The notes under the pieces were generated by a model that was not told where the DNA came from, ran no database searches, and was given only the letters and a program-made list of their open reading frames with translations. Source: Marinomonas lutimaris (GTDB taxonomy: Bacteria > Pseudomonadota > Gammaproteobacteria > Pseudomonadales > Marinomonadaceae). From it: DNA of 64,000 bases. Shown here in pieces: positions 1 to 64,000 of the stretch; within the stretch, counting starts at the first letter, position 1, and every line of letters begins with the position of its first letter. The translations under genes and the position numbers were made by a program. The stretch is from contig NZ_JAHLLW010000019.1 in assembly GCF_019426345.1 (NCBI RefSeq), positions 1 through 64,000 on the forward strand. Direction: 5' to 3'.

Positions 1-99
1 GAACAACCTAATTTACTGTCCGGAATTAGTTGACCACTACATTCAGGAAAGGGCTGAACGTGTAACTTTTTGCCAACTCAACAGCACACCTAATCCCTT

Positions 100-981
100 T
101 CACTCTTTCAACCGCTCTATCAGCCCCATCGCTCCGTCTTTATTTTTCGTTCTATCTGGGTAGATGAGGTAATAGGCTTTTCTTAGGGGAAGTGTGATTG
201 GGCTGAGTGTGATGAGTTGCCCTGTTTTCAGTGCGTTTTGGATGAAGAGTCCTTGGCCGAGTAGTAGGCCTTTGCCTTGTATGGCGGCGTCGATCGCCAT
301 GCTGGAGAGGTTGAATTGTGGGCCTTTGTTGGGTTTTCGGTTGTGGTAACCTGCGGCGGTTAGCCAGTCTTGCCAGTTGGGTAAGTATGGGTTCTCGTCG
401 CCCCAGTCGATATGGATCATTGGTTTTTCCAGTAATGCGTCTAAATCCCCCTGTGCTATTCCGTTAACGAGTGATGGACTGGCGACTAGGTGTACTTCGT
501 CTTGGAATAGAAAATCGTGATTCAGTGATTTGTCTTGTTTACCAAAGCTGATGCTTGCATCACAGCGGCTCAAGTTGAAGTCGATCGCTGTATGGCTTGC
601 TTCCACTCGTATTTCTAGGTCTGGATGTTGTTCCATTATGTGCAGTACTTTGGGCATTAACCACAAGCTAGCAACGGAGGGTAATGTGTGGAGTGTAAAA
701 ATCGTTTGCTGCTTTAATTGGTCTAGGCTGGCTTGTCCACGTTGCAGGCTTTCAATCGCTTGGTTGGCAAAGTATAGGTATTGCTGACCTGCTTGAGTCA
801 GTTCCACACCAAGTTTTGAGCGTTCAAACAGCGCTGTGTCTAGATGAGATTCTAGCTGTTTTATTTGTTGGCTGACGGCCGCTGGCGTTATGCACAAGGC
901 TTTTGCCGTTTTCGCAAAGTTGCCTGTGTGTGCTGCGTTTATAAAAGTGATTAGGCTGTTCAGGTTAGGCAGTTTTAACAT
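100..981 (-). CDS. LysR-family transcriptional regulator, GcvA-like
   Basis: This is a DNA-binding regulator with an N-terminal winged helix-turn-helix (about residues 8-65, with the typical AVSQQIKQLE recognition helix) followed by a substrate-binding-like effector domain. The 293-residue length is normal for the family, and the opening LPNLNSLITFINAAHTGNF resembles GcvA-type members. It is transcribed divergently from the 2-oxoglutarate oxygenase gene across about 170 bp, the classic arrangement in which a LysR protein controls its neighbour and itself. The effector is unknown. The family call is secure; control of the oxygenase is inferred from position only. Confidence 0.93.
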   Translation of the reverse strand: MLKLPNLNSLITFINAAHTGNFAKTAKALCITPAAVSQQIKQLESHLDTALFERSKLGVELTQAGQQYLYFANQAIESLQRGQASLDQLKQQTIFTLHTLPSVASLWLMPKVLHIMEQHPDLEIRVEASHTAIDFNLSRCDASISFGKQDKSLNHDFLFQDEVHLVASPSLVNGIAQGDLDALLEKPMIHIDWGDENPYLPNWQDWLTAAGYHNRKPNKGPQFNLSSMAIDAAIQGKGLLLGQGLFIQNALKTGQLITLSPITLPLRKAYYLIYPDRTKNKDGAMGLIERLKE

Positions 982-1152
982 GATGCTCTCGTAGAATGAA
1001 GGCTGTGCAAAACGTGGTCACTTATTAACATTATTGTTAAGCAAAAATTAATGATGAGTGTATAAAATATTGATTTAACTGTTTTGCTAACTTCATTAAT
1101 CTGGACGATATCCTTGGCAATATAAAAGATCAAAACCTAAAGGGGAACACTA

Positions 1153-1932
1153 ATGTCGTTATCCAATATTATTAATGAGACAACTTACCCTATTGAAGAT
1201 AATGACTTTAGAGAAGATTGTAAAAAGACGTTGGCTGAAAACGGGGCTTTGGTCTTGCCTGATTTCCTCAATCATAAGGCGGTTCAAGCCGTTATTGAGG
1301 AAGGCGAGATGAAGAAGGATCTCGCTTGGTATACCAAGTCCACCCATAACGTTTACTTAACGAATGTCGATCCAAGTTATGACGCTGATCATGCGAGAAA
1401 CAAGCAGGTCATTTCTTCTAAAGGTTGCATCACGGACGATCAAATTGATGGCGATTCGCCACTACGACAGCTTTATGATTCGGCGGTATTTCGAGCCTTT
1501 CTTGCCAGTGTGTTAGACGAAGAAGCGCTGTATAACTACGCAGATAATCTTTCGTCGATCAATTTACATTATGCCAGCGAAGGACAAGAGTTAGGTTGGC
1601 ATTTCGATAACTCGTCATTTGCCATTACTTTGTTAATTCAAAAGCCTGAGGGCGGCGGTGTGTTTGAATACATTGAAAACATGCGTGACGCCGATGCTGG
1701 CGAGATGAATTATAGCGGTGTAAGTGAAGTTCTCGCGGGACATAAAAAAGTCAAAGAATTGGCAATAGAACCCGGCGCTTTGGTGCTTTTTCGTGGTCGA
1801 AATGCCATTCACCGAGTCACACCAACACAAGGCAATACCACCCGTATGTTGGCGGTTCTCGCTTATAACTCACAACCCGGAATTGCGCTATCAGAAGCGG
1901 CAAGCAAAACCTTTTATGGGCGAGTGAATTAA
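1153..1932 (+). CDS. Fe(II)/2-oxoglutarate-dependent oxygenase family protein
   Basis: A 259-residue cytosolic protein with a non-haem iron facial triad: His150-x-Asp152 in GWHFDNSSF, distal His220 in NAIHRVTP, and Arg231 eleven residues later, suitable for binding the 2-oxoglutarate carboxylate. The jelly-roll strands around these motifs are recognisable. Because the middle ligand is Asp, hydroxylation or desaturation is expected rather than the halogenation of HxG relatives. AAGGGG lies 6-9 bases before the start. The gene stands alone beside a divergent LysR regulator, so the substrate cannot be deduced; a small amino acid or amine is my guess from related families. Fold and cofactor are well supported, the reaction is not. 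Confidence 0.8.
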   Translation: MSLSNIINETTYPIEDNDFREDCKKTLAENGALVLPDFLNHKAVQAVIEEGEMKKDLAWYTKSTHNVYLTNVDPSYDADHARNKQVISSKGCITDDQIDGDSPLRQLYDSAVFRAFLASVLDEEALYNYADNLSSINLHYASEGQELGWHFDNSSFAITLLIQKPEGGGVFEYIENMRDADAGEMNYSGVSEVLAGHKKVKELAIEPGALVLFRGRNAIHRVTPTQGNTTRMLAVLAYNSQPGIALSEAASKTFYGRVN

Positions 1933-1938
1933 TACGCC

Positions 1939-2460
1939 TTAAAGCGCTCGAATCATGATCTTGGCGTCTTCCCCGTAGCTCTCATTGGCTTGTTGGTTCT
2001 TTAGTTCGACAAAGCCGTGTTTTTGCCAGAAGGATACTGAGTCTTGGACAGAGACGAGTAAGGCTTTTTCAAAGCCTGATGTAGTAGCGGTATCAAGTAG
2101 ATGCTTAACCATTTTGGTGCCAACTCCCCTACCCGCCGCGTGTTTTGAAATGGCTAGATCGTGTAGGAATAAGATGGTGCCAAGGCTTTCTTCTGGAAGG
2201 ATTTGGTATAACTTGGGTGGTGTTTCACTGTGCCAAGCGTGGGCCAATAAATAGCCCAGTACGTTTTGCTCTTCTAGTCTGCTTTGTTCTGCTAATTCTG
2301 CTTTTGCAAGGTAAACGAAACAACAGCTTGGGGATTGTTGCCATTTGCTTTGCAGTACCTCTAGGCTTTCAGGTTCGATTTCTGAATACACTTCAGCTTG
2401 GATTTTTAGTATCTCAGCCCACATGGTTTGGATAATTGGCTGTATGTGTCTGCTTGTCAT
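1939..2460 (-). CDS. GNAT-family N-acetyltransferase
   Basis: A 173-residue acetyl-CoA-dependent acyltransferase of the GCN5-related fold. The acetyl-CoA pyrophosphate loop is seen as GRGVGTKMVKHLLD (about residues 110-123), followed by the FWQKHGFVEL motif typical of the C-terminal strand and helix. The start codon overlaps the stop of the upstream GNAT gene by four bases (ATGA), so the two are probably translationally coupled. The acceptor substrate cannot be told from sequence. Its 3' end nearly abuts the convergent oxygenase gene. Confidence 0.88.
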   Translation of the reverse strand: MTSRHIQPIIQTMWAEILKIQAEVYSEIEPESLEVLQSKWQQSPSCCFVYLAKAELAEQSRLEEQNVLGYLLAHAWHSETPPKLYQILPEESLGTILFLHDLAISKHAAGRGVGTKMVKHLLDTATTSGFEKALLVSVQDSVSFWQKHGFVELKNQQANESYGEDAKIMIRAL

Positions 2461-2954
2461 TGGTTCGCCGCCTTAATGCCCGACTCAATTGATCTCACCA
2501 TAATGTGCTGTGGCCCTGCGGCTCCGCCGTGGTAGAGCGTGTTGGTGTCCTGAAAGCCACCTTTTAAATAAAGTTCTTTGGCGATGAGATTTTGGCAGTT
2601 TACAGTTAAGAAGATATTTAAGTGGTTAGGATAAGCTTCGCTCAGATAGTTTGGTAGCGCCAAGATGGCTTGTTTCGCGTAGCCTTTGCTTTGGTGCTCT
2701 TTGCTGATAAAAAAGCTACGTAAGCCAATTGAGTTAGATTGTCTGGCAAAGTCGTAGTTTTTTGCATAGGTAGTATCGATGAGAAAGAAGCCGACAATGG
2801 TGTCTTCTACTAGGATCACATGAGGACGAATTTGTGCATTGGCGTTTGCTAGAATGTCTTCGATGCTGCCGACAAACTTTTTCTGTTCTTCCACAACACT
2901 CAAAGTAATGACGCCTGCTAAGTGTCGTGTCTTCATCTTTTCAATAGTAACCAT
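2457..2954 (-). CDS. GNAT-family N-acetyltransferase, upstream member of an overlapping pair
   Basis: A 165-residue GNAT protein with the acetyl-CoA loop HQSKGYAKQAILAL (about residues 90-104) and a NLIAKELYLKGGF C-terminal motif. It is the first gene of a two-gene unit whose second member is also a GNAT protein of a different subgroup. A purine-rich AGGAGGA lies just before the ATG. Substrate unknown. The two products share only general family features, so they need not act on the same molecule. Confidence 0.87.
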   Translation of the reverse strand: MVTIEKMKTRHLAGVITLSVVEEQKKFVGSIEDILANANAQIRPHVILVEDTIVGFFLIDTTYAKNYDFARQSNSIGLRSFFISKEHQSKGYAKQAILALPNYLSEAYPNHLNIFLTVNCQNLIAKELYLKGGFQDTNTLYHGGAAGPQHIMVRSIESGIKAANQ

Positions 2955-3048
2955 GCTTTATCCTCCTAATTCTTTTCTTTTTTACCTTGTTGTATTTATC
3001 CCATTAGCCCAAATTATAAGCAGCCATCCAATTTGAAAGTGGTATTCT

Positions 3049-4143
3049 ATGTTTGTCATCAAGCTCTTTGTTGCCTTGATTCTCGCACTTGCTATAGCGA
3101 TATATCTCGTGAATTTAAACATTAAATCCAAGGTAAATCCTATCGAGGAAGTCACTTCCGCGCCTTATGAAAACTCAAAATTTCATAATACAGCACCGCG
3201 TAACCCTATGTCCTTGAGTGATACGGCTGCTTTGTGGATACGTTTTTTTACCGAGAAAAAAGTCGACACCACGCCAGACATCAATATTCCGGTACAAGCT
3301 GTGAGTCGAGCCGATTTGGATGCGCTGAGTAGTGATACGCTGCATCTAGTTAAGCTTGGGCACTCCTCTATTTTACTAAAAGTGTATGGCGAATATTGGC
3401 TAATCGATCCGGTATTCTCGGATCGCGCGTCGCCCTTTCAGTTTGCTGGCCCAAAACGTTTCCACCAGCCGCCAATTAGTTTAGAAGATTTACCTCCTAT
3501 CGATAAAGTCTTGATTTCCCATAATCATTACGACCATTTAGACAAAGCGAGCATCAAGATTTTGTTAGCGAAAACTAAGCAATTTTTGGTGCCAAAAGGG
3601 GTCGATGGCGACTTAGTTGATTGGGGTGTTGAGGCAAATAAAATCGTCACTTTCGATTGGTGGCAAGAACTCCAGACTCGCCAAGGTTTGATCGCCTTTA
3701 CACCTACACAACATTTTTCTGGTCGTGGGATGGGCGATGGCAATGCCACCTTGTGGGGAGCTTGGGTAATTAAAACACCTAACGAAAGTATCTTCTTTAG
3801 TGGTGATTCTGGCTATTTTTCGGGCTTTAAAGACACAGGCGATAAGTACGGGCCATTTGATCTAACCATGATAGAAACCGGCGCTTATGATAAAGACTGG
3901 GCTGATATCCACATGAAACCAGAAGAAAGCGTTCAGGCTAATATCGATTTACAAGGGAAAGTAATGATGCCAATCCACAATGGCACTTTCGATCTGGCGT
4001 TCCATACATGGCATGACCCGTTTGATCGTGTGGTTGTCGAATCAGAACGTCGAGGTGTAACGTTAAGTACACCTGAATTTGGTCGTATTTTTCCTATTAA
4101 CGATTTACCGCCACTAACACCCTGGTGGCAAACAACACCTTAA
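3049..4143 (+). CDS. Membrane-anchored metallo-beta-lactamase-fold hydrolase
   Basis: A 364-residue protein whose first ~22 residues form one hydrophobic segment, probably a signal anchor facing the periplasm. The body has the zinc-binding motif HNHYDH near residues 157-162, a TQHFSGRG loop, FSGDSGYF carrying the bridging Asp, and a late IHNGTFDLAFHTWHDP block. This pattern matches the UlaG/NAPE-PLD-like branch of the superfamily, whose members include phosphodiesterases and lactonases. No operon partner. The fold is secure, the substrate unknown. Confidence 0.85.
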   Translation: MFVIKLFVALILALAIAIYLVNLNIKSKVNPIEEVTSAPYENSKFHNTAPRNPMSLSDTAALWIRFFTEKKVDTTPDINIPVQAVSRADLDALSSDTLHLVKLGHSSILLKVYGEYWLIDPVFSDRASPFQFAGPKRFHQPPISLEDLPPIDKVLISHNHYDHLDKASIKILLAKTKQFLVPKGVDGDLVDWGVEANKIVTFDWWQELQTRQGLIAFTPTQHFSGRGMGDGNATLWGAWVIKTPNESIFFSGDSGYFSGFKDTGDKYGPFDLTMIETGAYDKDWADIHMKPEESVQANIDLQGKVMMPIHNGTFDLAFHTWHDPFDRVVVESERRGVTLSTPEFGRIFPINDLPPLTPWWQTTP

Positions 4144-4169
4144 TTTTCCCACTCGTCTTCATTCTTTTC

Positions 4170-4207
4170 AGCACTTTTACTCTCTGTTTTCAGATAGTAA
4201 AAGTGCT
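4170..4207. terminator. Hairpin between convergent genes
   Basis: A perfect 12-bp inverted repeat, AGCACTTTTACT and AGTAAAAGTGCT, with a 14-base loop lies between the convergent hydrolase and LysR genes. There is no clean U-tract on either strand, so it may be a weak bidirectional terminator or only an RNA-stabilising 3' stem-loop. Confidence 0.5.
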
Positions 4208-4239
4208 GCTAACAAGGCAGTAGAATTAGTACGCTAGAT

Positions 4240-5133
4240 TTAATAAAAAGCCTTTGCCTCTTCTCTTAGATATTGAATCAAGGTCTGCATTTTTTTCGGC
4301 AAATGACCAAAAGGATATTGCAGGTAAACAGGTAATGACTTTCCTTTCCACTCAGGTAAACAAGAGACAAATACTTCAGGATGACGCTTTAAATGTTTTT
4401 CAGCAAAATAATGTGGCAGTAATCCAACACCTTTTCCTCGGATAATAGCCTCAGCGTGAAGCATGTATTGATCTACTGTAAGACGAGACTTAGGTAAATC
4501 AAAAGACACATCTCCCTGCGTTCCATGCTCTAGCACTATGTCATTCTGCTCACTTTTCAGCGTATCAACCCAAGCATATTGATTCAGTTCACTTGGATGA
4601 TTCAGCATACCAATTCGTTCTAAATACTCCGCACTGGCGTACAAACCTTGGCTTAATGTGCCTATCTGTTCGGAACGTAATTGGTCATTGGCAGGCTCAC
4701 CAACCCAAACACAAACATCGTTGCTCTTTATTTCTTGGGATGACTGGTTGCCGGTGCGAACTTCAATATTTACTTGAGGAAACTCATCTAAGAAATCAAA
4801 CATTAGCGCTGAAAACCAGCCCCGAACTAACGTTGTGTGTACATAGACAACTAATGATCCACTTATTTCATCTTTTAATTCTTCGACGGCTTTATGACCT
4901 TCATCGGCGACATGGAGCATTTTTTTTGCGAAAGGCAAAAACTTAATACCCGCCTCATTCGCGAAAAGTCGATTGGCTTGTCTGCGTAATAACGGCTGAT
5001 TTAGTGCTTGTTCCAAATGGCTAATACGACGACTCAGGGTAGATTTAGACACACCTAATTTTTGAGCACTATCTTTAAGACTACCTGTTTCCATAACAGA
5101 AACAAACGTTCTAACTTCGTTCAGATCGTACAT
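4240..5133 (-). CDS. LysR-family transcriptional regulator
   Basis: A 297-residue LysR protein with a helix-turn-helix at about residues 15-45 (LGVSKSTLSRRISHLE) and a C-terminal effector-binding domain. It belongs to the large branch with MYDLNEVRTFVSVMETGS-type N-termini. It is transcribed divergently from the TonB-dependent receptor, so regulation of that receptor is possible, although a Fur-like box already offers iron control there. Effector unknown. Confidence 0.92.
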   Translation of the reverse strand: MYDLNEVRTFVSVMETGSLKDSAQKLGVSKSTLSRRISHLEQALNQPLLRRQANRLFANEAGIKFLPFAKKMLHVADEGHKAVEELKDEISGSLVVYVHTTLVRGWFSALMFDFLDEFPQVNIEVRTGNQSSQEIKSNDVCVWVGEPANDQLRSEQIGTLSQGLYASAEYLERIGMLNHPSELNQYAWVDTLKSEQNDIVLEHGTQGDVSFDLPKSRLTVDQYMLHAEAIIRGKGVGLLPHYFAEKHLKRHPEVFVSCLPEWKGKSLPVYLQYPFGHLPKKMQTLIQYLREEAKAFY

Positions 5134-5305
5134 TCACCTTTCCCCAAATAAACCTTTAAACATCCCTAAGATGCAGTCTAAATTTTATGTATCTATCCAC
5201 TGCAATGCAGCACTTATCAAACCAACTGTTTTTGAGCTCTTTTGCAGATGTTGCAAAAAGAGGAACAGAACGTGTCACCACAAAAAATGAATATTATCAG
5301 ATAAT

Positions 5306-5324
5306 ACAAATGATAAGCATTCTT
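5306..5324. promoter_or_regulatory. Putative Fur box upstream of the TonB receptor
   Basis: The core AATGATAAGCATT (5309-5321) matches the inner 13 bases of the consensus Fur box at 12 positions; the outer bases match poorly, giving about 13 of 19 overall. It lies about 70 bp before the preferred start of the receptor gene, where a Fur repressor would block transcription under iron sufficiency. Called from the known consensus by eye. Confidence 0.6.
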
Positions 5325-5389
5325 AATATCTTTTGTATAGCAGATTATACGAGATAAACACCACTTCTACTACGGAGAAATTGTTCATA

Positions 5390-7357
5390 ATGACCCCTTC
5401 AGCTCGCCATTATAAACTGACTACTTTAGCCGCTCTAATCAGCGCCGCAACGTATTCTGCAACGTTATTAGCAGAAGAAAGTACTGTCGACCTAGATAAA
5501 TTAGTTGTGACGGCCTCGGGCCACGAGCAACAAATCACTGATGCGCCAGCTTCTATTACGGTAGTTACTCAACAAGAACTCGAAAAGAAAGCGTACCGAG
5601 ATGTTACCGATGCTTTGAAAGATGTTCCTGGTGTTATGGTAACGGGTGGTGGTTCGACAGAAGAAATATCCATGCGCGGTATGAGCGGAAAATACACGCT
5701 AATACTAGTCGATGGAAAACGCCAAGGTTCTCGTGAAACAAGACCAAATAGTGATGGCGCAGGAATTGAACAAGGCTGGACGCCACCATTATCAGTTATT
5801 GAGCGTATTGAAGTTATTCGTGGCCCAATGTCTTCACTATATGGTTCTGATGCACTTGGCGGTGTCATTAATATCATCACTAAAAAAGTACAGAATAAAT
5901 GGGGCGGCGAGTTATCATTAAGTACCACACTTCAAGACAATTCAACGTCTGGTGATAGCCAACAAGCAGATTTAACATTGAGTGGACCTTTAGTAAAAGA
6001 CAAACTCGGTTTGCAACTATATGGACAAGTGTCACAGCGCGACGAAGATGAAATTGTCGATGGCTATGCAGATCAAGAGATTAAAAATGCCACGGCAAAA
6101 TTATCATGGGCTGTTTCTGAAAACCAACAATTGACCTTTGAAGCCGGTAAAGAAGAGCAATCCCGCTATCGCAATCCGGGTTATTCTATTGCTGCTGATG
6201 GAAGCGTGTCTAAGCAAGACTATGATCGAAAACACTATGCCATTACCCATTCTGCAAGAGTTAATAACAATAACATTGAAACCTATTTAACCCATGAAGA
6301 AATTGATAATCCTAGTCGTGATATGAATTATCAAAACACAGTACTAAATAACCAAACAGTACTGCCATTTGACTCTCATGTACTAACCGTTGGCGGCCAA
6401 TATGATTATCAAAAACTAAAAGACGAAGGCAATGAAGCTGGCAATGGTATTGACGAGCTAACTCGCTGGAACACAGCGTTATTTGCGGAAGATGAATACT
6501 TTCTTACTGACAACCTTTCAGTTACTGGTGGCTTACGCTACAACGAAGATGAAAACTATGGCTCAAATGTATCGCCACGTTTGTACAGTAACTGGTCATT
6601 TGCTCCAGACTGGACATTAAAAGGTGGGATAAGTACAGGCTATCGTTCACCAGATCTTCGTCAAGGTAGTGACGGCTGGGGACAAATATCAGGTCGTGGC
6701 TCGGCACTTATTTTAGGCAATTCTGAACTAAAACCAGAGGAAAGTACTAGCCACGAAATTGGTCTTTATTGGGATAATCAGCAAAGTACACAAATCAGCG
6801 CAACTTTATTCCACACAAACTATAAAGATAAAATTACTGAACAGCGCATTTGTGACACCACTGCAGGAGATACTAGCTGTTCCTACTCTGGAAACTCTTA
6901 TACATTTATAAGTGAACGAACTAATGTAGATCGTGTTGAAATGCAAGGGGTTGAATTGACCTTATCACATGAGTTCACTGACACGTTTTTTATCACAGCT
7001 AATTACACTTATACAGATTCAGAACAAAAAACCGGAGACTTTGCTGGTGAGCCGCTAAACCGCCTACCAAAACACATGGCTAACGCGACCCTTAACTGGG
7101 ATACAACACCCAAGCTTACTTCTTGGACTCGTATAAACTACCGTGGAGAATCTAGTGAAGGTTTGAACCGCACATCAATGCAGGAAGCAATTCCTTCCTA
7201 CACTTTTGTCGATACAGGAATCAGCTACAGCATCAACGATACTATTTCTGTTTATGCGGGAATCTATAACTTACTAGATAAAAAAGTAGATATTGAAAAC
7301 TACGATACGGTATTAGATGGTCGTAGATACAACGCTAAAGTAAAAATCGCATTCTAA
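5390..7357 (+). CDS. TonB-dependent outer membrane receptor, probable catecholate siderophore receptor
   Basis: From the chosen ATG (preceded by GGAG) the product is 655 residues, with a signal peptide ending near TLLAEES, a TonB-box-like DKLVVTAS, a plug domain to about residue 150 and a beta-barrel ending in an aromatic C-terminal Phe. The plug segments GGGSTEEISMRG, GIEQGWTPP and IERIEVIRGPMSSLYGSDA closely resemble CirA/IrgA-type ferric-catecholate receptors. A longer upstream start is possible but lacks a ribosome site and would spoil the signal peptide. A Fur-like box precedes the gene. Receptor type is confident, ligand less so. Confidence 0.88.
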   Translation: MTPSARHYKLTTLAALISAATYSATLLAEESTVDLDKLVVTASGHEQQITDAPASITVVTQQELEKKAYRDVTDALKDVPGVMVTGGGSTEEISMRGMSGKYTLILVDGKRQGSRETRPNSDGAGIEQGWTPPLSVIERIEVIRGPMSSLYGSDALGGVINIITKKVQNKWGGELSLSTTLQDNSTSGDSQQADLTLSGPLVKDKLGLQLYGQVSQRDEDEIVDGYADQEIKNATAKLSWAVSENQQLTFEAGKEEQSRYRNPGYSIAADGSVSKQDYDRKHYAITHSARVNNNNIETYLTHEEIDNPSRDMNYQNTVLNNQTVLPFDSHVLTVGGQYDYQKLKDEGNEAGNGIDELTRWNTALFAEDEYFLTDNLSVTGGLRYNEDENYGSNVSPRLYSNWSFAPDWTLKGGISTGYRSPDLRQGSDGWGQISGRGSALILGNSELKPEESTSHEIGLYWDNQQSTQISATLFHTNYKDKITEQRICDTTAGDTSCSYSGNSYTFISERTNVDRVEMQGVELTLSHEFTDTFFITANYTYTDSEQKTGDFAGEPLNRLPKHMANATLNWDTTPKLTSWTRINYRGESSEGLNRTSMQEAIPSYTFVDTGISYSINDTISVYAGIYNLLDKKVDIENYDTVLDGRRYNAKVKIAF

Positions 7358-7394
7358 CTCCCTACCCCTTAGCTTTCCTTATAGTGCAATTTGT

Positions 7395-7428
7395 AAAAAA
7401 GACCGCAACCTATTTGCGGTCTTTTTTT
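7395..7428 (+). terminator. Rho-independent terminator of the TonB receptor gene
   Basis: AAGACCGCAA pairs with TTGCGGTCTT around a short loop and is followed by seven T residues, a canonical intrinsic terminator about 40 bp after the stop codon. Confidence 0.9.
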
Positions 7429-7451
7429 GATGGTACTTTTTTTGATGGTAC
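7422..7451. repeat. 15-bp tandem duplication after the terminator
   Basis: The unit TTTTTTTGATGGTAC occurs twice back to back. The first copy begins in the terminator T-tract, so the U-rich tail is itself duplicated, most simply by replication slippage. Confidence 0.85.
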
Positions 7452-7493
7452 TTTTTGTCATGACTTTTGCTTATAGACCAAACAGCAGGCATA

Positions 7494-7531
7494 AAAAAAC
7501 CATACCTATCAAACGAAAGGCATGGTTTTTT
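7494..7531 (-). terminator. Intrinsic terminator of the glycyl-tRNA synthetase gene
   Basis: AAAAAACCAT and ATGGTTTTTT form a stem just downstream of the synthetase stop codon. Read on the minus strand it ends in a T-rich tail, fitting a Rho-independent terminator. Confidence 0.75.
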
Positions 7532-7546
7532 ATTCATCAATTAAAA

Positions 7547-8923
7547 TTAGTTTTGGTTGATGAAGTAGTTAATAACGTAAGCTGGAAGATCCGCTGCTGG
7601 TACAACGATTTGTTCCATTGTATCGCGATCACGAACCGTAACTGGTGCGCCTTCTTGCTCGATAGAATCGAAATCAACCGTTACACAGATTGGCGTACCT
7701 ACTTCGTCATGACGACGGTAGCCTTTACCTACGTTGCCCGTGTTTTCATAAAGAATACGACCAAGGCCAAGCTTCTGCAGCTTGTTTTTCAATTCCTTCG
7801 CAAGGGCTACGATTTCTGGTTTGTTCTTCTTAAGCGGCATGATAGCGACTTTGATCGGCGCTAGGTGCGGTTTGAACTTAAGTACAGTACGAGAAGTGCC
7901 GTTTGGTAGCTCTTCTTCCGTATAAGCTTCGGTCATTACAGCCAATAGACCACGGTCTAGACCTGCTGAAGGCTCGATACAGAAAGGTACTTCCCATTTG
8001 TTTTCTTCAAGATCACGAATCGCCAACTTAGCGGTTGAATGCTCGTTCTTTTTCACTTTCGCAGAAAGACCGAACTCTTCTTGTGCTTTGGTGTGAGAAC
8101 CTAGATCGTAGTCAGTACGGTTCGCAACACCTTCTAATTCTTCAAAACCATGTGGAAACTTGTACAAGATATCCACAGTAGATTTTGAGTAGTGAGCCAA
8201 ATCATCACCAGTCACATATTCAAACTGGATATTTTCTTCTGCTAGACCTTGATCCAACCACCATTGTTTACGAGCGTTAACCCAAAACTCATGCCATTTT
8301 TCATCTTCACCTGGCTTACAGAAGAATTCCAATTCCATTTGTTCGAATTCACGAACACGGAAAATGAAGTTACGAGGTGTGATTTCGTTACGGAAGGATT
8401 TACCAATCTGCGCGATGCCAAATGGCAAAGTACGAGAAGTCGAATCAACTACGTTTTTAAAGTTCGTGAAGATACCTTGTGCGGTTTCTGGACGAAGGTA
8501 AGTGTAAGATTCTTCGTTCACCATTGGGCCAACGTTGGTTTTGAACATCAGGTTAAAATCACGTGGCGCAGTAACGTTGGTAGAACCACAGTTATCGCAT
8601 ACTTTGATGTCTTTCATGTGATCGGCACGCATACGAGACTTACATTCGTGGCAATCTACCATTGGATCGGTAAAAGTATCTTCGTGCCCAGAATATTTGT
8701 AGACGTGTTTGTTTTGGATAATCGCCGCATCCAAACCTTCTACATCGTCACGCTCATAAACCATTGAGCGCCACCAAGCGGCTTTTAGGTTGTTTTTTAA
8801 TTCAATACCTAGCGGACCGTAATCGTAAGCACCTTGCATACCACCGTAGATTTCACTGCCTTGGAAAATAAATCCGCGACGCTTACATAGGGAGACGAGT
8901 TCATCCATTGTTTTAGCTGGCAT
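7547..8923 (-). CDS. glyQS: Glycyl-tRNA synthetase, single-chain alpha2 type
   Basis: A class II synthetase charging tRNA-Gly. The chosen ATG gives 458 residues starting [17 protein letters not shown] and is preceded by AAGGTG; an in-frame start 21 bases earlier has no ribosome site. Visible features are a CHEC...CDNC zinc-type insertion (about residues 88-110), class II motif 2 around [19 protein letters not shown], motif 3 in [14 protein letters not shown], and a C-terminal anticodon-binding domain. This is the homodimeric eukaryote/Firmicute-like enzyme, not the alpha2beta2 GlyQ+GlyS form usual in Gammaproteobacteria. Whether the heterotetramer is also encoded elsewhere cannot be seen here. 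Confidence 0.95.
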
Positions 8924-9285
8924 TTCTAAACACACCTTAAGCAAAATTCGTTAATGAGGACATAAAAGCCAATCTGGCATCATGTTCAAGTAATAATAGC
9001 CGACCATTGTACTCGTTGACCCTATTTCGCTCAATGGCGATTCCACGCAAGCAATGAATAAGTATTTCCCCTTACTTATTTTACGCGCTAAGACAAGAAA
9101 ACCGCCCCACATCCAGACAAAATCGACCTAACAAACAGACAAAATCGACATAACAAAAAACTTTACACTTTTATGCATAAAAATAGGACAAAATAAGGAA
9201 CTATAATGCTGTTTTAAAGTCCATTTTGTTAGATAATTCGTATTGTTTACATATTTGTATTTTTCATTTTTTCATGGGTAATTTC
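8924..9285. other. A+T-rich intergenic region with hairpin and tandem repeat
   Basis: No gene is visible. The stretch holds an inverted repeat AATAAGTA/TACTTATT (9057-9080), the 22-bp tandem repeat listed separately, and presumably the promoters of the glycyl-tRNA synthetase gene (leftward) and the DUF3429 gene (rightward). Confidence 0.6.
9114..9157. repeat. 22-bp tandem duplication
   Basis: CAGACAAAATCGAC-C/A-TAACAAA occurs twice in direct succession with one mismatch. It lies between divergent genes and its function is unknown; two units are too few for an array. Confidence 0.85.
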
Positions 9286-9726
9286 ATGCGTTCTTATAAG
9301 CTCCTAGCAACAACACTTGCTACATTGAGCATAATCCCTTTTGTCCTGACAACTTATTTAAGCCTTAGCAACCATGCTTTTCTAGGGAAAACAGGCGTCA
9401 CTCTTTTTGCCATTTATAGCGGCCTATCTCTCAGTTTTATTAGCGGCATAATTTGGGGACGAGTAATAGAGCTACCTGAAAGTGCTAATGGCAAGAGACT
9501 ACTTATCTCCTGCTATATTCTCATATCTTCAGCTTGGTGCGCTTTACTAATGAATACGCCTGAGCTTTCAGTCGTATTATTACTACTCGGCTTTATTAGT
9601 ATTTATTGGGTAGAAAACCGTTGGTTGAAGCAATCAAATGCTAATAAGCCCTTTTTGCCTTTGCATTTTGGTTTAACCACTACCATATGCATCATGCATT
9701 TGCTTGTTTTGTACCCACGTTATTAA
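9286..9726 (+). CDS. DUF3429 family inner-membrane protein
   Basis: A small integral membrane protein of about 146 residues with roughly five hydrophobic helices and the FISGIIWGRVIEL segment characteristic of DUF3429. Starts 12 or 60 bases further upstream are also in frame; none has a convincing ribosome site, and the chosen one avoids a Cys/His/Phe-rich leader unlike the family. The following genes encode a DCC-family thiol protein and an SDR enzyme, a grouping I associate with photolyase/light-stress clusters in marine gammaproteobacteria, but no photolyase is present. Function unknown. Confidence 0.7.
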   Translation: MRSYKLLATTLATLSIIPFVLTTYLSLSNHAFLGKTGVTLFAIYSGLSLSFISGIIWGRVIELPESANGKRLLISCYILISSAWCALLMNTPELSVVLLLLGFISIYWVENRWLKQSNANKPFLPLHFGLTTTICIMHLLVLYPRY

Positions 9727-9795
9727 ACAAAAAGTGATCTAATTCCCTTCTCTCTGCGTATCATTACTCATCGTTCACACCAAGAGTAATGATAC

Positions 9796-10188
9796 ATGCT
9801 AACCATTTTCTACGATGGCCATTGCCCTCTTTGCGCCGCTGAAATGCAAACATTGCAGTCATTAGATACGCAAAAAAAGCTGCAGTTAGAAGACATTCAC
9901 GCAGATAATTTCAGTGAGAAGTTTCCTTATATTGACAAGGTCGAAGCTGATCGATTACTGCACGGTCAACTCGCCAATGGGAAAATAATCAAAGGATTAG
10001 ACGTCACTTGCCTTGCTTGGAAGCTCGTCGGAAAACACAAATGGATACAAATGCTTCGCTGGCCAGTGATTCGCTTTTTTGCGGACATGGGCTACAAATT
10101 TTTTGCACGCTACCGTCACCAAATATCGTCTTTTGTTACGGGCAAACCGCGCTGTGAATCCTGCCTAAAAGATCGCTGTGACCTTTAA
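9796..10188 (+). CDS. DCC-family (DUF393) thiol-disulfide oxidoreductase-like protein
   Basis: A 130-residue protein starting MLTIFYDGHCPLC, the family hallmark that places a CxxC pair (Cys10, Cys13) after a first beta strand as in thioredoxin-like folds. A second cysteine group, CESCLKDRC, closes the protein. A redox or metal role is suggested but no member activity is firmly established. It sits 38 bp before the SDR gene and probably shares a transcript with it. Confidence 0.87.
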   Translation: MLTIFYDGHCPLCAAEMQTLQSLDTQKKLQLEDIHADNFSEKFPYIDKVEADRLLHGQLANGKIIKGLDVTCLAWKLVGKHKWIQMLRWPVIRFFADMGYKFFARYRHQISSFVTGKPRCESCLKDRCDL

Positions 10189-10226
10189 CCAGCGAGGTTC
10201 ATTTCGCCTATTATCGGAGTCTTGAT

Positions 10227-10952
10227 ATGTCATCCTTTTATGCCTTAGTAATTGGCGCGGCCAGTGCAATCGCTCAAGCCGCTATTCAACAGTTTGAAGC
10301 TGATCAAGATTGCCTTGGCATCTTTGCAGTTAGTCGATCCGTACCAAATACTGAAAGAGCGACAAAAACCCAATGGCTAGAATCGGATTACAGCGAAACA
10401 AGCATTCAGAGAATTTGCCAATCTCTTTCATCTTATTCTGGAAAGATAAGCAAAGTATTGATTTGCAATGGCATATTACACAATGACAGCATGATGCCAG
10501 AAAGAAAGTTAGAAGAAATCAGAGCTTCTCAGCTAGAAGCTATTTTCCATGCTAACACCATTATTCCTATGCTGTGGTTGAGCCAGCTATTACCCATTTT
10601 ACAAGGTGAACAAGCCACTCAAGTTGCCCTATTTAGTGCTCGAATTGGCAGTATTTCGGATAATAAAACCGGCGGTTGGTACAGCTATCGAGCCTCAAAA
10701 GCGGCATTAAATATGCTTATCCAAACCAGTTCCGTGGAATACGCCAGAAGAGCGAAAAACGTTAAGCTCATCGCTTTTCATCCTGGTACCACAGACACGC
10801 CGCTTTCCAAACCTTTTCAACGATCAGTGCCGAAAGACAAACTTTTCACGGCAGACTTTGTTGCAACACAGCTTTTATCCATCATGGGAAGTGTCACTAT
10901 GGACAACAAAGCCGCTTATCTTGATTGGAACAACCAACCAATTGAATGGTGA
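10227..10952 (+). CDS. SDR-family NAD(P)-dependent oxidoreductase, CsgA-like
   Basis: A 241-residue short-chain dehydrogenase with a degenerate nucleotide loop (GAASAIAQA instead of TGxxxGIG), the LICNGILH equivalent of the NAG motif, and an active-site YRASK preceded by a Ser-containing strand. C-factor-like SDRs share this organisation. It probably forms an operon with the DCC-family gene. Substrate unknown. Confidence 0.85.
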   Translation: MSSFYALVIGAASAIAQAAIQQFEADQDCLGIFAVSRSVPNTERATKTQWLESDYSETSIQRICQSLSSYSGKISKVLICNGILHNDSMMPERKLEEIRASQLEAIFHANTIIPMLWLSQLLPILQGEQATQVALFSARIGSISDNKTGGWYSYRASKAALNMLIQTSSVEYARRAKNVKLIAFHPGTTDTPLSKPFQRSVPKDKLFTADFVATQLLSIMGSVTMDNKAAYLDWNNQPIEW

Positions 10953-10991
10953 TTTTTCCAATCACCATTCAAAGAAGAAGTAGCCGATCTG

Positions 10992-11741
10992 TTAAATCAT
11001 GTCCAAGCTTAAAAACAATCGCTTATTTTCAAGGCTTGCCGAAGGCGAACGATGCACTACACCTCGGCCTAATGACGTAGGCCATTCATCACCTTTCATT
11101 AACGCCACATCACCCGCCTTTAATTGATTAATACGGCCTTTGTCATGCAAGCCACTATTGTGATCAGACACATGACCGCCGAGCCCTAAGCGATCTCTTA
11201 TCACATGAGCTTCATGCAGCCATTCACTACCGCTTCCCACATATGTTGATACTAAGCGACAAGGAATTTTATCTACATGAAAGCGTGGACACATGGCACT
11301 GGAGAGAACATTTAACCGCAAACCGACTTCTTCAAGATCAAATAAGCAGGCAAACATATCCACCAACAAGAAAAGATCATCAAGAAACAAAGCTTTATTT
11401 TCAGCATCAGGTAGAAGCCCTCTTAACAAAGAAATCAACTCTTCAGCGTTGCCCTGAGATTTGAAGGTGAAGTTTGGCGCTAACGTCAAAAGAGATTCTG
11501 CGTATTCCTCTACACCACCCAATTGGCGCTCCCAAACCACCATACTAATATTTTTCTGGTAGACATCAGCCAACACTTCTATATAGGAGGACTTAGCCAC
11601 ACCTAATAATGTTGGCCTTGTCTCTGATAAGCTTTTATCGACCCATTGAAAAGCGTTTGCCCTTTCATCCAGCAGATTAAAATTCGCTTGGCTAAAATCA
11701 ACAGAGTTCGAAGCAATTCCTGAACTAAGATTCACCTTCAT
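10992..11741 (-). CDS. DUF1826 family protein, probably zinc-responsive
   Basis: The chosen ATG, preceded by AGGGGAAG, gives 249 residues; a start 30 bases upstream lacks a ribosome site. The DUF1826 signature is visible as CPRFHVDKIPCRLVSTYVGSGSEWLHE and a late VHRSP motif, with conserved Cys and His suggestive of metal binding. Members are often encoded with COG0523 metallochaperones in zinc-starvation regulons; no such partner is present here, but a good Zur-like box lies 50 bp upstream. Biochemical function is not established. Confidence 0.82.
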   Translation of the reverse strand: MKVNLSSGIASNSVDFSQANFNLLDERANAFQWVDKSLSETRPTLLGVAKSSYIEVLADVYQKNISMVVWERQLGGVEEYAESLLTLAPNFTFKSQGNAEELISLLRGLLPDAENKALFLDDLFLLVDMFACLFDLEEVGLRLNVLSSAMCPRFHVDKIPCRLVSTYVGSGSEWLHEAHVIRDRLGLGGHVSDHNSGLHDKGRINQLKAGDVALMKGDEWPTSLGRGVVHRSPSASLENKRLFLSLDMI

Positions 11742-11790
11742 AACGCTTCCCCTAAAAATACAGACAGACACATAACATCAAAAACAAATA

Positions 11791-11805
11791 TGTTACGTTA
11801 TAACA
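11791..11805. promoter_or_regulatory. Putative Zur box
   Basis: TGTTACGTTATAACA matches the gammaproteobacterial Zur core TGTTATANTATAACA at all but two defined positions, with complementary outer arms (ATGTTA/TAACAT including flanks). It lies 50 bp upstream of the DUF1826 start and about 65 bp from the divergent Lrp-type gene, so it could control one or both. Called by eye from the known consensus. Confidence 0.65.
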
Positions 11806-11869
11806 TTTTATAAATAAAGTGTTGAAATGAAGTAGATGAATCCATTACCTTAATCCTGACTTTTCAGAG

Positions 11870-12346
11870 ATGGATTCCATGGAACAGCTAGATTCAACTG
11901 ATCGTAAGATTCTTAATTTGCTGCAACACGATGGCAGTCTGAGTGCGACTCAAGTGGCTGACAAGATTGGCTTGTCTCAATCACCCTGCTGGCGACGTAT
12001 TAATCGCCTAGAACAAGATGGCTATATTCGTTCGACACAAGCGATTTTAGACAGAAACAAATTGGGATTGGGCATCGTCGTCTTGGTAAATATCAAACTC
12101 TCTTCCCATGGCCGAAAAATGCTAGATGAATTCGAGCAAGCCATTGTCGACTATCCCGAAGTGGTAGAATGTTGGACGATTTCTGGTGCGATGGATTACA
12201 GCTTAAGAGTGGTTTCAAATAGCATTGAAAGTTATGAACACTTCTTGCGCAGCCAGTTATTGCAACTGCCACACATTCAAGAAGCGCAAAGTCACTTCAC
12301 CATGCGTGAAGTAAAAAATATCACCACTCTACCGCTGGACTTGTAA
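11870..12346 (+). CDS. Lrp/AsnC-family transcriptional regulator
   Basis: A 158-residue regulator beginning LDSTDRKILNLLQHDG, with the AsnC-type helix-turn-helix (LSATQVADKIGLSQSPCWRRINRLE, about residues 24-48) and a C-terminal RAM/ligand domain. An alternative start lies nine bases downstream. It is divergent from the DUF1826 gene. Such proteins usually sense an amino acid; the ligand is unknown. Confidence 0.92.
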   Translation: MDSMEQLDSTDRKILNLLQHDGSLSATQVADKIGLSQSPCWRRINRLEQDGYIRSTQAILDRNKLGLGIVVLVNIKLSSHGRKMLDEFEQAIVDYPEVVECWTISGAMDYSLRVVSNSIESYEHFLRSQLLQLPHIQEAQSHFTMREVKNITTLPLDL

Positions 12347-12388
12347 TTATTAACCCAGCAACTCTTAATTATTAACCCAGTAACTCTT
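12345..12388. repeat. 22-bp tandem duplication at the 3' end of the Lrp gene
   Basis: AATTATTAACCCAGCAACTCTT is followed at once by the same unit with a single C-to-T change. The first copy begins inside the stop codon of the Lrp-type gene and the second ends two bases inside the convergent DUF5062-like gene. Confidence 0.9.
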
Positions 12389-12647
12389 ACTTAAGAAGTG
12401 GATCATCTTTAGGTAATAGCTTCTGAATCCACAACGCTAGTTTATGTTTCATGCTTGGCAAGTCTTCTTTGTCTGCTGGTAATCCAACGACTAATTTATC
12501 CAACACCAACAATCGATAAATTGCTTCGGTTTTTTCGTTGGCAGACATGGTTGAAGAAAAGCCTGCATAGCCGCGTTTAAGGGCATAGTTCTCGCCAACT
12601 TGAATGGCTTTTTTACTTAGGGCTGCTTCATTTTTAATTTTTTTCAT
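12387..12647 (-). CDS. Small DUF5062-like protein
   Basis: The ATG preceded by AAGGGAA gives 86 residues starting MKKIKNEAALSKKAIQVGENYA. A longer frame extends upstream but its extra residues look non-coding. The KRGYAGFSS, AIYRLLVLDKLV and SMKHKLALWIQKLLPKDDPLLK segments fit what I recall of DUF5062, a family of short soluble helical proteins in marine gammaproteobacteria. Function unknown; family assignment moderately sure. Confidence 0.68.
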   Translation of the reverse strand: MKKIKNEAALSKKAIQVGENYALKRGYAGFSSTMSANEKTEAIYRLLVLDKLVVGLPADKEDLPSMKHKLALWIQKLLPKDDPLLK

Positions 12648-12892
12648 AATTTCCCTTATCTGTTGGGTAATCAAACAAACCGCCAAGCGAACAAGCCTAG
12701 CAAAGCGATTGTCGACACATTTGATCATAACGATATTCAAACGATTATCTCGACTCTATCAGCTTTTACGACTCAACCAAGCATTTCTAATCGATAAAGC
12801 CAAAAAATCACTTAATAAACACAATGTTAGCGGCTTCTATCTCCTAAATCACGCTCACACGTAAGACTAAAGGATAAGAGTAAATTCGACTT

Positions 12893-12904
12893 ATTGTCGA
12901 CAAT
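12893..12904. promoter_or_regulatory. Palindromic operator 1 for the prp GntR regulator
   Basis: ATTGTCGACAAT is a perfect 12-bp inverted repeat of the size and symmetry bound by FadR-subfamily GntR dimers. It shares outer half-sites ATTGT/ACAAT with a second palindrome 53 bp downstream. Function inferred from symmetry, repetition and position. Confidence 0.65.
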
Positions 12905-12944
12905 CTAACTTGATAAACCGCTAAAACCAGACTATAACTAGCAA

Positions 12945-12958
12945 TATTGTTAACAATA
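12945..12958. promoter_or_regulatory. Palindromic operator 2 for the prp GntR regulator
   Basis: TATTGTTAACAATA is a perfect 14-bp inverted repeat whose last base is 18 bp before the prpR start codon, well placed to block transcription. Centre-to-centre distance to operator 1 is 53 bp, about five helical turns, so two dimers would sit on the same DNA face. Confidence 0.65.
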
Positions 12959-12975
12959 AAGTATTTCGTCTTCTT

Positions 12976-13665
12976 ATGAACAACCTAATTTCGATCAAAT
13001 CCGCAACACTGTCTGAAGACATAGCCCAGCAGCTCACCAATGCTATTGTGCAGGGGCATATTCCACAGGGCAGTAAGATATCTGAGCCAGAACTCGCCAA
13101 ACAATATGGCGTTTCTCGCGGGCCATTAAGAGAAGCCATCGTCAAACTAGAAGGTCTTGGTCTAGTCACACGCACCGCCAATGTAGGCGCTCGTGTTATC
13201 CAGCTGAACACACAAGATATGCTGGATACCTTTACCATGCGCGAGGCATTAGAAGGCATGGCCGCTCGCTTAGCCGCCAGCAACATGCCATCAGATGAAA
13301 TAAACAGCTTGTACGCGCTGCTCGACAAACACCAAGCGCATCTAGATGCCAATCAAGACGAACATTACGTGCAACAAGGCGGCAATGACGATTTTCACTT
13401 ACGCATCATTCACGCCAGCGGCAACGCTAAGCTTATTCGTTTATTAACAGAAGAATTGTACGCGGTAATTCGCATGTATCGACGTCACACGGCCGATCAG
13501 CGCAGCGACCCGCGCCAAGCATTAAGGGAACATAAAGCCATTCTCGACGCGATTGCAAATCACGAAGGTGATCTCGCAGAACTACTCATGCGCCGCCATA
13601 TCAGCCGCGCCAGCCAACTATTAAAGCAAGCGATGGAGCATTCTGCTGTCGCTTCCCGTACTTAA
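12976..13665 (+). CDS. prpR: GntR-family (FCD) regulator of the methylcitrate operon
   Basis: A 229-residue FadR-subfamily regulator: winged helix at about residues 10-75 (EPELAKQYGVSRGPLREAIVKLE) and an all-helical FCD effector domain with metal-binding-type Asp/His residues (DDFHLRIIHASGN). It is the first gene of a unit with prpB, prpC and prpD and is preceded by two palindromic operators, so autoregulation and control of the operon are likely, perhaps with 2-methylcitrate as ligand. The symbol is used by analogy; this is not the sigma54-dependent PrpR of enterobacteria. Confidence 0.88.
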   Translation: MNNLISIKSATLSEDIAQQLTNAIVQGHIPQGSKISEPELAKQYGVSRGPLREAIVKLEGLGLVTRTANVGARVIQLNTQDMLDTFTMREALEGMAARLAASNMPSDEINSLYALLDKHQAHLDANQDEHYVQQGGNDDFHLRIIHASGNAKLIRLLTEELYAVIRMYRRHTADQRSDPRQALREHKAILDAIANHEGDLAELLMRRHISRASQLLKQAMEHSAVASRT

Positions 13666-13693
13666 TTAAAATCGTTCTAAAGAGAGGAAAATA

Positions 13694-14572
13694 ATGACAA
13701 TACTTTCAGCAGGCGCCCGTTTTAGACAAGCCGTCGCAACCCAATCCCCATTACAGGTTGTTGGCGCCGTGAACGCTTATTGCGCCATGATGGCAGAGCA
13801 AACAGGTCATCATGCCATTTACTTATCTGGCGGCGGCGTTGCTAATGCCTCCTATGGTTTGCCAGACCTTGGCATGACAGATTTACACGATGTATTAGAA
13901 GACGTGCGACGTATTACTTCCGCTTCGAATTTGCCATTACTAGTCGATATCGATACTGGCTTTGGTGGCGCATTTAATATCACTCGAACCATTCAGCAAA
14001 TGGAAAAAGCGGGTGCGGCGGCTGTTCACATTGAAGACCAAGTTCAACAAAAGCGTTGCGGCCATCGCCCGAATAAAGCCATTGTCAGCCAAGATGAAAT
14101 GGTCGATCGCGTGAAAGCCTGCGTCGACGCTCGTGTCGATGACAACTTTGTCATCATGGCACGCACTGATGCTTTGGCTGTGGAAGGTATGGAGTCGGCC
14201 ATCGAGCGAGCCATTGCTTGTGTCGAAGCTGGCGCGGATATGATCTTCCCAGAAGCCATGATCACTTTGGATCAATACAAAGAATTTGTCGCGGCCGTGA
14301 AGGTGCCTGTTTTAGCAAACATCACCGAATTTGGCGCTACGCCTTTATTCAGTAAAGAAGAATTGGCCAGCGCAGGCGTGGATTTAGTGCTTTATCCACT
14401 GAGTGCGTTTCGCGCAATGAACAAAGCCGCGCTAAACGTATATCAGCATTTATTGAACGACGGCCACCAGCGCAATGTAGTCGACAGTATGCAAACTCGT
14501 AATGAGCTTTATGAATTTCTCAACTACCATGAATACGAAGATAAATTAGACGCGCTCTTCTCTAAAAAATAA
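13694..14572 (+). CDS. prpB: 2-methylisocitrate lyase
   Basis: PrpB cleaves 2-methylisocitrate to pyruvate and succinate, the last step of the methylcitrate cycle. The 292-residue product has the isocitrate-lyase-superfamily barrel with the catalytic KRCGH loop (around residue 117), the DIDTGFG magnesium-binding region and [10 protein letters not shown]. The length equals that of characterised PrpB proteins. It follows prpR by 28 bp with an AGAGAGG ribosome site. Gene order prpR-prpB-prpC-prpD supports the call. Confidence 0.96.
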
Positions 14573-14588
14573 GAGCCTAAAAAATAAG
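14562..14588. repeat. Short tandem duplication at the prpB 3' end
   Basis: CTAAAAAATAAG occurs twice with a 15-bp period, the first copy containing the prpB stop codon, so a second in-line TAA follows. Probably a slippage product. Confidence 0.7.
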
Positions 14589-14627
14589 CACAAGCTTCTC
14601 TAAACAATAACAAAATGGAGTAGAAAA

Positions 14628-15767
14628 ATGGCTAAAGTACTTTCTGGCGCAGGTCTACGAGGCCAAAGCGCAGGTGAAACCGCACTCTGTACCGTCGGCA
14701 AAGCAGCCTCCGGATTAACTTATCGTGGCTACGACATTGATGTCTTAGCGGACAAAGCCAGCTTTGAAGAAGTGGCTTATCTATTGCTGTACGGCAAATT
14801 ACCCAACCGCACTGAACTGCATGACTACGAACAAAGACTGATGAGTTTGCGCTGCTTGCCTGAAGAGCTTAGAGCCGTCTTAGAACTTATCCCAGAAAGC
14901 GCTCATCCCATGGATGTGATGCGCACCGGCTGCTCTTTCTTAGGTAATCTAGAGCCAGAGCTGCCATTTGAAAAGCAACCTTCTCTAGCACTGCATACCG
15001 CGGATCGATTGGTCGCGACGCTGCCAGCTATGGTGGTTTATTGGTATCGTTTCAGCCACGATGGCGTTCGCGTAAATACGCACAATGCCAACGTGCCTTC
15101 CTTGGCGGGTCATTTTCTCACCATGCTGCATGACAAAGAACCAAGCGCTCTTCATACACAAGTGATGAACGCGTCTTTGATCTTGTATGCTGAGCACGAA
15201 TTCAACGCTTCAACCTTTACCGCTCGTGTTTGTGCTTCCACCTTGTCAGACATGTATTCATGCGTTACTGGCGGTATCGGCAGCTTACGTGGCCCACTTC
15301 ATGGTGGCGCAAATGAAGCTGCGATGGACATGATAGAACCATGGAAAACCCCTGACGAAGCCGAAGCGGCGTTGATGCAAAAACTTGCCAATAAAGAAAA
15401 AGTCATGGGCTTTGGTCACGCTATTTACAGTGAACGCGATCCACGCAATGACATCATTAAAAAGTGGGCCAAAAAACTCAGTGAAGACGTCGGTGACGAT
15501 CACTTATACGCGGTATCAGAACGTTGTGAAGAAGTTATGTGGCGCGAGAAAAAACTCTTTTGTAATGCGGATTTCTTCCATGCTAGCGCCTATCGCTTTA
15601 TGGGCATTCCCACCAAGTTATTTACGCCGATTTTTGTCTGTTCCCGCGTCACTGGCTGGGCTGCTCACGTCATGGAACAACGGGCGAATAACCGCATTAT
15701 TCGCCCCAGCGCAGATTACATAGGGCCAGACCATTCTGAGTGGGTCGATATCGACGACCGCCATTAA
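14628..15767 (+). CDS. prpC: 2-methylcitrate synthase
   Basis: PrpC condenses propionyl-CoA with oxaloacetate to 2-methylcitrate. The 379-residue protein is a short citrate-synthase-superfamily member: it starts GLRGQSAGETALCTVGK, has catalytic His in GPLHGGANEA and VMGFGHAIY, and Asp in the FYTD-equivalent NADFFHASAY. It lacks the extra N-terminal domain of housekeeping GltA. Fifty-five bases separate it from prpB and an AATGGAG ribosome site precedes the ATG. Confidence 0.95.
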   Translation: MAKVLSGAGLRGQSAGETALCTVGKAASGLTYRGYDIDVLADKASFEEVAYLLLYGKLPNRTELHDYEQRLMSLRCLPEELRAVLELIPESAHPMDVMRTGCSFLGNLEPELPFEKQPSLALHTADRLVATLPAMVVYWYRFSHDGVRVNTHNANVPSLAGHFLTMLHDKEPSALHTQVMNASLILYAEHEFNASTFTARVCASTLSDMYSCVTGGIGSLRGPLHGGANEAAMDMIEPWKTPDEAEAALMQKLANKEKVMGFGHAIYSERDPRNDIIKKWAKKLSEDVGDDHLYAVSERCEEVMWREKKLFCNADFFHASAYRFMGIPTKLFTPIFVCSRVTGWAAHVMEQRANNRIIRPSADYIGPDHSEWVDIDDRH

Positions 15768-15804
15768 CCCAGAATCCGCCAACTTTCACGATTAAGGAAA
15801 AGAA

Positions 15805-17304
15805 ATGAGCAACAACGTAGATTTAAACAACCGCCCCGATTACGACCAAGTCATCCAAGATATCGCAGACTATGTACTGAATTTTAAAGTGGAAAGCCAA
15901 GAAGCTCTCGATACCGCTCGTAATTGTTTAATGGACACCCTGGGATGTGGCTTACTCGCCCTGCGCTTCCCAGAATGTACCAAGCACCTTGGCCCCATTG
16001 TACAAGGCACAGTGGTGCCCAACGGCGCTCGCGTGCCAGGTACGTCTTTATCGCTCGATCCAGTGAAAGCCGCGTGGGACATTGGTTGCATCATTCGTTG
16101 GTTGGATTACAACGACACTTGGTTGGCGGCGGAATGGGGACATCCATCTGATAATTTAGGCGGTATTTTGGCCGTCGCCGATCACCTTTCACAAGTTAGA
16201 TTATCGAACGGCGAAAGCCCGATGACCATGCGTGAAGTATTAGAAGCCATGGTAATGGCCCATGAAATTCAAGGCGTTATTGCCCTAGAAAACTCGTTTA
16301 ACCGTGTGGGTTTATGTCACGTGTTATTAGTGCGCGTAGCCTCTGTGGCTGTGGTGACTAAAATGATGGGCGGCGACAGAGAACAAATCATGGCGGCGAT
16401 TTCGCAAGCTTGGGTCGATGGCTCTGCTCTGCGTACTTATCGTCATGCGCCAAACGCTGGCTCACGTAAATCTTGGGCAGCGGGCGATGCGACCTCCCGC
16501 GCTGTTCGTTTGGCCGATATGTCAATGCGTGGCGAAATGGGCATTCCTGGTGTGCTTACCGCAGATCAGTGGGGCTTTTATGATGTATCTTTCTCGAAAA
16601 CCAACAAAGACCAAGTCATCAAGCCCGAAGACAAACGTCAGTTTTCGTTCTCGCAAGACTTTCCACAATATTATGGCACCTACGTGATGGAAAACGTCTT
16701 GTTCAAGATCTCTTTCCCAGCCGAATTCCATGCTCAGACCGCTGCAGAAGCCGCAGTGATCTTGCATCCTTTAGTGAAAGATCGCTTGGCAGAGATCGAT
16801 AAGATCGTGATTCGTACTCATGAATCCGCGATTCGTATTATTTCCAAATCCGGCCCATTGGCGAATGCCGCCGACCGTGACCACTGTTTGCAATACATGG
16901 CCGCTGTGCCATTGGCGTTTGGTAATTTGATTGCCGAACATTATGAAGATGACTTTCATGCGGCCAATCCAATCATCGATGAACTGCGTAACAAGATGGA
17001 AATCGTCGAAGACAAACGCTTCACCGCAGAATATTTAGAAGCGGATAAGCGTTCTATTGCTAATGCAATTCAAGTGTTTTTTAAAGATGGCAGCAGTACC
17101 GAAGAAGTGGTGGTGGAATACCCGGTCGGACACCGTCGCCGTCGCGAGGAAGGCATTCCTTTGTTAGAGCAGAAGTTTAAGAACAACTTGGCAACGCGTT
17201 TTCCAAACCGTCAGAGCCAAGCTATTTTCTCACTCTGTAAGGATCAAGCAGCTCTTGAAGGCACTGCTGTAAACCGCTTCATGGACTTATTTGTTATCGC
17301 GTAA
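15805..17304 (+). CDS. prpD: 2-methylcitrate dehydratase
   Basis: PrpD dehydrates 2-methylcitrate to 2-methyl-cis-aconitate. The 499 residues show the MmgE/PrpD fold with the [18 protein letters not shown]-terminal block, [22 protein letters not shown]-type active-site region, and the C-terminal [18 protein letters not shown] motif. The operon uses this cofactor-free PrpD and has no acnD/prpF pair. Hydration to 2-methylisocitrate would rely on a housekeeping aconitase outside the window. Confidence 0.95.
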
Positions 17305-17313
17305 ATACTATTT

Positions 17314-17361
17314 ATCTGTTTAAACAGATCCTAAAAAGCACTCATTTTTATGGGTGCTTTT
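17314..17361 (+). terminator. Palindrome plus hairpin terminator of the prp operon
   Basis: A perfect 16-bp palindrome (ATCTGTTTAAACAGAT, 17314-17329) is followed by a stem AAAAGCAC/GTGCTTTT with an inner CAT/ATG extension, ending in TTTT. The second hairpin resembles a Rho-independent terminator for prpD; the first may add stability. Confidence 0.65.
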
Positions 17362-17536
17362 GCATCTAACTCACAAGTCATACAAACCGTCCTTACTTAT
17401 AGCCATTTATTACGATCAAAAACCAAGCAAAAGTTTGTAACTGCTTATTCTTACATGTATCTTTCACCGAAAATAAAAACAAACTTCCTAATAAGCCCCC
17501 CCTTTTATAAAAATGCCTGCAAGGATTCTTTGTTTT

Positions 17537-19570
17537 ATGATTTCTGTTTTAAAAAAAGCCTCGTTACCAAAACAACTTAGTCTTGGTACATTTATTAGCA
17601 TTCTCGTTATATTCACTTTGGTTGTTTTTATTATTGATCGGTTATTTAGCTATCAAATCAATAATATAGTCAGTAGCCATCAACAAAAAGAAGCCGCTCT
17701 TGTGGCCGAGCAGCTTGAAAGTAAATATCAGCTTTTGAGCAAAACCGCTGATCGTTTTAGCCAAATTCTAGGAAACCAGCTTGAATCGATCACAATCGAT
17801 AATGAGCGAACTACGCTGATCAATAATCAGCAACTCCCTACTCTAACGCTGAATAATCAAGTTATCGGTGACAACGCGAAATTTCTAACCGACTTTGCTC
17901 GTTCTGCGCAGCTTGAAGCAAGTCTATTAGTAAAAACAACTCGAGGTTTGGTAAGAGTTAGCACAACATTAAAAGACCAAAATGGCCGAATAGCCTCAGG
18001 CAGTTCCGTTGACTCGCCTAATGCAATCAAAGCCTTACAAAGCAATACGACACAAGTCGGTCAAACACAACTGTGGAATAAGAGTTACATCAGCCATTAT
18101 GCAAATGTATCAGGTAAGCCAAACTTATTAATTGAACTGCTTATCCCTTACTCTGCTATTCTTGAATCATCTGCCAAATCTATTAATCAGATGCAATTTG
18201 GTAAAAGCGGTTACATTTATGTCACTGCGGCTGGGGATAATGAAGGAGATGTCCTTATTCACCCAAGCATGGCGGGAAAGAACCTCTATACAGCCTTCCC
18301 GCAGTTAAAAGATACCTTTAAGCAAATGTACCAAGCAGACAGCGGTATTGTATCTTATAGCCTACAAATTGCTGGTAAAGGCAACAAGGCACGCTCATCA
18401 AAAGCCGTTTTTCAACATGTAAAAGGCTGGAACTGGGTTGTGACTTTGAAATCCTATAACGATGAATATCAAGAAGAAATTCGAGGCATAATCTGGGATG
18501 TTGTCGGAATCTGCATGATCGCAGCCTTAGTACTAAGTCTTATGCTATGGGGATTCATCCGTTATTCATTAGCACCGTTAAAAGAAATTTCTTCTGCACT
18601 AGATCAATTAGGTAAAGGCAACCTGTCCTTCCGCTTCAAACACAAAAAAGACTCGGACAGTAAAAACGAAATTGATTTATTACAGAATGATTCCATACGC
18701 ATGCGTGATAGCTTAATTTCGCTTGTAAATACTATTTTGCACTCCAGCCAAGAATTACTAAAATCGACAGAAGGTATTTCAAACGCCAATAATGATTTAC
18801 GTATTAGTGCTAATAATAGTCAAGATTCTAGCGCTCAAGTGGGTTCAGCTATCACACAAATAGCCGCTTCTATTCAAGAAGTGGCTCAAAGCTCTAATCA
18901 GGTTTCAGAAGAATCGATTGCGGTGAGACAGCTTACGGAAGATGGCAACAACGCAGTCCAACAAGTTGAAAATACTGTTAGCGCACTTTCTTCGGCATTC
19001 AGCCAAGCATCGAACACAATTCAGGAAGTAGAAGAAAGTTCGAAGAACATTGGGGATGTTGTCACTGTCATCAGTAATATTGCTGAACAGACCAATTTGC
19101 TTGCCCTTAATGCCGCGATTGAAGCCGCACGAGCAGGTGAGCAAGGTCGTGGTTTTGCTGTCGTTGCCGATGAAGTACGTGTTCTTGCACAACGCACACA
19201 ACAATCTACCGAAGAAATCCGTAAAGTAGTTGAACAACTACAAAGCAATAGCCGTTCTGCAGTGAATGATATGGAACAAGGGCGTAACCAGGTCAACAAT
19301 AGCGTACAGCAAGCCAATTATGCTCATAGCCTTTTGGCAAAAATTTATCAGTCGATACAAAACGTTGAAATGGGCATAAACAATGTTGCCACTGCAACAG
19401 AAGAACAAAGTGTGGCCTCAACACAAATCAATCAAAACTCTGAAGAGCTTCAGCAGTCTGCTATTGCAACACTTGAACTTGCTAATATGTCACAGGAGCA
19501 TAGCCAACACATTCGTGAATTGGCCTCTCAGCTACAAAAAGACTTGGCGATCTTTACTTTGAAAAAATAG
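17537..19570 (+). CDS. Methyl-accepting chemotaxis protein with periplasmic Cache sensor
   Basis: The ATG preceded by AAGGA gives 677 residues; another in-frame ATG lies 24 bases upstream. Layout: cytoplasmic tip and first membrane helix (about residues 10-40), a periplasmic Cache domain of ~280 residues containing [18 protein letters not shown], a second membrane helix near 325-345, HAMP, then the signalling domain with the invariant hairpin [20 protein letters not shown]. No CheB/CheR-tethering pentapeptide is visible at the C-terminus. Ligand unknown. No chemotaxis genes are adjacent. Confidence 0.93.
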
Positions 19571-19598
19571 ACAGTTTTAAATAATCCTTCGTTGGCAC

Positions 19599-19637
19599 TT
19601 CCTTGTGGTCACAGTATGATAATGCGACCACAAGGAA
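19599..19637 (+). promoter_or_regulatory. Hairpin covering the tmcA ribosome-binding site
   Basis: TTCCTTGTGGTC (19599-19610) and GACCACAAGGAA (19626-19637) are perfectly complementary over 12 bp with a 15-base loop. The 3' arm contains the AAGGA that best serves as the tmcA ribosome site, so folding would hide it. The same stem followed by ATTTTATTTAT could instead, or also, terminate the chemoreceptor transcript. Confidence 0.6.
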
Positions 19638-19648
19638 ATTTTATTTAT

Positions 19649-21754
19649 ATGTCTGACAACCACCGCCATTGTTTTATTTTAAAGGGCTCGCCTAGCGAGG
19701 TTTTATCAGACTTTCTTCGTCTGTGTGAAAATTTCTCCACACCGCTTATTACTGCTCATGATGTGAGCCAATATGACGAGCTGCTCGTTCCATCGCTAAA
19801 AACAAAACAATTTAAAACCTGTTCTTTTAAACAAACCCGACAAGAACTCGGCAGTAGCTATGACGCAGTTTTAGTGGATTTAACTCAAGGAGTCTCAGCC
19901 AGTGCCCTAGCTATTGTATCGGGTACAGTTCGTGGCAATGGCCTTTTCGCTATTGTTTTACCAAACGAAGATTGGTTGAAAATGGCCGATCAAGAGCTAT
20001 CTCGTTACTTGCCTTGGCCTTATGAGCCTGAACAAGTGACATCGCACTTTAAACATTACCTGCTCGATAAATTACAAGACGCGACATCACCTTTTAAATT
20101 ATTACTCTCTGGCAAGAATAAAAAACACAGCGTAAATCCGTTACCGACTTTAAAACCAATAGAACCTAACGCGCAGCTAACCCAAGAGCAAGCTGAAGCT
20201 CAGTCGTGTTTATTTGCCGAACAGGCTAAATCTTATGTATTAATTGCACCAAGAGGTCGAGGCAAATCCACCTTATTGGGTGACAGTTTGGCTAAGCTGC
20301 TCAAAGCAGGAAAACGTGTGGCAATCACCGCGCCGAATCAAGAGGCGATTGTGAGTCTAAAGGCTCGCTTTGAACAAGTTATTGATCAAGATAAAATAAC
20401 GCTGCCTTTTTTCGCACCTGATGTTCTGGTAAGCGACTCAACTCACTGGGATTTTCTCTTTATTGATGAAGCGTCAATGATTCCTTTACCTTTGCTCATG
20501 GCGCTAAATGAAAAAGCCGAGCATTGTCTTTTTAGTACTACAGACTATGGCTATGAAGGCGCTGGTAAGGGCTTCGGCATTCGCTTTTGCCACTACTTAG
20601 AATCACAGAAAACCACCAAAGCATTGACTCTGCAGCAGCTGACGTTAAGCCAACCCATTCGATGGGGGGGAAATGACCCACTCGAAAACTGGATCAATGA
20701 TTGCTTCTTTTTAGCAACGCCTGAACCTAGCTCTGAAATATCAAATAGTGTTGATAAAGACATAATTAAGCAGACTGAATTTAAACAGCTTGCTGGAGCA
20801 GATTGGTTAGAGAACGCAAACTTGCTCGCCGATACTTTTCAACTATTGGTCAGTGCCCATTATCAAACCTCACCTGACAACTTGCGCTGGGTGTTAGACG
20901 ATCCTTCTGTATCGACCTACATTTCTACCTTAGGAAACAAAACGCAAAGCGTTACCGTTATTACTGAAGAAGGCAACCTGCCAAACGCACTCTGCCAAGA
21001 AGTCATGCAAGGAAAACGTAGACCAAGAGGCCATTTAGTGCCGCAATCTCTGCTTGCTCACGAAGGCATCGAAAACGCTGGGCAGTACTGTTACTGGCGT
21101 ATTAGCCGAATTGCGACCGAGCAAAGCCAACAAAATAAAGGTTTGGCTAGTCAACTACTTACGCATATAGAAAAAGAAGCCAATGACCATTGCGACTTTC
21201 TATGCACAAGTTTTGCAGCGACTCCCGATGTCGTATCATTTTGGCTAAAGAATGGTTACTTACCCATTCGTTTAGGAACAAGCAAAGACCAAGCCAGTGG
21301 CAGCTACTCTTTGATGATGGTAAAACCAATGACAGAACATGCGACTAAGTTAGCTGTCGCATGGCAGGCTCGTTTTATCGAACAATTTCTACTTAACTTG
21401 CTACTACAATATGCCGACTTATCCACCGATTTGGTTATGCTTATTTTAGGTCAAAAGCATTATCAACAAAACGAACTTCCAGCACTCGCTCAGCTGTCAC
21501 AAAAAGATCTGCAAGATATAGCGCTATTTGTAGAGCATCATCGTCAACTTGACAGTATCCGCTCAGTTTTCCTCAAGGCGACACTGTCTCTTGCCTTAAC
21601 TAGCAAGTTAACGTCTCACGACCCAACGCATCGACTATTAATAGAAGCCGCTTTAGGCCGTAATACCGATCAGACTCGCCAAAAAGCGCAATTATCTGGC
21701 AAAAAAGCCATGCACCAAACCTTCAAAAGACTTTTAGCACAAACTCTCAAGTAA
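19649..21754 (+). CDS. tmcA: tRNA(Met) cytidine acetyltransferase
   Basis: TmcA makes N4-acetylcytidine at the wobble base of elongator tRNA-Met using acetyl-CoA and ATP. From the chosen ATG the protein is 701 residues: an N-terminal DUF1726-type domain, a RecA-like helicase module with Walker A APRGRGKST (about residue 200) and DEAS (about 272), a GNAT domain around RISRIATEQSQQNKGLASQLL (about 485-505), and a C-terminal tRNA-binding tail. Earlier in-frame ATGs fall inside a hairpin and would extend a family-atypical leader. Confidence 0.93.
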   Translation: MSDNHRHCFILKGSPSEVLSDFLRLCENFSTPLITAHDVSQYDELLVPSLKTKQFKTCSFKQTRQELGSSYDAVLVDLTQGVSASALAIVSGTVRGNGLFAIVLPNEDWLKMADQELSRYLPWPYEPEQVTSHFKHYLLDKLQDATSPFKLLLSGKNKKHSVNPLPTLKPIEPNAQLTQEQAEAQSCLFAEQAKSYVLIAPRGRGKSTLLGDSLAKLLKAGKRVAITAPNQEAIVSLKARFEQVIDQDKITLPFFAPDVLVSDSTHWDFLFIDEASMIPLPLLMALNEKAEHCLFSTTDYGYEGAGKGFGIRFCHYLESQKTTKALTLQQLTLSQPIRWGGNDPLENWINDCFFLATPEPSSEISNSVDKDIIKQTEFKQLAGADWLENANLLADTFQLLVSAHYQTSPDNLRWVLDDPSVSTYISTLGNKTQSVTVITEEGNLPNALCQEVMQGKRRPRGHLVPQSLLAHEGIENAGQYCYWRISRIATEQSQQNKGLASQLLTHIEKEANDHCDFLCTSFAATPDVVSFWLKNGYLPIRLGTSKDQASGSYSLMMVKPMTEHATKLAVAWQARFIEQFLLNLLLQYADLSTDLVMLILGQKHYQQNELPALAQLSQKDLQDIALFVEHHRQLDSIRSVFLKATLSLALTSKLTSHDPTHRLLIEAALGRNTDQTRQKAQLSGKKAMHQTFKRLLAQTLK

Positions 21755-21755
21755 A

Positions 21756-21777
21756 AATGGGTGATTAACCACCCATT
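21756..21777 (+). terminator. Possible terminator hairpin after tmcA
   Basis: AATGGGTG and CACCCATT form an 8-bp stem two bases after the tmcA stop. The downstream T-run is poor, so termination efficiency is uncertain. Confidence 0.4.
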
Positions 21778-22024
21778 AAGAATTTACCCATGTGTGTAAT
21801 CCCCCCTATTAAATCACCAGCATAAAGTATTAAGCAAACCCACAAAATAAAATTATTGTTAAAAATCAATAATTTAATAAAAACATAAAGACTTGGCATA
21901 GATTGTGTAAACAGTATGGATAGCACCACCTGTTTTGCTTTGTCTGCCGCTGATGAAAAATCAGAAAAAATCAGGCTAAAAATCAGGTAAACAATAATAA
22001 TTCAGTTTTTGGAGTCTTATAAAA

Positions 22025-23017
22025 ATGAAAAAAATCAGCCTTGCTCTAACATCTTTAGCAGTTGCTCTTTCTGCTAGCACAGCGATTGCAAACTGTGATC
22101 CAGGTGAGCGTGTTGTCAAATTCAGCCACGTAACAGGTGGTACGACTCACCCTAAAGTGGTTGCAGCGAATAACTTCGCAGAACGTGTAAACAAAGAAAT
22201 GAATGGTAAATTGTGTGTTGAGGTTTTCCCTAACTCCACGCTATTTGGTGATTCAAAAGAACTTGAAGCCTTACTTTTAGGCGACGTGCAACTGCTTGCT
22301 CCATCTCTTTCTAAGTTCGGTTCTTACACTGATAAATATGGCGTGTTTGACCTTCCTTTCATCTTTAAAGACATGGACCATGCTATCCGCTTCACCAAAA
22401 CACCTGAAGGCAAAAAACTGCTTACCGAAATGGATGATTACGCAGGCTTTGTTGGTTTAGGTTACTGGATGTCTGGTATGAAATACTTTTCTGCCAACAA
22501 ACCACTTTTGGTTCCTAGCGATGCCAAAGGGTTGAAATTCCGTGTACAAACGTCTGATGTTGCAAAACAAATGATCGCGGCGATGGGCGCGTCTCCTCAA
22601 GCAATGGCGTTCTCTGAAGTATACGGCGCCTTGCAAACTGGCGTTGTAGATGGTCAAGAAAACACTTGGTCAAACATCTACACGAAAAAATTCTACGAAG
22701 TTCAAGACAGCACAACCGATACTAACCATCAGTTGTTGGCTTACTTGTTCATGACGTCTTCTGAATTCTTAAAGAGCTTATCTCCGGAAGACCGCGCTCA
22801 ATTCACTCAAATTGCGGATGAAGTTACACAAGAAGCTAACTTGAGTGTTAAAGCTGCGGAAGAAGAAAACCGTCAAAACATTCTTAAAGCTGGCGGTAAG
22901 ATAAATACGCTTACTCCAGAGCAACGCAAAGAATGGGTCGACACAATGAAGCCTGTTTGGAAGCAATTTGAAAGCTACATCGGTAAAGATTTGATTAACG
23001 CTGCTGCTGGCGCGTAA
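22025..23017 (+). CDS. dctP: TRAP transporter substrate-binding protein, C4-dicarboxylate DctP type
   Basis: A periplasmic solute receptor of 330 residues with a cleaved signal peptide (MKKISLALTSLAVALSASTA). The DctP fold is marked by KFSHVTGGTTHPK, FRVQTSDVAKQMIAAMGASPQAM carrying the conserved carboxylate-binding Arg, and the VVDGQENTWSNIY loop. It heads a dctPQM unit. The sequence sits nearest the malate/fumarate/succinate receptors, and a DctBD pair exists 10 kb away, both fitting C4-dicarboxylate uptake. Substrate inferred, not proven. Confidence 0.88.
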   Translation: MKKISLALTSLAVALSASTAIANCDPGERVVKFSHVTGGTTHPKVVAANNFAERVNKEMNGKLCVEVFPNSTLFGDSKELEALLLGDVQLLAPSLSKFGSYTDKYGVFDLPFIFKDMDHAIRFTKTPEGKKLLTEMDDYAGFVGLGYWMSGMKYFSANKPLLVPSDAKGLKFRVQTSDVAKQMIAAMGASPQAMAFSEVYGALQTGVVDGQENTWSNIYTKKFYEVQDSTTDTNHQLLAYLFMTSSEFLKSLSPEDRAQFTQIADEVTQEANLSVKAAEEENRQNILKAGGKINTLTPEQRKEWVDTMKPVWKQFESYIGKDLINAAAGA

Positions 23018-23185
23018 TCCATTTTTATCCCGCAGTGAGCTGATCTTAACGGGTCAGCTCTTGTGGTTTTATCCTGTGCTTTCTTGATCCGCAATCTCTC
23101 TTCTGCGATTGACCCTAGAACCTACAAGACTCGCCACAAAGCTGCACTTTAACTTGTTCTGGTCCACTTAGTTAAGGAGACCCCC

Positions 23186-23863
23186 ATGGCACATTGGCCG
23201 CATCTTTACTTACTTATTTTTATTATTGTTCTTTGGCTATTAGAGAAACGCTTCCCCAAAGTCATGGAACGAGCTGAAGAAAACCTACTGATCATCGTTA
23301 TTTCCTCCATCATGGCGGTATCGTTCGGACAGGTTATTGCTCGTTATGGGTTTAACACTGGTTGGGACGCTGCGCTTGAATTCAATACAGTCGCCTTCTC
23401 TTGGTTGATTCTATTAGGCATGAGTTACGGTATCAAAACGGGCCTTCACCTGGGCGTCGACATTGTTCTCAATGCCGTACCAAAACGCATCACCAAAGCC
23501 TTGTCTTTATTCGGTGCTGCAGCGGCCATGCTTTACGGACTTATCCTTCTCGACTCTACTTGGTTGGCAATGCTTGGAGTAGACGTTAGCGGTGGTGCAA
23601 TCGAATACTGGCTGAAGATGTTCAAAATTGGCATAGGTTCAGAAGAACTTCGTTACCCTGAATTTGTACAAGAAATGTTTGGTTTACGCCCTCGCGTTCA
23701 CCGCTGGATTGTTCTTGTTATCCTGCCAATCAGCTTGGCTCTACTTTCTTATCGTTCTTTGCAAGCATTCATCGATATTGCCCGCGGTAAACGCGACATG
23801 TTGATCAGTGGCCATGAGGCACAAGATCTTGTTAAAGAAAACCAAAACGTCTTGAAAGACTAG
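23186..23863 (+). CDS. dctQ: TRAP transporter small permease, DctQ type
   Basis: A 225-residue membrane protein with four predicted helices, including the NTVAFSWLILLGMSYGIKTGLHLGVD core of DctQ proteins. It is longer than most (usually 160-200 residues) because of an extended loop around GGAIEYWLKMFKIGIGSEELRYPEF between the third and fourth helices. Located 168 bp after dctP and 15 bp before dctM. It scaffolds the large permease. Confidence 0.88.
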   Translation: MAHWPHLYLLIFIIVLWLLEKRFPKVMERAEENLLIIVISSIMAVSFGQVIARYGFNTGWDAALEFNTVAFSWLILLGMSYGIKTGLHLGVDIVLNAVPKRITKALSLFGAAAAMLYGLILLDSTWLAMLGVDVSGGAIEYWLKMFKIGIGSEELRYPEFVQEMFGLRPRVHRWIVLVILPISLALLSYRSLQAFIDIARGKRDMLISGHEAQDLVKENQNVLKD

Positions 23864-23878
23864 CGCAGGAGCGTCATT

Positions 23879-25492
23879 GTGGAATCACTTATTCTATTTT
23901 CATTGGTAATCGTCCTGCTATTTGTCGGTTTACCCGTTGGTATTTGTTTGGGCTTGTCGTCCATACTATTTATTACCTTTTTCTCACACGACTCTTTGTC
24001 GTCTGTGGCTATTTCTCTGTTTGGGGCTGGTCAGCATTATACTTTGTTGGCTATCCCGTTTTTCATCATTGCATCGTCCTACATGTCGACTGGCGGCGTA
24101 GCGAAGCGTTTGATTAACTTTGCGATTGCCAGTGTTGGTCACTTCCGTGGTGGCTTGGCAATGGCATCGGTATTGGCTTGTATGATGTTCGCCGCCTTAT
24201 CTGGATCTTCTCCAGCAACGGTTGTGGCTATCGGCACTATTGCCATTGCTGGTATGACTCAAGTGGGTTACTCAAAAGAATTTGCAGCAGGTATCATTGC
24301 CAACGCAGGTACTTTGGGGATTTTGATTCCGCCTTCTATCGTAATGGTGGTGTATGCCGCATCCGTTGACGTGTCTGTTGGTCGTATGTTCTTGGCGGGG
24401 GTTATCCCGGGCTTGATGGCTGGTGGTATGTTGATGTTAGCAATTTATGTGGTTGCACGTATCAAAAAACTACCCGCTGAAGAATGGAAAGGCTTTGGCA
24501 ACTTAGTTCGTGGTGGTAAAGAAGCAGGCTGGGGCTTGTTCCTTGTCGTGATCATCATGGGTGGTATTTATGGTGGTGTATTCACGCCAACAGAAGCCGC
24601 TGTTGTCGCTGCTGTTTACTCTATGTTTATCGCTTTGTTTGTTTACCGCGACATGGGTCCATTAAAAGGCAAAACATGGACGAACGACAACGATGCTCCG
24701 CACGCTCGTGTTGGTTTTAACGGTACGGTTTATGGCGTGTCTTTCTTCCTAGTATGGGAAATCATGTCATTCTTTATCTTCGCAGACAGCGAAACGGTGA
24801 CTGGTGGTGATCGCGCACTTTGGGGTGCGATTATGTCCGTTGTCTTGGCTATTTTCTATGTTTATAAGCGCTCTAGCAAAATAGAAGAATCTGTCGGTGC
24901 TTGTTTGGCTGCTGGCGTACCTATTTGGGGCCGTAATTTGTCCATGATGCTACGTGGCTTTTTCCCTTCTTTGTTTGGTGAAGAATCTCGTAAGGTAATG
25001 CTTGAAGGCACAAAAACAACCATCATGCTGATGTTTATCATCGCCAACGCATTGTTGTTTGCTCACACCTTATCTGCTGAACGCATTCCACAAATGATCA
25101 CTGAGTGGATGCTTGGTGTTGGTTTTAACTGGTTCACTTTCCTCATCGCAGTAAATATCTTATTGTTGATCGGCGGTCAGTTCATGGAACCATCTGGTCT
25201 ATTGGTTATTGTAGCGCCAGTGGTATTCCCGATTGCCATGGAGCTAGGGGTTGATCCAATTCACCTTGGTATCATCATGGTCGTAAACATGGAAATCGGT
25301 ATGATCACACCGCCAATTGGTTTAAACCTGTTTGTTACATCCGGTATTACAGGTATGAGCTTGGCCCGTGTAGTGAAAGCCGCTATGCCGTTTGTATTGG
25401 TATTAATGGTGTTCTTGGTGATGGTAACTTACATTCCTGCACTATCTACTGCGTTACCGTACAGCATCATGGGGCCAGAAATCGTTCAATAA
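23879..25492 (+). CDS. dctM: TRAP transporter large permease, DctM type, with enlarged central region
   Basis: The sodium-coupled transport subunit. It starts at GTG after CAGGAG. N-terminal half (ALSGSSPATVVAIGTI, GILIPPSIVMVVYA) and C-terminal half (GQFMEPSGLLVIVAPVVFPIA, GMITPPIGLNLFVTS) are canonical. At 537 residues it exceeds the typical ~427 because about 110 residues with one or two extra hydrophobic helices are inserted around residues 255-365. A strong terminator follows. Confidence 0.9.
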   Translation: MESLILFSLVIVLLFVGLPVGICLGLSSILFITFFSHDSLSSVAISLFGAGQHYTLLAIPFFIIASSYMSTGGVAKRLINFAIASVGHFRGGLAMASVLACMMFAALSGSSPATVVAIGTIAIAGMTQVGYSKEFAAGIIANAGTLGILIPPSIVMVVYAASVDVSVGRMFLAGVIPGLMAGGMLMLAIYVVARIKKLPAEEWKGFGNLVRGGKEAGWGLFLVVIIMGGIYGGVFTPTEAAVVAAVYSMFIALFVYRDMGPLKGKTWTNDNDAPHARVGFNGTVYGVSFFLVWEIMSFFIFADSETVTGGDRALWGAIMSVVLAIFYVYKRSSKIEESVGACLAAGVPIWGRNLSMMLRGFFPSLFGEESRKVMLEGTKTTIMLMFIIANALLFAHTLSAERIPQMITEWMLGVGFNWFTFLIAVNILLLIGGQFMEPSGLLVIVAPVVFPIAMELGVDPIHLGIIMVVNMEIGMITPPIGLNLFVTSGITGMSLARVVKAAMPFVLVLMVFLVMVTYIPALSTALPYSIMGPEIVQ

Positions 25493-25526
25493 CAATTTCT
25501 ACCTCAATACAGAAAATCAAGTTTAG

Positions 25527-25548
25527 CGCCCCTCGGGGCGTTTTTTTT
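25527..25548 (+). terminator. Intrinsic terminator of the dctPQM operon
   Basis: CGCCCC and GGGGCG form a G+C-rich stem with a two-base loop, followed by eight consecutive T residues. Canonical. Confidence 0.93.
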
Positions 25549-25728
25549 GCGTTGTTAACTATAAAGAGCGCTATAAAAAACGTGATAAAGAATGCACGAT
25601 AGATAAATTAGACGCTCAATATCCCCCCATAATATTGGGGTGAACATTGAGCGACTAAGGATAGGGAAAGCAGGATTTAACAGACAATCAGATAGGTCGA
25701 GGTATTACTAAGTTATTCGCCTTCGAAA

Positions 25729-26526
25729 TCATTTATCTTCAAAGTGACCTGCCGTCGCAAAGACACCACCTTGGTAAAGCAACACAGGATCATCTGTAGG
25801 TAAAAGGGGATCATTGCGCAATACCTCCTCTTCAAAATCAGCCGAAGAATCTTTCGGCTGCCATCCGATAAAGTTAGCATGGCTATTATCCCACCATGAC
25901 CAAGGGTTATCAGACGCACCGTAAATAATCGTACAGCCCAGTCGATTTACTGCGTATACTTTTTTTATCAACCCAGCCAGATCACCTTCACTTAACCAAG
26001 TTGATAACATGCGACGATTCACTGGTTTCGGCAAACAGCTGCCAATTCGAACCAAGGCAGATTCAATTCCGAACTTATCAAAGTGATATTGAGCGATTAA
26101 TTCACCGAAGCCTTTTGAAACACCATATAAGCTATCAGGGCGCATTGGGCTTTTATCATCCAAACGCTCTTCACGAGAATGAAAGCCAACAAGATGATTT
26201 GAACTAGCAAAAACAATCCGCTTCACGCCCTGCTGACGAGCCGCTTCATAAATATGGTAAACGCCTTTGAGGTTACCATTCATGATACTTTCAAAGGTCC
26301 CCTCAACAGACACACCACCTAGATGAATAATGCCATCACAACCTTTTACAAGCTCTAAAACTGACTCCAAATCCCCTAAATCGCAAGCCACAAAAGACTC
26401 GCCTTTATTTAAATCCTTGATCGGCACGATATCGGACAACACAAGCTCTTCGGCCCAGCCTGCTAACGCTTTTCGCATTGCCGAGCCAAGAGTGCCAGCG
26501 GCCCCCGTTAATAAAACACGTTTCAT
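25729..26526 (-). CDS. udh: Uronate dehydrogenase, NAD-dependent
   Basis: Udh oxidises glucuronate or galacturonate to the aldarolactone, entry to oxidative hexuronate breakdown. The ATG after GAGGAG gives 265 residues, the length of the Agrobacterium enzyme as I recall it. Seen: Rossmann loop LLTGAAGTLGSAMR at the N-terminus, SSNHLVG, and catalytic YGVSK. The C-terminal YGASDNPWSWWDN segment is characteristic of uronate dehydrogenases. It is the last gene of a TRAP operon whose receptor is uronate-like. An NAD-dependent epimerase of other specificity is the main alternative. Confidence 0.85.
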   Translation of the reverse strand: MKRVLLTGAAGTLGSAMRKALAGWAEELVLSDIVPIKDLNKGESFVACDLGDLESVLELVKGCDGIIHLGGVSVEGTFESIMNGNLKGVYHIYEAARQQGVKRIVFASSNHLVGFHSREERLDDKSPMRPDSLYGVSKGFGELIAQYHFDKFGIESALVRIGSCLPKPVNRRMLSTWLSEGDLAGLIKKVYAVNRLGCTIIYGASDNPWSWWDNSHANFIGWQPKDSSADFEEEVLRNDPLLPTDDPVLLYQGGVFATAGHFEDK

Positions 26527-26551
26527 TGATAACTCCTCAACTCTTTGATCT

Positions 26552-27838
26552 TTAAAGACCATTAATCCAATTAGGTAAGGTCATAGATACTGCTGGAACA
26601 AAAGTCACTAGCATTAGGGCCGCTAAAATCGCCAAATAAAATGGCCAAATGGTTTTAACCGCTTTTTGGATCGACACACCACCAATCGCACAGCCGACGA
26701 ATAGACATCCACCAACCGGAGGCGTACATAGCCCTAATCCTAAATTCATCATCAACATCACACCAAAGTGAATAGGATCCATGCCAAGGCCAAGCGCGAC
26801 AGGTAAAAAGATAGGTGTACAGATTAAAATCAGTGCTGCCATGTCCATTATCATGCCCAGTAAAAGCAGGATAAGATTCATCATCAGCAAGATAACAATA
26901 GGATTATCAGAAATAGACGTCAGTGTTGTCGCCAGCACTTTTGGCACTTCATACAAGGCCAACATGTAACCAAATGCAGATGCACAGCCGACTAGAATCA
27001 TGACCAGCCCTGTTGTTCTTACAGAGCGCACCACGGCAATCCAAAAGTCTCTAAGACTTAAAGATCGATACACAAATCCTGTAATAATAATGGCGTATAT
27101 CGCACCAATAGCACCGGATTCGGTAACCGTAAACACACCAGACAATGCGCCACCAACCACGATAATTGCCGTAATTAAACCTGGGAAAGAAGCTAAAAAA
27201 GCAAAGAAGATCACCTTATAACCCGCAAATTCTTCGGTTGGAAAATTCTTACGAATCGCAATCCAACGCGCCACCAACCCCAAGAAAAAGCACATCAAAA
27301 TCCCAGGTATAACACCAGCCATAAATAAGCTAGCAACCGACATTCCACCACCAGCGGCTACAACATACAAAATCATATTGTGACTTGGCGGAATCATAAT
27401 GCCAGCAATCGAAGAAGTGACCGTTACGTTAACAGCATAATCATCATCGTAACCTTTCTCTTTCATCACTGGGATTAACAAAGACCCTAATGCAGAAACA
27501 TCCGCAACAGCAGAACCAGAAATGCCACCAAACAACATGCTTGAGAACACATTCACCTGACCTAAACCACCACGCATCCAGCCGACAGCCGAGGAAGCAA
27601 GACGAATCAAACGCGCCGCAATACCGCCATGCAACATTAGCTCACCGGCAAAAATAAAAAACGGAATCGCAAGCAAAGAAAAGGTAGAGGTTCCAGCTAC
27701 AATACGCTGAAAGCCAATCATTAAAGGCAAGCCTTCATACCAAAAAGCCGAGATAGCAGCCATCCCTAAAGCAAACGCGACAGGAACACCAATGAAAGTT
27801 AGTAATGCAAACAAACCAAGTAAAATAGCCAGTCCCAT
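26552..27838 (-). CDS. TRAP transporter large permease, probable uronate transporter
   Basis: A 428-residue DctM-type permease of standard length with about 12 membrane helices: FAGELMLHGGIAARLI near the start, SSMLFGGISGSAVADVSALGSLLIP, MIPPSHNMI, and CTPPVGGCLFVGCAIGG near the end. Its ATG follows the stop of the small-permease gene by one base, with AGGGGA as ribosome site inside the upstream gene, so the two are translationally linked. udh follows after 25 bp. Confidence 0.92.
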   Translation of the reverse strand: MGLAILLGLFALLTFIGVPVAFALGMAAISAFWYEGLPLMIGFQRIVAGTSTFSLLAIPFFIFAGELMLHGGIAARLIRLASSAVGWMRGGLGQVNVFSSMLFGGISGSAVADVSALGSLLIPVMKEKGYDDDYAVNVTVTSSIAGIMIPPSHNMILYVVAAGGGMSVASLFMAGVIPGILMCFFLGLVARWIAIRKNFPTEEFAGYKVIFFAFLASFPGLITAIIVVGGALSGVFTVTESGAIGAIYAIIITGFVYRSLSLRDFWIAVVRSVRTTGLVMILVGCASAFGYMLALYEVPKVLATTLTSISDNPIVILLMMNLILLLLGMIMDMAALILICTPIFLPVALGLGMDPIHFGVMLMMNLGLGLCTPPVGGCLFVGCAIGGVSIQKAVKTIWPFYLAILAALMLVTFVPAVSMTLPNWINGL

Positions 27839-27839
27839 G

Positions 27840-28409
27840 TTACTGATCCCCTTTTACGTTAGAAGAAAGTGAATCAGTCGTCTCAGACTCAGGTTCTACA
27901 ATAAACAACGCCACCACACCAATGACGACTCGATAACCTGAAAATAGCGATATCAAAACACCACACGCGACAACAGGAAAATAGCGGATTCCATCCGAGA
28001 TACCTAACAAGGGTACTTTTCGGAACCATGCAAAATCGACCAGCTCTTTTCCATAAATTGCCATGGTGATACCAAACGTCAGCAATGACAGATCAATAAC
28101 AATGTTGAGTAATTGATTGGCACGTTTTGGCACACATAAAGATAGGATGTCGACACTTAAATGGGTGCGCTCATGAATCCCCACCGCCGCCGCTAAAAAC
28201 GTGATATTGGTTACCAGCAACAATGCCATTTGCTCTACCCAAGTTGGCGTGTCATTCAATACATAACGACCAAATACCAACCAACCAAATGACGCAACAA
28301 GAATCACCATAAAAACGCCAGAAAGAACAGTCGCTAAATAAGCCAACACATCAAGAAAGGTTTTTACGGGAGTCTGCTTAGAATAGAAAGAATTCATCGA
28401 CTTACTCAT
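27840..28409 (-). CDS. TRAP transporter small permease, DctQ type
   Basis: A 189-residue four-helix membrane protein with the PTWVEQMALLLVTNITFLAAAVGIHERTHLSVD core typical of DctQ subunits. Located between the receptor and large-permease genes of the probable uronate operon. A start 12 bases downstream is also possible; neither has a strong ribosome site. Confidence 0.88.
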   Translation of the reverse strand: MSKSMNSFYSKQTPVKTFLDVLAYLATVLSGVFMVILVASFGWLVFGRYVLNDTPTWVEQMALLLVTNITFLAAAVGIHERTHLSVDILSLCVPKRANQLLNIVIDLSLLTFGITMAIYGKELVDFAWFRKVPLLGISDGIRYFPVVACGVLISLFSGYRVVIGVVALFIVEPESETTDSLSSNVKGDQ

Positions 28410-28477
28410 TTTATAAAACCATCAAACTGGACTTATCCACTATTCAATAGCAGATAAGTCCTCCTAGAAAATTACAA

Positions 28478-29476
28478 TTATTGAGTGTTCTGGATTTGTT
28501 CGATAAAGCTTTTTAATGATGGATTGTCTTTTACCGCTTTGGCATAAACAGGTTTCATTGCATCTTGGAATGCCGATTTGTCTTTGATTTCGTTAAACTT
28601 CACACCAGCAGCCAACACTTTTTCACGACTTGCAGCATCTCCTTCAGCCCACAACTTACGCTGTAAAACAGAGCTTTCACGCGCAGCCGCTTTGACAGCC
28701 TTTTGATCAGCAGCAGATAAGCTATTCCACGCCTTTACGTTGACACACAAACATTCAGGAAGAATTAGATGTTCAGTCAAAGAATAGTATTGAGCTACTT
28801 CATAATGGTTACTTGTGTCATAAGATGGCCAGTTATTTTCAGCGCCATCAACGACGCCAGTTTTTAATGACTGATAGACTTCTGAATAAGCCATTGGCGT
28901 CGCATTACCACCTAACGCCTCAACCATGCCGACATATAATTCATTATTCATGACACGAAATTTTTCACCCTTCATATCAGCAGGCGTTTGAATCGGCTTG
29001 ACCGTGTTATAAAAAGAACGAGCGCCGCCGTCATACCAAGCTAAAGAAATAATGCCTTGTTTCGCCATCGCATCACTTAATTGATCGCCAACTGGGCCAT
29101 CCATAACACGATGCATATGATCAAGATTCTTAAAAATAAAGGGTAAAGAGACGACGTTTACTTCTGGAACCGCATCGCCCATTGGACCTAAGTTAAAACC
29201 AGCAAATTGCAATCCGCCAACTTGTAACATCTGAATGGCATCGGACTGACTACCAAGCACACCACCATTGTATACTCGACCACTGACTCGGCCATCAGTA
29301 ACCTTGTTGGCTTCTTTAATGAAGGATTCCATAGCTACCGTAACAGGGTAGCCAGCATTATGAATATTCCACCCTTTCCACTCAGCTTGAGCCACAGAAG
29401 AAAAGGTAAAAGCGGATACTGCCGTGGCAAGAGCCAAGGTAGTAGTGAGAGTTTTTGTGTGAAGCGTTTTTATCAT
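28478..29476 (-). CDS. TRAP transporter substrate-binding protein, probable hexuronate receptor
   Basis: A 332-residue periplasmic receptor with a signal peptide ending near SSVAQAEW. The FRVMNNELYVGMVEALGG, MAYSEVYQSLKTGVVDGAENNWPSYDTSNHYEVA and EHLILPECLCV motifs resemble TRAP receptors that bind glucuronate and galacturonate. The neighbouring udh gene strengthens that reading. GGAGA precedes the ATG. First gene of a four-gene unit, divergent from a GntR regulator. Confidence 0.85.
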   Translation of the reverse strand: MIKTLHTKTLTTTLALATAVSAFTFSSVAQAEWKGWNIHNAGYPVTVAMESFIKEANKVTDGRVSGRVYNGGVLGSQSDAIQMLQVGGLQFAGFNLGPMGDAVPEVNVVSLPFIFKNLDHMHRVMDGPVGDQLSDAMAKQGIISLAWYDGGARSFYNTVKPIQTPADMKGEKFRVMNNELYVGMVEALGGNATPMAYSEVYQSLKTGVVDGAENNWPSYDTSNHYEVAQYYSLTEHLILPECLCVNVKAWNSLSAADQKAVKAAARESSVLQRKLWAEGDAASREKVLAAGVKFNEIKDKSAFQDAMKPVYAKAVKDNPSLKSFIEQIQNTQ

Positions 29477-29617
29477 TATTATGTCTCCAGGTTTTATTTT
29501 TTATTGTTCGCTTATCTGAACTTCAAGAAAATGATGAATCTAAAGAAACGTCATTTCAAAAAAAATGCATCAGATTAACTTTTTTATTTGTAACACAGAG
29601 CAGTATAGACAAACAAC

Positions 29618-29630
29618 AGTCATACTATGA
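29618..29630. promoter_or_regulatory. Candidate operator of the uronate GntR regulator, site 1
   Basis: AGTCATACTATGA contains the 11-bp palindrome TCATA-C-TATGA and lies in the divergent promoter region between the TRAP receptor and gntR genes. The same 13-mer recurs in inverted orientation at the 3' end of the regulator gene. Size and symmetry suit a GntR dimer; function is inferred. Confidence 0.5.
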
Positions 29631-29723
29631 ATATTTTTTAAACAGCGCCACTTTACAAGCCATCACATTTAGTAAATAGTCATCGATTACCGTGAAATAT
29701 TAGTCACTATTAGAAATATTGCG

Positions 29724-30482
29724 ATGCAGCAACATAAAAAAATAGGCCTTAAAACCATGCCACCAACAACAAAAATAAAAAAAAGCTTACCGCAACAAAC
29801 CGCCGAAAAACTGCGCAAACGCATATTAAATCAAGGGATGAAAGTGGGTGATAAGTTACCGACTGAACCAAACCTAATGATAGAATTTAGCGTCAGTCGA
29901 ACTGTATTACGCGAAGCCATTGCCACCTTAAAAGCAGAGGGATTAGTTCAGGCAAAACAAGGTGTTGGAGTATTTATAGCAGAACCCAAAACCACCTTAC
30001 CTTTGCAACTAAGACAAAGTACTCGAACACTTACTGACACCATAGAATCACTGGAGTTAAGGGCCGCCGTAGAAGTTGAAGCAGTAGCTCTAGCTGTCGC
30101 ACGTTGCTCTCTCGCACAAGAAGCCGATATATATCGTTGTTACGACGCCTACGAGAAAAAAGTACAAGGTGGCGAGAGTGCGGAACAAGAAGATTTTGAG
30201 TTCCATCTATCCATTGCAAGAGCCACCAACAACCAACATTTCATCGACTTTTTAGAAGAGCTAGGAAGGCGCACGATTCCTCGCGCCAGACTAAGAGAAG
30301 AAGCCGGACTACCTCGCGATCCTGAGATAGATAAATCACTCAATAACGAGCACAAAGCGATTCTTGACGCCATTGTGGCGCGCGATGCCAAAGCAGCTCA
30401 ACAAGCCGTCCGTGATCATCTTTATAACGGCTGCGAGCGTTATCGAAAATTAATGCGCGATATTGAACGAACTAAGTCATAG
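29724..30482 (+). CDS. GntR-family (FCD) regulator of the uronate operon
   Basis: A FadR-subfamily repressor of 252 residues, or 241 if translation starts 33 bases later. Winged helix with LPTEPNLMIEFSVSRTVLREAIATLKAEGLV, then a helical FCD ligand domain with metal-site-like residues in DFEFHLSIARATNNQHF and the final His of VRDHLY. Divergent from the TRAP/udh operon, whose expression it probably controls in response to a hexuronate or derived aldarate, as ExuR/UxuR-type proteins do. Confidence 0.88.
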   Translation: MQQHKKIGLKTMPPTTKIKKSLPQQTAEKLRKRILNQGMKVGDKLPTEPNLMIEFSVSRTVLREAIATLKAEGLVQAKQGVGVFIAEPKTTLPLQLRQSTRTLTDTIESLELRAAVEVEAVALAVARCSLAQEADIYRCYDAYEKKVQGGESAEQEDFEFHLSIARATNNQHFIDFLEELGRRTIPRARLREEAGLPRDPEIDKSLNNEHKAILDAIVARDAKAAQQAVRDHLYNGCERYRKLMRDIERTKS

Positions 30483-30491
30483 TATGACTTA
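30473..30491. promoter_or_regulatory. Second copy of the candidate GntR operator
   Basis: TAAGTCAT and ATGACTTA flank three bases, giving a palindrome that overlaps the regulator stop codon and contains, on the minus strand, the same AGTCATACTATGA as the upstream site. It may be a downstream auxiliary operator, an operator for ggt, or a short transcript-end hairpin. Confidence 0.42.
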
Positions 30492-30645
30492 ATATTTTCG
30501 AGTAATGACATTTGCCACAACACCAACACCACTTACACTTTCTTTTCTCTAAAATCACATCATTGTTTATTTTATGACTTCACGCAGCAACGTATTTTTG
30601 TTTTGATGAGAGTAGACCCTTTATACTTCCATCAATAAGGATTAT

Positions 30646-32403
30646 ATGATGCTAAAAAAGCGCTTACTACAGGCCTTAACCCTCGTTCCTTTACTGGCCG
30701 TTAGTCAATTCAGCATAGCAGAGCAAGCCGCTGATGCTGTGGCGCCAGAAGAAGCAAGTGGCACAGAAAAAAAGAGCTTGGCTCACGCTCAGAAATTTAT
30801 GGTCGCAACCGCCAATCCAGAAGCTAGTAAAGCAGGTTATGATGTTCTAAAAGCGGGAGGCTCTGCTATTGACGCACTGGTTGCCGTACAAATGGTACTT
30901 GGCTTAGTAGAACCTCAATCATCTGGTTTAGGCGGTGGCGCTTTCGTAGTTTATTACGATGCTGCAAACCAAAAACTCACTACCTTTGATGGCCGCGAAA
31001 CCGCTCCTCAAGAAGCTACACCAGAACTTTTCCAAGACGAAAATGGTGAACCACTTTCTTTTTATGATGCCGTTGTGGGCGGTCGCTCTGTCGGCACTCC
31101 AGGTACTGTCAAATTAATGGGAGAGCTGCACGACCGCTATGGCACCATGCCATGGGAGGATTTATTAGAACCAGCCACACAGCTTGCACAAGAAGGCTTT
31201 ATTGTTTCCCCTCGCTTGGCAGATGCAATCAAAGGTAGCGCGGAGCGATTGTCTCGTTATCCAGAGACTAAAGCCTACTTTTTTAACCTTGATGGCACGC
31301 CGCTTGAAGCTGGCAGCCGCTTACAAAACACCCAGTACTATGAAACGTTGCGCTTTCTGGCTACCTACGGAGCAGACGAGTTTTATACTGGACAAATTGC
31401 CAAGAAAATTGTCTCTCAGGTACGTGGAGCAATAGATAACCCTGGCGTTTTATCAGAGCAAGACTTACTCAGCTATCGTGTAAAAGAGCGCGCTCCGGTG
31501 TGCTTACCTTACAAAGAGTACGATATCTGCGGCATGGGTCCACCAAGTTCAGGCGCTTTAACCGTTGGACAAATCCTTGGTATTACCGAGCAATTTGATC
31601 TAGCGTCCTTAGGCGCGAATTCACCTGAAGCGTGGCAAATTATAGGCGATGCTTCTCGCCTTGCCTTTGCTGATCGTGGTCGTTACATCGCCGATACCGA
31701 CTTTGTACCTATGCCACAAGGTTTATTAGATAAACCTTATTTGGCAGAGCGAGCAAAACTTATAACCAAGGGCAAAGCACTTGAAAATGCTGAACCCGGC
31801 GAGCCTGAGTGGCGTCATCCGATTAAACAAGCCGACGATATGGCCATCGAATTACCCTCCACTAGTCATATTTCTATTGTCGATAAAGACGGCAATGCCG
31901 TTTCTGTTACTACCACAATCGAAAATGGCTTCGGCTCAAACCTCATGAGCAATGGCTTTTTGCTCAATAACGAACTAACTGATTTCTCCTTCAAATCACA
32001 TCAAGATGGCTATCCGATTGCCAACCGTGTAGAGCCGGGCAAGCGCCCTCGTTCCTCGATGTCTCCAACGATAGTGATGAAAAATAATAAACCGTATTTA
32101 GTGGTTGGTTCACCGGGTGGTTCTCGCATTATCGGCTACGTGGCAAAAACACTGATTGCTCATCTTGAATGGGGCATGGATATTCAACAAGCCATTAACT
32201 TGCCAAATATGCTTAACCGTTTTGGAACCTATGACCTTGAAAAAGGCACCGAGGCAGAAACCTACGCAAAAGCCCTAACAGACATGGGCTTTAAAGTATC
32301 TGTGCAGGATTTGAATTCCGGAGTACAAGGTATTGTTGTCGAAAAAGACGGCTTACTGGGTGGCGCTGACCCAAGACGAGAAGGCTTGGTATTAGGAGAT
32401 TAA
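30646..32403 (+). CDS. ggt: Gamma-glutamyltranspeptidase precursor
   Basis: A periplasmic threonine hydrolase that cleaves glutathione and other gamma-glutamyl compounds. The 585-residue precursor has a signal peptide (LLQALTLVPLLAVSQFSIAEQ) and should self-cleave before Thr406 in TSHISIVD, the counterpart of E. coli Thr391. Also seen: the gamma-glutamyl-binding FDGRETAP region, GPPSSGALT, and GSPGGSRIIGYV of the small subunit. Adjacent ATG codons make the exact start ambiguous by one residue. Stands alone. Confidence 0.95.
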   Translation: MMLKKRLLQALTLVPLLAVSQFSIAEQAADAVAPEEASGTEKKSLAHAQKFMVATANPEASKAGYDVLKAGGSAIDALVAVQMVLGLVEPQSSGLGGGAFVVYYDAANQKLTTFDGRETAPQEATPELFQDENGEPLSFYDAVVGGRSVGTPGTVKLMGELHDRYGTMPWEDLLEPATQLAQEGFIVSPRLADAIKGSAERLSRYPETKAYFFNLDGTPLEAGSRLQNTQYYETLRFLATYGADEFYTGQIAKKIVSQVRGAIDNPGVLSEQDLLSYRVKERAPVCLPYKEYDICGMGPPSSGALTVGQILGITEQFDLASLGANSPEAWQIIGDASRLAFADRGRYIADTDFVPMPQGLLDKPYLAERAKLITKGKALENAEPGEPEWRHPIKQADDMAIELPSTSHISIVDKDGNAVSVTTTIENGFGSNLMSNGFLLNNELTDFSFKSHQDGYPIANRVEPGKRPRSSMSPTIVMKNNKPYLVVGSPGGSRIIGYVAKTLIAHLEWGMDIQQAINLPNMLNRFGTYDLEKGTEAETYAKALTDMGFKVSVQDLNSGVQGIVVEKDGLLGGADPRREGLVLGD

Positions 32404-32436
32404 CAAATAACGGGAAACGAAAGGGCATTAGCCGGC

Positions 32437-33189
32437 CTAGCTCTTTTCTTCCGCAATAGACAGACGATAGCAGTCTCGCCCCGATTCTTTAGCTTCATAC
32501 AGGGCGAGATCTGCATATTTAAAAGCATTTTCAATAGTGCTTTTATGGTAATTGATATTAATGGAAGCCCCGATACTCACACTAAAAGAGACAGAGATAT
32601 TGTTATGCTTTACTACAATATCCCTTGTACGCTGACAAATATTTTCTGCCAACATCTCGGCAGAGTCTGCATCCATGTTAGGCACAAATATCGCAAACTC
32701 TTCACCACCAAGACGGCCAATAATACTGCCATTTGGCGCCTTTTCGCGCAAAACTTCAGCAAATTGCTCTAGAACCTTATCACCACAAAGGTGACCATAT
32801 CTGTCATTAATACCTTTAAATACATCCATGTCGAGCACAAAAAAAGCATACTCAGTGTCACGATTTAACTTAGTCCCAAGCCAATCCTCTATTTGTTTAT
32901 AAAAGAATCTACGATTGCAAACAGACGTCAAATCGTCCACCTTCGCCAAGCGACTCATCTCATTTTCCAAAATATCCAGTTGATAAAACATACCAACCAG
33001 ATGCCAAGAAAGAAGAGGAGCAAGAAAAATAGGAATGATTGACGCACGAAAAATATCCTCAAAAAATGAGGTTTGGAAATTAAACAGTGCAGATATAAGA
33101 AGATTGCCAGCAGACGCTAAAATTATAGCCAAAATAGTAATAACACAAACCAGTCTCACCCGTCCAAGTTTTTGGAGCCGACCTCTCAT
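32437..33189 (-). CDS. Membrane diguanylate cyclase (GGDEF)
   Basis: Makes cyclic di-GMP from two GTP. The ATG behind GGAGGA gives 250 residues; an in-frame TTG 18 bases upstream overlaps that ribosome site. Two N-terminal hydrophobic segments (about residues 12-70) are followed by a GGDEF domain with FFYKQIEDWL, VLDMDVFKGINDRYGH and RLGGEEFAIF. The active-site variant GGEEF is catalytically competent in the family. The RxxD product-inhibition site that should lie five residues upstream is absent. No recognisable sensor domain. Confidence 0.92.
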   Translation of the reverse strand: MRGRLQKLGRVRLVCVITILAIILASAGNLLISALFNFQTSFFEDIFRASIIPIFLAPLLSWHLVGMFYQLDILENEMSRLAKVDDLTSVCNRRFFYKQIEDWLGTKLNRDTEYAFFVLDMDVFKGINDRYGHLCGDKVLEQFAEVLREKAPNGSIIGRLGGEEFAIFVPNMDADSAEMLAENICQRTRDIVVKHNNISVSFSVSIGASININYHKSTIENAFKYADLALYEAKESGRDCYRLSIAEEKS

Positions 33190-33219
33190 ACTTATCCTCC
33201 TCAGCAAAGAGTGTTCCGA

Positions 33220-33984
33220 TTACGCAGTAAGCAAAACGATAGACTGCCAGATTAACCTTAACGCCATTACGGTTAACACTATATTAAAAATTCGATGAAA
33301 GTGACGATCTGGCATACGTTTTAGCACTTTAAGACCAACCCAAGTACCAATCGCACCACTGATAATCATACAAAACAATAAAGGCAACCAAGACTCTAAC
33401 GGAAACCCTGCGACCTGAAATACCGTAATTTTCAACACATGCTGTAAGGACATCGCCGTGGCGAAAGTCGCCACCGTGCGAAAACGATCCACATGAATTT
33501 GCTTAACAAAGGCTGCGACTAAAGGACCAGTTGCGCCTGCAAAAAGCGTAATAAAGGTCGTGATAGCGCCGGCAAATGCAGTTCCCCAATGACCCAATAC
33601 CATTTTAGGAAGCTTCGGCCCCCAACATAAATATAAGATAAATAACGCAATCGTTAGATACATTATAGCTGGAGGCAGAGAAACTAAGACAAAACTGCCA
33701 ATAAAAGCCCCTAGCATTGCTCCGGGCAAAAATGCACCTATCAACCTCCAATCAATATGTCGCCAACTCATCGCTGCGCGTCCAGCATTTGACCCTAACT
33801 GCGCCACGCCATGCAGTGGAATAATAAGCTGCGGTGGCAACACTTGCGCCATGACACCTAACAACATCACACCACCGCCAGCGCCAAAACTCGCAGTAAA
33901 AAAAGACGTTAATCCAGACACAACAACAAGGAGAATAAATATATGCGCAGAGACTTGGTCAAAAAGCAGTACAAAAAAGTTCAT
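33220..33984 (-). CDS. TauE/SafE-family sulfite or sulfonate exporter-like permease
   Basis: A 254-residue inner-membrane protein with about eight helices in two similar halves. The first half has FFTASFGAGGGVMLLGVMAQVLPPQ and the second FITLFAGATGPLVAAFVKQI, the internal repeat of this family. Members move sulfite, sulfoacetate or other small organic anions; no sulfur gene is adjacent, so the substrate is open. A diguanylate cyclase gene follows after 30 bp. Confidence 0.88.
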   Translation of the reverse strand: MNFFVLLFDQVSAHIFILLVVVSGLTSFFTASFGAGGGVMLLGVMAQVLPPQLIIPLHGVAQLGSNAGRAAMSWRHIDWRLIGAFLPGAMLGAFIGSFVLVSLPPAIMYLTIALFILYLCWGPKLPKMVLGHWGTAFAGAITTFITLFAGATGPLVAAFVKQIHVDRFRTVATFATAMSLQHVLKITVFQVAGFPLESWLPLLFCMIISGAIGTWVGLKVLKRMPDRHFHRIFNIVLTVMALRLIWQSIVLLTA

Positions 33985-34080
33985 ATAATCGAAAGGGAAT
34001 CAAAAGGAGTGAAGTCGGCAGAATAGCAAAATAGGCCGCCGAAATCTCAACAGGCCCATTACTATTCGTGATACAGAGAA

Positions 34081-35439
34081 TTACTGTTTATAGATATCCT
34101 TATCAAGATCATACTTACGCATCTTGTCGTAAAGTGTTTTACGCGGCAAACCAAGCGCATCCATAGTGTCTTTAATCGAGCCTTTCTGACGCAGCAGCTC
34201 TTGCTCTAATAAAGTCTTTTCAAAACGCTCTAACTGCTCAGGGAGAGTCATAACGCCTGGGTTATTTTCATTGATAATGATTTGATCAAACTCAAACGAA
34301 CCCGCCTCGCCCATTAGGACATAACGCTCAGCAAGGTTACGTAGCTCACGCACGTTCCCCGGCCAATCGTAACTCAACAAGCTGTGCATTCGCGCCGCCG
34401 ACAGTGGCTCAGACTCGCGCTTATATTGTGCAATCGCCACCAAACAAAAATGCTGCCACAGCAAAGAAATGTCGTCTTTTCGCTCCCTTAGTGGCGGAAT
34501 ATCTACTCGCACCACGTTGAGTCGATAATACAAATCTTCGCGGAATGTGCCGCCTTCGCTTAGTTGTTTTAGGTCAACCTTGGTCGCGGCAAGAATACGT
34601 AAATCCAAATCAATTGCCGTATTGGAACCCAAACGCTCTAAGCGTCGTTCTTCCAACACTCGCAACAAGCGAATTTGCATCGACATCGGCATGCTTTCAA
34701 TTTCATCTAAAAAGAGTGTGCCACCGTTGGCATGCTCAAGCTTACCGATACGTTGTGTCTTGGCATCGGTAAAAGCACCTTTTTCATGACCAAATAATTC
34801 AGACTCCATTATAGAATCCGGCACAGCGCCGCAGTTAATCGCCACAAAAGCATGACCTCGGCGAGAACTATGCTCATGAATGTAACGCGCCACTAGCTCT
34901 TTACCTGTGCCTGTTTCCCCTTGAATAAGAATATCCGCGCCGGTATCCGCCACGTGCAACAACGCCTGACGCAAACGATGAATACCCGGCGTATTACCAA
35001 TAATTCTAGGGCCTGGGGCGTTTTGCGCCGCCAATTCCAGACGTAGATTACGGTTCTCTAAGGTTAAATGACGTTTTTCAGACGCCCGACGTACCACTTC
35101 AAGAAAGTCTTCATTGGAAAACGGCTTTTCAATAAAATCATAAGCGCCATCACGAATGGCGCTCACCGCCATGCTGATATCACCATGGCCAGTTATTAGA
35201 ATAAAAGGGATTTCCGCATCAATTTTTTTAACTTCTTCGAATAACTCTAAACCACTTTTACCGGGCAAATTGATATCACTGACAATCACGCCAGACCAAT
35301 CCAAAGACAACTTTTCCACCACGCCTTGAGCCGATGCAAACTCAGCGACCACAAAATCTTCAAGCTGTAATGTCTGAGAAATCGCCATACGAACCGCTTG
35401 CTCGTCGTCAATTAATATTACTTGCTTGCTGTCCGGCAT
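34081..35439 (-). CDS. dctD: Sigma54-dependent response regulator, DctD-like
   Basis: A 452-residue three-domain regulator. The receiver has LIDDEQ, phospho-acceptor Asp in VIVSDINLPG (near residue 55) and Lys in FIEKPF. The AAA+ domain has Walker A GETGTGKE, and the sigma54-contact loop reads GAFTDA rather than the commonest GAFTGA. A C-terminal Fis-type helix-turn-helix ends the protein. Start and the dctB stop overlap (TAATG). The symbol rests on the DctB-like partner; it probably activates a dicarboxylate transporter. Confidence 0.87.
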   Translation of the reverse strand: MPDSKQVILIDDEQAVRMAISQTLQLEDFVVAEFASAQGVVEKLSLDWSGVIVSDINLPGKSGLELFEEVKKIDAEIPFILITGHGDISMAVSAIRDGAYDFIEKPFSNEDFLEVVRRASEKRHLTLENRNLRLELAAQNAPGPRIIGNTPGIHRLRQALLHVADTGADILIQGETGTGKELVARYIHEHSSRRGHAFVAINCGAVPDSIMESELFGHEKGAFTDAKTQRIGKLEHANGGTLFLDEIESMPMSMQIRLLRVLEERRLERLGSNTAIDLDLRILAATKVDLKQLSEGGTFREDLYYRLNVVRVDIPPLRERKDDISLLWQHFCLVAIAQYKRESEPLSAARMHSLLSYDWPGNVRELRNLAERYVLMGEAGSFEFDQIIINENNPGVMTLPEQLERFEKTLLEQELLRQKGSIKDTMDALGLPRKTLYDKMRKYDLDKDIYKQ

Positions 35440-37739
35440 TAGATTTCCTCTTTAGAATCTTTAGAAAGAGATTGAGATAATTGGTGATTGAAACGAGGTA
35501 GCCTAACACAAAATTCAGCACCGCCAGACTCTCGATTTTGCGCGCTAATTTGACCGCCCATTGCCTCAACAATACGCTGACTAATCGACAAGCCTAGCCC
35601 TAATCCCAGTCCTGAAGATTTAGAAGTAAAAAAAGGCTCGAAAAGGTGTCGAATGGCTTCATCACTCAAACCGTCACCTGAATCTTGGACACAAATAACC
35701 ACTTGGCTTTCCGTAGAGCTTTGCTCGATACAGACACGTCGAGGATTATCTGATGCTTCTAAAATCGCATCGGCGGCGTTGGCTAATAAGTTCACCAACA
35801 CTTGCTCCAAAAAGACCATATCACCGTTTACAATAAAGCCTTGATCCTCTGTCACTACCAACTCTATACCCACTTCCTTGTAACGTGGACTCATGATTTT
35901 TAGCGCGCCCATAATGGCGGTTTGCACGGCAATCGGGCCTTGATGCACATCACCTTTACGAGCAAAAACTTTGAAGCGAGCGATAATGTCGCCCATGTGA
36001 TGACCCAACTGACTAATATGCTGCAAGTTGGTATGGGCTTGTTCGTATTGGCCACGATCCAGAAACTTCAACCCATTTCCCGCGAAAGCACGAATTGCGG
36101 TCAAAGGTTGGTTCAGCTCATGATTCAGACCTGCGGTTAGCTGCCCTAACACGGCCAATTTTGCTGTTTGTATCAATTCTCGTTGCGTGCCTTTATGCTC
36201 TTCAATTTCATGACGAAGACGAGTGTTAGCACCTTGTAGTTCAAACGTTCGCTCTTTAACACGTTCTTCAAGCTCAATACGCGCTTGAGTTATATCTTGT
36301 TCGTAGCGCTTACGCTCGGTCATGTCATGAAAAGTCACCAAATAACTCAAGCGATTCGGCAGCTGCATCTTACATAAGGTCATTTCCACTGGAACCGTTT
36401 GATCGGAATAACATAAGCGCCCTTCTCGCGTCAGCACTTTAATACCCAAATCATTCGCGGCTTCCAAAAAATCATTCTGAGCCAACAAGGCTGATGTATC
36501 TTGCTCATCGGGTTGAAATAAAACGCCCAAAGGTTGGCCCACCAAAGGTGCTAACGGCTGACCGAGTAATTTTTCAACCGCGGGATTAAAGGATTCTATT
36601 TTGTGATTTTCATCCAAGGTAACCAAACCCGCTTGTGTGTTTTGAATCACTTCACGAATATAGGCTTGATTATGGCGCGTCATCTCATTGGCATCATAAC
36701 GCTCCCTCAACATTCGTCTGCGCAACATGGCCATCCCCAAGAGCAAAACGGTGATGGTCACACCACCGGCAAAAATGGTACGCCATAAGGAAATTTCTTC
36801 GTTAATGGTTTTTAAAGGCGCAAGGATGGAAATTTGAAAGCCTAATAACCGAATCGGACGACTCATTTTCAAAAACGACAACCGCTGCAATTCTTCTGAG
36901 CCATCTATAACGGTATTTTCTAATACATCGACAATTTGCGATTTTTCATCAAAAGGCTTTTGATAAACAATGGCTAACTTTTCGATGGCTTTGCCAAAAT
37001 AACGCTGAGAATCGGCAATACGTTGCAATTCCGTATGAGACAACTCACCCAAGACTCGATACAGCCAGTTAGCACGCGAGCTACTAAACACAATACCATC
37101 GGGGTCGAGTAACAAAAATTCATAATGCTGATTGGCAAAGCGTTTTTCGAATTGCGTCAAATCCACTTTTACAACCGCAATACCAATAATCGAGTCGCCT
37201 TCATAGACAGGATATGAAAAATAATAACCACGACGATTCGACGTTGTACCAAGCGCATAATAGCGGCCCGGTTGGCCTTGAATAGCATCTTTAAAGTAAG
37301 GGCGAAAGGCAAAGTTACGGCCAACAAAACTGGCTGTTTCACGATAGTTAGACGCGGCTATGGTTAATCCGTCGGTGTTTAAAATATAACTGTCCGAGGC
37401 TTCGGTAATACGGTTGATTTGCTCAAGCTCGCGATTAAGCTGATTAATGTCCGATTCAAAACCATCTCGTAGGGCTTTTTTCACTCGGTCATTCGATGCC
37501 AATAAGGTCGGCATATGTTGGTACTTGGCAATCGCACTTTCTAGCACACTAGCAAGCTGATTTAACTGCTCAAAAGAATCAATACGCAGGGCTTTGATCT
37601 GTTGATTCCGTAGGGCTTCACCGCCTTTCCAAATCAATAAAACCACCACAATAAAAACGCCAAGATACAGCCAAATTAACTGCTTAGATGAAAAAAGCCA
37701 TCTCATGCTAAAACCGTACTTTTCTTTCAATGCGCTCAC
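35439..37739 (-). CDS. dctB: Sensor histidine kinase, DctB-like with added PAS domain
   Basis: A 766-residue membrane kinase: first helix near residues 13-35, a periplasmic double-Cache sensor with ASNYRETASFVGRNFAFRPYF and RRGYYFSYPVYEGDSIIGIAVVKVDL motifs as in DctB, second helix near 318-338, a PAS domain at about 360-475, a short coiled coil, phospho-acceptor His in GLNHELNQPLTAIR (about residue 540), and an ATPase domain with NLLANAADAI and SGLGLGLGLSIS. It starts at GTG; an ATG 33 bases later also fits. The PAS domain is not in classical rhizobial DctB. Confidence 0.88.
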   Translation of the reverse strand: MSALKEKYGFSMRWLFSSKQLIWLYLGVFIVVVLLIWKGGEALRNQQIKALRIDSFEQLNQLASVLESAIAKYQHMPTLLASNDRVKKALRDGFESDINQLNRELEQINRITEASDSYILNTDGLTIAASNYRETASFVGRNFAFRPYFKDAIQGQPGRYYALGTTSNRRGYYFSYPVYEGDSIIGIAVVKVDLTQFEKRFANQHYEFLLLDPDGIVFSSSRANWLYRVLGELSHTELQRIADSQRYFGKAIEKLAIVYQKPFDEKSQIVDVLENTVIDGSEELQRLSFLKMSRPIRLLGFQISILAPLKTINEEISLWRTIFAGGVTITVLLLGMAMLRRRMLRERYDANEMTRHNQAYIREVIQNTQAGLVTLDENHKIESFNPAVEKLLGQPLAPLVGQPLGVLFQPDEQDTSALLAQNDFLEAANDLGIKVLTREGRLCYSDQTVPVEMTLCKMQLPNRLSYLVTFHDMTERKRYEQDITQARIELEERVKERTFELQGANTRLRHEIEEHKGTQRELIQTAKLAVLGQLTAGLNHELNQPLTAIRAFAGNGLKFLDRGQYEQAHTNLQHISQLGHHMGDIIARFKVFARKGDVHQGPIAVQTAIMGALKIMSPRYKEVGIELVVTEDQGFIVNGDMVFLEQVLVNLLANAADAILEASDNPRRVCIEQSSTESQVVICVQDSGDGLSDEAIRHLFEPFFTSKSSGLGLGLGLSISQRIVEAMGGQISAQNRESGGAEFCVRLPRFNHQLSQSLSKDSKEEI

Positions 37740-37820
37740 CTAAAATGCCTTGTTGTTATTATCGCAATACTTTAATTATCAGCTTAAAAGACAAAGCCGT
37801 CACATCTTGGAGCAAAATAA

Positions 37821-38798
37821 TTAAGCCCTAGAATGGGCAAAGGGCAACACTTCAGCAATATGCGATTTATGACAGATTAACATCAACAAGCGATCCACTC
37901 CTAACGCCACACCGGCACAATCTGGCAAGCCATTTTCTAATGCGGTGATTAATCGCTCATCAAACTGGCGGTTCGCCAAACGCATTTCCTTGCGAGTCTG
38001 TTTATCTTCGGCAAATCGTCTAGCTTGTTCCTTGGCGTCAGTGAGTTCATGATAGCCATTCGCTAGCTCCATGCCTTGCCAATAAAGCTCAAATCGCGCA
38101 GCGACTAACTGACCTTTTTCATCAAGGTGAGTCTTAGCAAGTGCCGCCTGAGAAGCAGGATAACTATGAATAAAACAAGGCACGTATTTGCCAATAGCAG
38201 GTTCTATCACGCTAGAAAATAGCAACTCAAGTAAGGTGTCACGATCATCTTCCTGCAAGCCGTATTCTGTGTGTTCATGAGCACATTCTTGCAACTGGAA
38301 AAGTGTTGCTGTGAAAGGGTCCAGTCCAGTATGACGTAAAAACGCCATTTGATAACTGAGTCGCTCGCACGTCAACGTCTCGTCATTTAACAGTACCGAC
38401 AGCAACTGTTGAATCTCATCCATCAATTGCCAATGATCAAAACCCACTCGATACCATTCCAACATAGTAAATTCGATACTATGGCGACGGCCTATTTCCT
38501 CGGCTCGGAACACTTTCCCCAACTGATAAATAGAACCAGAACCCGCACACAATAAACGCTTCATAGCGAACTCTGGCGAGGTTTGTAGATAGTAAGTGAG
38601 GTCGTCCCCTTGGGAACGCGTCTTGCTGGTTAATACTTCAATATGTGGATCAGTAATACTGCCAAGTGATAGACACTGAGTATCCACCTCCATCACCTCA
38701 CACGAATCGAAAAAAGCGCGAATAACTTTCAGTAACTGCGCACGCTTTTGTAAAATCGAAAGATCCGCACTGGGTTGCCACAAAGAAGCGTCGTACAT
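37821..38798 (-). CDS. epmA: EF-P (R)-beta-lysine ligase
   Basis: EpmA (PoxA/GenX) is a truncated class II lysyl-tRNA-synthetase paralogue that adenylates (R)-beta-lysine and joins it to Lys34 of elongation factor P. The 325-residue length equals E. coli EpmA, and there is no anticodon-binding domain. Seen: YLQTSPEFAMKRLL, FRAEEIGRRHSIEFTMLEWY (motif 2) and GVALGVDRLLML (motif 3). Its partners efp and epmB lie 12-13 kb away in this window. Confidence 0.96.
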   Translation of the reverse strand: MYDASLWQPSADLSILQKRAQLLKVIRAFFDSCEVMEVDTQCLSLGSITDPHIEVLTSKTRSQGDDLTYYLQTSPEFAMKRLLCAGSGSIYQLGKVFRAEEIGRRHSIEFTMLEWYRVGFDHWQLMDEIQQLLSVLLNDETLTCERLSYQMAFLRHTGLDPFTATLFQLQECAHEHTEYGLQEDDRDTLLELLFSSVIEPAIGKYVPCFIHSYPASQAALAKTHLDEKGQLVAARFELYWQGMELANGYHELTDAKEQARRFAEDKQTRKEMRLANRQFDERLITALENGLPDCAGVALGVDRLLMLICHKSHIAEVLPFAHSRA

Positions 38799-38906
38799 AG
38801 AAAAACACTCTGAAAAATAAAGTGCATCATAGCAAATACCGCGTTAAATGTTCATTTGACCACATTAAATCATCTGATATTAACCGCTATGCTGAAAAAT
38901 TCATTA

Positions 38907-39338
38907 TCACTCATAGTGCTGGCACTCAAATATCAATTGCCCTGTCGGGTAAGGCTCTGATTTATCACCATAATGAAGCAGCTCCAACCTGCTATGCTGC
39001 TTACCTTCTCTAGGATTGAAGTAAGATGAACTTAGAGCCCTTACAGGAGCTGCTGGGCTTGGAGGTTGCACTTCTAGGTAAAAGTCCAAAATATATGGCA
39101 TATTGGTAACATCAACGCGGTTGGCACTAACTATAAAAATATAATCTTTCAAGATGAACAACGGATTAGCTGAAGGATTCAAAGCATCAAGCACTACCGT
39201 TTTCTCTTGCATATCATCTAGATCAAAGCTCGGATAATCTATCGGAATCAAATTACAGCTAAGTTCAAGTTGTGAGGAACGAGCATGTGCTGTCACGGTT
39301 AGTAAACTGAAAAGTACAGTCATTAGGAATTTGGACAT
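38907..39338 (-). CDS. Secreted protein of unknown function
   Basis: A 143-residue protein with a clear signal peptide (MSKFLMTVLFSLLTVTAHA) and a small mature part holding two cysteines (ELSCNL and LIFECQHYE) positioned to close a disulfide from end to end. I do not recognise the family. It borders an A+T-rich cluster of unrecognised genes but faces away from it. Confidence 0.6.
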   Translation of the reverse strand: MSKFLMTVLFSLLTVTAHARSSQLELSCNLIPIDYPSFDLDDMQEKTVVLDALNPSANPLFILKDYIFIVSANRVDVTNMPYILDFYLEVQPPSPAAPVRALSSSYFNPREGKQHSRLELLHYGDKSEPYPTGQLIFECQHYE

Positions 39339-39454
39339 TTAGATGAGCCCTTAGTACAAACAGTAAAAATATAGTAAGCATTATTGACAATATATCATCT
39401 TAAATATAGGGTATTTTTCTTCTGGAAATGTTTTTATTATAAAAGGAATTAGAA

Positions 39455-40060
39455 ATGGATATAGCTTCCTCAAGATCTACACCATTATCACTTAAAGAAA
39501 AAAAAGAACTTGAAATAAAATGTAGCAATCGTCTGAACTGGACAGATGGTGGGTATTGGATAGGGAGCGGTAAGGCTCCAAACTGTTTTATTAAAGAAAA
39601 AGCAAGTAGTAGATCTTCACATACCATCACTTTCCCTACAGATGCTTTAGCAAACAAATGGAATTCTGAGTGGGAAGAAAAAATAAGGTATGGAGGCTAT
39701 TTAGCATCAGCTTTGTTAGGGCTTGGAACAGGATTTATAGCTAATACAGCTATCTCCTTTAGTGTATCAGTAATATCTAATATTGCTTTGGGAGAAACTC
39801 AAGCGCTAGTTGAATACCCTAAAATGGAAAGAGGCTGGAGCTACGAAATCATTTTTGAATATAGTTTTACTTGGTCACCACACCCTTATGGGTCTAGGCA
39901 GTTAATTCAAAAAGTTACAGGTATATCAAGAAATCAACTTGATCAAGAAGTGAATCGGAAATCGAATACTCAAAAGTACAGTTTAGACCAACTTCCAGAT
40001 GGGTTGGGACGCCTCTTGGCAAGCACACCTCCCAAAAATACGTCTTCGGTATATAAATAA
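39455..40060 (+). CDS. Unrecognised protein with hydrophobic glycine-rich centre
   Basis: A 201-residue protein without signal peptide. Polar ends flank a central hydrophobic block of some 35 residues (YLASALLGLGTGFIANTAISF and on) with glycine spacing that could form one or two membrane-inserted helices. The N-terminal half carries two cysteines and WTDGGYWIGSG; a WSYEIIFEYSFTW beta-like segment follows the hydrophobic block. An AAAGGAATTAG site precedes the ATG. Local base composition is more A+T-rich than the neighbours, suggesting later acquisition. One base separates it from the next gene. No function assigned. Confidence 0.6.
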   Translation: MDIASSRSTPLSLKEKKELEIKCSNRLNWTDGGYWIGSGKAPNCFIKEKASSRSSHTITFPTDALANKWNSEWEEKIRYGGYLASALLGLGTGFIANTAISFSVSVISNIALGETQALVEYPKMERGWSYEIIFEYSFTWSPHPYGSRQLIQKVTGISRNQLDQEVNRKSNTQKYSLDQLPDGLGRLLASTPPKNTSSVYK

Positions 40061-40061
40061 A

Positions 40062-40409
40062 ATGTATAAATTCTTTAAAAAATTCACTCTTTTTTTTATT
40101 ATTATATTATTTTCTAACCCAATATATTCTCAAGAAAATAACTTACAAAAAAAATGGAACATAAAAAAATTAATTTATTCCGACAACAGCGAGCTAAAAC
40201 TTGACAATGGAAATTTTATAATCATTGATCAAAATAGCATTTCAGAAGTCATGAGTGAATATGGAAATAGACGTTACCCATATTATAAAAAATCAAATAT
40301 TTTATATTTGAAATCAGGAGGTAGTGAGGTGGAATGGAAAATATTATTTATTGACGATAATAGCTTAACATTAGAAACTCCTATAGGAACGTACGTATTA
40401 GAAGAGTAA
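40062..40409 (+). CDS. Small secreted protein, coupled to the preceding gene
   Basis: A 115-residue protein with a signal peptide (FTLFFIIILFSNPIYSQ) and a mature domain of alternating beta-type segments (KWNIKKLIYSDNSELKLDNG..., EWKILFIDDNSLTLETPIG) reminiscent of small lipocalin-like barrels, though I cannot place it. The ATG lies one base after the upstream stop and has no ribosome site of its own, so translation is probably coupled. Very A+T-rich codons. Confidence 0.6.
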   Translation: MYKFFKKFTLFFIIILFSNPIYSQENNLQKKWNIKKLIYSDNSELKLDNGNFIIIDQNSISEVMSEYGNRRYPYYKKSNILYLKSGGSEVEWKILFIDDNSLTLETPIGTYVLEE

Positions 40410-40446
40410 TCTTAAAATTGTCCATTTTACTCGATGGAGCTTAAAT

Positions 40447-40755
40447 ATGACACCGAAATGCTTTAACTGTTCAAGTAATCTGTCCCTAGCGTGGTTCACT
40501 TTATCATTCAGCTCAACCAAGCATAGGTGTGTAAACTGCGGCACCTTACATGGTTTTACGAATAAACATAAAGCTGTAGGGCTACTGTTTATTATCCCTC
40601 TTTTTGCTTTATATATTTTTTCTGAATCGATAATACCTTGGGATATAGTAAGATTTTTAGTTCTACTAGCTTTGTCCCTTTCACTCGTCATTATAGTCCC
40701 AGGACAACACATACAAATATTGGACGACAGACTAGATATCAAAAAAAAAACCTAA
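40447..40755 (+). CDS. Small membrane protein with N-terminal zinc-ribbon motif
   Basis: A 102-residue protein starting MTPKCFNCSSN and continuing to HRCVNCGTLHG: two CxxC knuckles in the first 35 residues that should bind one zinc. Two hydrophobic helices (about residues 44-62 and 68-86) and a short Lys-rich tail follow. ATGGAGCTTAAAT precedes the ATG. Third member of a same-strand run of unrecognised genes; role unknown. Confidence 0.6.
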   Translation: MTPKCFNCSSNLSLAWFTLSFSSTKHRCVNCGTLHGFTNKHKAVGLLFIIPLFALYIFSESIIPWDIVRFLVLLALSLSLVIIVPGQHIQILDDRLDIKKKT

Positions 40756-40824
40756 AGCATCCTGATAAAAAATTTCACCTTATAAATATTTTAAGCGGGT
40801 AGTTTTTTACTAATGTTTTTGTCA

Positions 40825-41466
40825 TTAACTGCCCAACTTACTCAGCAGTATTTTAATGCCCGCAACACCAAACATCAGCGTGAAGGCAGCATCAAAGCCG
40901 CGTTTCATTTTAAAATAGCTTTGGCGAATTCTTGGATTCGAAAACAACACAGCGTAGCCCAAATTTATGCAGGCACTTTGAATCGTTAATAAGACAATCA
41001 CAGACAACAAACCTTGTGTGGAAACCGAACTCGGCATCCCCATGGCGAATAACGACCCTAGAAACAAAATCGCTTTAGGATTGGTTAAGTGGATGGCCAA
41101 ACCACGAAAATAAGCAGCACGTAAAGATGTCTGTTTGGTTTCTAGCGTGGCCAACATTTTGCTCGAATCCGATTTATTCACCATTGCTGAACGACAAGAT
41201 TTGTACGCTAAAAATAATAAATAGACTGCGCCAACATAACGTAAACTTTCGAATAGCCAGACATTCGCGTACAACACGGCACCTAAACCAAAGGCAGCCG
41301 AACAAGACCAAAATAGCGAGCCTGTGAGTATGCCTGATGCTAACGCCAAACCTTGCACTCGCCCCTTATTCATTGACGTTGACGCAATCGCCAATGTCGC
41401 AGGCCCAGGACTCGCCATAGCAACAAGCGCACCGATTAATATCAGGACATAGTGGATTTCTTGCAT
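40825..41466 (-). CDS. LysE/RhtB-family amino acid exporter
   Basis: A 213-residue inner-membrane protein with the LysE signature GALVAMASPGPATLAIASTSMNKGRVQGLALASG and about six helices, including HLTNPKAILFLGSLFAMG. Members export basic amino acids, homoserine, threonine or similar. Its ATG, behind GAGGTG, lies inside the 3' end of the upstream EamA gene, a 25-base overlap that suggests co-expression. Confidence 0.93.
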   Translation of the reverse strand: MQEIHYVLILIGALVAMASPGPATLAIASTSMNKGRVQGLALASGILTGSLFWSCSAAFGLGAVLYANVWLFESLRYVGAVYLLFLAYKSCRSAMVNKSDSSKMLATLETKQTSLRAAYFRGLAIHLTNPKAILFLGSLFAMGMPSSVSTQGLLSVIVLLTIQSACINLGYAVLFSNPRIRQSYFKMKRGFDAAFTLMFGVAGIKILLSKLGS

Positions 41467-42353
41467 GAATCACCTCTCAGTCTTTTAAAGAAACTCAATT
41501 TTGGCAATGCCATCTGCCCGACAAACAAACCTAATAAAATCAGCACAGCAGCAATTATCTGATTCGTTTCTATTGGCTCGTTGTAAAACAAATAACCACC
41601 AAAAATACCAAACACAGGCACCAGTAACGTCATTGGCGCGACACTGGATACTGAGTATTTCATTATCATCTTATTCCAAAACCAGTACCCTAATAGTGTC
41701 GTTGGGTAAGCTTGAAACAAAGCGGAAAACAGCGTCCATTGGGTAAATTGATTCGGCAACTCAGTGACGACTTGCGTTCCTTCAAAAATAACCGCTAGTA
41801 ACAACAAAGGCAAAGGTGCAAACAACATTCCCCAGATATTAAAGGCAAAAATAGCTTTGGTATTCGCGCGTTTTACAATCAAGCCATTAACGCTCCAAAA
41901 CACCGACGCCATTAATACCAGCACTAAACCTTTTCCAGTCACCGAACCACCTTCGGAGTAAATGATCAAAGCAAGTCCAAGTAAAGCCAATCCAGCGCCA
42001 AGCAACTTATTGCGAGTAATGGTTTCGTTTAAACATAACCAACCCACCAGCAAACTACTAACAATACTCATATCCAATAACAAAGAGGCCATTCCTGCCG
42101 AAACACCAGCGCCAATCGATAAGGTCGTTAATCCCCAAACGCCGACACCAAAAGACAAGCCATAAGCAATCAAATAGCGCCACGGCACATCTGGCTTTTT
42201 AATAAAAAAGATCAACGGAAACACCGCGAAACCAAAACGCAATGCTGTGAGCACTAAAGGATGAACACTGTTCACGCCAAGCTTGATCACACTGAAATTC
42301 AATCCCCATAACGCCATCAAGGCAAACAGCAAGCCAAAGTCTCGTAGTTTCAT
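41442..42353 (-). CDS. EamA/DMT-family metabolite exporter
   Basis: A 303-residue membrane protein with ten predicted helices as two EamA repeats (ALMALWGLNFSVIKLGV in the first, ASVFWSVNGLIVKRANTKAI in the second). YdcZ/RhaT-like exporters of amino acids or nucleobases share this build. First gene of a two-exporter unit with the LysE gene, divergent from a MocR-type regulator. AGGAACGAATA precedes the ATG. Confidence 0.92.
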   Translation of the reverse strand: MKLRDFGLLFALMALWGLNFSVIKLGVNSVHPLVLTALRFGFAVFPLIFFIKKPDVPWRYLIAYGLSFGVGVWGLTTLSIGAGVSAGMASLLLDMSIVSSLLVGWLCLNETITRNKLLGAGLALLGLALIIYSEGGSVTGKGLVLVLMASVFWSVNGLIVKRANTKAIFAFNIWGMLFAPLPLLLLAVIFEGTQVVTELPNQFTQWTLFSALFQAYPTTLLGYWFWNKMIMKYSVSSVAPMTLLVPVFGIFGGYLFYNEPIETNQIIAAVLILLGLFVGQMALPKLSFFKRLRGDSCKKSTMS

Positions 42354-42564
42354 TATTCGTTCCTAAATTGTCTAATCAATTGTGAGTGCCACAACATATC
42401 AATAACGCCGTGTTTCGATGAGGTAGGCGCTAGTTTCGAAAGGAAGCACCACACTGACTCAACATTGCCCCCCAGTATCACTAGAAAACCAAAAAGAACA
42501 CAGATTCAATTTTTAACAAAAATAAGAGTACAATTCAGGGAAGAGAAATATTTCTGGAGAGGTT

Positions 42565-43989
42565 ATGACGCTTTACGAAACACTCGCTCAGCATTATATA
42601 GACGATATAAAAGCGCAAAGACTGCCTGCGGGAAGCCGTTTACCTGCGCTACGAACCATGGCGAAGCAACATCGAGTCAGCATGACTACCGCGACTAAAA
42701 CCTACGATTACCTTCAACAAACAGGTTGGATTTATGCGCAGCCACAGTCTGGGTACTTTGTTGCCAACCAAATTGAAGCAATCAGCTTTCCAAGTTTAGA
42801 CATCAAAAGTATTGAACAGCGGGATCCAAAACGCTTTGCGCCGTTAAATGGCTATAACCCTGCCTCGGCGCTTTTTAGCCCTCTTGGCACCTCGATGATT
42901 TCGCCAGAATTACAACCTAGCGTAGCACTGCAACGCTGTATTAAACGTGTCACCCAACGAGCAGGGAAACATCTATTTCAATACCCAGAAACACAAGGCG
43001 ACAAAGGCCTGAGAAGCGCCCTTGCGGAACATTTCCGACATGACAATCTAGCCTTTTCAGCAGCCGACTTTGTCATCACCAATGGCTGTATCGATGCAGT
43101 AAAACTGGCGATAGAAAGCGTGACGAAAGAAGGCGACACTATTGCCATTAGCTCCCCCTGTTTTAGTGGCTTGCTCGATTTGCTGAGCGCTTTGTCGCGC
43201 AAAGTGATTGAAATCCCCATTAGCGACCAAGGCTTGGATTTAGACCATCTAGAAACCTTGATGCAACAAGGTTTGATTAAAGCCTCGCTGTTCAGCACAT
43301 CAAATATGAATCCCACCGGTATGACGCTGCCCGTTGAGCAAAAACAAGCTCTTGCCAAACTCGCCACGCAATACAAAACACCGATGATAGAAGACGACGT
43401 CTATTTCGAATTGAGCCACCAGAAACAACTAACTCTGCCAGCAAAATATTGGGATAAAGAGGGATATGTGATTTGGTGCGGATCTTTTTCAAAAACCTTA
43501 GCCGCAGGACTGCGACTTGGTTGGTGTGTTCCGGGTCAATATTTAACGCCTTATCTCAATCAACATGCCTTAACCAGCTTTGGCGTGAACGGACTTATAC
43601 AGTCTTGCATGGCGGAATTTATCAACACCGGTGAATATCGCTCTCATGTGAATAAAATACGTACGGTGTTGAACCAACACATCCACCATTATCAACAATT
43701 TTTGCTCGAGCACTTACCCGCCACAGCGAAAATCAGTACGCCACAAGGCGGCATTGTGCTTTGGGTGCAAATCCCCAGTTTAAATGCTGTACAGCTTGAA
43801 AAAGAAGCCAATAAACAGAGCATCGACATACGCAGCGGCGCTTGTTTCAGCACCCACGACTTCTATCACGATTGCTTGCGTATAAACTGCGGTTGGCCGC
43901 TGGAAAATACTGGGGATAAACACAGTACTTATCAACAATTGATGCGATTGTGCGAAATAATCAACAGTTTGATGAGAATAAAGACTTAA
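42565..43989 (+). CDS. MocR-type transcriptional regulator (GntR helix-turn-helix fused to aminotransferase domain)
   Basis: A 474-residue fusion: GntR winged helix at residues 1-75 (AGSRLPALRTMAKQHRVSMTTATKTYDYL), a linker, then a fold-type I aminotransferase domain with the PLP-binding Lys in GSFSKTLAAGLRLGW and NMNPTGMTL upstream. Such proteins sense PLP or an amino-acid adduct. Divergent from the LysE/EamA exporter pair, whose expression it likely controls. A GGAGAGG site precedes the ATG. Confidence 0.93.
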   Translation: MTLYETLAQHYIDDIKAQRLPAGSRLPALRTMAKQHRVSMTTATKTYDYLQQTGWIYAQPQSGYFVANQIEAISFPSLDIKSIEQRDPKRFAPLNGYNPASALFSPLGTSMISPELQPSVALQRCIKRVTQRAGKHLFQYPETQGDKGLRSALAEHFRHDNLAFSAADFVITNGCIDAVKLAIESVTKEGDTIAISSPCFSGLLDLLSALSRKVIEIPISDQGLDLDHLETLMQQGLIKASLFSTSNMNPTGMTLPVEQKQALAKLATQYKTPMIEDDVYFELSHQKQLTLPAKYWDKEGYVIWCGSFSKTLAAGLRLGWCVPGQYLTPYLNQHALTSFGVNGLIQSCMAEFINTGEYRSHVNKIRTVLNQHIHHYQQFLLEHLPATAKISTPQGGIVLWVQIPSLNAVQLEKEANKQSIDIRSGACFSTHDFYHDCLRINCGWPLENTGDKHSTYQQLMRLCEIINSLMRIKT

Positions 43990-44101
43990 TAAGATTGGAT
44001 CGATTGCACATTTACTCCTTCAATCCTAACCTTTAGATCAATAAAAACAGCCCAACCTCTCTAGGTAAGCATTTAGAAAAACATTAAGAGGAATATTTGA
44101 T

Positions 44102-45094
44102 ATGTCTTACCGTTCCGTAAAACTGATAAAACGCCCTGAATTAGAAATCACCGAAGATGTCTTCGATATTGTTACTCAAGATATCCCAACACCAGCAGAA
44201 GGCGAGGTATTGGTAAAACTCTCTCACCTTTCTTTAGATCCAGCCATGCGTGGTTGGATGAGCCCTGACGAAAACAGCTACATTCCGCCTGTAAAATTAG
44301 GTGGTACCATGCGCGCCAGCGGCATAGGTGAAGTCGTTGAATCCAACAATGAACGATTCCCTGTTGGCGCTCGTGTTATGGGGCTTATGGGTCTGACTGA
44401 ATATGCAATCAGTGATGGTAATGGCTTAAACGTTATTCCAAAAGAATTACCGGCTGCAGCAATTTTATCCGTCATCGCTCTGCCCGGTATTACGGCTTAT
44501 CACGGTGTGTTTGAAGTGCTTAAGCCAGAAGCAGGTCAGACGCTTATCGTCACCGCGGCAGCAGGTTCAGTTGGCTCTCTTGTCGGTCAAATGGCTAAGA
44601 ATCTAGGTTTAACGGTTGTTGGCGTGGCGGGCTCTGATGAAAAATGCCAATGGTTAACCAAAGAACTTGGCTTTGATCATGCGATTAATTACAAAGACGC
44701 AGACTTTGTTGAGCAACTAACACTAGCAACGCCAAACGGCATAGATCTTTTCTTTGAAAATACGGGTGGTTTGGCACAAGGTCCTATCTTTGAACGCATG
44801 AATCCTCATGGCCGCATTGCAGTATGTGGTCTCATTGCCGATTATCAAAAAGCCGAGCCTGCACCAGGGCCAAGCTGGGTTGGTATCATCAAGCGTCGCT
44901 TAACTATCCAAGGCTTCACTATGCCAGATCATTTCCATCGCATTCCTGAGTACGGCCAAGCACTAGGCGCCATGTTAGGCAAAGGCGAATTAAAATATCG
45001 TGCTCACGTAATTGAAGGCATTGAAAGCGCGACAAGCGGCATTAACCTACTCTTTGAAGGTAAAAATACCGGCAAGTTGATCGTTAAGCTATAA
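44102..45094 (+). CDS. NADP-dependent MDR oxidoreductase, CurA/leukotriene B4 dehydrogenase-like
   Basis: A 330-residue zinc-free medium-chain reductase. The N-terminus (LSLDPAMRGWMS) and nucleotide-binding loop VTAAAGSVGSLVGQMAKNLG are typical of NADPH-dependent alkenal/one reductases that saturate the double bond of alpha,beta-unsaturated carbonyls. The FENTGG and GRIAVCGLIADY segments also fit. Stands alone on its strand, converging on an SDR gene. Confidence 0.9.
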   Translation: MSYRSVKLIKRPELEITEDVFDIVTQDIPTPAEGEVLVKLSHLSLDPAMRGWMSPDENSYIPPVKLGGTMRASGIGEVVESNNERFPVGARVMGLMGLTEYAISDGNGLNVIPKELPAAAILSVIALPGITAYHGVFEVLKPEAGQTLIVTAAAGSVGSLVGQMAKNLGLTVVGVAGSDEKCQWLTKELGFDHAINYKDADFVEQLTLATPNGIDLFFENTGGLAQGPIFERMNPHGRIAVCGLIADYQKAEPAPGPSWVGIIKRRLTIQGFTMPDHFHRIPEYGQALGAMLGKGELKYRAHVIEGIESATSGINLLFEGKNTGKLIVKL

Positions 45095-45151
45095 CGGCTA
45101 TCACATAGAAAAACCTTTGCACGAACCTAGTTGTCGTGCAAAGGCTTCTAG

Positions 45152-45880
45152 CTAAAGGTCAAATTGTGATGGCAACATCACCACATCTCGGATCGTCACA
45201 TGACGAGGACGCGTAAGCATAAAGATGAGCGCTTCAGCCACATCGCTGGCTTCCATTAAACTACCTTTTGCCTTGGCTTCTGCCAGCTTTTCCGCAGGCC
45301 AATCAGATAACAAAGAGGTAATAACTGGGCCAGGAGACACCGAGCCTACACGAATACCGTGTTTGCTGACCTGTCTACGTACCGTTTGCACAAAACAATT
45401 CATCGCCCATTTTGACGAAGCATAAACAGGTTCCCAAGGTGTCGGAAAATGACCCGCTAACGAACTGGTTATTAAAATATCCCCAACACCTCGTTCAATC
45501 ATATGCGGCAAGACATCACGCACGTTCTTGATAACTACGTTAATATTCAGATTCAACATTCGGTCTATGGCGTCATTATCGGCATCAACTAAATCACCGC
45601 CCACATACAAACCCGCATTGGCGTGAAAAATATCAATCACATTGGCTTTTTCTAAAATTCGCGGAACCATCGCCGAGCAAGCAGCTGGATCTAACAAATC
45701 GACAGAAAGAGTCATGACTGAGTCGCCATGCTTGTCTTGCAAGGCTTGTAATGCTGCCTCATCACGGTCAACAATAACAACCCTCGCCCCTTCAGCAATC
45801 ATACCTTCAACACTTGCCAATCCAATTCCTGACGCACCACCAGTGACGACGGCAATTTTTCCTGTTAATGATTTAGACAT
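45152..45880 (-). CDS. SDR-family oxidoreductase
   Basis: A 242-residue classical short-chain dehydrogenase with TGGASGIGLAS nucleotide loop, NAGLYVGG, a catalytic Ser in ITSSLAGH and YASSK. The C-terminal SPGPVITSLLSDWP loop is standard. Resembles the serine/3-hydroxy-acid dehydrogenase (YdfG) and ribitol-type group; the substrate is not defined. AGGATAAG precedes the ATG. Confidence 0.9.
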   Translation of the reverse strand: MSKSLTGKIAVVTGGASGIGLASVEGMIAEGARVVIVDRDEAALQALQDKHGDSVMTLSVDLLDPAACSAMVPRILEKANVIDIFHANAGLYVGGDLVDADNDAIDRMLNLNINVVIKNVRDVLPHMIERGVGDILITSSLAGHFPTPWEPVYASSKWAMNCFVQTVRRQVSKHGIRVGSVSPGPVITSLLSDWPAEKLAEAKAKGSLMEASDVAEALIFMLTRPRHVTIRDVVMLPSQFDL

Positions 45881-46191
45881 GTCTTATCCTGCTTATTGTT
45901 ATTAATTAATATGACAACACGCTACCATCCTATAGACCGTAAACTCTGCTACTTTTTTGTCTATAACTAATCCAAATCAACCTTTTAAAACATCAGCATT
46001 ACACAGAGTGTCACATGTAAAAAAGAGTATGCAAAAGATAGCCTTACACTTAAAAATGAAATAAAGGTCGTAGATAATTATGATAGTTCAATTTTTTTGA
46101 TCATTAACCTCAAAATACTCCGTTACACTATTCTGTTTTTTTTATATATAGTGCTTACATATTAAGTAACACCCACCCAACACTAAGGTAA
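45881..46191. other. A+T-rich intergenic region
   Basis: No gene is visible. It must hold the divergent promoters of the SDR and DoxX genes. The only symmetry noticed is a short ATTAATTAAT palindrome near 45901; I see no recognisable operator. Confidence 0.6.
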
Positions 46192-46197
46192 ATGAAA

Positions 46198-46638
46198 ATG
46201 ACAACATCGTTAATCCAAAAAATCACTAACACAACTTCTGGTATCGCTAGCACAATTTTGCGTATTCCAGTGGGTCTAATCCTAATGGCACATGGCGCGC
46301 AAAAATTGTTCGGTGCTTTTGGCGGTTACGGTCTAGAAGGTACTGGTCAGTGGATGGCATCTATTGGTCTAGAACCTGGCTACTTAATGGCCCTTTTAGC
46401 AGGTAGTGCAGAATTCTTTGGCGGCTTAGCACTGGTTATCGGTTTGCTTGTTCGTCCAGCTTCTGCAGTTGTTGCTTTCACTATGCTAATGGCGATCTTC
46501 TCTGTGCATATCTCAAACGGTTTGTTTATGGCAAACAATGGCTACGAATACGCCCTAACGCTTTTAGTTGTTGCTGTTTCTTTGGTATTTAGCGGTGCAG
46601 GCTCTTTCTCTGTTGATAAAGCGCTTTCAGCTAAATAG
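46198..46638 (+). CDS. DoxX-family membrane protein
   Basis: A four-helix inner-membrane protein of 146 residues with the family opening RIPVGLILMAHGAQKLFGAFGGYGLEGTGQWMASIGL and FFGGLALVIGLLVRPAS. Members are linked to thiol/redox stress and quinone metabolism without one established activity. An ATG six bases upstream is also present; AAGG is spaced better for the chosen one. Monocistronic, ending at a strong terminator. Confidence 0.9.
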   Translation: MTTSLIQKITNTTSGIASTILRIPVGLILMAHGAQKLFGAFGGYGLEGTGQWMASIGLEPGYLMALLAGSAEFFGGLALVIGLLVRPASAVVAFTMLMAIFSVHISNGLFMANNGYEYALTLLVVAVSLVFSGAGSFSVDKALSAK

Positions 46639-46660
46639 TTACCCTTTCTAAAAGCAATGT

Positions 46661-46697
46661 AAAAAGCCTCGATACTGAAAGGTATCGAGGCTTTTTA
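46661..46697 (+). terminator. Intrinsic terminator of the DoxX gene
   Basis: AAAAAGCCTCGATAC and GTATCGAGGCTTTTT form a perfect 15-bp stem with a six-base loop and T-tails on both strands, so it can also serve the convergent gene on the right. Confidence 0.93.
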
Positions 46698-46752
46698 TAC
46701 GTTATGAAAATCAGATCAAGAAAAAGGGAAATGCGAATAGGACTACCTGGGG

Positions 46753-47277
46753 TTATGGACTCAAGTCTGGGTTTTCATTCATCAATGAAGAATCCCAATG
46801 CTCCATCGCTTTGCCATCTTTTATACGCCAAGTATCAAACCAAGCGGTGGTGTAAGTACCCTTTTCAGTTTTTACCTTACGAGGTGTGATCACGGTAACT
46901 AGATCACCTTCAGCCATCACTTCTGCTACTGGCCAATTCAACTTATCTGCAACGGGCTTAGGCTTAGTTTTAAGTATTTCAGTGAAAAAATACACAACGG
47001 CATCACGCCCATTCGCCGCATTTGGGTTATGTTGAATATAATCTTTGGCAATAAATTCTGACGCCCTATCCCACTGATTCGCTTCTAATAACACTTTCAG
47101 AATATTATAAACTACCTGTTTATTCGCATGCAGTTTTGGGTCATCACTGACAAACAAAGCATCCGCATCGGCTCTAGCCACGACAGGAGTAGCAGGGGAA
47201 ATGGCGGCAGATTGTTCAGCGTACGCTGGAATATTTGTCACAGCAGCGAGGAAAGCCGCCAAAAAGACTCTTTTCAT
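46753..47277 (-). CDS. Secreted SnoaL/NTF2-like domain protein
   Basis: A 174-residue protein with a signal peptide (VFLAAFLAAVTNIPAYA) and a SnoaL-like alpha+beta barrel: ASEFIAKDYIQHNPNAANGRDAVVYFFTE and VTVITPRKVKTEKGTYTTAWFDTWRIKDGKAMEHWD. SnoaL-type proteins include polyketide cyclases and many uncharacterised lactone or aldehyde-handling proteins. Divergent from an HxlR regulator that probably controls it. AGGAGATAACC precedes the ATG. Confidence 0.82.
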   Translation of the reverse strand: MKRVFLAAFLAAVTNIPAYAEQSAAISPATPVVARADADALFVSDDPKLHANKQVVYNILKVLLEANQWDRASEFIAKDYIQHNPNAANGRDAVVYFFTEILKTKPKPVADKLNWPVAEVMAEGDLVTVITPRKVKTEKGTYTTAWFDTWRIKDGKAMEHWDSSLMNENPDLSP

Positions 47278-47311
47278 AAGGTTATCTCCTGCATAAAATC
47301 GTTACTCTTTG

Positions 47312-47350
47312 TTAGTCTATTTAAAATACTAGATATATATTAGAGACTAA
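47312..47350. promoter_or_regulatory. Inverted repeat between the SnoaL-like and HxlR genes
   Basis: TTAGTCT (47312-47318) and AGACTAA (47344-47350) are complementary over seven bases around an A+T-rich core, and GTAAC occurs twice nearby (47387 and 47398). Either could be the HxlR operator; the evidence is symmetry and position only. Confidence 0.3.
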
Positions 47351-47408
47351 TGAGCCATTGTAAATAAGGCAGTTTTTAAGCAGTAAGTAACATAGAGGTA
47401 ACTACCTA

Positions 47409-47819
47409 ATGGACAATTCAGATCAAACAAACCCTGAGTCAATAACGCCACTGCATAATAAACAGAACACAAAAGCATTTGAAGCTTGTCCAATTCGCGA
47501 CGTGTTAGATAGGATTGGAGGCAAATGGAGTATGTTGCTACTTCTGACGCTAGCAAGCGAAGCCCACCGATTTAGCGCATTACGTCGCGCAGTTCCCGAT
47601 ATTTCACAACGCATGCTGACCCAAACATTACGAGATTTACAGCATGATGGTTTTATCAGTCGCCATGTTTACCCAACGGTGCCACCAAGTGTGGAATACA
47701 AATTAACTGCTCTTGGTCACTCGCTGCTTGAGCCATTACAACAATTAACCAAGTGGGCTGACGCCAATCATGATGCCATTCGTGCCGCACGAGTAGAATT
47801 TAAACAGAATGCCGTTTGA
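47409..47819 (+). CDS. HxlR-family transcriptional regulator
   Basis: A 136-residue winged-helix protein with the HxlR signature: [60 protein letters not shown]. The N-terminal Cys at about residue 28 is the residue used by some members to sense quinones or electrophiles. Divergent from a secreted SnoaL-like protein. Effector unknown. Confidence 0.93.
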
Positions 47820-47842
47820 TGAAAAAACAGCCGTTTAAAGAC

Positions 47843-48024
47843 AAAAAGCCCCGATAGTTTCCTATCAGGGCTTTCATCTTCGTTACGCAAATTCAGCAAT
47901 TACTTGCCTGTAGCGTGAAAAACATAGTCAACAAGCAATACTTCACCGAGGTTGATAAACAGTGGTACGCGAACCATAGCGCCAGTCACCAAGAAAGCCG
48001 GTTTAAAACCGCCGTTTGCGGTAT
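47843..48024. repeat. Direct repeat A: decayed copy of the efp 3' end and terminator
   Basis: This 182-bp stretch aligns with 49954-50150 in the same orientation, with 12 mismatches and one 15-bp deletion counted by eye. It contains the terminator hairpin (47843-47875) and the last codons of efp. With repeat B it brackets a 1.9-kb LysR/SnoaL/Atu4866 cassette. Confidence 0.92.
47900..48024 (-). pseudogene. efp 3' fragment
   Basis: Read leftward it encodes a remnant of the EF-P C-terminus, including [18 protein letters not shown] and ending ATGK-stop, as in the intact gene at 50011-50586. Five codons are missing in frame and several residues differ. There is no start codon or ribosome site, so it is a fragment rather than a gene. 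Its terminator now lies behind the Atu4866-like gene and may serve it. Confidence 0.88.
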
Positions 48025-48059
48025 TTTTTAAACAACATATATTGGCAGTGTCTACTATT

Positions 48060-48314
48060 TTACTGACGATACAAAATCATACCAGCGTGATAAAGCACTC
48101 CATCTATAAAGGTGCCATCAGCAGTAAAACCTGTGTCATCCCAATACTCGATATAATCGCCAGAAATTCGATAGCGCCCTTGATAAGCCACTTCTTTATT
48201 CCCTCTTGCTTCAATATAACGGTTATTAGGTAATAGTTGATGTCGTATGTAGCTATCCTCTGTCATCCACATACCGACATAAGGATGCGGAACCTCTGGC
48301 TCTTTTTTAGCCAT
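48060..48314 (-). CDS. Atu4866-domain small protein
   Basis: An 84-residue protein matching the Atu4866 family: [54 protein letters not shown] and [12 protein letters not shown]. The fold is a small beta-barrel of unknown function. It follows the secreted SnoaL-like gene by six bases on the same strand, so the two form an operon opposite a LysR regulator. Confidence 0.82.
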
Positions 48315-48320
48315 AATCTT

Positions 48321-48887
48321 TCAATGTTCCTTTTTCATCGCATCGTAGTAATGTGCAATATCTTTAGCTTCAACAACCCACGCATAATTCAGTTCTTGAT
48401 GAATCTTCCATTCGCCAGAATCACATCTCCAGCCCAATTGAGAACGTCCGTTAAATGGAATAACTCCACCACTTTTTTGCGTTATTGTGCCAACAAACCC
48501 GATGGTTGTTGACGAAACCTTATCGCCAACAAGTTCACTATGCCCTTCTGTCAGAGCATGTGTAACTGATTCAGCGTTTGCTTGTAAGCCCTCCCAGTTA
48601 GCACCATAGATCGCGGCATTATCAAACAACTGATTATCACCTGGGGCAAAGTTATCCCAATAAATACCCGCTGGGTCTTGCAAGTTATAGTAACGGCTCA
48701 TTTTAGTAGCAAAAATGAACTCGGGGGCATCTGTCTTTTTTTCCCACCCCTTCATAATCCAATGCTTATGAAGTTCCAATGGAGAGTCTGCACCAGTTTG
48801 TGCACAAGTATGCTCCGCTGCTTGTAGCTGCACAGAACCTAAACTAAAAAAAAGTACTAGAGAAAGAGTCGATTTGAGATGTGTCAT
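48321..48887 (-). CDS. Secreted SnoaL/NTF2-like protein of the LysR cassette
   Basis: A 188-residue exported protein with signal peptide LVLFFSLGSVQLQAAE and a SnoaL-type domain: DAPEFIFATKMSRYYNLQDPAGIYWDNFAPGD, SRSQLGW-like strand and WKIHQELNYAWVVEAKD. Two cysteines (AEHTCAQ and WRCDSG) could form a disulfide. First gene of a two-gene unit with the Atu4866-like gene; AAAAGGTGATCT precedes the ATG. Enzymatic role unknown. Confidence 0.78.
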   Translation of the reverse strand: MTHLKSTLSLVLFFSLGSVQLQAAEHTCAQTGADSPLELHKHWIMKGWEKKTDAPEFIFATKMSRYYNLQDPAGIYWDNFAPGDNQLFDNAAIYGANWEGLQANAESVTHALTEGHSELVGDKVSSTTIGFVGTITQKSGGVIPFNGRSQLGWRCDSGEWKIHQELNYAWVVEAKDIAHYYDAMKKEH

Positions 48888-49012
48888 AGATCACCTTTTA
48901 TATTGTCAGAGTAGAATCGAGACATTGCTATGTCTCAACTTGCTTTAACATTATAAAAACGTGATATTGATTAGAGTAGATAGCCATTACTTGACATATT
49001 GGTAAGCAAATT

Positions 49013-49915
49013 ATGACAATGAAAATCGACCTGAATATCCTGCCAGTTTTTATCGCCGTCGCGGAAGAACACAATTTCCGAGTAGCAGCCGACAGATTAG
49101 GAATAACACGATCTGCAGTCAGTCAGATGATTAGAAAGCTTGAGGATCAACTAGGCATCGCTTTATTTACCCGAACCACAAGAAGCGTGAAACTAACTGA
49201 AGCAGGAGAACATCTTTACAGCCAAATGCGCCCCCAATTAGAGAATGTGAACTCTTCTTTAGAAGATATTACCAGCCACAAATCCCCACGAGGATTACTA
49301 AGAATAGCTTCGACCTCTATTGCAGAACCTTTTTTATCTGGAAAGTTTATTGTCGAGTTTTCAAAAAAGTACCCAGACATTGAGTTGGATATTACAGTCA
49401 CCGATGATGAATTTGATATTGTAAAAGCAGGCTTTGATGCAGGAGTTCGTCTTGGTGACAGCCTAGAACAAGATATGATCGCCCTGCCTATCTGCGGCTT
49501 ACAAAGAGATATGGCTGTTGCTTCGCCAGACTACATAGCGCAGCAAGGTATTCCAAAACACCCTAAAGACTTACTCAATCATCGCTGCATTGGTTGGCGC
49601 CCAAAGCTAAACAATCGCCCCTATTATTGGGAGTTTAGTGAAAACGAAAAAGACTTTGAGGTGTCGGTAGAGCCTCAAATCACCACTAATGACTTCCGAT
49701 TAATGTTGCGCGTTGCACTGGCTGGGGGTGGAATCACTTTTGCGACAGAAGAAACCTTCCGCCCCTTTATTAAGGCAGGCAAACTAGTCCCCTTACTCGA
49801 AGAGTTTCTGCCAACTTTTTCTGGCTTTTACTTCTTTTACCCAAACCGAGAAAACATGTCTCCGAAATTAAGGGCCATGGTAGATTTTGTAAAATCTTGG
49901 AAACAAACGAATTGA
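49013..49915 (+). CDS. LysR-family regulator of the SnoaL/Atu4866 cassette
   Basis: A 300-residue LysR protein with N-terminal helix-turn-helix (RLGITRSAVSQMIRKLEDQLGIALFTRTTRSVKLTEAG) and a C-terminal effector domain containing GVRLGDSLEQDMIALPI, typical of the large CrgA/AaeR-like branch. Divergent from the SnoaL-like/Atu4866 pair, which is a recurrent pairing for Atu4866 proteins as I recall. Lies between the two efp 3' repeats. Confidence 0.92.
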   Translation: MTMKIDLNILPVFIAVAEEHNFRVAADRLGITRSAVSQMIRKLEDQLGIALFTRTTRSVKLTEAGEHLYSQMRPQLENVNSSLEDITSHKSPRGLLRIASTSIAEPFLSGKFIVEFSKKYPDIELDITVTDDEFDIVKAGFDAGVRLGDSLEQDMIALPICGLQRDMAVASPDYIAQQGIPKHPKDLLNHRCIGWRPKLNNRPYYWEFSENEKDFEVSVEPQITTNDFRLMLRVALAGGGITFATEETFRPFIKAGKLVPLLEEFLPTFSGFYFFYPNRENMSPKLRAMVDFVKSWKQTN

Positions 49916-49951
49916 TTACCAAGCTAGCTATCTAACAGTTCACAATCGTAT

Positions 49952-49986
49952 AAAAAAAGCCCCGATAGTTTCCTATCGGGGCTTTC
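49952..49986 (-). terminator. Intrinsic terminator of efp
   Basis: On the minus strand GAAAGCCCCGATAG, a short loop, then CTATCGGGGCTTTTTTT: a G+C-rich stem followed by T residues, 25 bp after the efp stop codon. A near-identical hairpin sits in repeat A. Confidence 0.92.
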
Positions 49987-50150
49987 ATCTTCGTTACGCA
50001 AATTCAGGAATTACTTGCCTGTAGCGCGAGAAACGTAATCGCCAGTACGAGTATCAACACGCAATACTTCACCGATGTTGATAAACAGTGGTACGCGAAC
50101 CATAGCACCAGTCACCAAGAAAGCCGGTTTAGAACCGCCGTTAGCAGTAT
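49954..50150. repeat. Direct repeat B: intact efp 3' end and terminator
   Basis: The functional counterpart of repeat A, comprising the last 140 bases of efp and its terminator. Same orientation as repeat A, 1.9 kb away. Confidence 0.92.
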
Positions 50151-50586
50151 CGCCTTTTACACCAGGGTCAGTTTCTTTTACTTCAAGCTCGATGAAGTTA
50201 GGAGCAGCAACCGCCAATGGCGCACCGTTGTATAAAGTTACAACGTATTTTTCTTGCTCTTTAAGCCACTTGATCGTGTCGCCAACAGCTGTTTCATCCG
50301 CTGCGTGTTGTTCGAAAGAACCATCCACAGCCATGAAGTGCCAGAACTCGCCGTCGGTGTACAAGTACTCCATATCGGTGTCCATTACGTCAGCAGTTTC
50401 TAGTGTATCACCAGATTTAAAAGTACGTTCCCAAACGCGACCTGTTTTTAGGTTACGCAGCTTGATGCGGTTAAAGGCTTGGCCTTTACCTGGTTTAACG
50501 TGTTCGTTGTCGATAATCGCACATGGATCGTTGTCGACCATTACTTTAGAACCGCTGCGCATTTCGCTGGTAGAAATATTAGCCAT
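50011..50586 (-). CDS. efp: Elongation factor P
   Basis: EF-P relieves ribosome stalling at polyproline stretches. The 191 residues form three beta-barrel domains; domain I carries the loop VKPGKGQAF with Lys34, the residue beta-lysylated by EpmA in E. coli and conserved here with its context. GAGGATGT precedes the ATG. Divergent from epmB across 187 bp that contains a long inverted repeat. Confidence 0.97.
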
Positions 50587-50645
50587 ACATCCTCACAGTA
50601 TATTTTTAGAGAAAAGGCTCTGACTGGCGTATCATGTCAGTCCCA

Positions 50646-50720
50646 AGATCTCTGCAAACTTCTTTTTATATCATTTAGAACCACTAAATAGACAAATAAA
50701 AAGAGCGTTTGCAAAGATCT
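50646..50720. promoter_or_regulatory. Long inverted repeat between efp and epmB
   Basis: Arms of about 24-25 bases (50646-50669 and 50696-50720) share AGATCT, TGCAAAC/GTTTGCA and CTTTTTAT/ATAAAAAG with two small mismatched spots. Inside them ATTTAG and CTAAAT form an inner stem, so the whole 75 bp can fold as one hairpin. A smaller TGGCC/GGCCA hairpin follows at 50732-50746. The efp and epmB promoters must lie in or beside it. Confidence 0.7.
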
Positions 50721-50773
50721 CTGAGAGCCACTGGCCGAGTAGGCCAAAATAAGTTGGCGCAATCATAACCCAA

Positions 50774-51817
50774 ATGAACACAATTTTGCAGATATTTGAC
50801 GTGATCCCTATTCAAACAAAGAACAATTTAAGCTGGTCGCAGCACCTGTCACAGGCCCTAACCTCCTTACCTGAACTGGTTGAGCATTTAGGCTTACCAA
50901 AAAGTCTTGCTCAACAAGGCATAGAAGCGCATCAGAGCTTCAAATTATTGGTGCCTCGCCCTTATTTGTCGCGCATTGAATATGGCAACCCTAACGATCC
51001 GCTGCTGCTGCAAGTCTTACCCAGCATCGCAGAGATGCAAAAGGTTCCAGGTTACACAAAGGATCCATTAGAAGAAGCAGACCACAATCCACAAAAAGCC
51101 ATCGTGCATAAATACAAACGCCGTTTGTTGGTGATTACGACTGGCACTTGCGCGGTAAATTGTCGTTACTGTTTCCGTCGCCATTTTCCTTATGGCGATA
51201 ATCAATTGGCGCAAGCAGAATGGGACTCGGTAATCGACTATCTAAAAGCCCATCCAGAAGTCAACGAAGTGATCTTAAGTGGTGGCGATCCCTTAATGAT
51301 GAAAGACGCTTTGCTCGCTGACAAAGTCCGCAAGCTTGATGCCTTGCCACAAATAAAACGTCTGCGCATTCATTCACGTTTGCCAGTAGTAATTCCTGAC
51401 CGCGTTTGCGACGACATGCTGGCGTGGATCAAGGCAAGTCGCCTAAACATTGTCATGGTGTGGCACATTAATCATGCCAATGAAATGGACGAAGAACTTG
51501 CCGAGGCAGCCTATAAGCTGAAAAGAGCGGGCGTTACCTTGCTCAACCAAGGCGTTCTACTAAAAGGCGTGAACGACTCCGTAGAAGCTCAAGTCAATTT
51601 GAGCGAAGCCGTGTTTGATGCAGGAATTTTGCCTTACTACATGTTCACGCTAGATCCGGTAGAGGGCGCGGCACACTTTGATATTTCCATCGAAGATGCG
51701 CAACGCTTGATGGGAAAAGTCGCCGCTGAATTGCCAGGTTATTTAGTGCCAAGGCTCGCCAAGGAAATCCCCGGCAAACCAGCGAAAAGCATGTTTGCAC
51801 CACTACTTGGGGACTGA
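50774..51817 (+). CDS. epmB: EF-P lysine 2,3-aminomutase
   Basis: EpmB (YjeK) is a radical-SAM, PLP-dependent enzyme that turns (S)-alpha-lysine into (R)-beta-lysine for EpmA. The 347-residue protein has the cluster motif CAVNCRYCFRRHFPYGDN, VILSGGDPLMM, and the C-terminal PLP-region PGKPAKSMFAPLLGD, and matches the length of E. coli EpmB. Directly divergent from efp, so substrate protein and modifying enzyme are encoded together. No clear ribosome site before the ATG. Confidence 0.95.
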   Translation: MNTILQIFDVIPIQTKNNLSWSQHLSQALTSLPELVEHLGLPKSLAQQGIEAHQSFKLLVPRPYLSRIEYGNPNDPLLLQVLPSIAEMQKVPGYTKDPLEEADHNPQKAIVHKYKRRLLVITTGTCAVNCRYCFRRHFPYGDNQLAQAEWDSVIDYLKAHPEVNEVILSGGDPLMMKDALLADKVRKLDALPQIKRLRIHSRLPVVIPDRVCDDMLAWIKASRLNIVMVWHINHANEMDEELAEAAYKLKRAGVTLLNQGVLLKGVNDSVEAQVNLSEAVFDAGILPYYMFTLDPVEGAAHFDISIEDAQRLMGKVAAELPGYLVPRLAKEIPGKPAKSMFAPLLGD

Positions 51818-51823
51818 TTCGCT

Positions 51824-53176
51824 TTATCTGAGCAGCGCAATACGACCGACTTTTACTTGCTGACGTCGAATACTTACGTTTGGCGCAAGCTGGTATAAGT
51901 CACCATTTCGTCCGATCAATTGATCAGGCACATGGCTGAGCTTCGCCACGTCAGCGTTAGCATCCAAATGTTTCGGCTCACCATGAACGGGAATCGCTAA
52001 TTGCGGCTGCACCCAAGTATAAAGCTGCTTAAGCTCTTCTCGGCAAGGATGACCACTAACATGAATGGTTAAGTCGGTTTCATGGGCTTGCAAGGTGCGG
52101 ATTTTCCGACCTTTAAATTGCTCGGCTAATCTGTCTATAGCCTGCTCATTGCCAGGAATGCGCATGGAACTAAAAATCACCAAATCATCGGCTTCAAGAC
52201 TCAAATCAAAACAATTATCGGCGGCCAATCGGTTCAAGGTCGCCCTTGGTTCCCCTTGGCTTCCTGTGACCACCGCCAATACTTCTTCTCTTGGTAAATA
52301 GCCGAGATGCGCGGCGTCGATAATCGGTAAATCATCTGGCCAATGACCTGTCACCCGTGCCGCGCTAACCATGTTTGTCAGCGATCTTCCGATCAAGGCA
52401 AGGTAACGACCTGTCTCTTTTGCGACTTGCCCCAATGCCACTAAACGAGCAACATTACTACTAAAACAACCGACTACAACACGGTTCTTTTCTGCCTCAA
52501 TGGTTTTTAATAAGCCCTGATAACAATCACTTTCAGATGGCGAGAAACCCTCTTTTAGCGCATTGGTAGAATCACACACCATGGCGAGAATATTTTCTTT
52601 GGCTAATGCTTGAAAGGCTGCGGAAGAAAACGCATCACCCAAAATCGGCTTTTTATCGATTTTCCAATCACCCGTATGAAAGATACGACCAGCAGGCGTG
52701 TCGATGGTCATCGCATAAGGTTCTGGAACAGAATGAGTCAATCCCAACCATTTGACATTAAACACACCAATCTTTTTGGTTTCGTTTTCTTTCACTTCAA
52801 TAATCGGCACTTGATCGGTCAAACCCACTTGAACCAACTTACGACGCAAAACCTCTGCGGTAAAAGCCGTAGTGTAAACAGGACATTTAAAACGTCGCCA
52901 CAAAAAAGGTAAAGCGCCCACATGATCTTCATGAGCGTGAGTGATCACAATGCCAGCTAAACGTTCTTTTTGCTCGGTGATAAAACGTGGGTCTGCGCAA
53001 ACAATCTCAGAAGTCCGCAAATCATCAGGCGCTAACGGTTCATTGAAGGAAACACCACAATCCACCATCAACCATTGGCCGTCATGACCATAAAGGTTCA
53101 TGTTCATGCCAATTTCGCCGGTGCCTCCTAAAGGCAAAAACCACAAATCCTCTTGCGAGGGAATCAAAGATGAAAT
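51824..53176 (-). CDS. RNase J-like metallo-beta-lactamase/beta-CASP hydrolase
   Basis: A ~451-residue member of the RNase J family: LGGTGEIGMNMN, zinc motif HAHEDH, THSVPEPYAMTI, FHTGDWKID, then the beta-CASP part with GCFSSNVARL, TGSQGE and SGHPCREE. It lacks the C-terminal ~100 residues of full RNase J (about 555). No ATG exists before the core. AAGGAG is six bases before an in-frame AUU at 53176, taken here as start; a UUG nine bases further in and a UUG at 53203 are alternatives with poor spacing or no ribosome site. Convergent with epmB. Confidence 0.78.
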   Translation of the reverse strand: MSSLIPSQEDLWFLPLGGTGEIGMNMNLYGHDGQWLMVDCGVSFNEPLAPDDLRTSEIVCADPRFITEQKERLAGIVITHAHEDHVGALPFLWRRFKCPVYTTAFTAEVLRRKLVQVGLTDQVPIIEVKENETKKIGVFNVKWLGLTHSVPEPYAMTIDTPAGRIFHTGDWKIDKKPILGDAFSSAAFQALAKENILAMVCDSTNALKEGFSPSESDCYQGLLKTIEAEKNRVVVGCFSSNVARLVALGQVAKETGRYLALIGRSLTNMVSAARVTGHWPDDLPIIDAAHLGYLPREEVLAVVTGSQGEPRATLNRLAADNCFDLSLEADDLVIFSSMRIPGNEQAIDRLAEQFKGRKIRTLQAHETDLTIHVSGHPCREELKQLYTWVQPQLAIPVHGEPKHLDANADVAKLSHVPDQLIGRNGDLYQLAPNVSIRRQQVKVGRIALLR

Positions 53177-53273
53177 AACGCACTCCTTGTGAATACAGGT
53201 CAATTGGCTCTATGGTACGCATTTTTCGTAAATATCCCAGCGCGCTCGTTACGATTGGATAAAAGAAACTAAA

Positions 53274-53316
53274 ATAAAAAACCTCTTTCTACTTTTTAGG
53301 TAAAAAGAGGTTTTAT
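53274..53316 (-). terminator. Intrinsic terminator of the amidohydrolase gene
   Basis: AAAACCTCTTT and AAAGAGGTTTT form a stem which on the minus strand is followed by TTATTTT, 27 bp after the amidohydrolase stop. Confidence 0.75.
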
Positions 53317-53342
53317 CGAATCAAGAATATATAAACGATGCT

Positions 53343-54749
53343 TTATAAAACTTCTTCACCATTAGCTATCACTGTATCTCGTACGGTTTGAGTATAGTCT
53401 TGAGCCTCTTTCAAGATAGCAGCTTCATCTACGGTGAGAATTTTTTTGTCTTCCATGAGGATTTTGCCATCGACTATGCTGTGTCGAACATCGCTAGGGT
53501 AAGCAGAATAAACCAAAGCAGAGTAAGGATTATACATAGGTACCATATGTGGAGCCTTGGTATCCACTACGATAATGTCAGCTAGTTTGCCGACTTCTAA
53601 TGAACCAACACGGTCTTCCATATGAAGCGCTTTTGCTGCCCCCATGGTCGCCATATCAATGACTTTAATTGGTGGCATTGCCGCACGATCTTGATTAACC
53701 AATTTATGGACTTTAGCAACCTGCCCAAATTCAGCAATGGTACTTAGATTATTGCCAGACATTGGACCATCTGTCCCTAGACCAATGCGCACGCCTTCGT
53801 CGTACATTTTTAAAGCAGGCGAAACACCTTTCGCCGACTTGATATTCGCGCTCATGTTATGCGCCACGCCCATGCCACTTTCTTTGACAAGCTCAATATC
53901 ATGATCGTCTACTAGGATCATATGAGCGCCAACTAAATGCTCATTCAAAGCACCAATATCATGCATATATTGAACAGGGCTTTTACCGTCAGCTCGCTCG
54001 GCAATTTTTTCTTGCTCAGTGTGAGATTCGGCTAAATGGATCAATACGGGTACATTTTTTTCTTTGGATAATTTAGCTACTCGCTGTAACACTTCCGTGG
54101 TGTTTGTATAAGGAGCATGAGGCGCAAACGCTGGCGTAATACGCGGATGGTCTTTGTACTCGTCAATGAATTTTAACGCATAGTTAATACCTTCTTCGGC
54201 ATTTTTAGCGTCGGCGACCGGAAACTTAATCACAGTTTCACCAAGTACAGCTCGCATACCAATTTGATCGACTGTTTTCGCTACCTCATCTTCAAAATAA
54301 TACATATCTGCATAAGTAGTAACACCGCCACGCAACATCTCGACATTGCCAAGATTAGCGCCAATACGCACCATATCACGGGTAATCAGCTTGTTTTCAA
54401 GAGGGAAAATATAACGATGCAATCGATCTGGTACGTCGTCTGCTAAAGAACGTAAAACCGTCATAGATACATGGGTATGAGTATTAATTAAGCCAGGCAT
54501 AACAATATCACCTTGCACATCTAAGACTTTTTTTGCGTCAAATTGAGACGCTAATGACGCGTCGCCAACCGCGAAAATTTTATTACCTTTAATGGCGACC
54601 ACACCCTGATGATAAAGCGTCTTGCTGTTATCCATGGTCAAAACGGTAGCGTCTTTGATCAACAAATCGACAGATTCTGCACCCCAAGATGGCACAGATA
54701 ACGTCGTCGTTGCTAATACTGCCAATAAGACACTTTTTTTAAACTGCAT
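53343..54749 (-). CDS. Exported amidohydrolase, MTA/SAH deaminase-like
   Basis: The ATG behind AAAGGG gives 468 residues with a signal peptide (FKKSVLLAVLATTTLSVPSWGAE), then a metal-dependent TIM-barrel hydrolase of the MtaD/TrzN/SsnA group: LINTHTHVSM with metal His pair, HLAESHTEQE, GAHMILVDDHDIELV, and catalytic Asp in GLGTDGPMSGNN. Related cytoplasmic enzymes deaminate methylthioadenosine, S-adenosylhomocysteine or guanine derivatives. An N-terminal export signal is unusual for that group, so the substrate may be an extracellular nucleoside or base. Confidence 0.82.
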   Translation of the reverse strand: MQFKKSVLLAVLATTTLSVPSWGAESVDLLIKDATVLTMDNSKTLYHQGVVAIKGNKIFAVGDASLASQFDAKKVLDVQGDIVMPGLINTHTHVSMTVLRSLADDVPDRLHRYIFPLENKLITRDMVRIGANLGNVEMLRGGVTTYADMYYFEDEVAKTVDQIGMRAVLGETVIKFPVADAKNAEEGINYALKFIDEYKDHPRITPAFAPHAPYTNTTEVLQRVAKLSKEKNVPVLIHLAESHTEQEKIAERADGKSPVQYMHDIGALNEHLVGAHMILVDDHDIELVKESGMGVAHNMSANIKSAKGVSPALKMYDEGVRIGLGTDGPMSGNNLSTIAEFGQVAKVHKLVNQDRAAMPPIKVIDMATMGAAKALHMEDRVGSLEVGKLADIIVVDTKAPHMVPMYNPYSALVYSAYPSDVRHSIVDGKILMEDKKILTVDEAAILKEAQDYTQTVRDTVIANGEEVL

Positions 54750-54869
54750 TCGATTGCCCTTTATTAGATAATGTTCCAAATAGGTCGCTCTTCAATGACG
54801 GCGACATTGTTTAATACTTGCATGTTTCATTCCAACACAAAAAGCATGTTCTAACTTTAGGATTAGAAA

Positions 54870-55805
54870 TTGAATAATAACATCGTCACCAAACTTCAAA
54901 GTGGTCTTGGCAAAGCCTTAACCTACTTCATTTTATTATCCTGTTTGGCTATTTTGGTACTCTATCTGGTGCAGCGCTTTGGAACACAATACGCCGAAGA
55001 CAAAATTCAAGAACAGCTTAATCAATCTGGTTTAGCACCTTTTGTTCATTACGAAAGCATTCATCTTGACCCATTCACTCTGACGCCGTCTCTAGAAAAT
55101 GTCAGCTTTGGCAACGAAAATTCGCCGTGGTTGCGTTTCGCTAGAATTTCGTTGAATAGCTATCCGATTAAATACCCAGATTTAAATGTGGATTTTTGGA
55201 TCCAAAAAAGCCCAATAGACAGCTTGTCTCGTGAAACACGAGGCCTAATGCGCGCCGCGGGAGTTGATACCTTGCTTGGAAAAGGTTCTTTTACTTCCAA
55301 GGTAGAAGGCGAAAACGTCTCCTCTCATTTCAAATTAGATATAAAGGATCTTGGCAAGCTCGACCTGACTTCTAAAATCAACCTGTTAGACAACAGCATC
55401 GTTATGTCTGATTTACGTTCTGATGTGCTTGCGTCTTTTGCACTGGGTCAACCCGAAGCACTGCCAATCATCTATGGTGATGCCATCGAACTGCATTCTT
55501 TGGACGTAAGATACGAAGAGTCAGGATTAATCTCTCACCTGTTTCCTCCATCGGTTATCTTACAAGACTCCCCAGAGAACCAGTTGAACAGACTAGAAAA
55601 CATATGCCAAGCATTAGGGCTTGCGCCAGCTGACTCGGAAGAAGCGGAGCATATTGCCGAGACGTTGCTAGCGTTTCTGAAGCAACCAAAAAAGCTAAGT
55701 CTGACCCTATCACCTTCTTCAGCGATCAGCTTAAAAGAACTTGCTTTACTAGCCAGCGAAGGCATGCTCTATAAAGACAGTAAAATGACGTTATCGAACG
55801 ATTAA
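54870..55805 (+). CDS. Membrane-anchored protein of unknown function
   Basis: A 311-residue protein starting at TTG, with AGGA seven bases before. One N-terminal membrane helix (YFILLSCLAILVLYLVQRF) anchors a large periplasmic part made of beta-rich segments such as FVHYESIHLDPFTLTPSLENVSF and ending in a helical region. The organisation loosely recalls AsmA/DUF748-type proteins, but I cannot assign it. Stands alone, ending at a bidirectional terminator. Confidence 0.65.
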   Translation: MNNNIVTKLQSGLGKALTYFILLSCLAILVLYLVQRFGTQYAEDKIQEQLNQSGLAPFVHYESIHLDPFTLTPSLENVSFGNENSPWLRFARISLNSYPIKYPDLNVDFWIQKSPIDSLSRETRGLMRAAGVDTLLGKGSFTSKVEGENVSSHFKLDIKDLGKLDLTSKINLLDNSIVMSDLRSDVLASFALGQPEALPIIYGDAIELHSLDVRYEESGLISHLFPPSVILQDSPENQLNRLENICQALGLAPADSEEAEHIAETLLAFLKQPKKLSLTLSPSSAISLKELALLASEGMLYKDSKMTLSND

Positions 55806-55810
55806 TAAGC

Positions 55811-55855
55811 AAAAATTACAGCCCAAGTGTCTGTACACATGGGCTGTAAAAATTA
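55811..55855. terminator. Bidirectional intrinsic terminator
   Basis: TTACAGCCCAAGTGT and ACACATGGGCTGTAA pair with a single mismatch around CTGT and are flanked by A- and T-rich tails, serving both convergent genes. Confidence 0.85.
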
Positions 55856-55863
55856 TCGAGTCT

Positions 55864-56241
55864 CTAAAATGGGTTAAACATTTCTCGATAAGACTGGTTA
55901 GACGTCGCTCTGGCAATGCCTTTTACCATTCTGAAAATCGACCAAACCCAAACACCAAATAACACGATGTAGCCGATAAAAAAGAACGCCAGTATCACGC
56001 CAATCACGCTCCAAAAAATCCCCCACCAAAAAGTACTAATGATATTGGCATAGTGATCTTCAAACAGTGTTCCGCGAGCCTCATCCGCTTTCACCATGGC
56101 CCATATCGCACCAATCAACCAAAAGACACCGGTAAAAACGCCTAGCAACATAAAAATATAGGCAATCACTACATTGCTTTTTGCATTTTCCTCTCGCGGT
56201 GTTAACTGCCTAAAACGATTATCAGGTTCAAATCCGGACAT
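55864..56241 (-). CDS. DUF4870-like small membrane protein
   Basis: A 125-residue protein with three hydrophobic helices. The order AYIFMLLGVFTGVFWLIGAIWAMVKADEARGTLFEDHYANIISTFWW and FMVKGIARA-like tail resembles DUF4870 proteins, which are short and of unknown function. The conserved DHY-x-N motif before the second helix is present. Confidence 0.7.
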   Translation of the reverse strand: MSGFEPDNRFRQLTPREENAKSNVVIAYIFMLLGVFTGVFWLIGAIWAMVKADEARGTLFEDHYANIISTFWWGIFWSVIGVILAFFFIGYIVLFGVWVWSIFRMVKGIARATSNQSYREMFNPF

Positions 56242-56408
56242 ATATCAATACTCCGTTATTCAATAAAAATGTGTCTAATAAGCATAATGGGGATGCTTTT
56301 AAAATTATCTCCCTCTCCTTATTCAGTTTTATGATTTCTTTTCAATACGAATACTTGTAACGTGCTCTGTACCCACTCTGTTTTTCACCCATAACGCCTA
56401 GGAATACC

Positions 56409-56885
56409 ATGACAAATGTGACGATTTTAGTCGATGTTCAAAATGTCTATTACACCACGAGACAAGCTTTTGGACGCTCTTTCGATTACAACACCTTTTG
56501 GCAACAGGCCACTGAAGGTCGAAATGTCGTCAAAGCCATTGCTTACGCCATAGACAGAGGTGATGAAAAACAACGTCAGTTTCAAAATATTTTACGTGCA
56601 ATTGGCTTTGAGGTGAAATTGAAGCCCTTTATTCAGCGCTCGGATGGCTCAGCAAAAGGCGACTGGGATGTGGGTATTGCCATCGATGGCATAGAACATG
56701 GTAAAGACAGCGACGTGCTTGTTTTGCTTTCAGGGGATGGGGATTTCGATATTCTCGCTAAAACTCTCAGAGAAAAATACCAAACCAGAGTAGAAGTTTA
56801 CGGCGTTGAATCCTTAACAGCACAGTCATTAATCAATGCGGCCGATGACTTCACCGCCGTCAGTAACAAATTGTTACTTAAATAG
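56409..56885 (+). CDS. LabA-like NYN-domain protein
   Basis: A 158-residue single-domain protein of the NYN (PIN-like) nuclease fold. Acidic residues expected to bind Mg are visible in VDVQNVYY, KGDWDVGIAIDG and LSGDGDFDILAK. LabA-type proteins are putative RNA-processing factors. Stands alone; a TTTTTAAGAG/CTCTTAAAAA hairpin lies just downstream (56902-56931). Confidence 0.87.
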   Translation: MTNVTILVDVQNVYYTTRQAFGRSFDYNTFWQQATEGRNVVKAIAYAIDRGDEKQRQFQNILRAIGFEVKLKPFIQRSDGSAKGDWDVGIAIDGIEHGKDSDVLVLLSGDGDFDILAKTLREKYQTRVEVYGVESLTAQSLINAADDFTAVSNKLLLK

Positions 56886-56967
56886 ATAAAACTCGTCTAT
56901 ATTTTTAAGAGAGAATATGTCCTCTTAAAAATCCTTACTGATTATTTTATATACAGAAAGTGACGAA

Positions 56968-58017
56968 ATGACATCTCAAACAAACTTCTTATTATTAGAA
57001 ACAAGAGACACCCTACATAAGTGGCTAAGTCTAGTCACAGGTGTACTCATACTATTTTTCAGCTTTCTTAATGTTGCTATCTTAAACCAAGCCACTATTG
57101 GCGCCATAGAAGCTATTTTTGGCCTGTTAAACTTATATTTTTTTAGATCTGCTTATCAAGGAAAAATATATAAATGGCATAGCTATATGCTAATTTTTTC
57201 TCTAACAACAACCGTCTTTTATGCTTTTTATTTTGCAGATCTAAGGGCTGGTTCTATTTACTGGTTACTTATCTTGCCACCTTTGTATTGCCTACTTACA
57301 GGACCAAAACTGGGGCTCTTTTATACAATTCTCCTTTCCATTCCAGCCATATCGATTCTGTTTATAAAATCCGATACTACTGATTTAATTCCCTACCGAT
57401 CGGTTCTAAATTTCGTACTGGCTTATTTCTTGTCCTACGCAATTTGCTATTTATATGAAACCCAATATGCGAAAAGTAGTCTGCTACTAGAAAAAATGGC
57501 CTTTCAAGACCCATTAACAGGCGCACAAAACCGCCATGCACTGAAGCTATTTTTTGACGATTTCAATAAAGATCCAGTGGATCCATTTCAAGAAGAACAA
57601 GAAGAAACACGCCTTCTAATTATTGATATTGATCTCTTCAAAAAAGTTAATGACGAATTCGGACATGATGTAGGTGATTCTGTACTGATTGAGATGGCTG
57701 AATTATTGCGTTACTGCACAGATAATGATGAGATTTATCGTATCGGAGGAGAAGAATTTTTAATTATATTAAAGGACCACACATCTACTCAAGCATTTGA
57801 TTTTGCAGAAAAAATCCGAAAGACAGTTGAAAATACAGTGTTTAGAACTCACCAGAAAAACATAAAAATTACCGTGAGTATTGGCATAGCAGAACTCAAA
57901 AAAGGCCAATCCTTTAGAGAATTTTTACGAGTCGCCGATAAAAACCTCTACTCAGCAAAGAATAAAGGGCGTAATTTAGTTCACTATGGTGCTATGAGTG
58001 TTACCGAAGCGGTCTAG
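56968..58017 (+). CDS. Membrane diguanylate cyclase, first of a tandem pair
   Basis: A 349-residue protein: about six N-terminal helices (residues 15-165) forming a MASE-like membrane sensor, then a GGDEF domain with DPLTGAQNRHAL, LLIIDIDLFKKVNDEFGHD and RIGGEEFLII. The GGEEF site looks active. No RxxD inhibitory site is present, so product feedback may be weak. The next gene is a clear paralogue, including the PYRSVLNF membrane segment. Confidence 0.93.
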   Translation: MTSQTNFLLLETRDTLHKWLSLVTGVLILFFSFLNVAILNQATIGAIEAIFGLLNLYFFRSAYQGKIYKWHSYMLIFSLTTTVFYAFYFADLRAGSIYWLLILPPLYCLLTGPKLGLFYTILLSIPAISILFIKSDTTDLIPYRSVLNFVLAYFLSYAICYLYETQYAKSSLLLEKMAFQDPLTGAQNRHALKLFFDDFNKDPVDPFQEEQEETRLLIIDIDLFKKVNDEFGHDVGDSVLIEMAELLRYCTDNDEIYRIGGEEFLIILKDHTSTQAFDFAEKIRKTVENTVFRTHQKNIKITVSIGIAELKKGQSFREFLRVADKNLYSAKNKGRNLVHYGAMSVTEAV

Positions 58018-58085
58018 CGGCATTTGTAGCAATACCCGATTATTAACGAGTTTTTTACACCTATTGTGCTTAAGCGAATCAGTCA

Positions 58086-59084
58086 ATGAGTACTAGACGT
58101 TATCCGTATTCCTCTGTATCACCAGAGGAATTCCACAAATGGCTAAGCGCGTTAATTTGCGTATTAAACAGCGTCTATTTTTTACTGAATATGGCAATCC
58201 TGCAAAAATTGGGAATTGGGGGCGTTCAACTCACCGTCGCAGTATTTGGCGGCTATTGCTTTTATAAGTCATCAAATGGCCTTTACCGACCTTGGCATAG
58301 CTATACTCTTCTCGCCTTATTAACCTTAAATATTCTACTATCTATTGCCATCATGGAGCTGGTAGCAGGGGCGACCTATTGGGGCCTTGCCTTACCTTTT
58401 TGGTACTACAGCTTATTTGGCCTGAGAAAAGGTTTTGTTTTTAGTGCGGTTATTGTGCTCCTCTGTGCTGTAGTCATATTTCTACGTACTGACACAAATA
58501 TATTCATGCCATACAGAACAGTATTCAACTTTACCTTAGTCTATTGCTCCATTTGGCTTGTCTGCCATATCTATGAAGTGCAACGCCAAAAAACCAGTGC
58601 TTTTCTACACTCACTTGCATTACAAGACGACTTAACAAACCTTAAAAACCGTCATGCCCTAAAAGCCGATTTTCGAGCTATCCATAAAAACTTTCAAAGC
58701 ATTCACATGCTCATTATTGATATTGATCACTTCAAACACATCAATGATAAATATGGGCATGATATTGGCGACACAGTACTGACAAAGGTTGCCGATCTGC
58801 TTATGCAATCCACTCAAGTAAAGGAAATATATCGCTTAGGTGGCGAAGAATTTGTTATTTTACTAAAAGATATTAGTGATGAAGAAGCCCAAGAACGGGC
58901 AGAGAAAATCAGAAAGACGATAGAGCTAGGGATTTTCTTCAGCCACAACGAACCGATCAAACTAACAGTCAGTATTGGCATCAGTTCACTACGACCAGAG
59001 CATGAATTTACCGATTTTCTTCGCTCTGCAGACGAAAAACTCTATCAAGCCAAGCACGAAGGGCGAAATAGAGTCTGCTGTTAA
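58086..59084 (+). CDS. Membrane diguanylate cyclase, second of a tandem pair
   Basis: A 332-residue paralogue of the preceding cyclase with the same plan: [14 protein letters not shown]-terminus, about six helices ending at PYRTVFNF, then [31 protein letters not shown] and [11 protein letters not shown]. RxxD is absent again. The stop overlaps the convergent VF530-type gene by four bases. Gene duplication is the simplest origin of the pair. Confidence 0.92.
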
Positions 59085-59302
59085 CGGCTAAAAGTATCCA
59101 GAAATAATGCTTCAACCTTGTCTCTCGCCCAAGGCGTTTTGCGCAAAAACTTCAAGCTCGACTTAACCGATGGATCGCTTTTAAAACAATTAATATTGAT
59201 ACGAATCGACAACTCCTCCCAACCGTAATGCTCCACCAGATCCGTGACAACCTTCTCTAATTTCACACCATGCAAGGGGTTATTAGCTTGTGTTCCGACC
59301 AT
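59081..59302 (-). CDS. VF530-family (DUF2132) small DNA-binding-like protein
   Basis: A 73-residue protein with the family sequence [33 protein letters not shown] and [22 protein letters not shown]. The fold known for Vibrio VF530 is an all-helical DNA-binding-like domain; function unknown. Tail-to-tail with the diguanylate cyclase gene. Confidence 0.9.
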
Positions 59303-59360
59303 ATCTATTTATTCCTATGACTCAATTAGCAATTTAACCGAGAGTATACAGCAAGCCGAA

Positions 59361-59388
59361 AAAAGCCGCCTAAACATAATGCGGCTTG
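59361..59388 (-). terminator. Intrinsic terminator of the sugar catabolic operon
   Basis: AAGCCGC and GCGGCTT form a stem which on the minus strand ends in a T-run (GCGGCTTTTTT), 30 bp beyond the stop of the last operon gene. Confidence 0.75.
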
Positions 59389-59418
59389 ACCCGGCTTTAT
59401 ACTTAAAATAACTTTACG

Positions 59419-60555
59419 CTAACCATCAATCGGAACCCAAAGGCAATTATTTTGGCTCGAATAAACGGTAGCCGTAATAAATCGCATTCCATGTAACCCC
59501 GTTGCCAATGTTGGTAAATTAGAATTCGGAGTGGATGTAAACAGTTGCTCAGCAAACTCTCGGTATAAATTCGCAAACGCCTCTAAATAGCCTTCGGGAT
59601 GACCGGACGGAATACGGGAAACCGATGCGGCCGCATCACTCAAGTAGCTATTGCCTCGTCGAAGGCGTTGGCTTGGCTCACCTAACACCGAATAAATCAG
59701 CTCATTAGGCGATTCCTGTCGCCACTCTATGCCGGCTTTATCGCCATAAATCCGCAACGACAAGGCATTCTCATTGCCGGGAGCGACTTGGCTCGCCCAC
59801 AAGCTCCCTTTCGCGCCATTTTTAAAGCGCATCAAAATATTAGCTTCATCATCAAGCTGACGCCCTTCCCCCCAACTGGATAAATCCGCCAAGACCTCTT
59901 TTGCCTGAGTATTAGCAACAAAACACGCCAATTGATAAGCATGACTGCCGATATCTCCCATACAACCTGCAATACCGGATTGCGCAGGATCAGAGCGCCA
60001 AGTGGCTTGTTTGTTACCCGTTTGTTCTAATGGTTCCGTCAACCAGTCTTGTACGTATTCCACTTGAATAGAACGAATATTACCCAATTTACCTGCTTTA
60101 ACCATGGCACGCGCTTCGCGTACCATAGGATAAGCGGAATAATTATGGGTTAACAAAAACTGCGCCTGACTTGCCTCTGCGGCTTGATATAGCACTTCCG
60201 CCTCTTCAAGAGTCGCGGTCAAAGGCTTATCACAAATTACGTGAATACCTCGCTTTAAAAACGCCATCGCCACGGGGGCATGTAGATGGTTAGGTGTCAC
60301 AATGGATACCACTTCAATACCATCTTCACGCTCACTTTCCTGACGCGCCATTTCTTCAAAATCCACATAGGATCGAGTAATTCCAAGCGCTTGTGCTGAA
60401 CGCTCTGCTTTATCTGATTGGCTCGATAAAGCCCCAGCCACCAGCTCATAATGGTCATCAAGACGCGCAGCAAACCGATGGACTTCACCGATAAACGCAC
60501 CTTCACCGCCGCCAACCATACCAAGGCGCAATCGGCGTTTGCTTGCTTCAGTCAT
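59419..60555 (-). CDS. Gfo/Idh/MocA-family oxidoreductase
   Basis: A 378-residue NAD(P)-dependent sugar or cyclitol dehydrogenase. Rossmann start LRLGMVGGGEGAFIGEVHR, family motif CDKPLTAT with the catalytic Lys, and a C-terminal alpha/beta domain with GCMGDIGSHAYQL. The GGGEGAFIG-VHR opening marks a subgroup usually found beside sugar isomerase/epimerase genes. Last of at least five co-directed genes. Substrate unknown; 3-keto-sugar formation is a reasonable guess. Confidence 0.9.
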   Translation of the reverse strand: MTEASKRRLRLGMVGGGEGAFIGEVHRFAARLDDHYELVAGALSSQSDKAERSAQALGITRSYVDFEEMARQESEREDGIEVVSIVTPNHLHAPVAMAFLKRGIHVICDKPLTATLEEAEVLYQAAEASQAQFLLTHNYSAYPMVREARAMVKAGKLGNIRSIQVEYVQDWLTEPLEQTGNKQATWRSDPAQSGIAGCMGDIGSHAYQLACFVANTQAKEVLADLSSWGEGRQLDDEANILMRFKNGAKGSLWASQVAPGNENALSLRIYGDKAGIEWRQESPNELIYSVLGEPSQRLRRGNSYLSDAAASVSRIPSGHPEGYLEAFANLYREFAEQLFTSTPNSNLPTLATGLHGMRFITATVYSSQNNCLWVPIDG

Positions 60556-60559
60556 AAAA

Positions 60560-61615
60560 TCACTCCAGTCCCAACATTCTTCGGTTCGCTAGTGCGTCGA
60601 TACCACTGTCAGCAAAATCATCAAAGGCCTTATCCGTTACTCGGATAATAAAGTCTTGAATGTGTTGCGCGCCTTCACGGGCACCCTCTTCAGGATGCTT
60701 TAAACAACACTCCCATTCCAACACCGCCCAGCCAGCAAAATCATAAGCGGTGAGCTTAGAAAAAATACCTTTGAAATCCACCTGGCCATCACCGATAGAA
60801 CGAAAACGTCCAGGACGATCTACCCAGTTTTGGAAACCACCGTAAACGCCGCATTTGCCATTCATATTCAGCTCTGCGTCTTTCACATGAAACATTTTGA
60901 TACGCTCATGATAATGATCGATAAAGGCCAAATAATCCAAATGCTGCAACACAAAATGGCTGGGGTCATAAAGAATATTCGCCCGTGGATGATGATCCAC
61001 TTCGTCTAGAAAACGCTCAAAAGTCACACCATCATGAAGATCCTCACCGGGGTGAATTTCATAACAAAGATCTACACCAGCTTCATCAAACACATCAAGA
61101 ATTGGCTTCCAGCGTCGACCCAGTTCTGCAAACGCCTCTTCGACTAAGCCTGCTGGTCGTTGTGGCCAAGGGTAAAAATAAGGCCACGCCAAAGCGCCGG
61201 AAAAGGTTGCATGAGCCGTCAAACCAAGACGCTGTGACGCCTTAGCTGCCATTTTAAGTTGCTCCACCGCCCACGCTTGGCGTGCGGCGGGGTTGCCTCT
61301 TACGCTCGGATCTGCAAAGCCATCAAACGCTTCGTCATAGGCCGGATGCACTGCCACCAGCTGACCTTGTAAATGCGTAGACAATTCCGAAATTACTATG
61401 CCATGTTTGGCTGCTGTCGCAGTTAGCTCGTCACAGTATTCTTGGCTGTTTGCAGCTTGCTCAAGATCCATCAGGCGTTTGTCCCAGGTGGGAACTTGCA
61501 CGCCTTTATAACCCAATGAGGCAACCCAGCCACAAATAGCATCAAAGCTATTAAAGGGGGCTTCATCACCAACAAACTGCGCTAAAAAAATAGCCGGTCC
61601 TTGTATCGTTTTCAT
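60560..61615 (-). CDS. Sugar phosphate isomerase/epimerase family protein (xylose isomerase-like barrel)
   Basis: A 351-residue TIM barrel of the AP-endonuclease-2 superfamily with metal-ligand positions in CYEIHPGEDLHDG, ILYDPSHFVLQHLDY, MFHVKDAE and WAVLEWECC. Longer than the usual 250-290 residues because of an extended C-terminal tail. Between two dehydrogenase genes with gaps of 4 and 9 bases. It may epimerise, isomerise or lyse a keto-sugar made by the neighbouring dehydrogenases. Confidence 0.88.
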   Translation of the reverse strand: MKTIQGPAIFLAQFVGDEAPFNSFDAICGWVASLGYKGVQVPTWDKRLMDLEQAANSQEYCDELTATAAKHGIVISELSTHLQGQLVAVHPAYDEAFDGFADPSVRGNPAARQAWAVEQLKMAAKASQRLGLTAHATFSGALAWPYFYPWPQRPAGLVEEAFAELGRRWKPILDVFDEAGVDLCYEIHPGEDLHDGVTFERFLDEVDHHPRANILYDPSHFVLQHLDYLAFIDHYHERIKMFHVKDAELNMNGKCGVYGGFQNWVDRPGRFRSIGDGQVDFKGIFSKLTAYDFAGWAVLEWECCLKHPEEGAREGAQHIQDFIIRVTDKAFDDFADSGIDALANRRMLGLE

Positions 61616-61624
61616 AACGTCCTC

Positions 61625-62764
61625 CTAAAAACAAGCGGCAAGCAGGGCTTTGGCAGCCTCAGGATCAAGTGCTCGCGGGCGATCACAATGGGTGGTCATC
61701 TTGATGGATTGTCCACTCTCACCTGACGCCAAAATCGCCGTCATTACTTCCACACCATGTAAAGCTCTGTCCAGCGAACACATATGATCACGCCCCATAT
61801 GGATCGCCATAACCATTTCAGCCAAACCTGCGGTGCGATAATTCGCCTTTGCGAACTCGCCATGAATTTGATTTGGCACGCCAAACGGGTGGTCCCACAC
61901 CTTCAAAGGTGTTTCTCGGCCTTCTTGAATCAGCAATACTTTTCCGCCAAAAAAGTTAGGATCAGGCAAATACATAGAACCTTTGTTGCCATATAACTCC
62001 ATGTGAGAATGCTGATGGGCTTGCACGTCCCAACTAGCCCCCAAGGTAATAACTGCACCATTTTCAAACGTTAAAATAGCGTGAATTGTCGTTGGAGTTT
62101 CCACTTCTATCATCTCACCAGATCTTGGTTGGCTGGTAATCTTGCGTTGCTTACGAGGAATCGCTGTTTTGGCAATCACCGACTCTACTGGCCCTAACAG
62201 CTGAATCAAGTTGGCAATGTAATAAGGCCCTAAATCGAGAATCGGACCGCCACCCGCCTTAAAGAAAAAGTCCGGATTAGGATGCCAGCTCTCCATTCCT
62301 GCGCTCATCACATGGCAAGTACCTGAGTACACTTCGCCAATTTCTCCCTTGTCCAGTAAATGCCGTGCAAACTGATGGGAGCCACCCATAAAGGTGTCAG
62401 GGGCACTCCCGACTTTTAGCCCCTTCTTGAGTGAAAGCGCTTTCATTTTTTGCCCTTCTTCAAGGCTTAGAACCAAAGGCTTTTCTGAATAAACATGTTT
62501 TCCAGCCTCAAGAGCTTGCATGCTTACCGCATAATGTGCTGCGGGGATAGTTAAATTGACAATAATATCAATATCTTGAGAGGCTAATAATTCATCTACA
62601 CTGCGCGCTTCAACGCCGTATTTTTGTGCTTTCGTTGCCGCTAACTCAGCGTTTAAATCGGCACAAGCAACAATCTTAAAACCACAGAATTGCGGAGCCA
62701 AAGAAAAATAACTGTCCGAAATATTGCCACAACCAATCAGTCCAACATTCAAAATAGTTTTCAT
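61625..62764 (-). CDS. Gfo/Idh/MocA-family oxidoreductase
   Basis: A 379-residue dehydrogenase with LNVGLIGCGNISDSYF nucleotide loop, SEKPLVLS motif and GGGPILDLGPYYIANLIQLLGP. Sequence features differ from the other dehydrogenase in the operon, so the two probably act at different steps. Its start overlaps the stop of the upstream isomerase-like gene by four bases (ATGA), implying coupling. Confidence 0.9.
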   Translation of the reverse strand: MKTILNVGLIGCGNISDSYFSLAPQFCGFKIVACADLNAELAATKAQKYGVEARSVDELLASQDIDIIVNLTIPAAHYAVSMQALEAGKHVYSEKPLVLSLEEGQKMKALSLKKGLKVGSAPDTFMGGSHQFARHLLDKGEIGEVYSGTCHVMSAGMESWHPNPDFFFKAGGGPILDLGPYYIANLIQLLGPVESVIAKTAIPRKQRKITSQPRSGEMIEVETPTTIHAILTFENGAVITLGASWDVQAHQHSHMELYGNKGSMYLPDPNFFGGKVLLIQEGRETPLKVWDHPFGVPNQIHGEFAKANYRTAGLAEMVMAIHMGRDHMCSLDRALHGVEVMTAILASGESGQSIKMTTHCDRPRALDPEAAKALLAACF

Positions 62765-63525
62765 GCTGTCGCCCCTTTTAATAAAGCTTTTGCGCCCGTT
62801 AATGCACGATTCGCAAAACGTGATAAATCATTAGGGTTATCATGCTCCATCACAAACGCATTGGCTGGCGTTGAACGCACCACGGGCCACCAGTCTCGCC
62901 AAGGCAAGGTTCCGTGAGTAAAGTCCGCCCAACCATCTTCATCTTGGCACTCCCCTTCTGGCGCGATGTCTTTTAAATGCACAGCACAAATACGCTCACG
63001 ATACTTGCTTAGCCACTTAGCGGGATCTTGTCCGCCTTTGACCACCCAAGACACATCCATCTCCCATTTAATATTCGGGCCGCCTTCTAGAATCCACGTC
63101 ATTGGCAAAGAACCATCGGCTAGAGGCTCAAATTCAAAATTATGATTGTGCCAGCCAAATTCAAAACCAGCGTTGATGGCTCTTTCTCTAATAGCCTCTA
63201 AACGCTGCCCCAATTCAAACCAACCTTGCGCGCTGTCAGGACGTTGCTCTGGCAAAATATAAGGACAAATAATCGTGTGCATATTCAAGGTTTTCGCGAT
63301 ATACAAAGCCTGCTGTATGTTGTTTTCCAACATAGCTAGATCAAAGTGCCCTGTTGGCATGGTCAATTGGTGTTTTTCTAATAAGCTTTTTAGCTCATCC
63401 AATTGGCCATACAAACCACCATAGCCTTCCACTTGCTGATAACCAGCTTGATGTAAAAGAGCAAATACTTCATCAAGAGATTGAGTATTACGGGCGCTAT
63501 AAAGCTGAAATGAAAATTCGTTCAT
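62761..63525 (-). CDS. Sugar phosphate isomerase/epimerase family protein, IolE-like
   Basis: A 254-residue xylose-isomerase-like barrel with LYSARNTQSLDEVFALL opening and metal-ligand segments FGWHNHNFEF, WEMDVSWVV, CAVHLKDI and FVMEHDNP. Such proteins isomerise, dehydrate or epimerise sugars and inosose-like ketones. It lies 38 bp after a sugar ABC ATPase gene and overlaps the following dehydrogenase gene. Confidence 0.88.
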   Translation of the reverse strand: MNEFSFQLYSARNTQSLDEVFALLHQAGYQQVEGYGGLYGQLDELKSLLEKHQLTMPTGHFDLAMLENNIQQALYIAKTLNMHTIICPYILPEQRPDSAQGWFELGQRLEAIRERAINAGFEFGWHNHNFEFEPLADGSLPMTWILEGGPNIKWEMDVSWVVKGGQDPAKWLSKYRERICAVHLKDIAPEGECQDEDGWADFTHGTLPWRDWWPVVRSTPANAFVMEHDNPNDLSRFANRALTGAKALLKGATA

Positions 63526-63563
63526 ATCGTTTCCTTTTTATTTTTATTGCGATGATTGTTGGC

Positions 63564-64000
63564 TTAAAGCCGCACTTCACTTTGCTTAGAAAAGAGATGA
63601 GCTTTTTTCGGATCAAGATAAATATCGACGTCTTCATCCCACTTAAGCTGATGATCTCCATGAACTTTTACTGACCATTTACGGCCCATAAAATCAAACC
63701 AAACAATGGTTTCATCACCCATTGGCTCTAAGATATCAATCTTGGCAGAGGTCAATTTTACATAGCCGTCACGAGGCCCAAGCGCCAAATGCTCAGGGCG
63801 AATTCCCAAAAAAGAGTTCTCGTCATGATCACCTTGATTAATAAACTCATAACCCATTAAGTTGACGCGATAATCTTGATAAACAAAGTTTTCGCCAACG
63901 ACACGACCTTCCAATAAATTCATGCTCGGCGAACCAATAAATTGCGCGACAAACAGGTTACAGGGTTTATGATAAATATCCGCTGGAGTGCTCAATTGCT
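63564..64000 (-). CDS. Sugar ABC transporter ATP-binding protein, UgpC/MalK type (C-terminal part)
   Basis: Only the last ~145 residues lie in the window; the frame continues beyond the right edge. The visible part starts QLSTPADIYHKPCNLFVAQFIGSPSMN, the sequence that follows the ATPase H-loop in MalK/UgpC/MsmK proteins, and continues through the regulatory TOBE domain (GIRPEHLALG, EPMGDETIVWFDF). The complete protein should be about 360-370 residues. It implies a binding-protein-dependent sugar importer just outside the window that feeds this operon. Confidence 0.92.
   Translation of the reverse strand, partial: QLSTPADIYHKPCNLFVAQFIGSPSMNLLEGRVVGENFVYQDYRVNLMGYEFINQGDHDENSFLGIRPEHLALGPRDGYVKLTSAKIDILEPMGDETIVWFDFMGRKWSVKVHGDHQLKWDEDVDIYLDPKKAHLFSKQSEVRL

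Follow-up and report, generated by a model that had tools for sequence, protein, structure and literature searches.

The closest described systems are effector–immunity pairs of type VI secretion systems (T6SS). Ssp6–Sip6 of Serratia marcescens combines a pore-forming effector with a two-helix immunity protein, whose 204-bp gene overlaps the effector gene by 4 nt; homologues of Ssp6 are reported from the Enterobacteriaceae/Enterobacterales (PMC6889166). The Ssp4–Sip4 family often lies far from T6SS genes and has one group in marine bacteria (PMC12669606). The Tme effectors disrupt membranes and carry a near-invariant DxxK preceding a membrane helix, and their diverse, mostly membrane-type Tmi immunity proteins are encoded immediately downstream (PMC7046647).

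How does the locus in Marinomonas lutimaris compare with these systems? Within the window—the whole 64,000-nt stretch of DNA that was analysed—gene A (39455–40060, + strand) encodes a protein of 201 aa and is followed by the small genes B and C. As in Ssp6–Sip6, the candidate effector is small, its action is unpredictable from its sequence, and a tiny gene lies downstream (PMC6889166). B is of the exported type, whereas Sip6 has two helices, and the likeness of A to Ssp6 is one of description. As in Ssp4–Sip4, a three-gene insertion with a small downstream gene sits inside a housekeeping cluster; however, Ssp4, which reaches residue 331, has 13 helices and a single sheet in its model, and Sip4 has four predicted membrane helices, the comparison of Ssp4 with the 201-aa A being one of length and modelled fold only (PMC12669606). 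The island also recalls Tme/Tmi in its layout, but the DxxK of Tme is absent from A, which places A outside that family. Among the relatives of A, a DxxK occurs at position 64, just before the apolar stretch, in the protein from UBA6940, and at position 210, near the end, in that from Kangiella. No known effector was linked to A through any of the family libraries searched. A further paper, which concerns a PoNe DNase pair (PMC13377157), is unrelated.

We propose, with a probability of roughly 0.45, that A is a small antibacterial effector that acts on membranes, is encoded as an orphan, and is probably delivered by the T6SS; it would work in the way of Ssp6–Sip6, with one or more downstream envelope proteins protecting the producer. 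We regard the foreign-looking island as a candidate set of contact-killing toxin–immunity genes.

The insert between lysE and epmA

In the window, the gap between lysE and epmA is filled by an insert of about 1.98 kb (38861–40837, ~1977 bp), delimited by aligning its flanks to four empty sites of congeners. At three of these four sites the left match ends at 38860 and the right match starts at 40838, while the fourth places the insert ends at 38847/40834. The junction matches overlap by 3–4 bp at three of the four, and the junction search reported no repeat. The insert contains A, B, C, and a divergent gene (38907–39338, − strand, 143 aa). The epmA gene itself is present in 47 of the 48 genomes of the genus, the own genome counted, and the region around it (~6–7 kb) was compared in 20 of the 46 other genomes. 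By match ends, lysE and epmA lie 52–71 bp apart in 10 of the 20 congener stretches; other DNA of ~1.2–2.4 kb separates them in five, and the remaining five stretches hold no lysE match. At E 1e-3, none of the four genes of the insert had a match in any of the 20 stretches.

The five congeners with other DNA at the site (L046, L048, L050, L056, and L059) encode there a protein of 271–302 aa, which we take to be of the LysR type, and a protein of 70–81 aa; in L046, an additional 324-aa protein is presumably Fic-like. A–C and the divergent gene are an accessory insert. No tRNA was found within the window, and neither A, B, C, nor the divergent gene matched a mobile-element family in Pfam, PHROGs, NCBIfam, or PADLOC. 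Promoter-like sites (8 versus 8.7 expected) and terminator-like sites (2 versus 1.4) occur at chance level.

The genes themselves are closely packed. The TAA stop codon of A (40058–40060) is followed, one base on, by the ATG of B (40062–40409, + strand, 115 aa), and C follows at 40447–40755 (+ strand, 102 aa). By eye, a Shine-Dalgarno sequence precedes A (AAGGAA) and C (GGAG), and none was seen ahead of the ATG of B. The position of B suggests its translational coupling to A; the B frame also contains a second, upstream ATG at 39999, within A. The three genes probably share one transcript. In 2000 first-order Markov sequences per region, ATG-started ORFs of equal length arose 0 times for A, 0 times for B, and once for C. 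An antisense ORF of 114 aa with a TTG start (40398–40742) overlaps C; we prefer C because of its ATG, its ribosome site, and its family match.

A preliminary description of this DNA had placed three same-strand genes here, the second beginning one base after the first and lacking a ribosome site, and this layout agrees with our analysis. Its three-gene unit exists, yet the unit is larger, since the divergent 143-aa gene shares the insert. It had also called the genes low in G+C. All three (A 0.375, B 0.247, C 0.359) lie below the mean of the window ORFs (0.434, sd 0.037; 62 non-nested ORFs of at least 100 aa, in which the antisense ORF occupies the place of C), but only B is sharply low, because two ORFs outside the island (56968–58017 and 9226–9726) equal A and C in this respect. 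In the ranking of the 62 ORFs, the extended ORF of B has the lowest value and A the fifth lowest.

Gene A and its two relatives

Two relatives of A were found, one in a UBA6940 metagenome-assembled genome (MAG; 32–35% identity) and one in a Kangiella MAG (29–30%). The pairwise local alignment scores among the three proteins are 258, 186, and 153, whereas shuffled sequences reached at most 48, 50, and 58, and the frame is conserved as a protein. All three share the motif W-x-GSGK-x-PNC (W35 to C44 in A), and the conserved residues comprise C23, N28, W35, G37-S-G-K40, P42-N-C44, W69-N-S71, R78, and G81-Y82. Cys23 and Cys44 are the only cysteines of A, and each of the three members has exactly two aligned cysteines, spaced by 21 residues, and no others.

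The most apolar 36-residue stretch of A, residues 77–112, includes a single charged residue and five glycines, in line with the glycine-rich hydrophobic centre noted in the preliminary description. A Gly-rich apolar stretch is present in all three proteins, with 1, 3, and 1 charged residues per 36. By hydropathy, the apolar peak of A is modest (best 19-residue mean 1.6) and is not a clear membrane helix; nor is an export signal visible by this measure, because the N-terminus is not hydrophobic.

How widely does A occur? It was matched in two of 193 related genomes, namely the own genome and G065, which belongs to UBA6940. With a two-row profile it was detected in one of 369 genomes sampled across the class (the own genome), and with a three-row profile in two of 390 sampled across the order (the own genome and G065), one of 398 across the phylum (the own genome), and one of 40 from the Kangiella family; these genome sets overlap. 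A contig scan with two peptide patterns returned 43 stretches, of which two were confirmed, one from UBA6940 (the same region as in G065) and one from the Kangiella sp. MAG. No relative was found among phages, plasmids, or viral contigs, where two-pattern viral scans can miss distant ones. Judged by its sequences, A represents a conserved, rare, and genuine protein family.

Searches of A and its relatives against Pfam, PHROGs, NCBIfam, and PADLOC gave chance-level lines only (lowest E 0.038), the Kangiella relative drawing a HigB-like line at E 0.12 only, and sequence searches of solved structures likewise stayed at chance level. The family was not found in the literature on Marinomonas or on Kangiella with T6SS, which does not exclude its publication. 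The structure model of A is weak (mean pLDDT 60.3, below 50 at residues 83–120) and mixes helix and strand. Foldseek searches with this model returned nothing at E <=0.001 from the PDB or from BFVD, where the best row was a 504-residue protein (E 8.7e-3, probability 0.99, TM 0.32). With VIA-align 2, the top match was an anti-sigma factor complex (Z 6.1, rmsd 3.3, 88 residues aligned), and RCD-1, gasdermin B, and a MACPF protein appeared at Z 3.7–4.1 with an rmsd of ~7, among many unrelated rows. Such matches, with a best Z of 6.1, may simply reflect a common arrangement, and we base no conclusion on them.

The small neighbours of A

B has one hydrophobic segment, residues 4–22, which is signal-peptide-like by hydropathy, as had been noted before, and B is a candidate periplasmic immunity partner. 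We take B to be coding because of its length and this signal-peptide-like start. Of the 193 genomes searched, the own genome alone had a match to B, and no relative was found on plasmids or viral contigs. Its structure model has a pLDDT of 47.3. B was also considered as a small lipocalin-like domain, for which Pfam, PHROGs, and NCBIfam gave no support; a paper on lipocone domains (PMC12419801) is unrelated.

C has the two CxxC knuckles (CFNC and CVNC) and the two hydrophobic segments (45–63 and 67–85) attributed to it previously, and is either a second candidate partner or a passenger. It aligns to positions 1–83 of the 93 in the NCBIfam model TIGR04104 (cxxc_20_cxxc, putative zinc finger proteins) with an E of 2.1e-7 and 31.2 bits, below the curated cut-off of 45, and the model name gives no function. 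No relative of C was found on plasmids, and our literature search for TIGR04104 found no paper. The earlier statement that the genes match no familiar family is accurate for A, which matches none beyond chance, and fits B, whose relatives were not found, but it overlooked the sub-threshold resemblance of C. The divergent 143-aa protein, hydrophobic at residues 1–19, likewise has a signal-peptide-like N-terminus; it matched nothing in Pfam, NCBIfam, or PADLOC, one PHROG line was at chance level (E 0.099), and no relative of its gene was found on plasmids.

The loci of the two relatives were compared with that of A. In the Kangiella MAG, the A relative abuts, at its stop codon, an ORF of 58 aa with two hydrophobic segments. 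In UBA6940, ORFs of 68 and 71 aa lie downstream and are convergent with the A relative (L003:2128-2672, − strand), so they are not its operon partners; they are alike (z 40), and in each a single hydrophobic segment exceeds the threshold. In all three loci, the gene that follows A downstream codes for a small protein, either exported or of the membrane type; the small ORF starts within one base of the A stop codon in two of them and is convergent in the third. Apart from the 68/71-aa pair, no two of the six neighbour proteins (B, C, and those of 143, 58, 68, and 71 aa) are similar (z −2.1 to 2.0). A thus stays constant while its neighbours change, and this dissimilarity is best read as the pattern of fast-changing immunity genes, which would make the immunity partners of A fast-changing and of the envelope type. 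In both MAG loci (L005 and L007), a gene read as NAD kinase lies within a few kb of the A relative, with intervening genes that differ between the two; this proximity may be a coincidence.

The preliminary description had likened A and B to a toxin–immunity pair. This guess finds partial support. The conservation of A, its Gly-rich apolar centre, and the small membrane-type ORFs beside its relatives speak for a toxin-like gene accompanied by small envelope proteins. An invariable pairing of A with B is not supported, as neither relative adjoins a B-like protein and no likeness of the small neighbours to B or C was detectable. Independent occurrence of the genes had been named as evidence against the pairing; because no B-like protein lies beside the relatives, A does occur independently of B, but it was not found apart from some small envelope partner.

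The same variability invites another account, that A is not a toxin and that the insert assembles unrelated envelope-associated genes without a common function. The mutual dissimilarity of B, C, and the divergent gene would agree with this, as would the differing neighbours of the A relatives and the fact that no activity is known for A. On the other hand, a small exported or membrane-type product downstream of A in three of three loci, starting within one base in two, counts against it, and we consider this account unlikely.

T6SS context and the proposed mode of action

The TssB/VipA family PF05591 is present above its cut-off in all three A-bearing genomes. For comparison, it occurs in 64 of the 193 related genomes, a set that includes the own genome and G065, and in 14 of the 40 Kangiella-family genomes, which include the A-bearing MAG; without the A-bearing genomes the counts are 62 of 191 and 13 of 39. 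At these latter rates three of three would be expected by chance about once in 28, so the co-occurrence is suggestive only. A scan of 20 chosen ORFs placed TssC in the clusters of all three genomes and TssM in the own and Kangiella clusters; the own cluster and that of UBA6940 also contain ClpV-like ATPases, and Hcp and VgrG, sought in the own genome only, are in its cluster. Within the stretches read at the three loci, T6SS genes do not adjoin A or its relatives, and none of these loci is inside a T6SS cluster. No MIX, FIX, RIX, WHIX, PAAR, VgrG, or Hcp marker was matched in Pfam or NCBIfam, libraries from which models may be missing. Cargo effectors may lack a marker domain. Directly downstream of the own VgrG, three ORFs (L064:6866-9431, G000:C8) have no Pfam match at 1e-5 and are further candidate effector or immunity genes.

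A phage-defence or abortive-infection cassette would also take the form of a small accessory insert, at a site occupied by different DNA in 5 of the 20 congener stretches, with a rare, patchily distributed, membrane-type effector. Here A, together with B and C and with or without the divergent gene, would depolarise the membrane of its own cell, and the envelope partners would restrain it. However, PADLOC gave no match, the insert contains no recognised sensor, nuclease, or signalling domain, relatives of A were not found in phages, plasmids, or viral contigs, and the two invariant cysteines suggest that A works outside the cytoplasm, so that such a cassette appears quite improbable. We give equally little credence to A as the toxin of an ordinary toxin–antitoxin or bacteriocin-type pair, acting internally or released by lysis without the T6SS: the positional coupling of A and B and the small membrane-type ORF abutting the Kangiella relative would suit it, but a partner with a signal peptide or membrane segments is unlike cytosolic antitoxins, toxin–antitoxin families were matched at chance level only, and T6SS genes are present in three of three genomes.

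We favour the membrane-acting effector because A combines the lack of a visible export signal with an apolar, Gly-rich centre and paired cysteines, and because it has small envelope neighbours, an orphan insertion in a housekeeping locus, and a T6SS host. The signal peptide of B, in place of membrane helices, counts against it, as do the small number of family members, the distance of the A loci from T6SS genes, the weak structure models, the modest apolar peak of A, and the convergent orientation of the UBA6940 ORFs.

Delivery by the host T6SS would most likely bring A into the periplasm of a rival cell. A disulfide between Cys23 and Cys44 would form outside the cytoplasm, and the Gly-rich apolar centre would insert into the rival membrane. 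The producer would be protected by the small downstream envelope protein B, possibly together with C.

Going further, we tentatively suggest that A is the founding member of a new T6SS effector family, defined by the motif W-x-GSGK-x-PNC together with the Gly-rich apolar centre. Its members would insert into membranes and be stabilised by a disulfide, and their immunity genes would be exchanged as a whole, the immunity being an exported soluble protein in one lineage and tiny membrane proteins in others. If this is true, the few T6SS toxins that act on membranes would be joined by a rare family without a match in the libraries searched, and a single effector would be seen to work with immunity proteins built on different plans, including one that is apparently soluble and exported. 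The lysE–epmA site would then be a concrete insertion site at which to look for such cargo across the genus.
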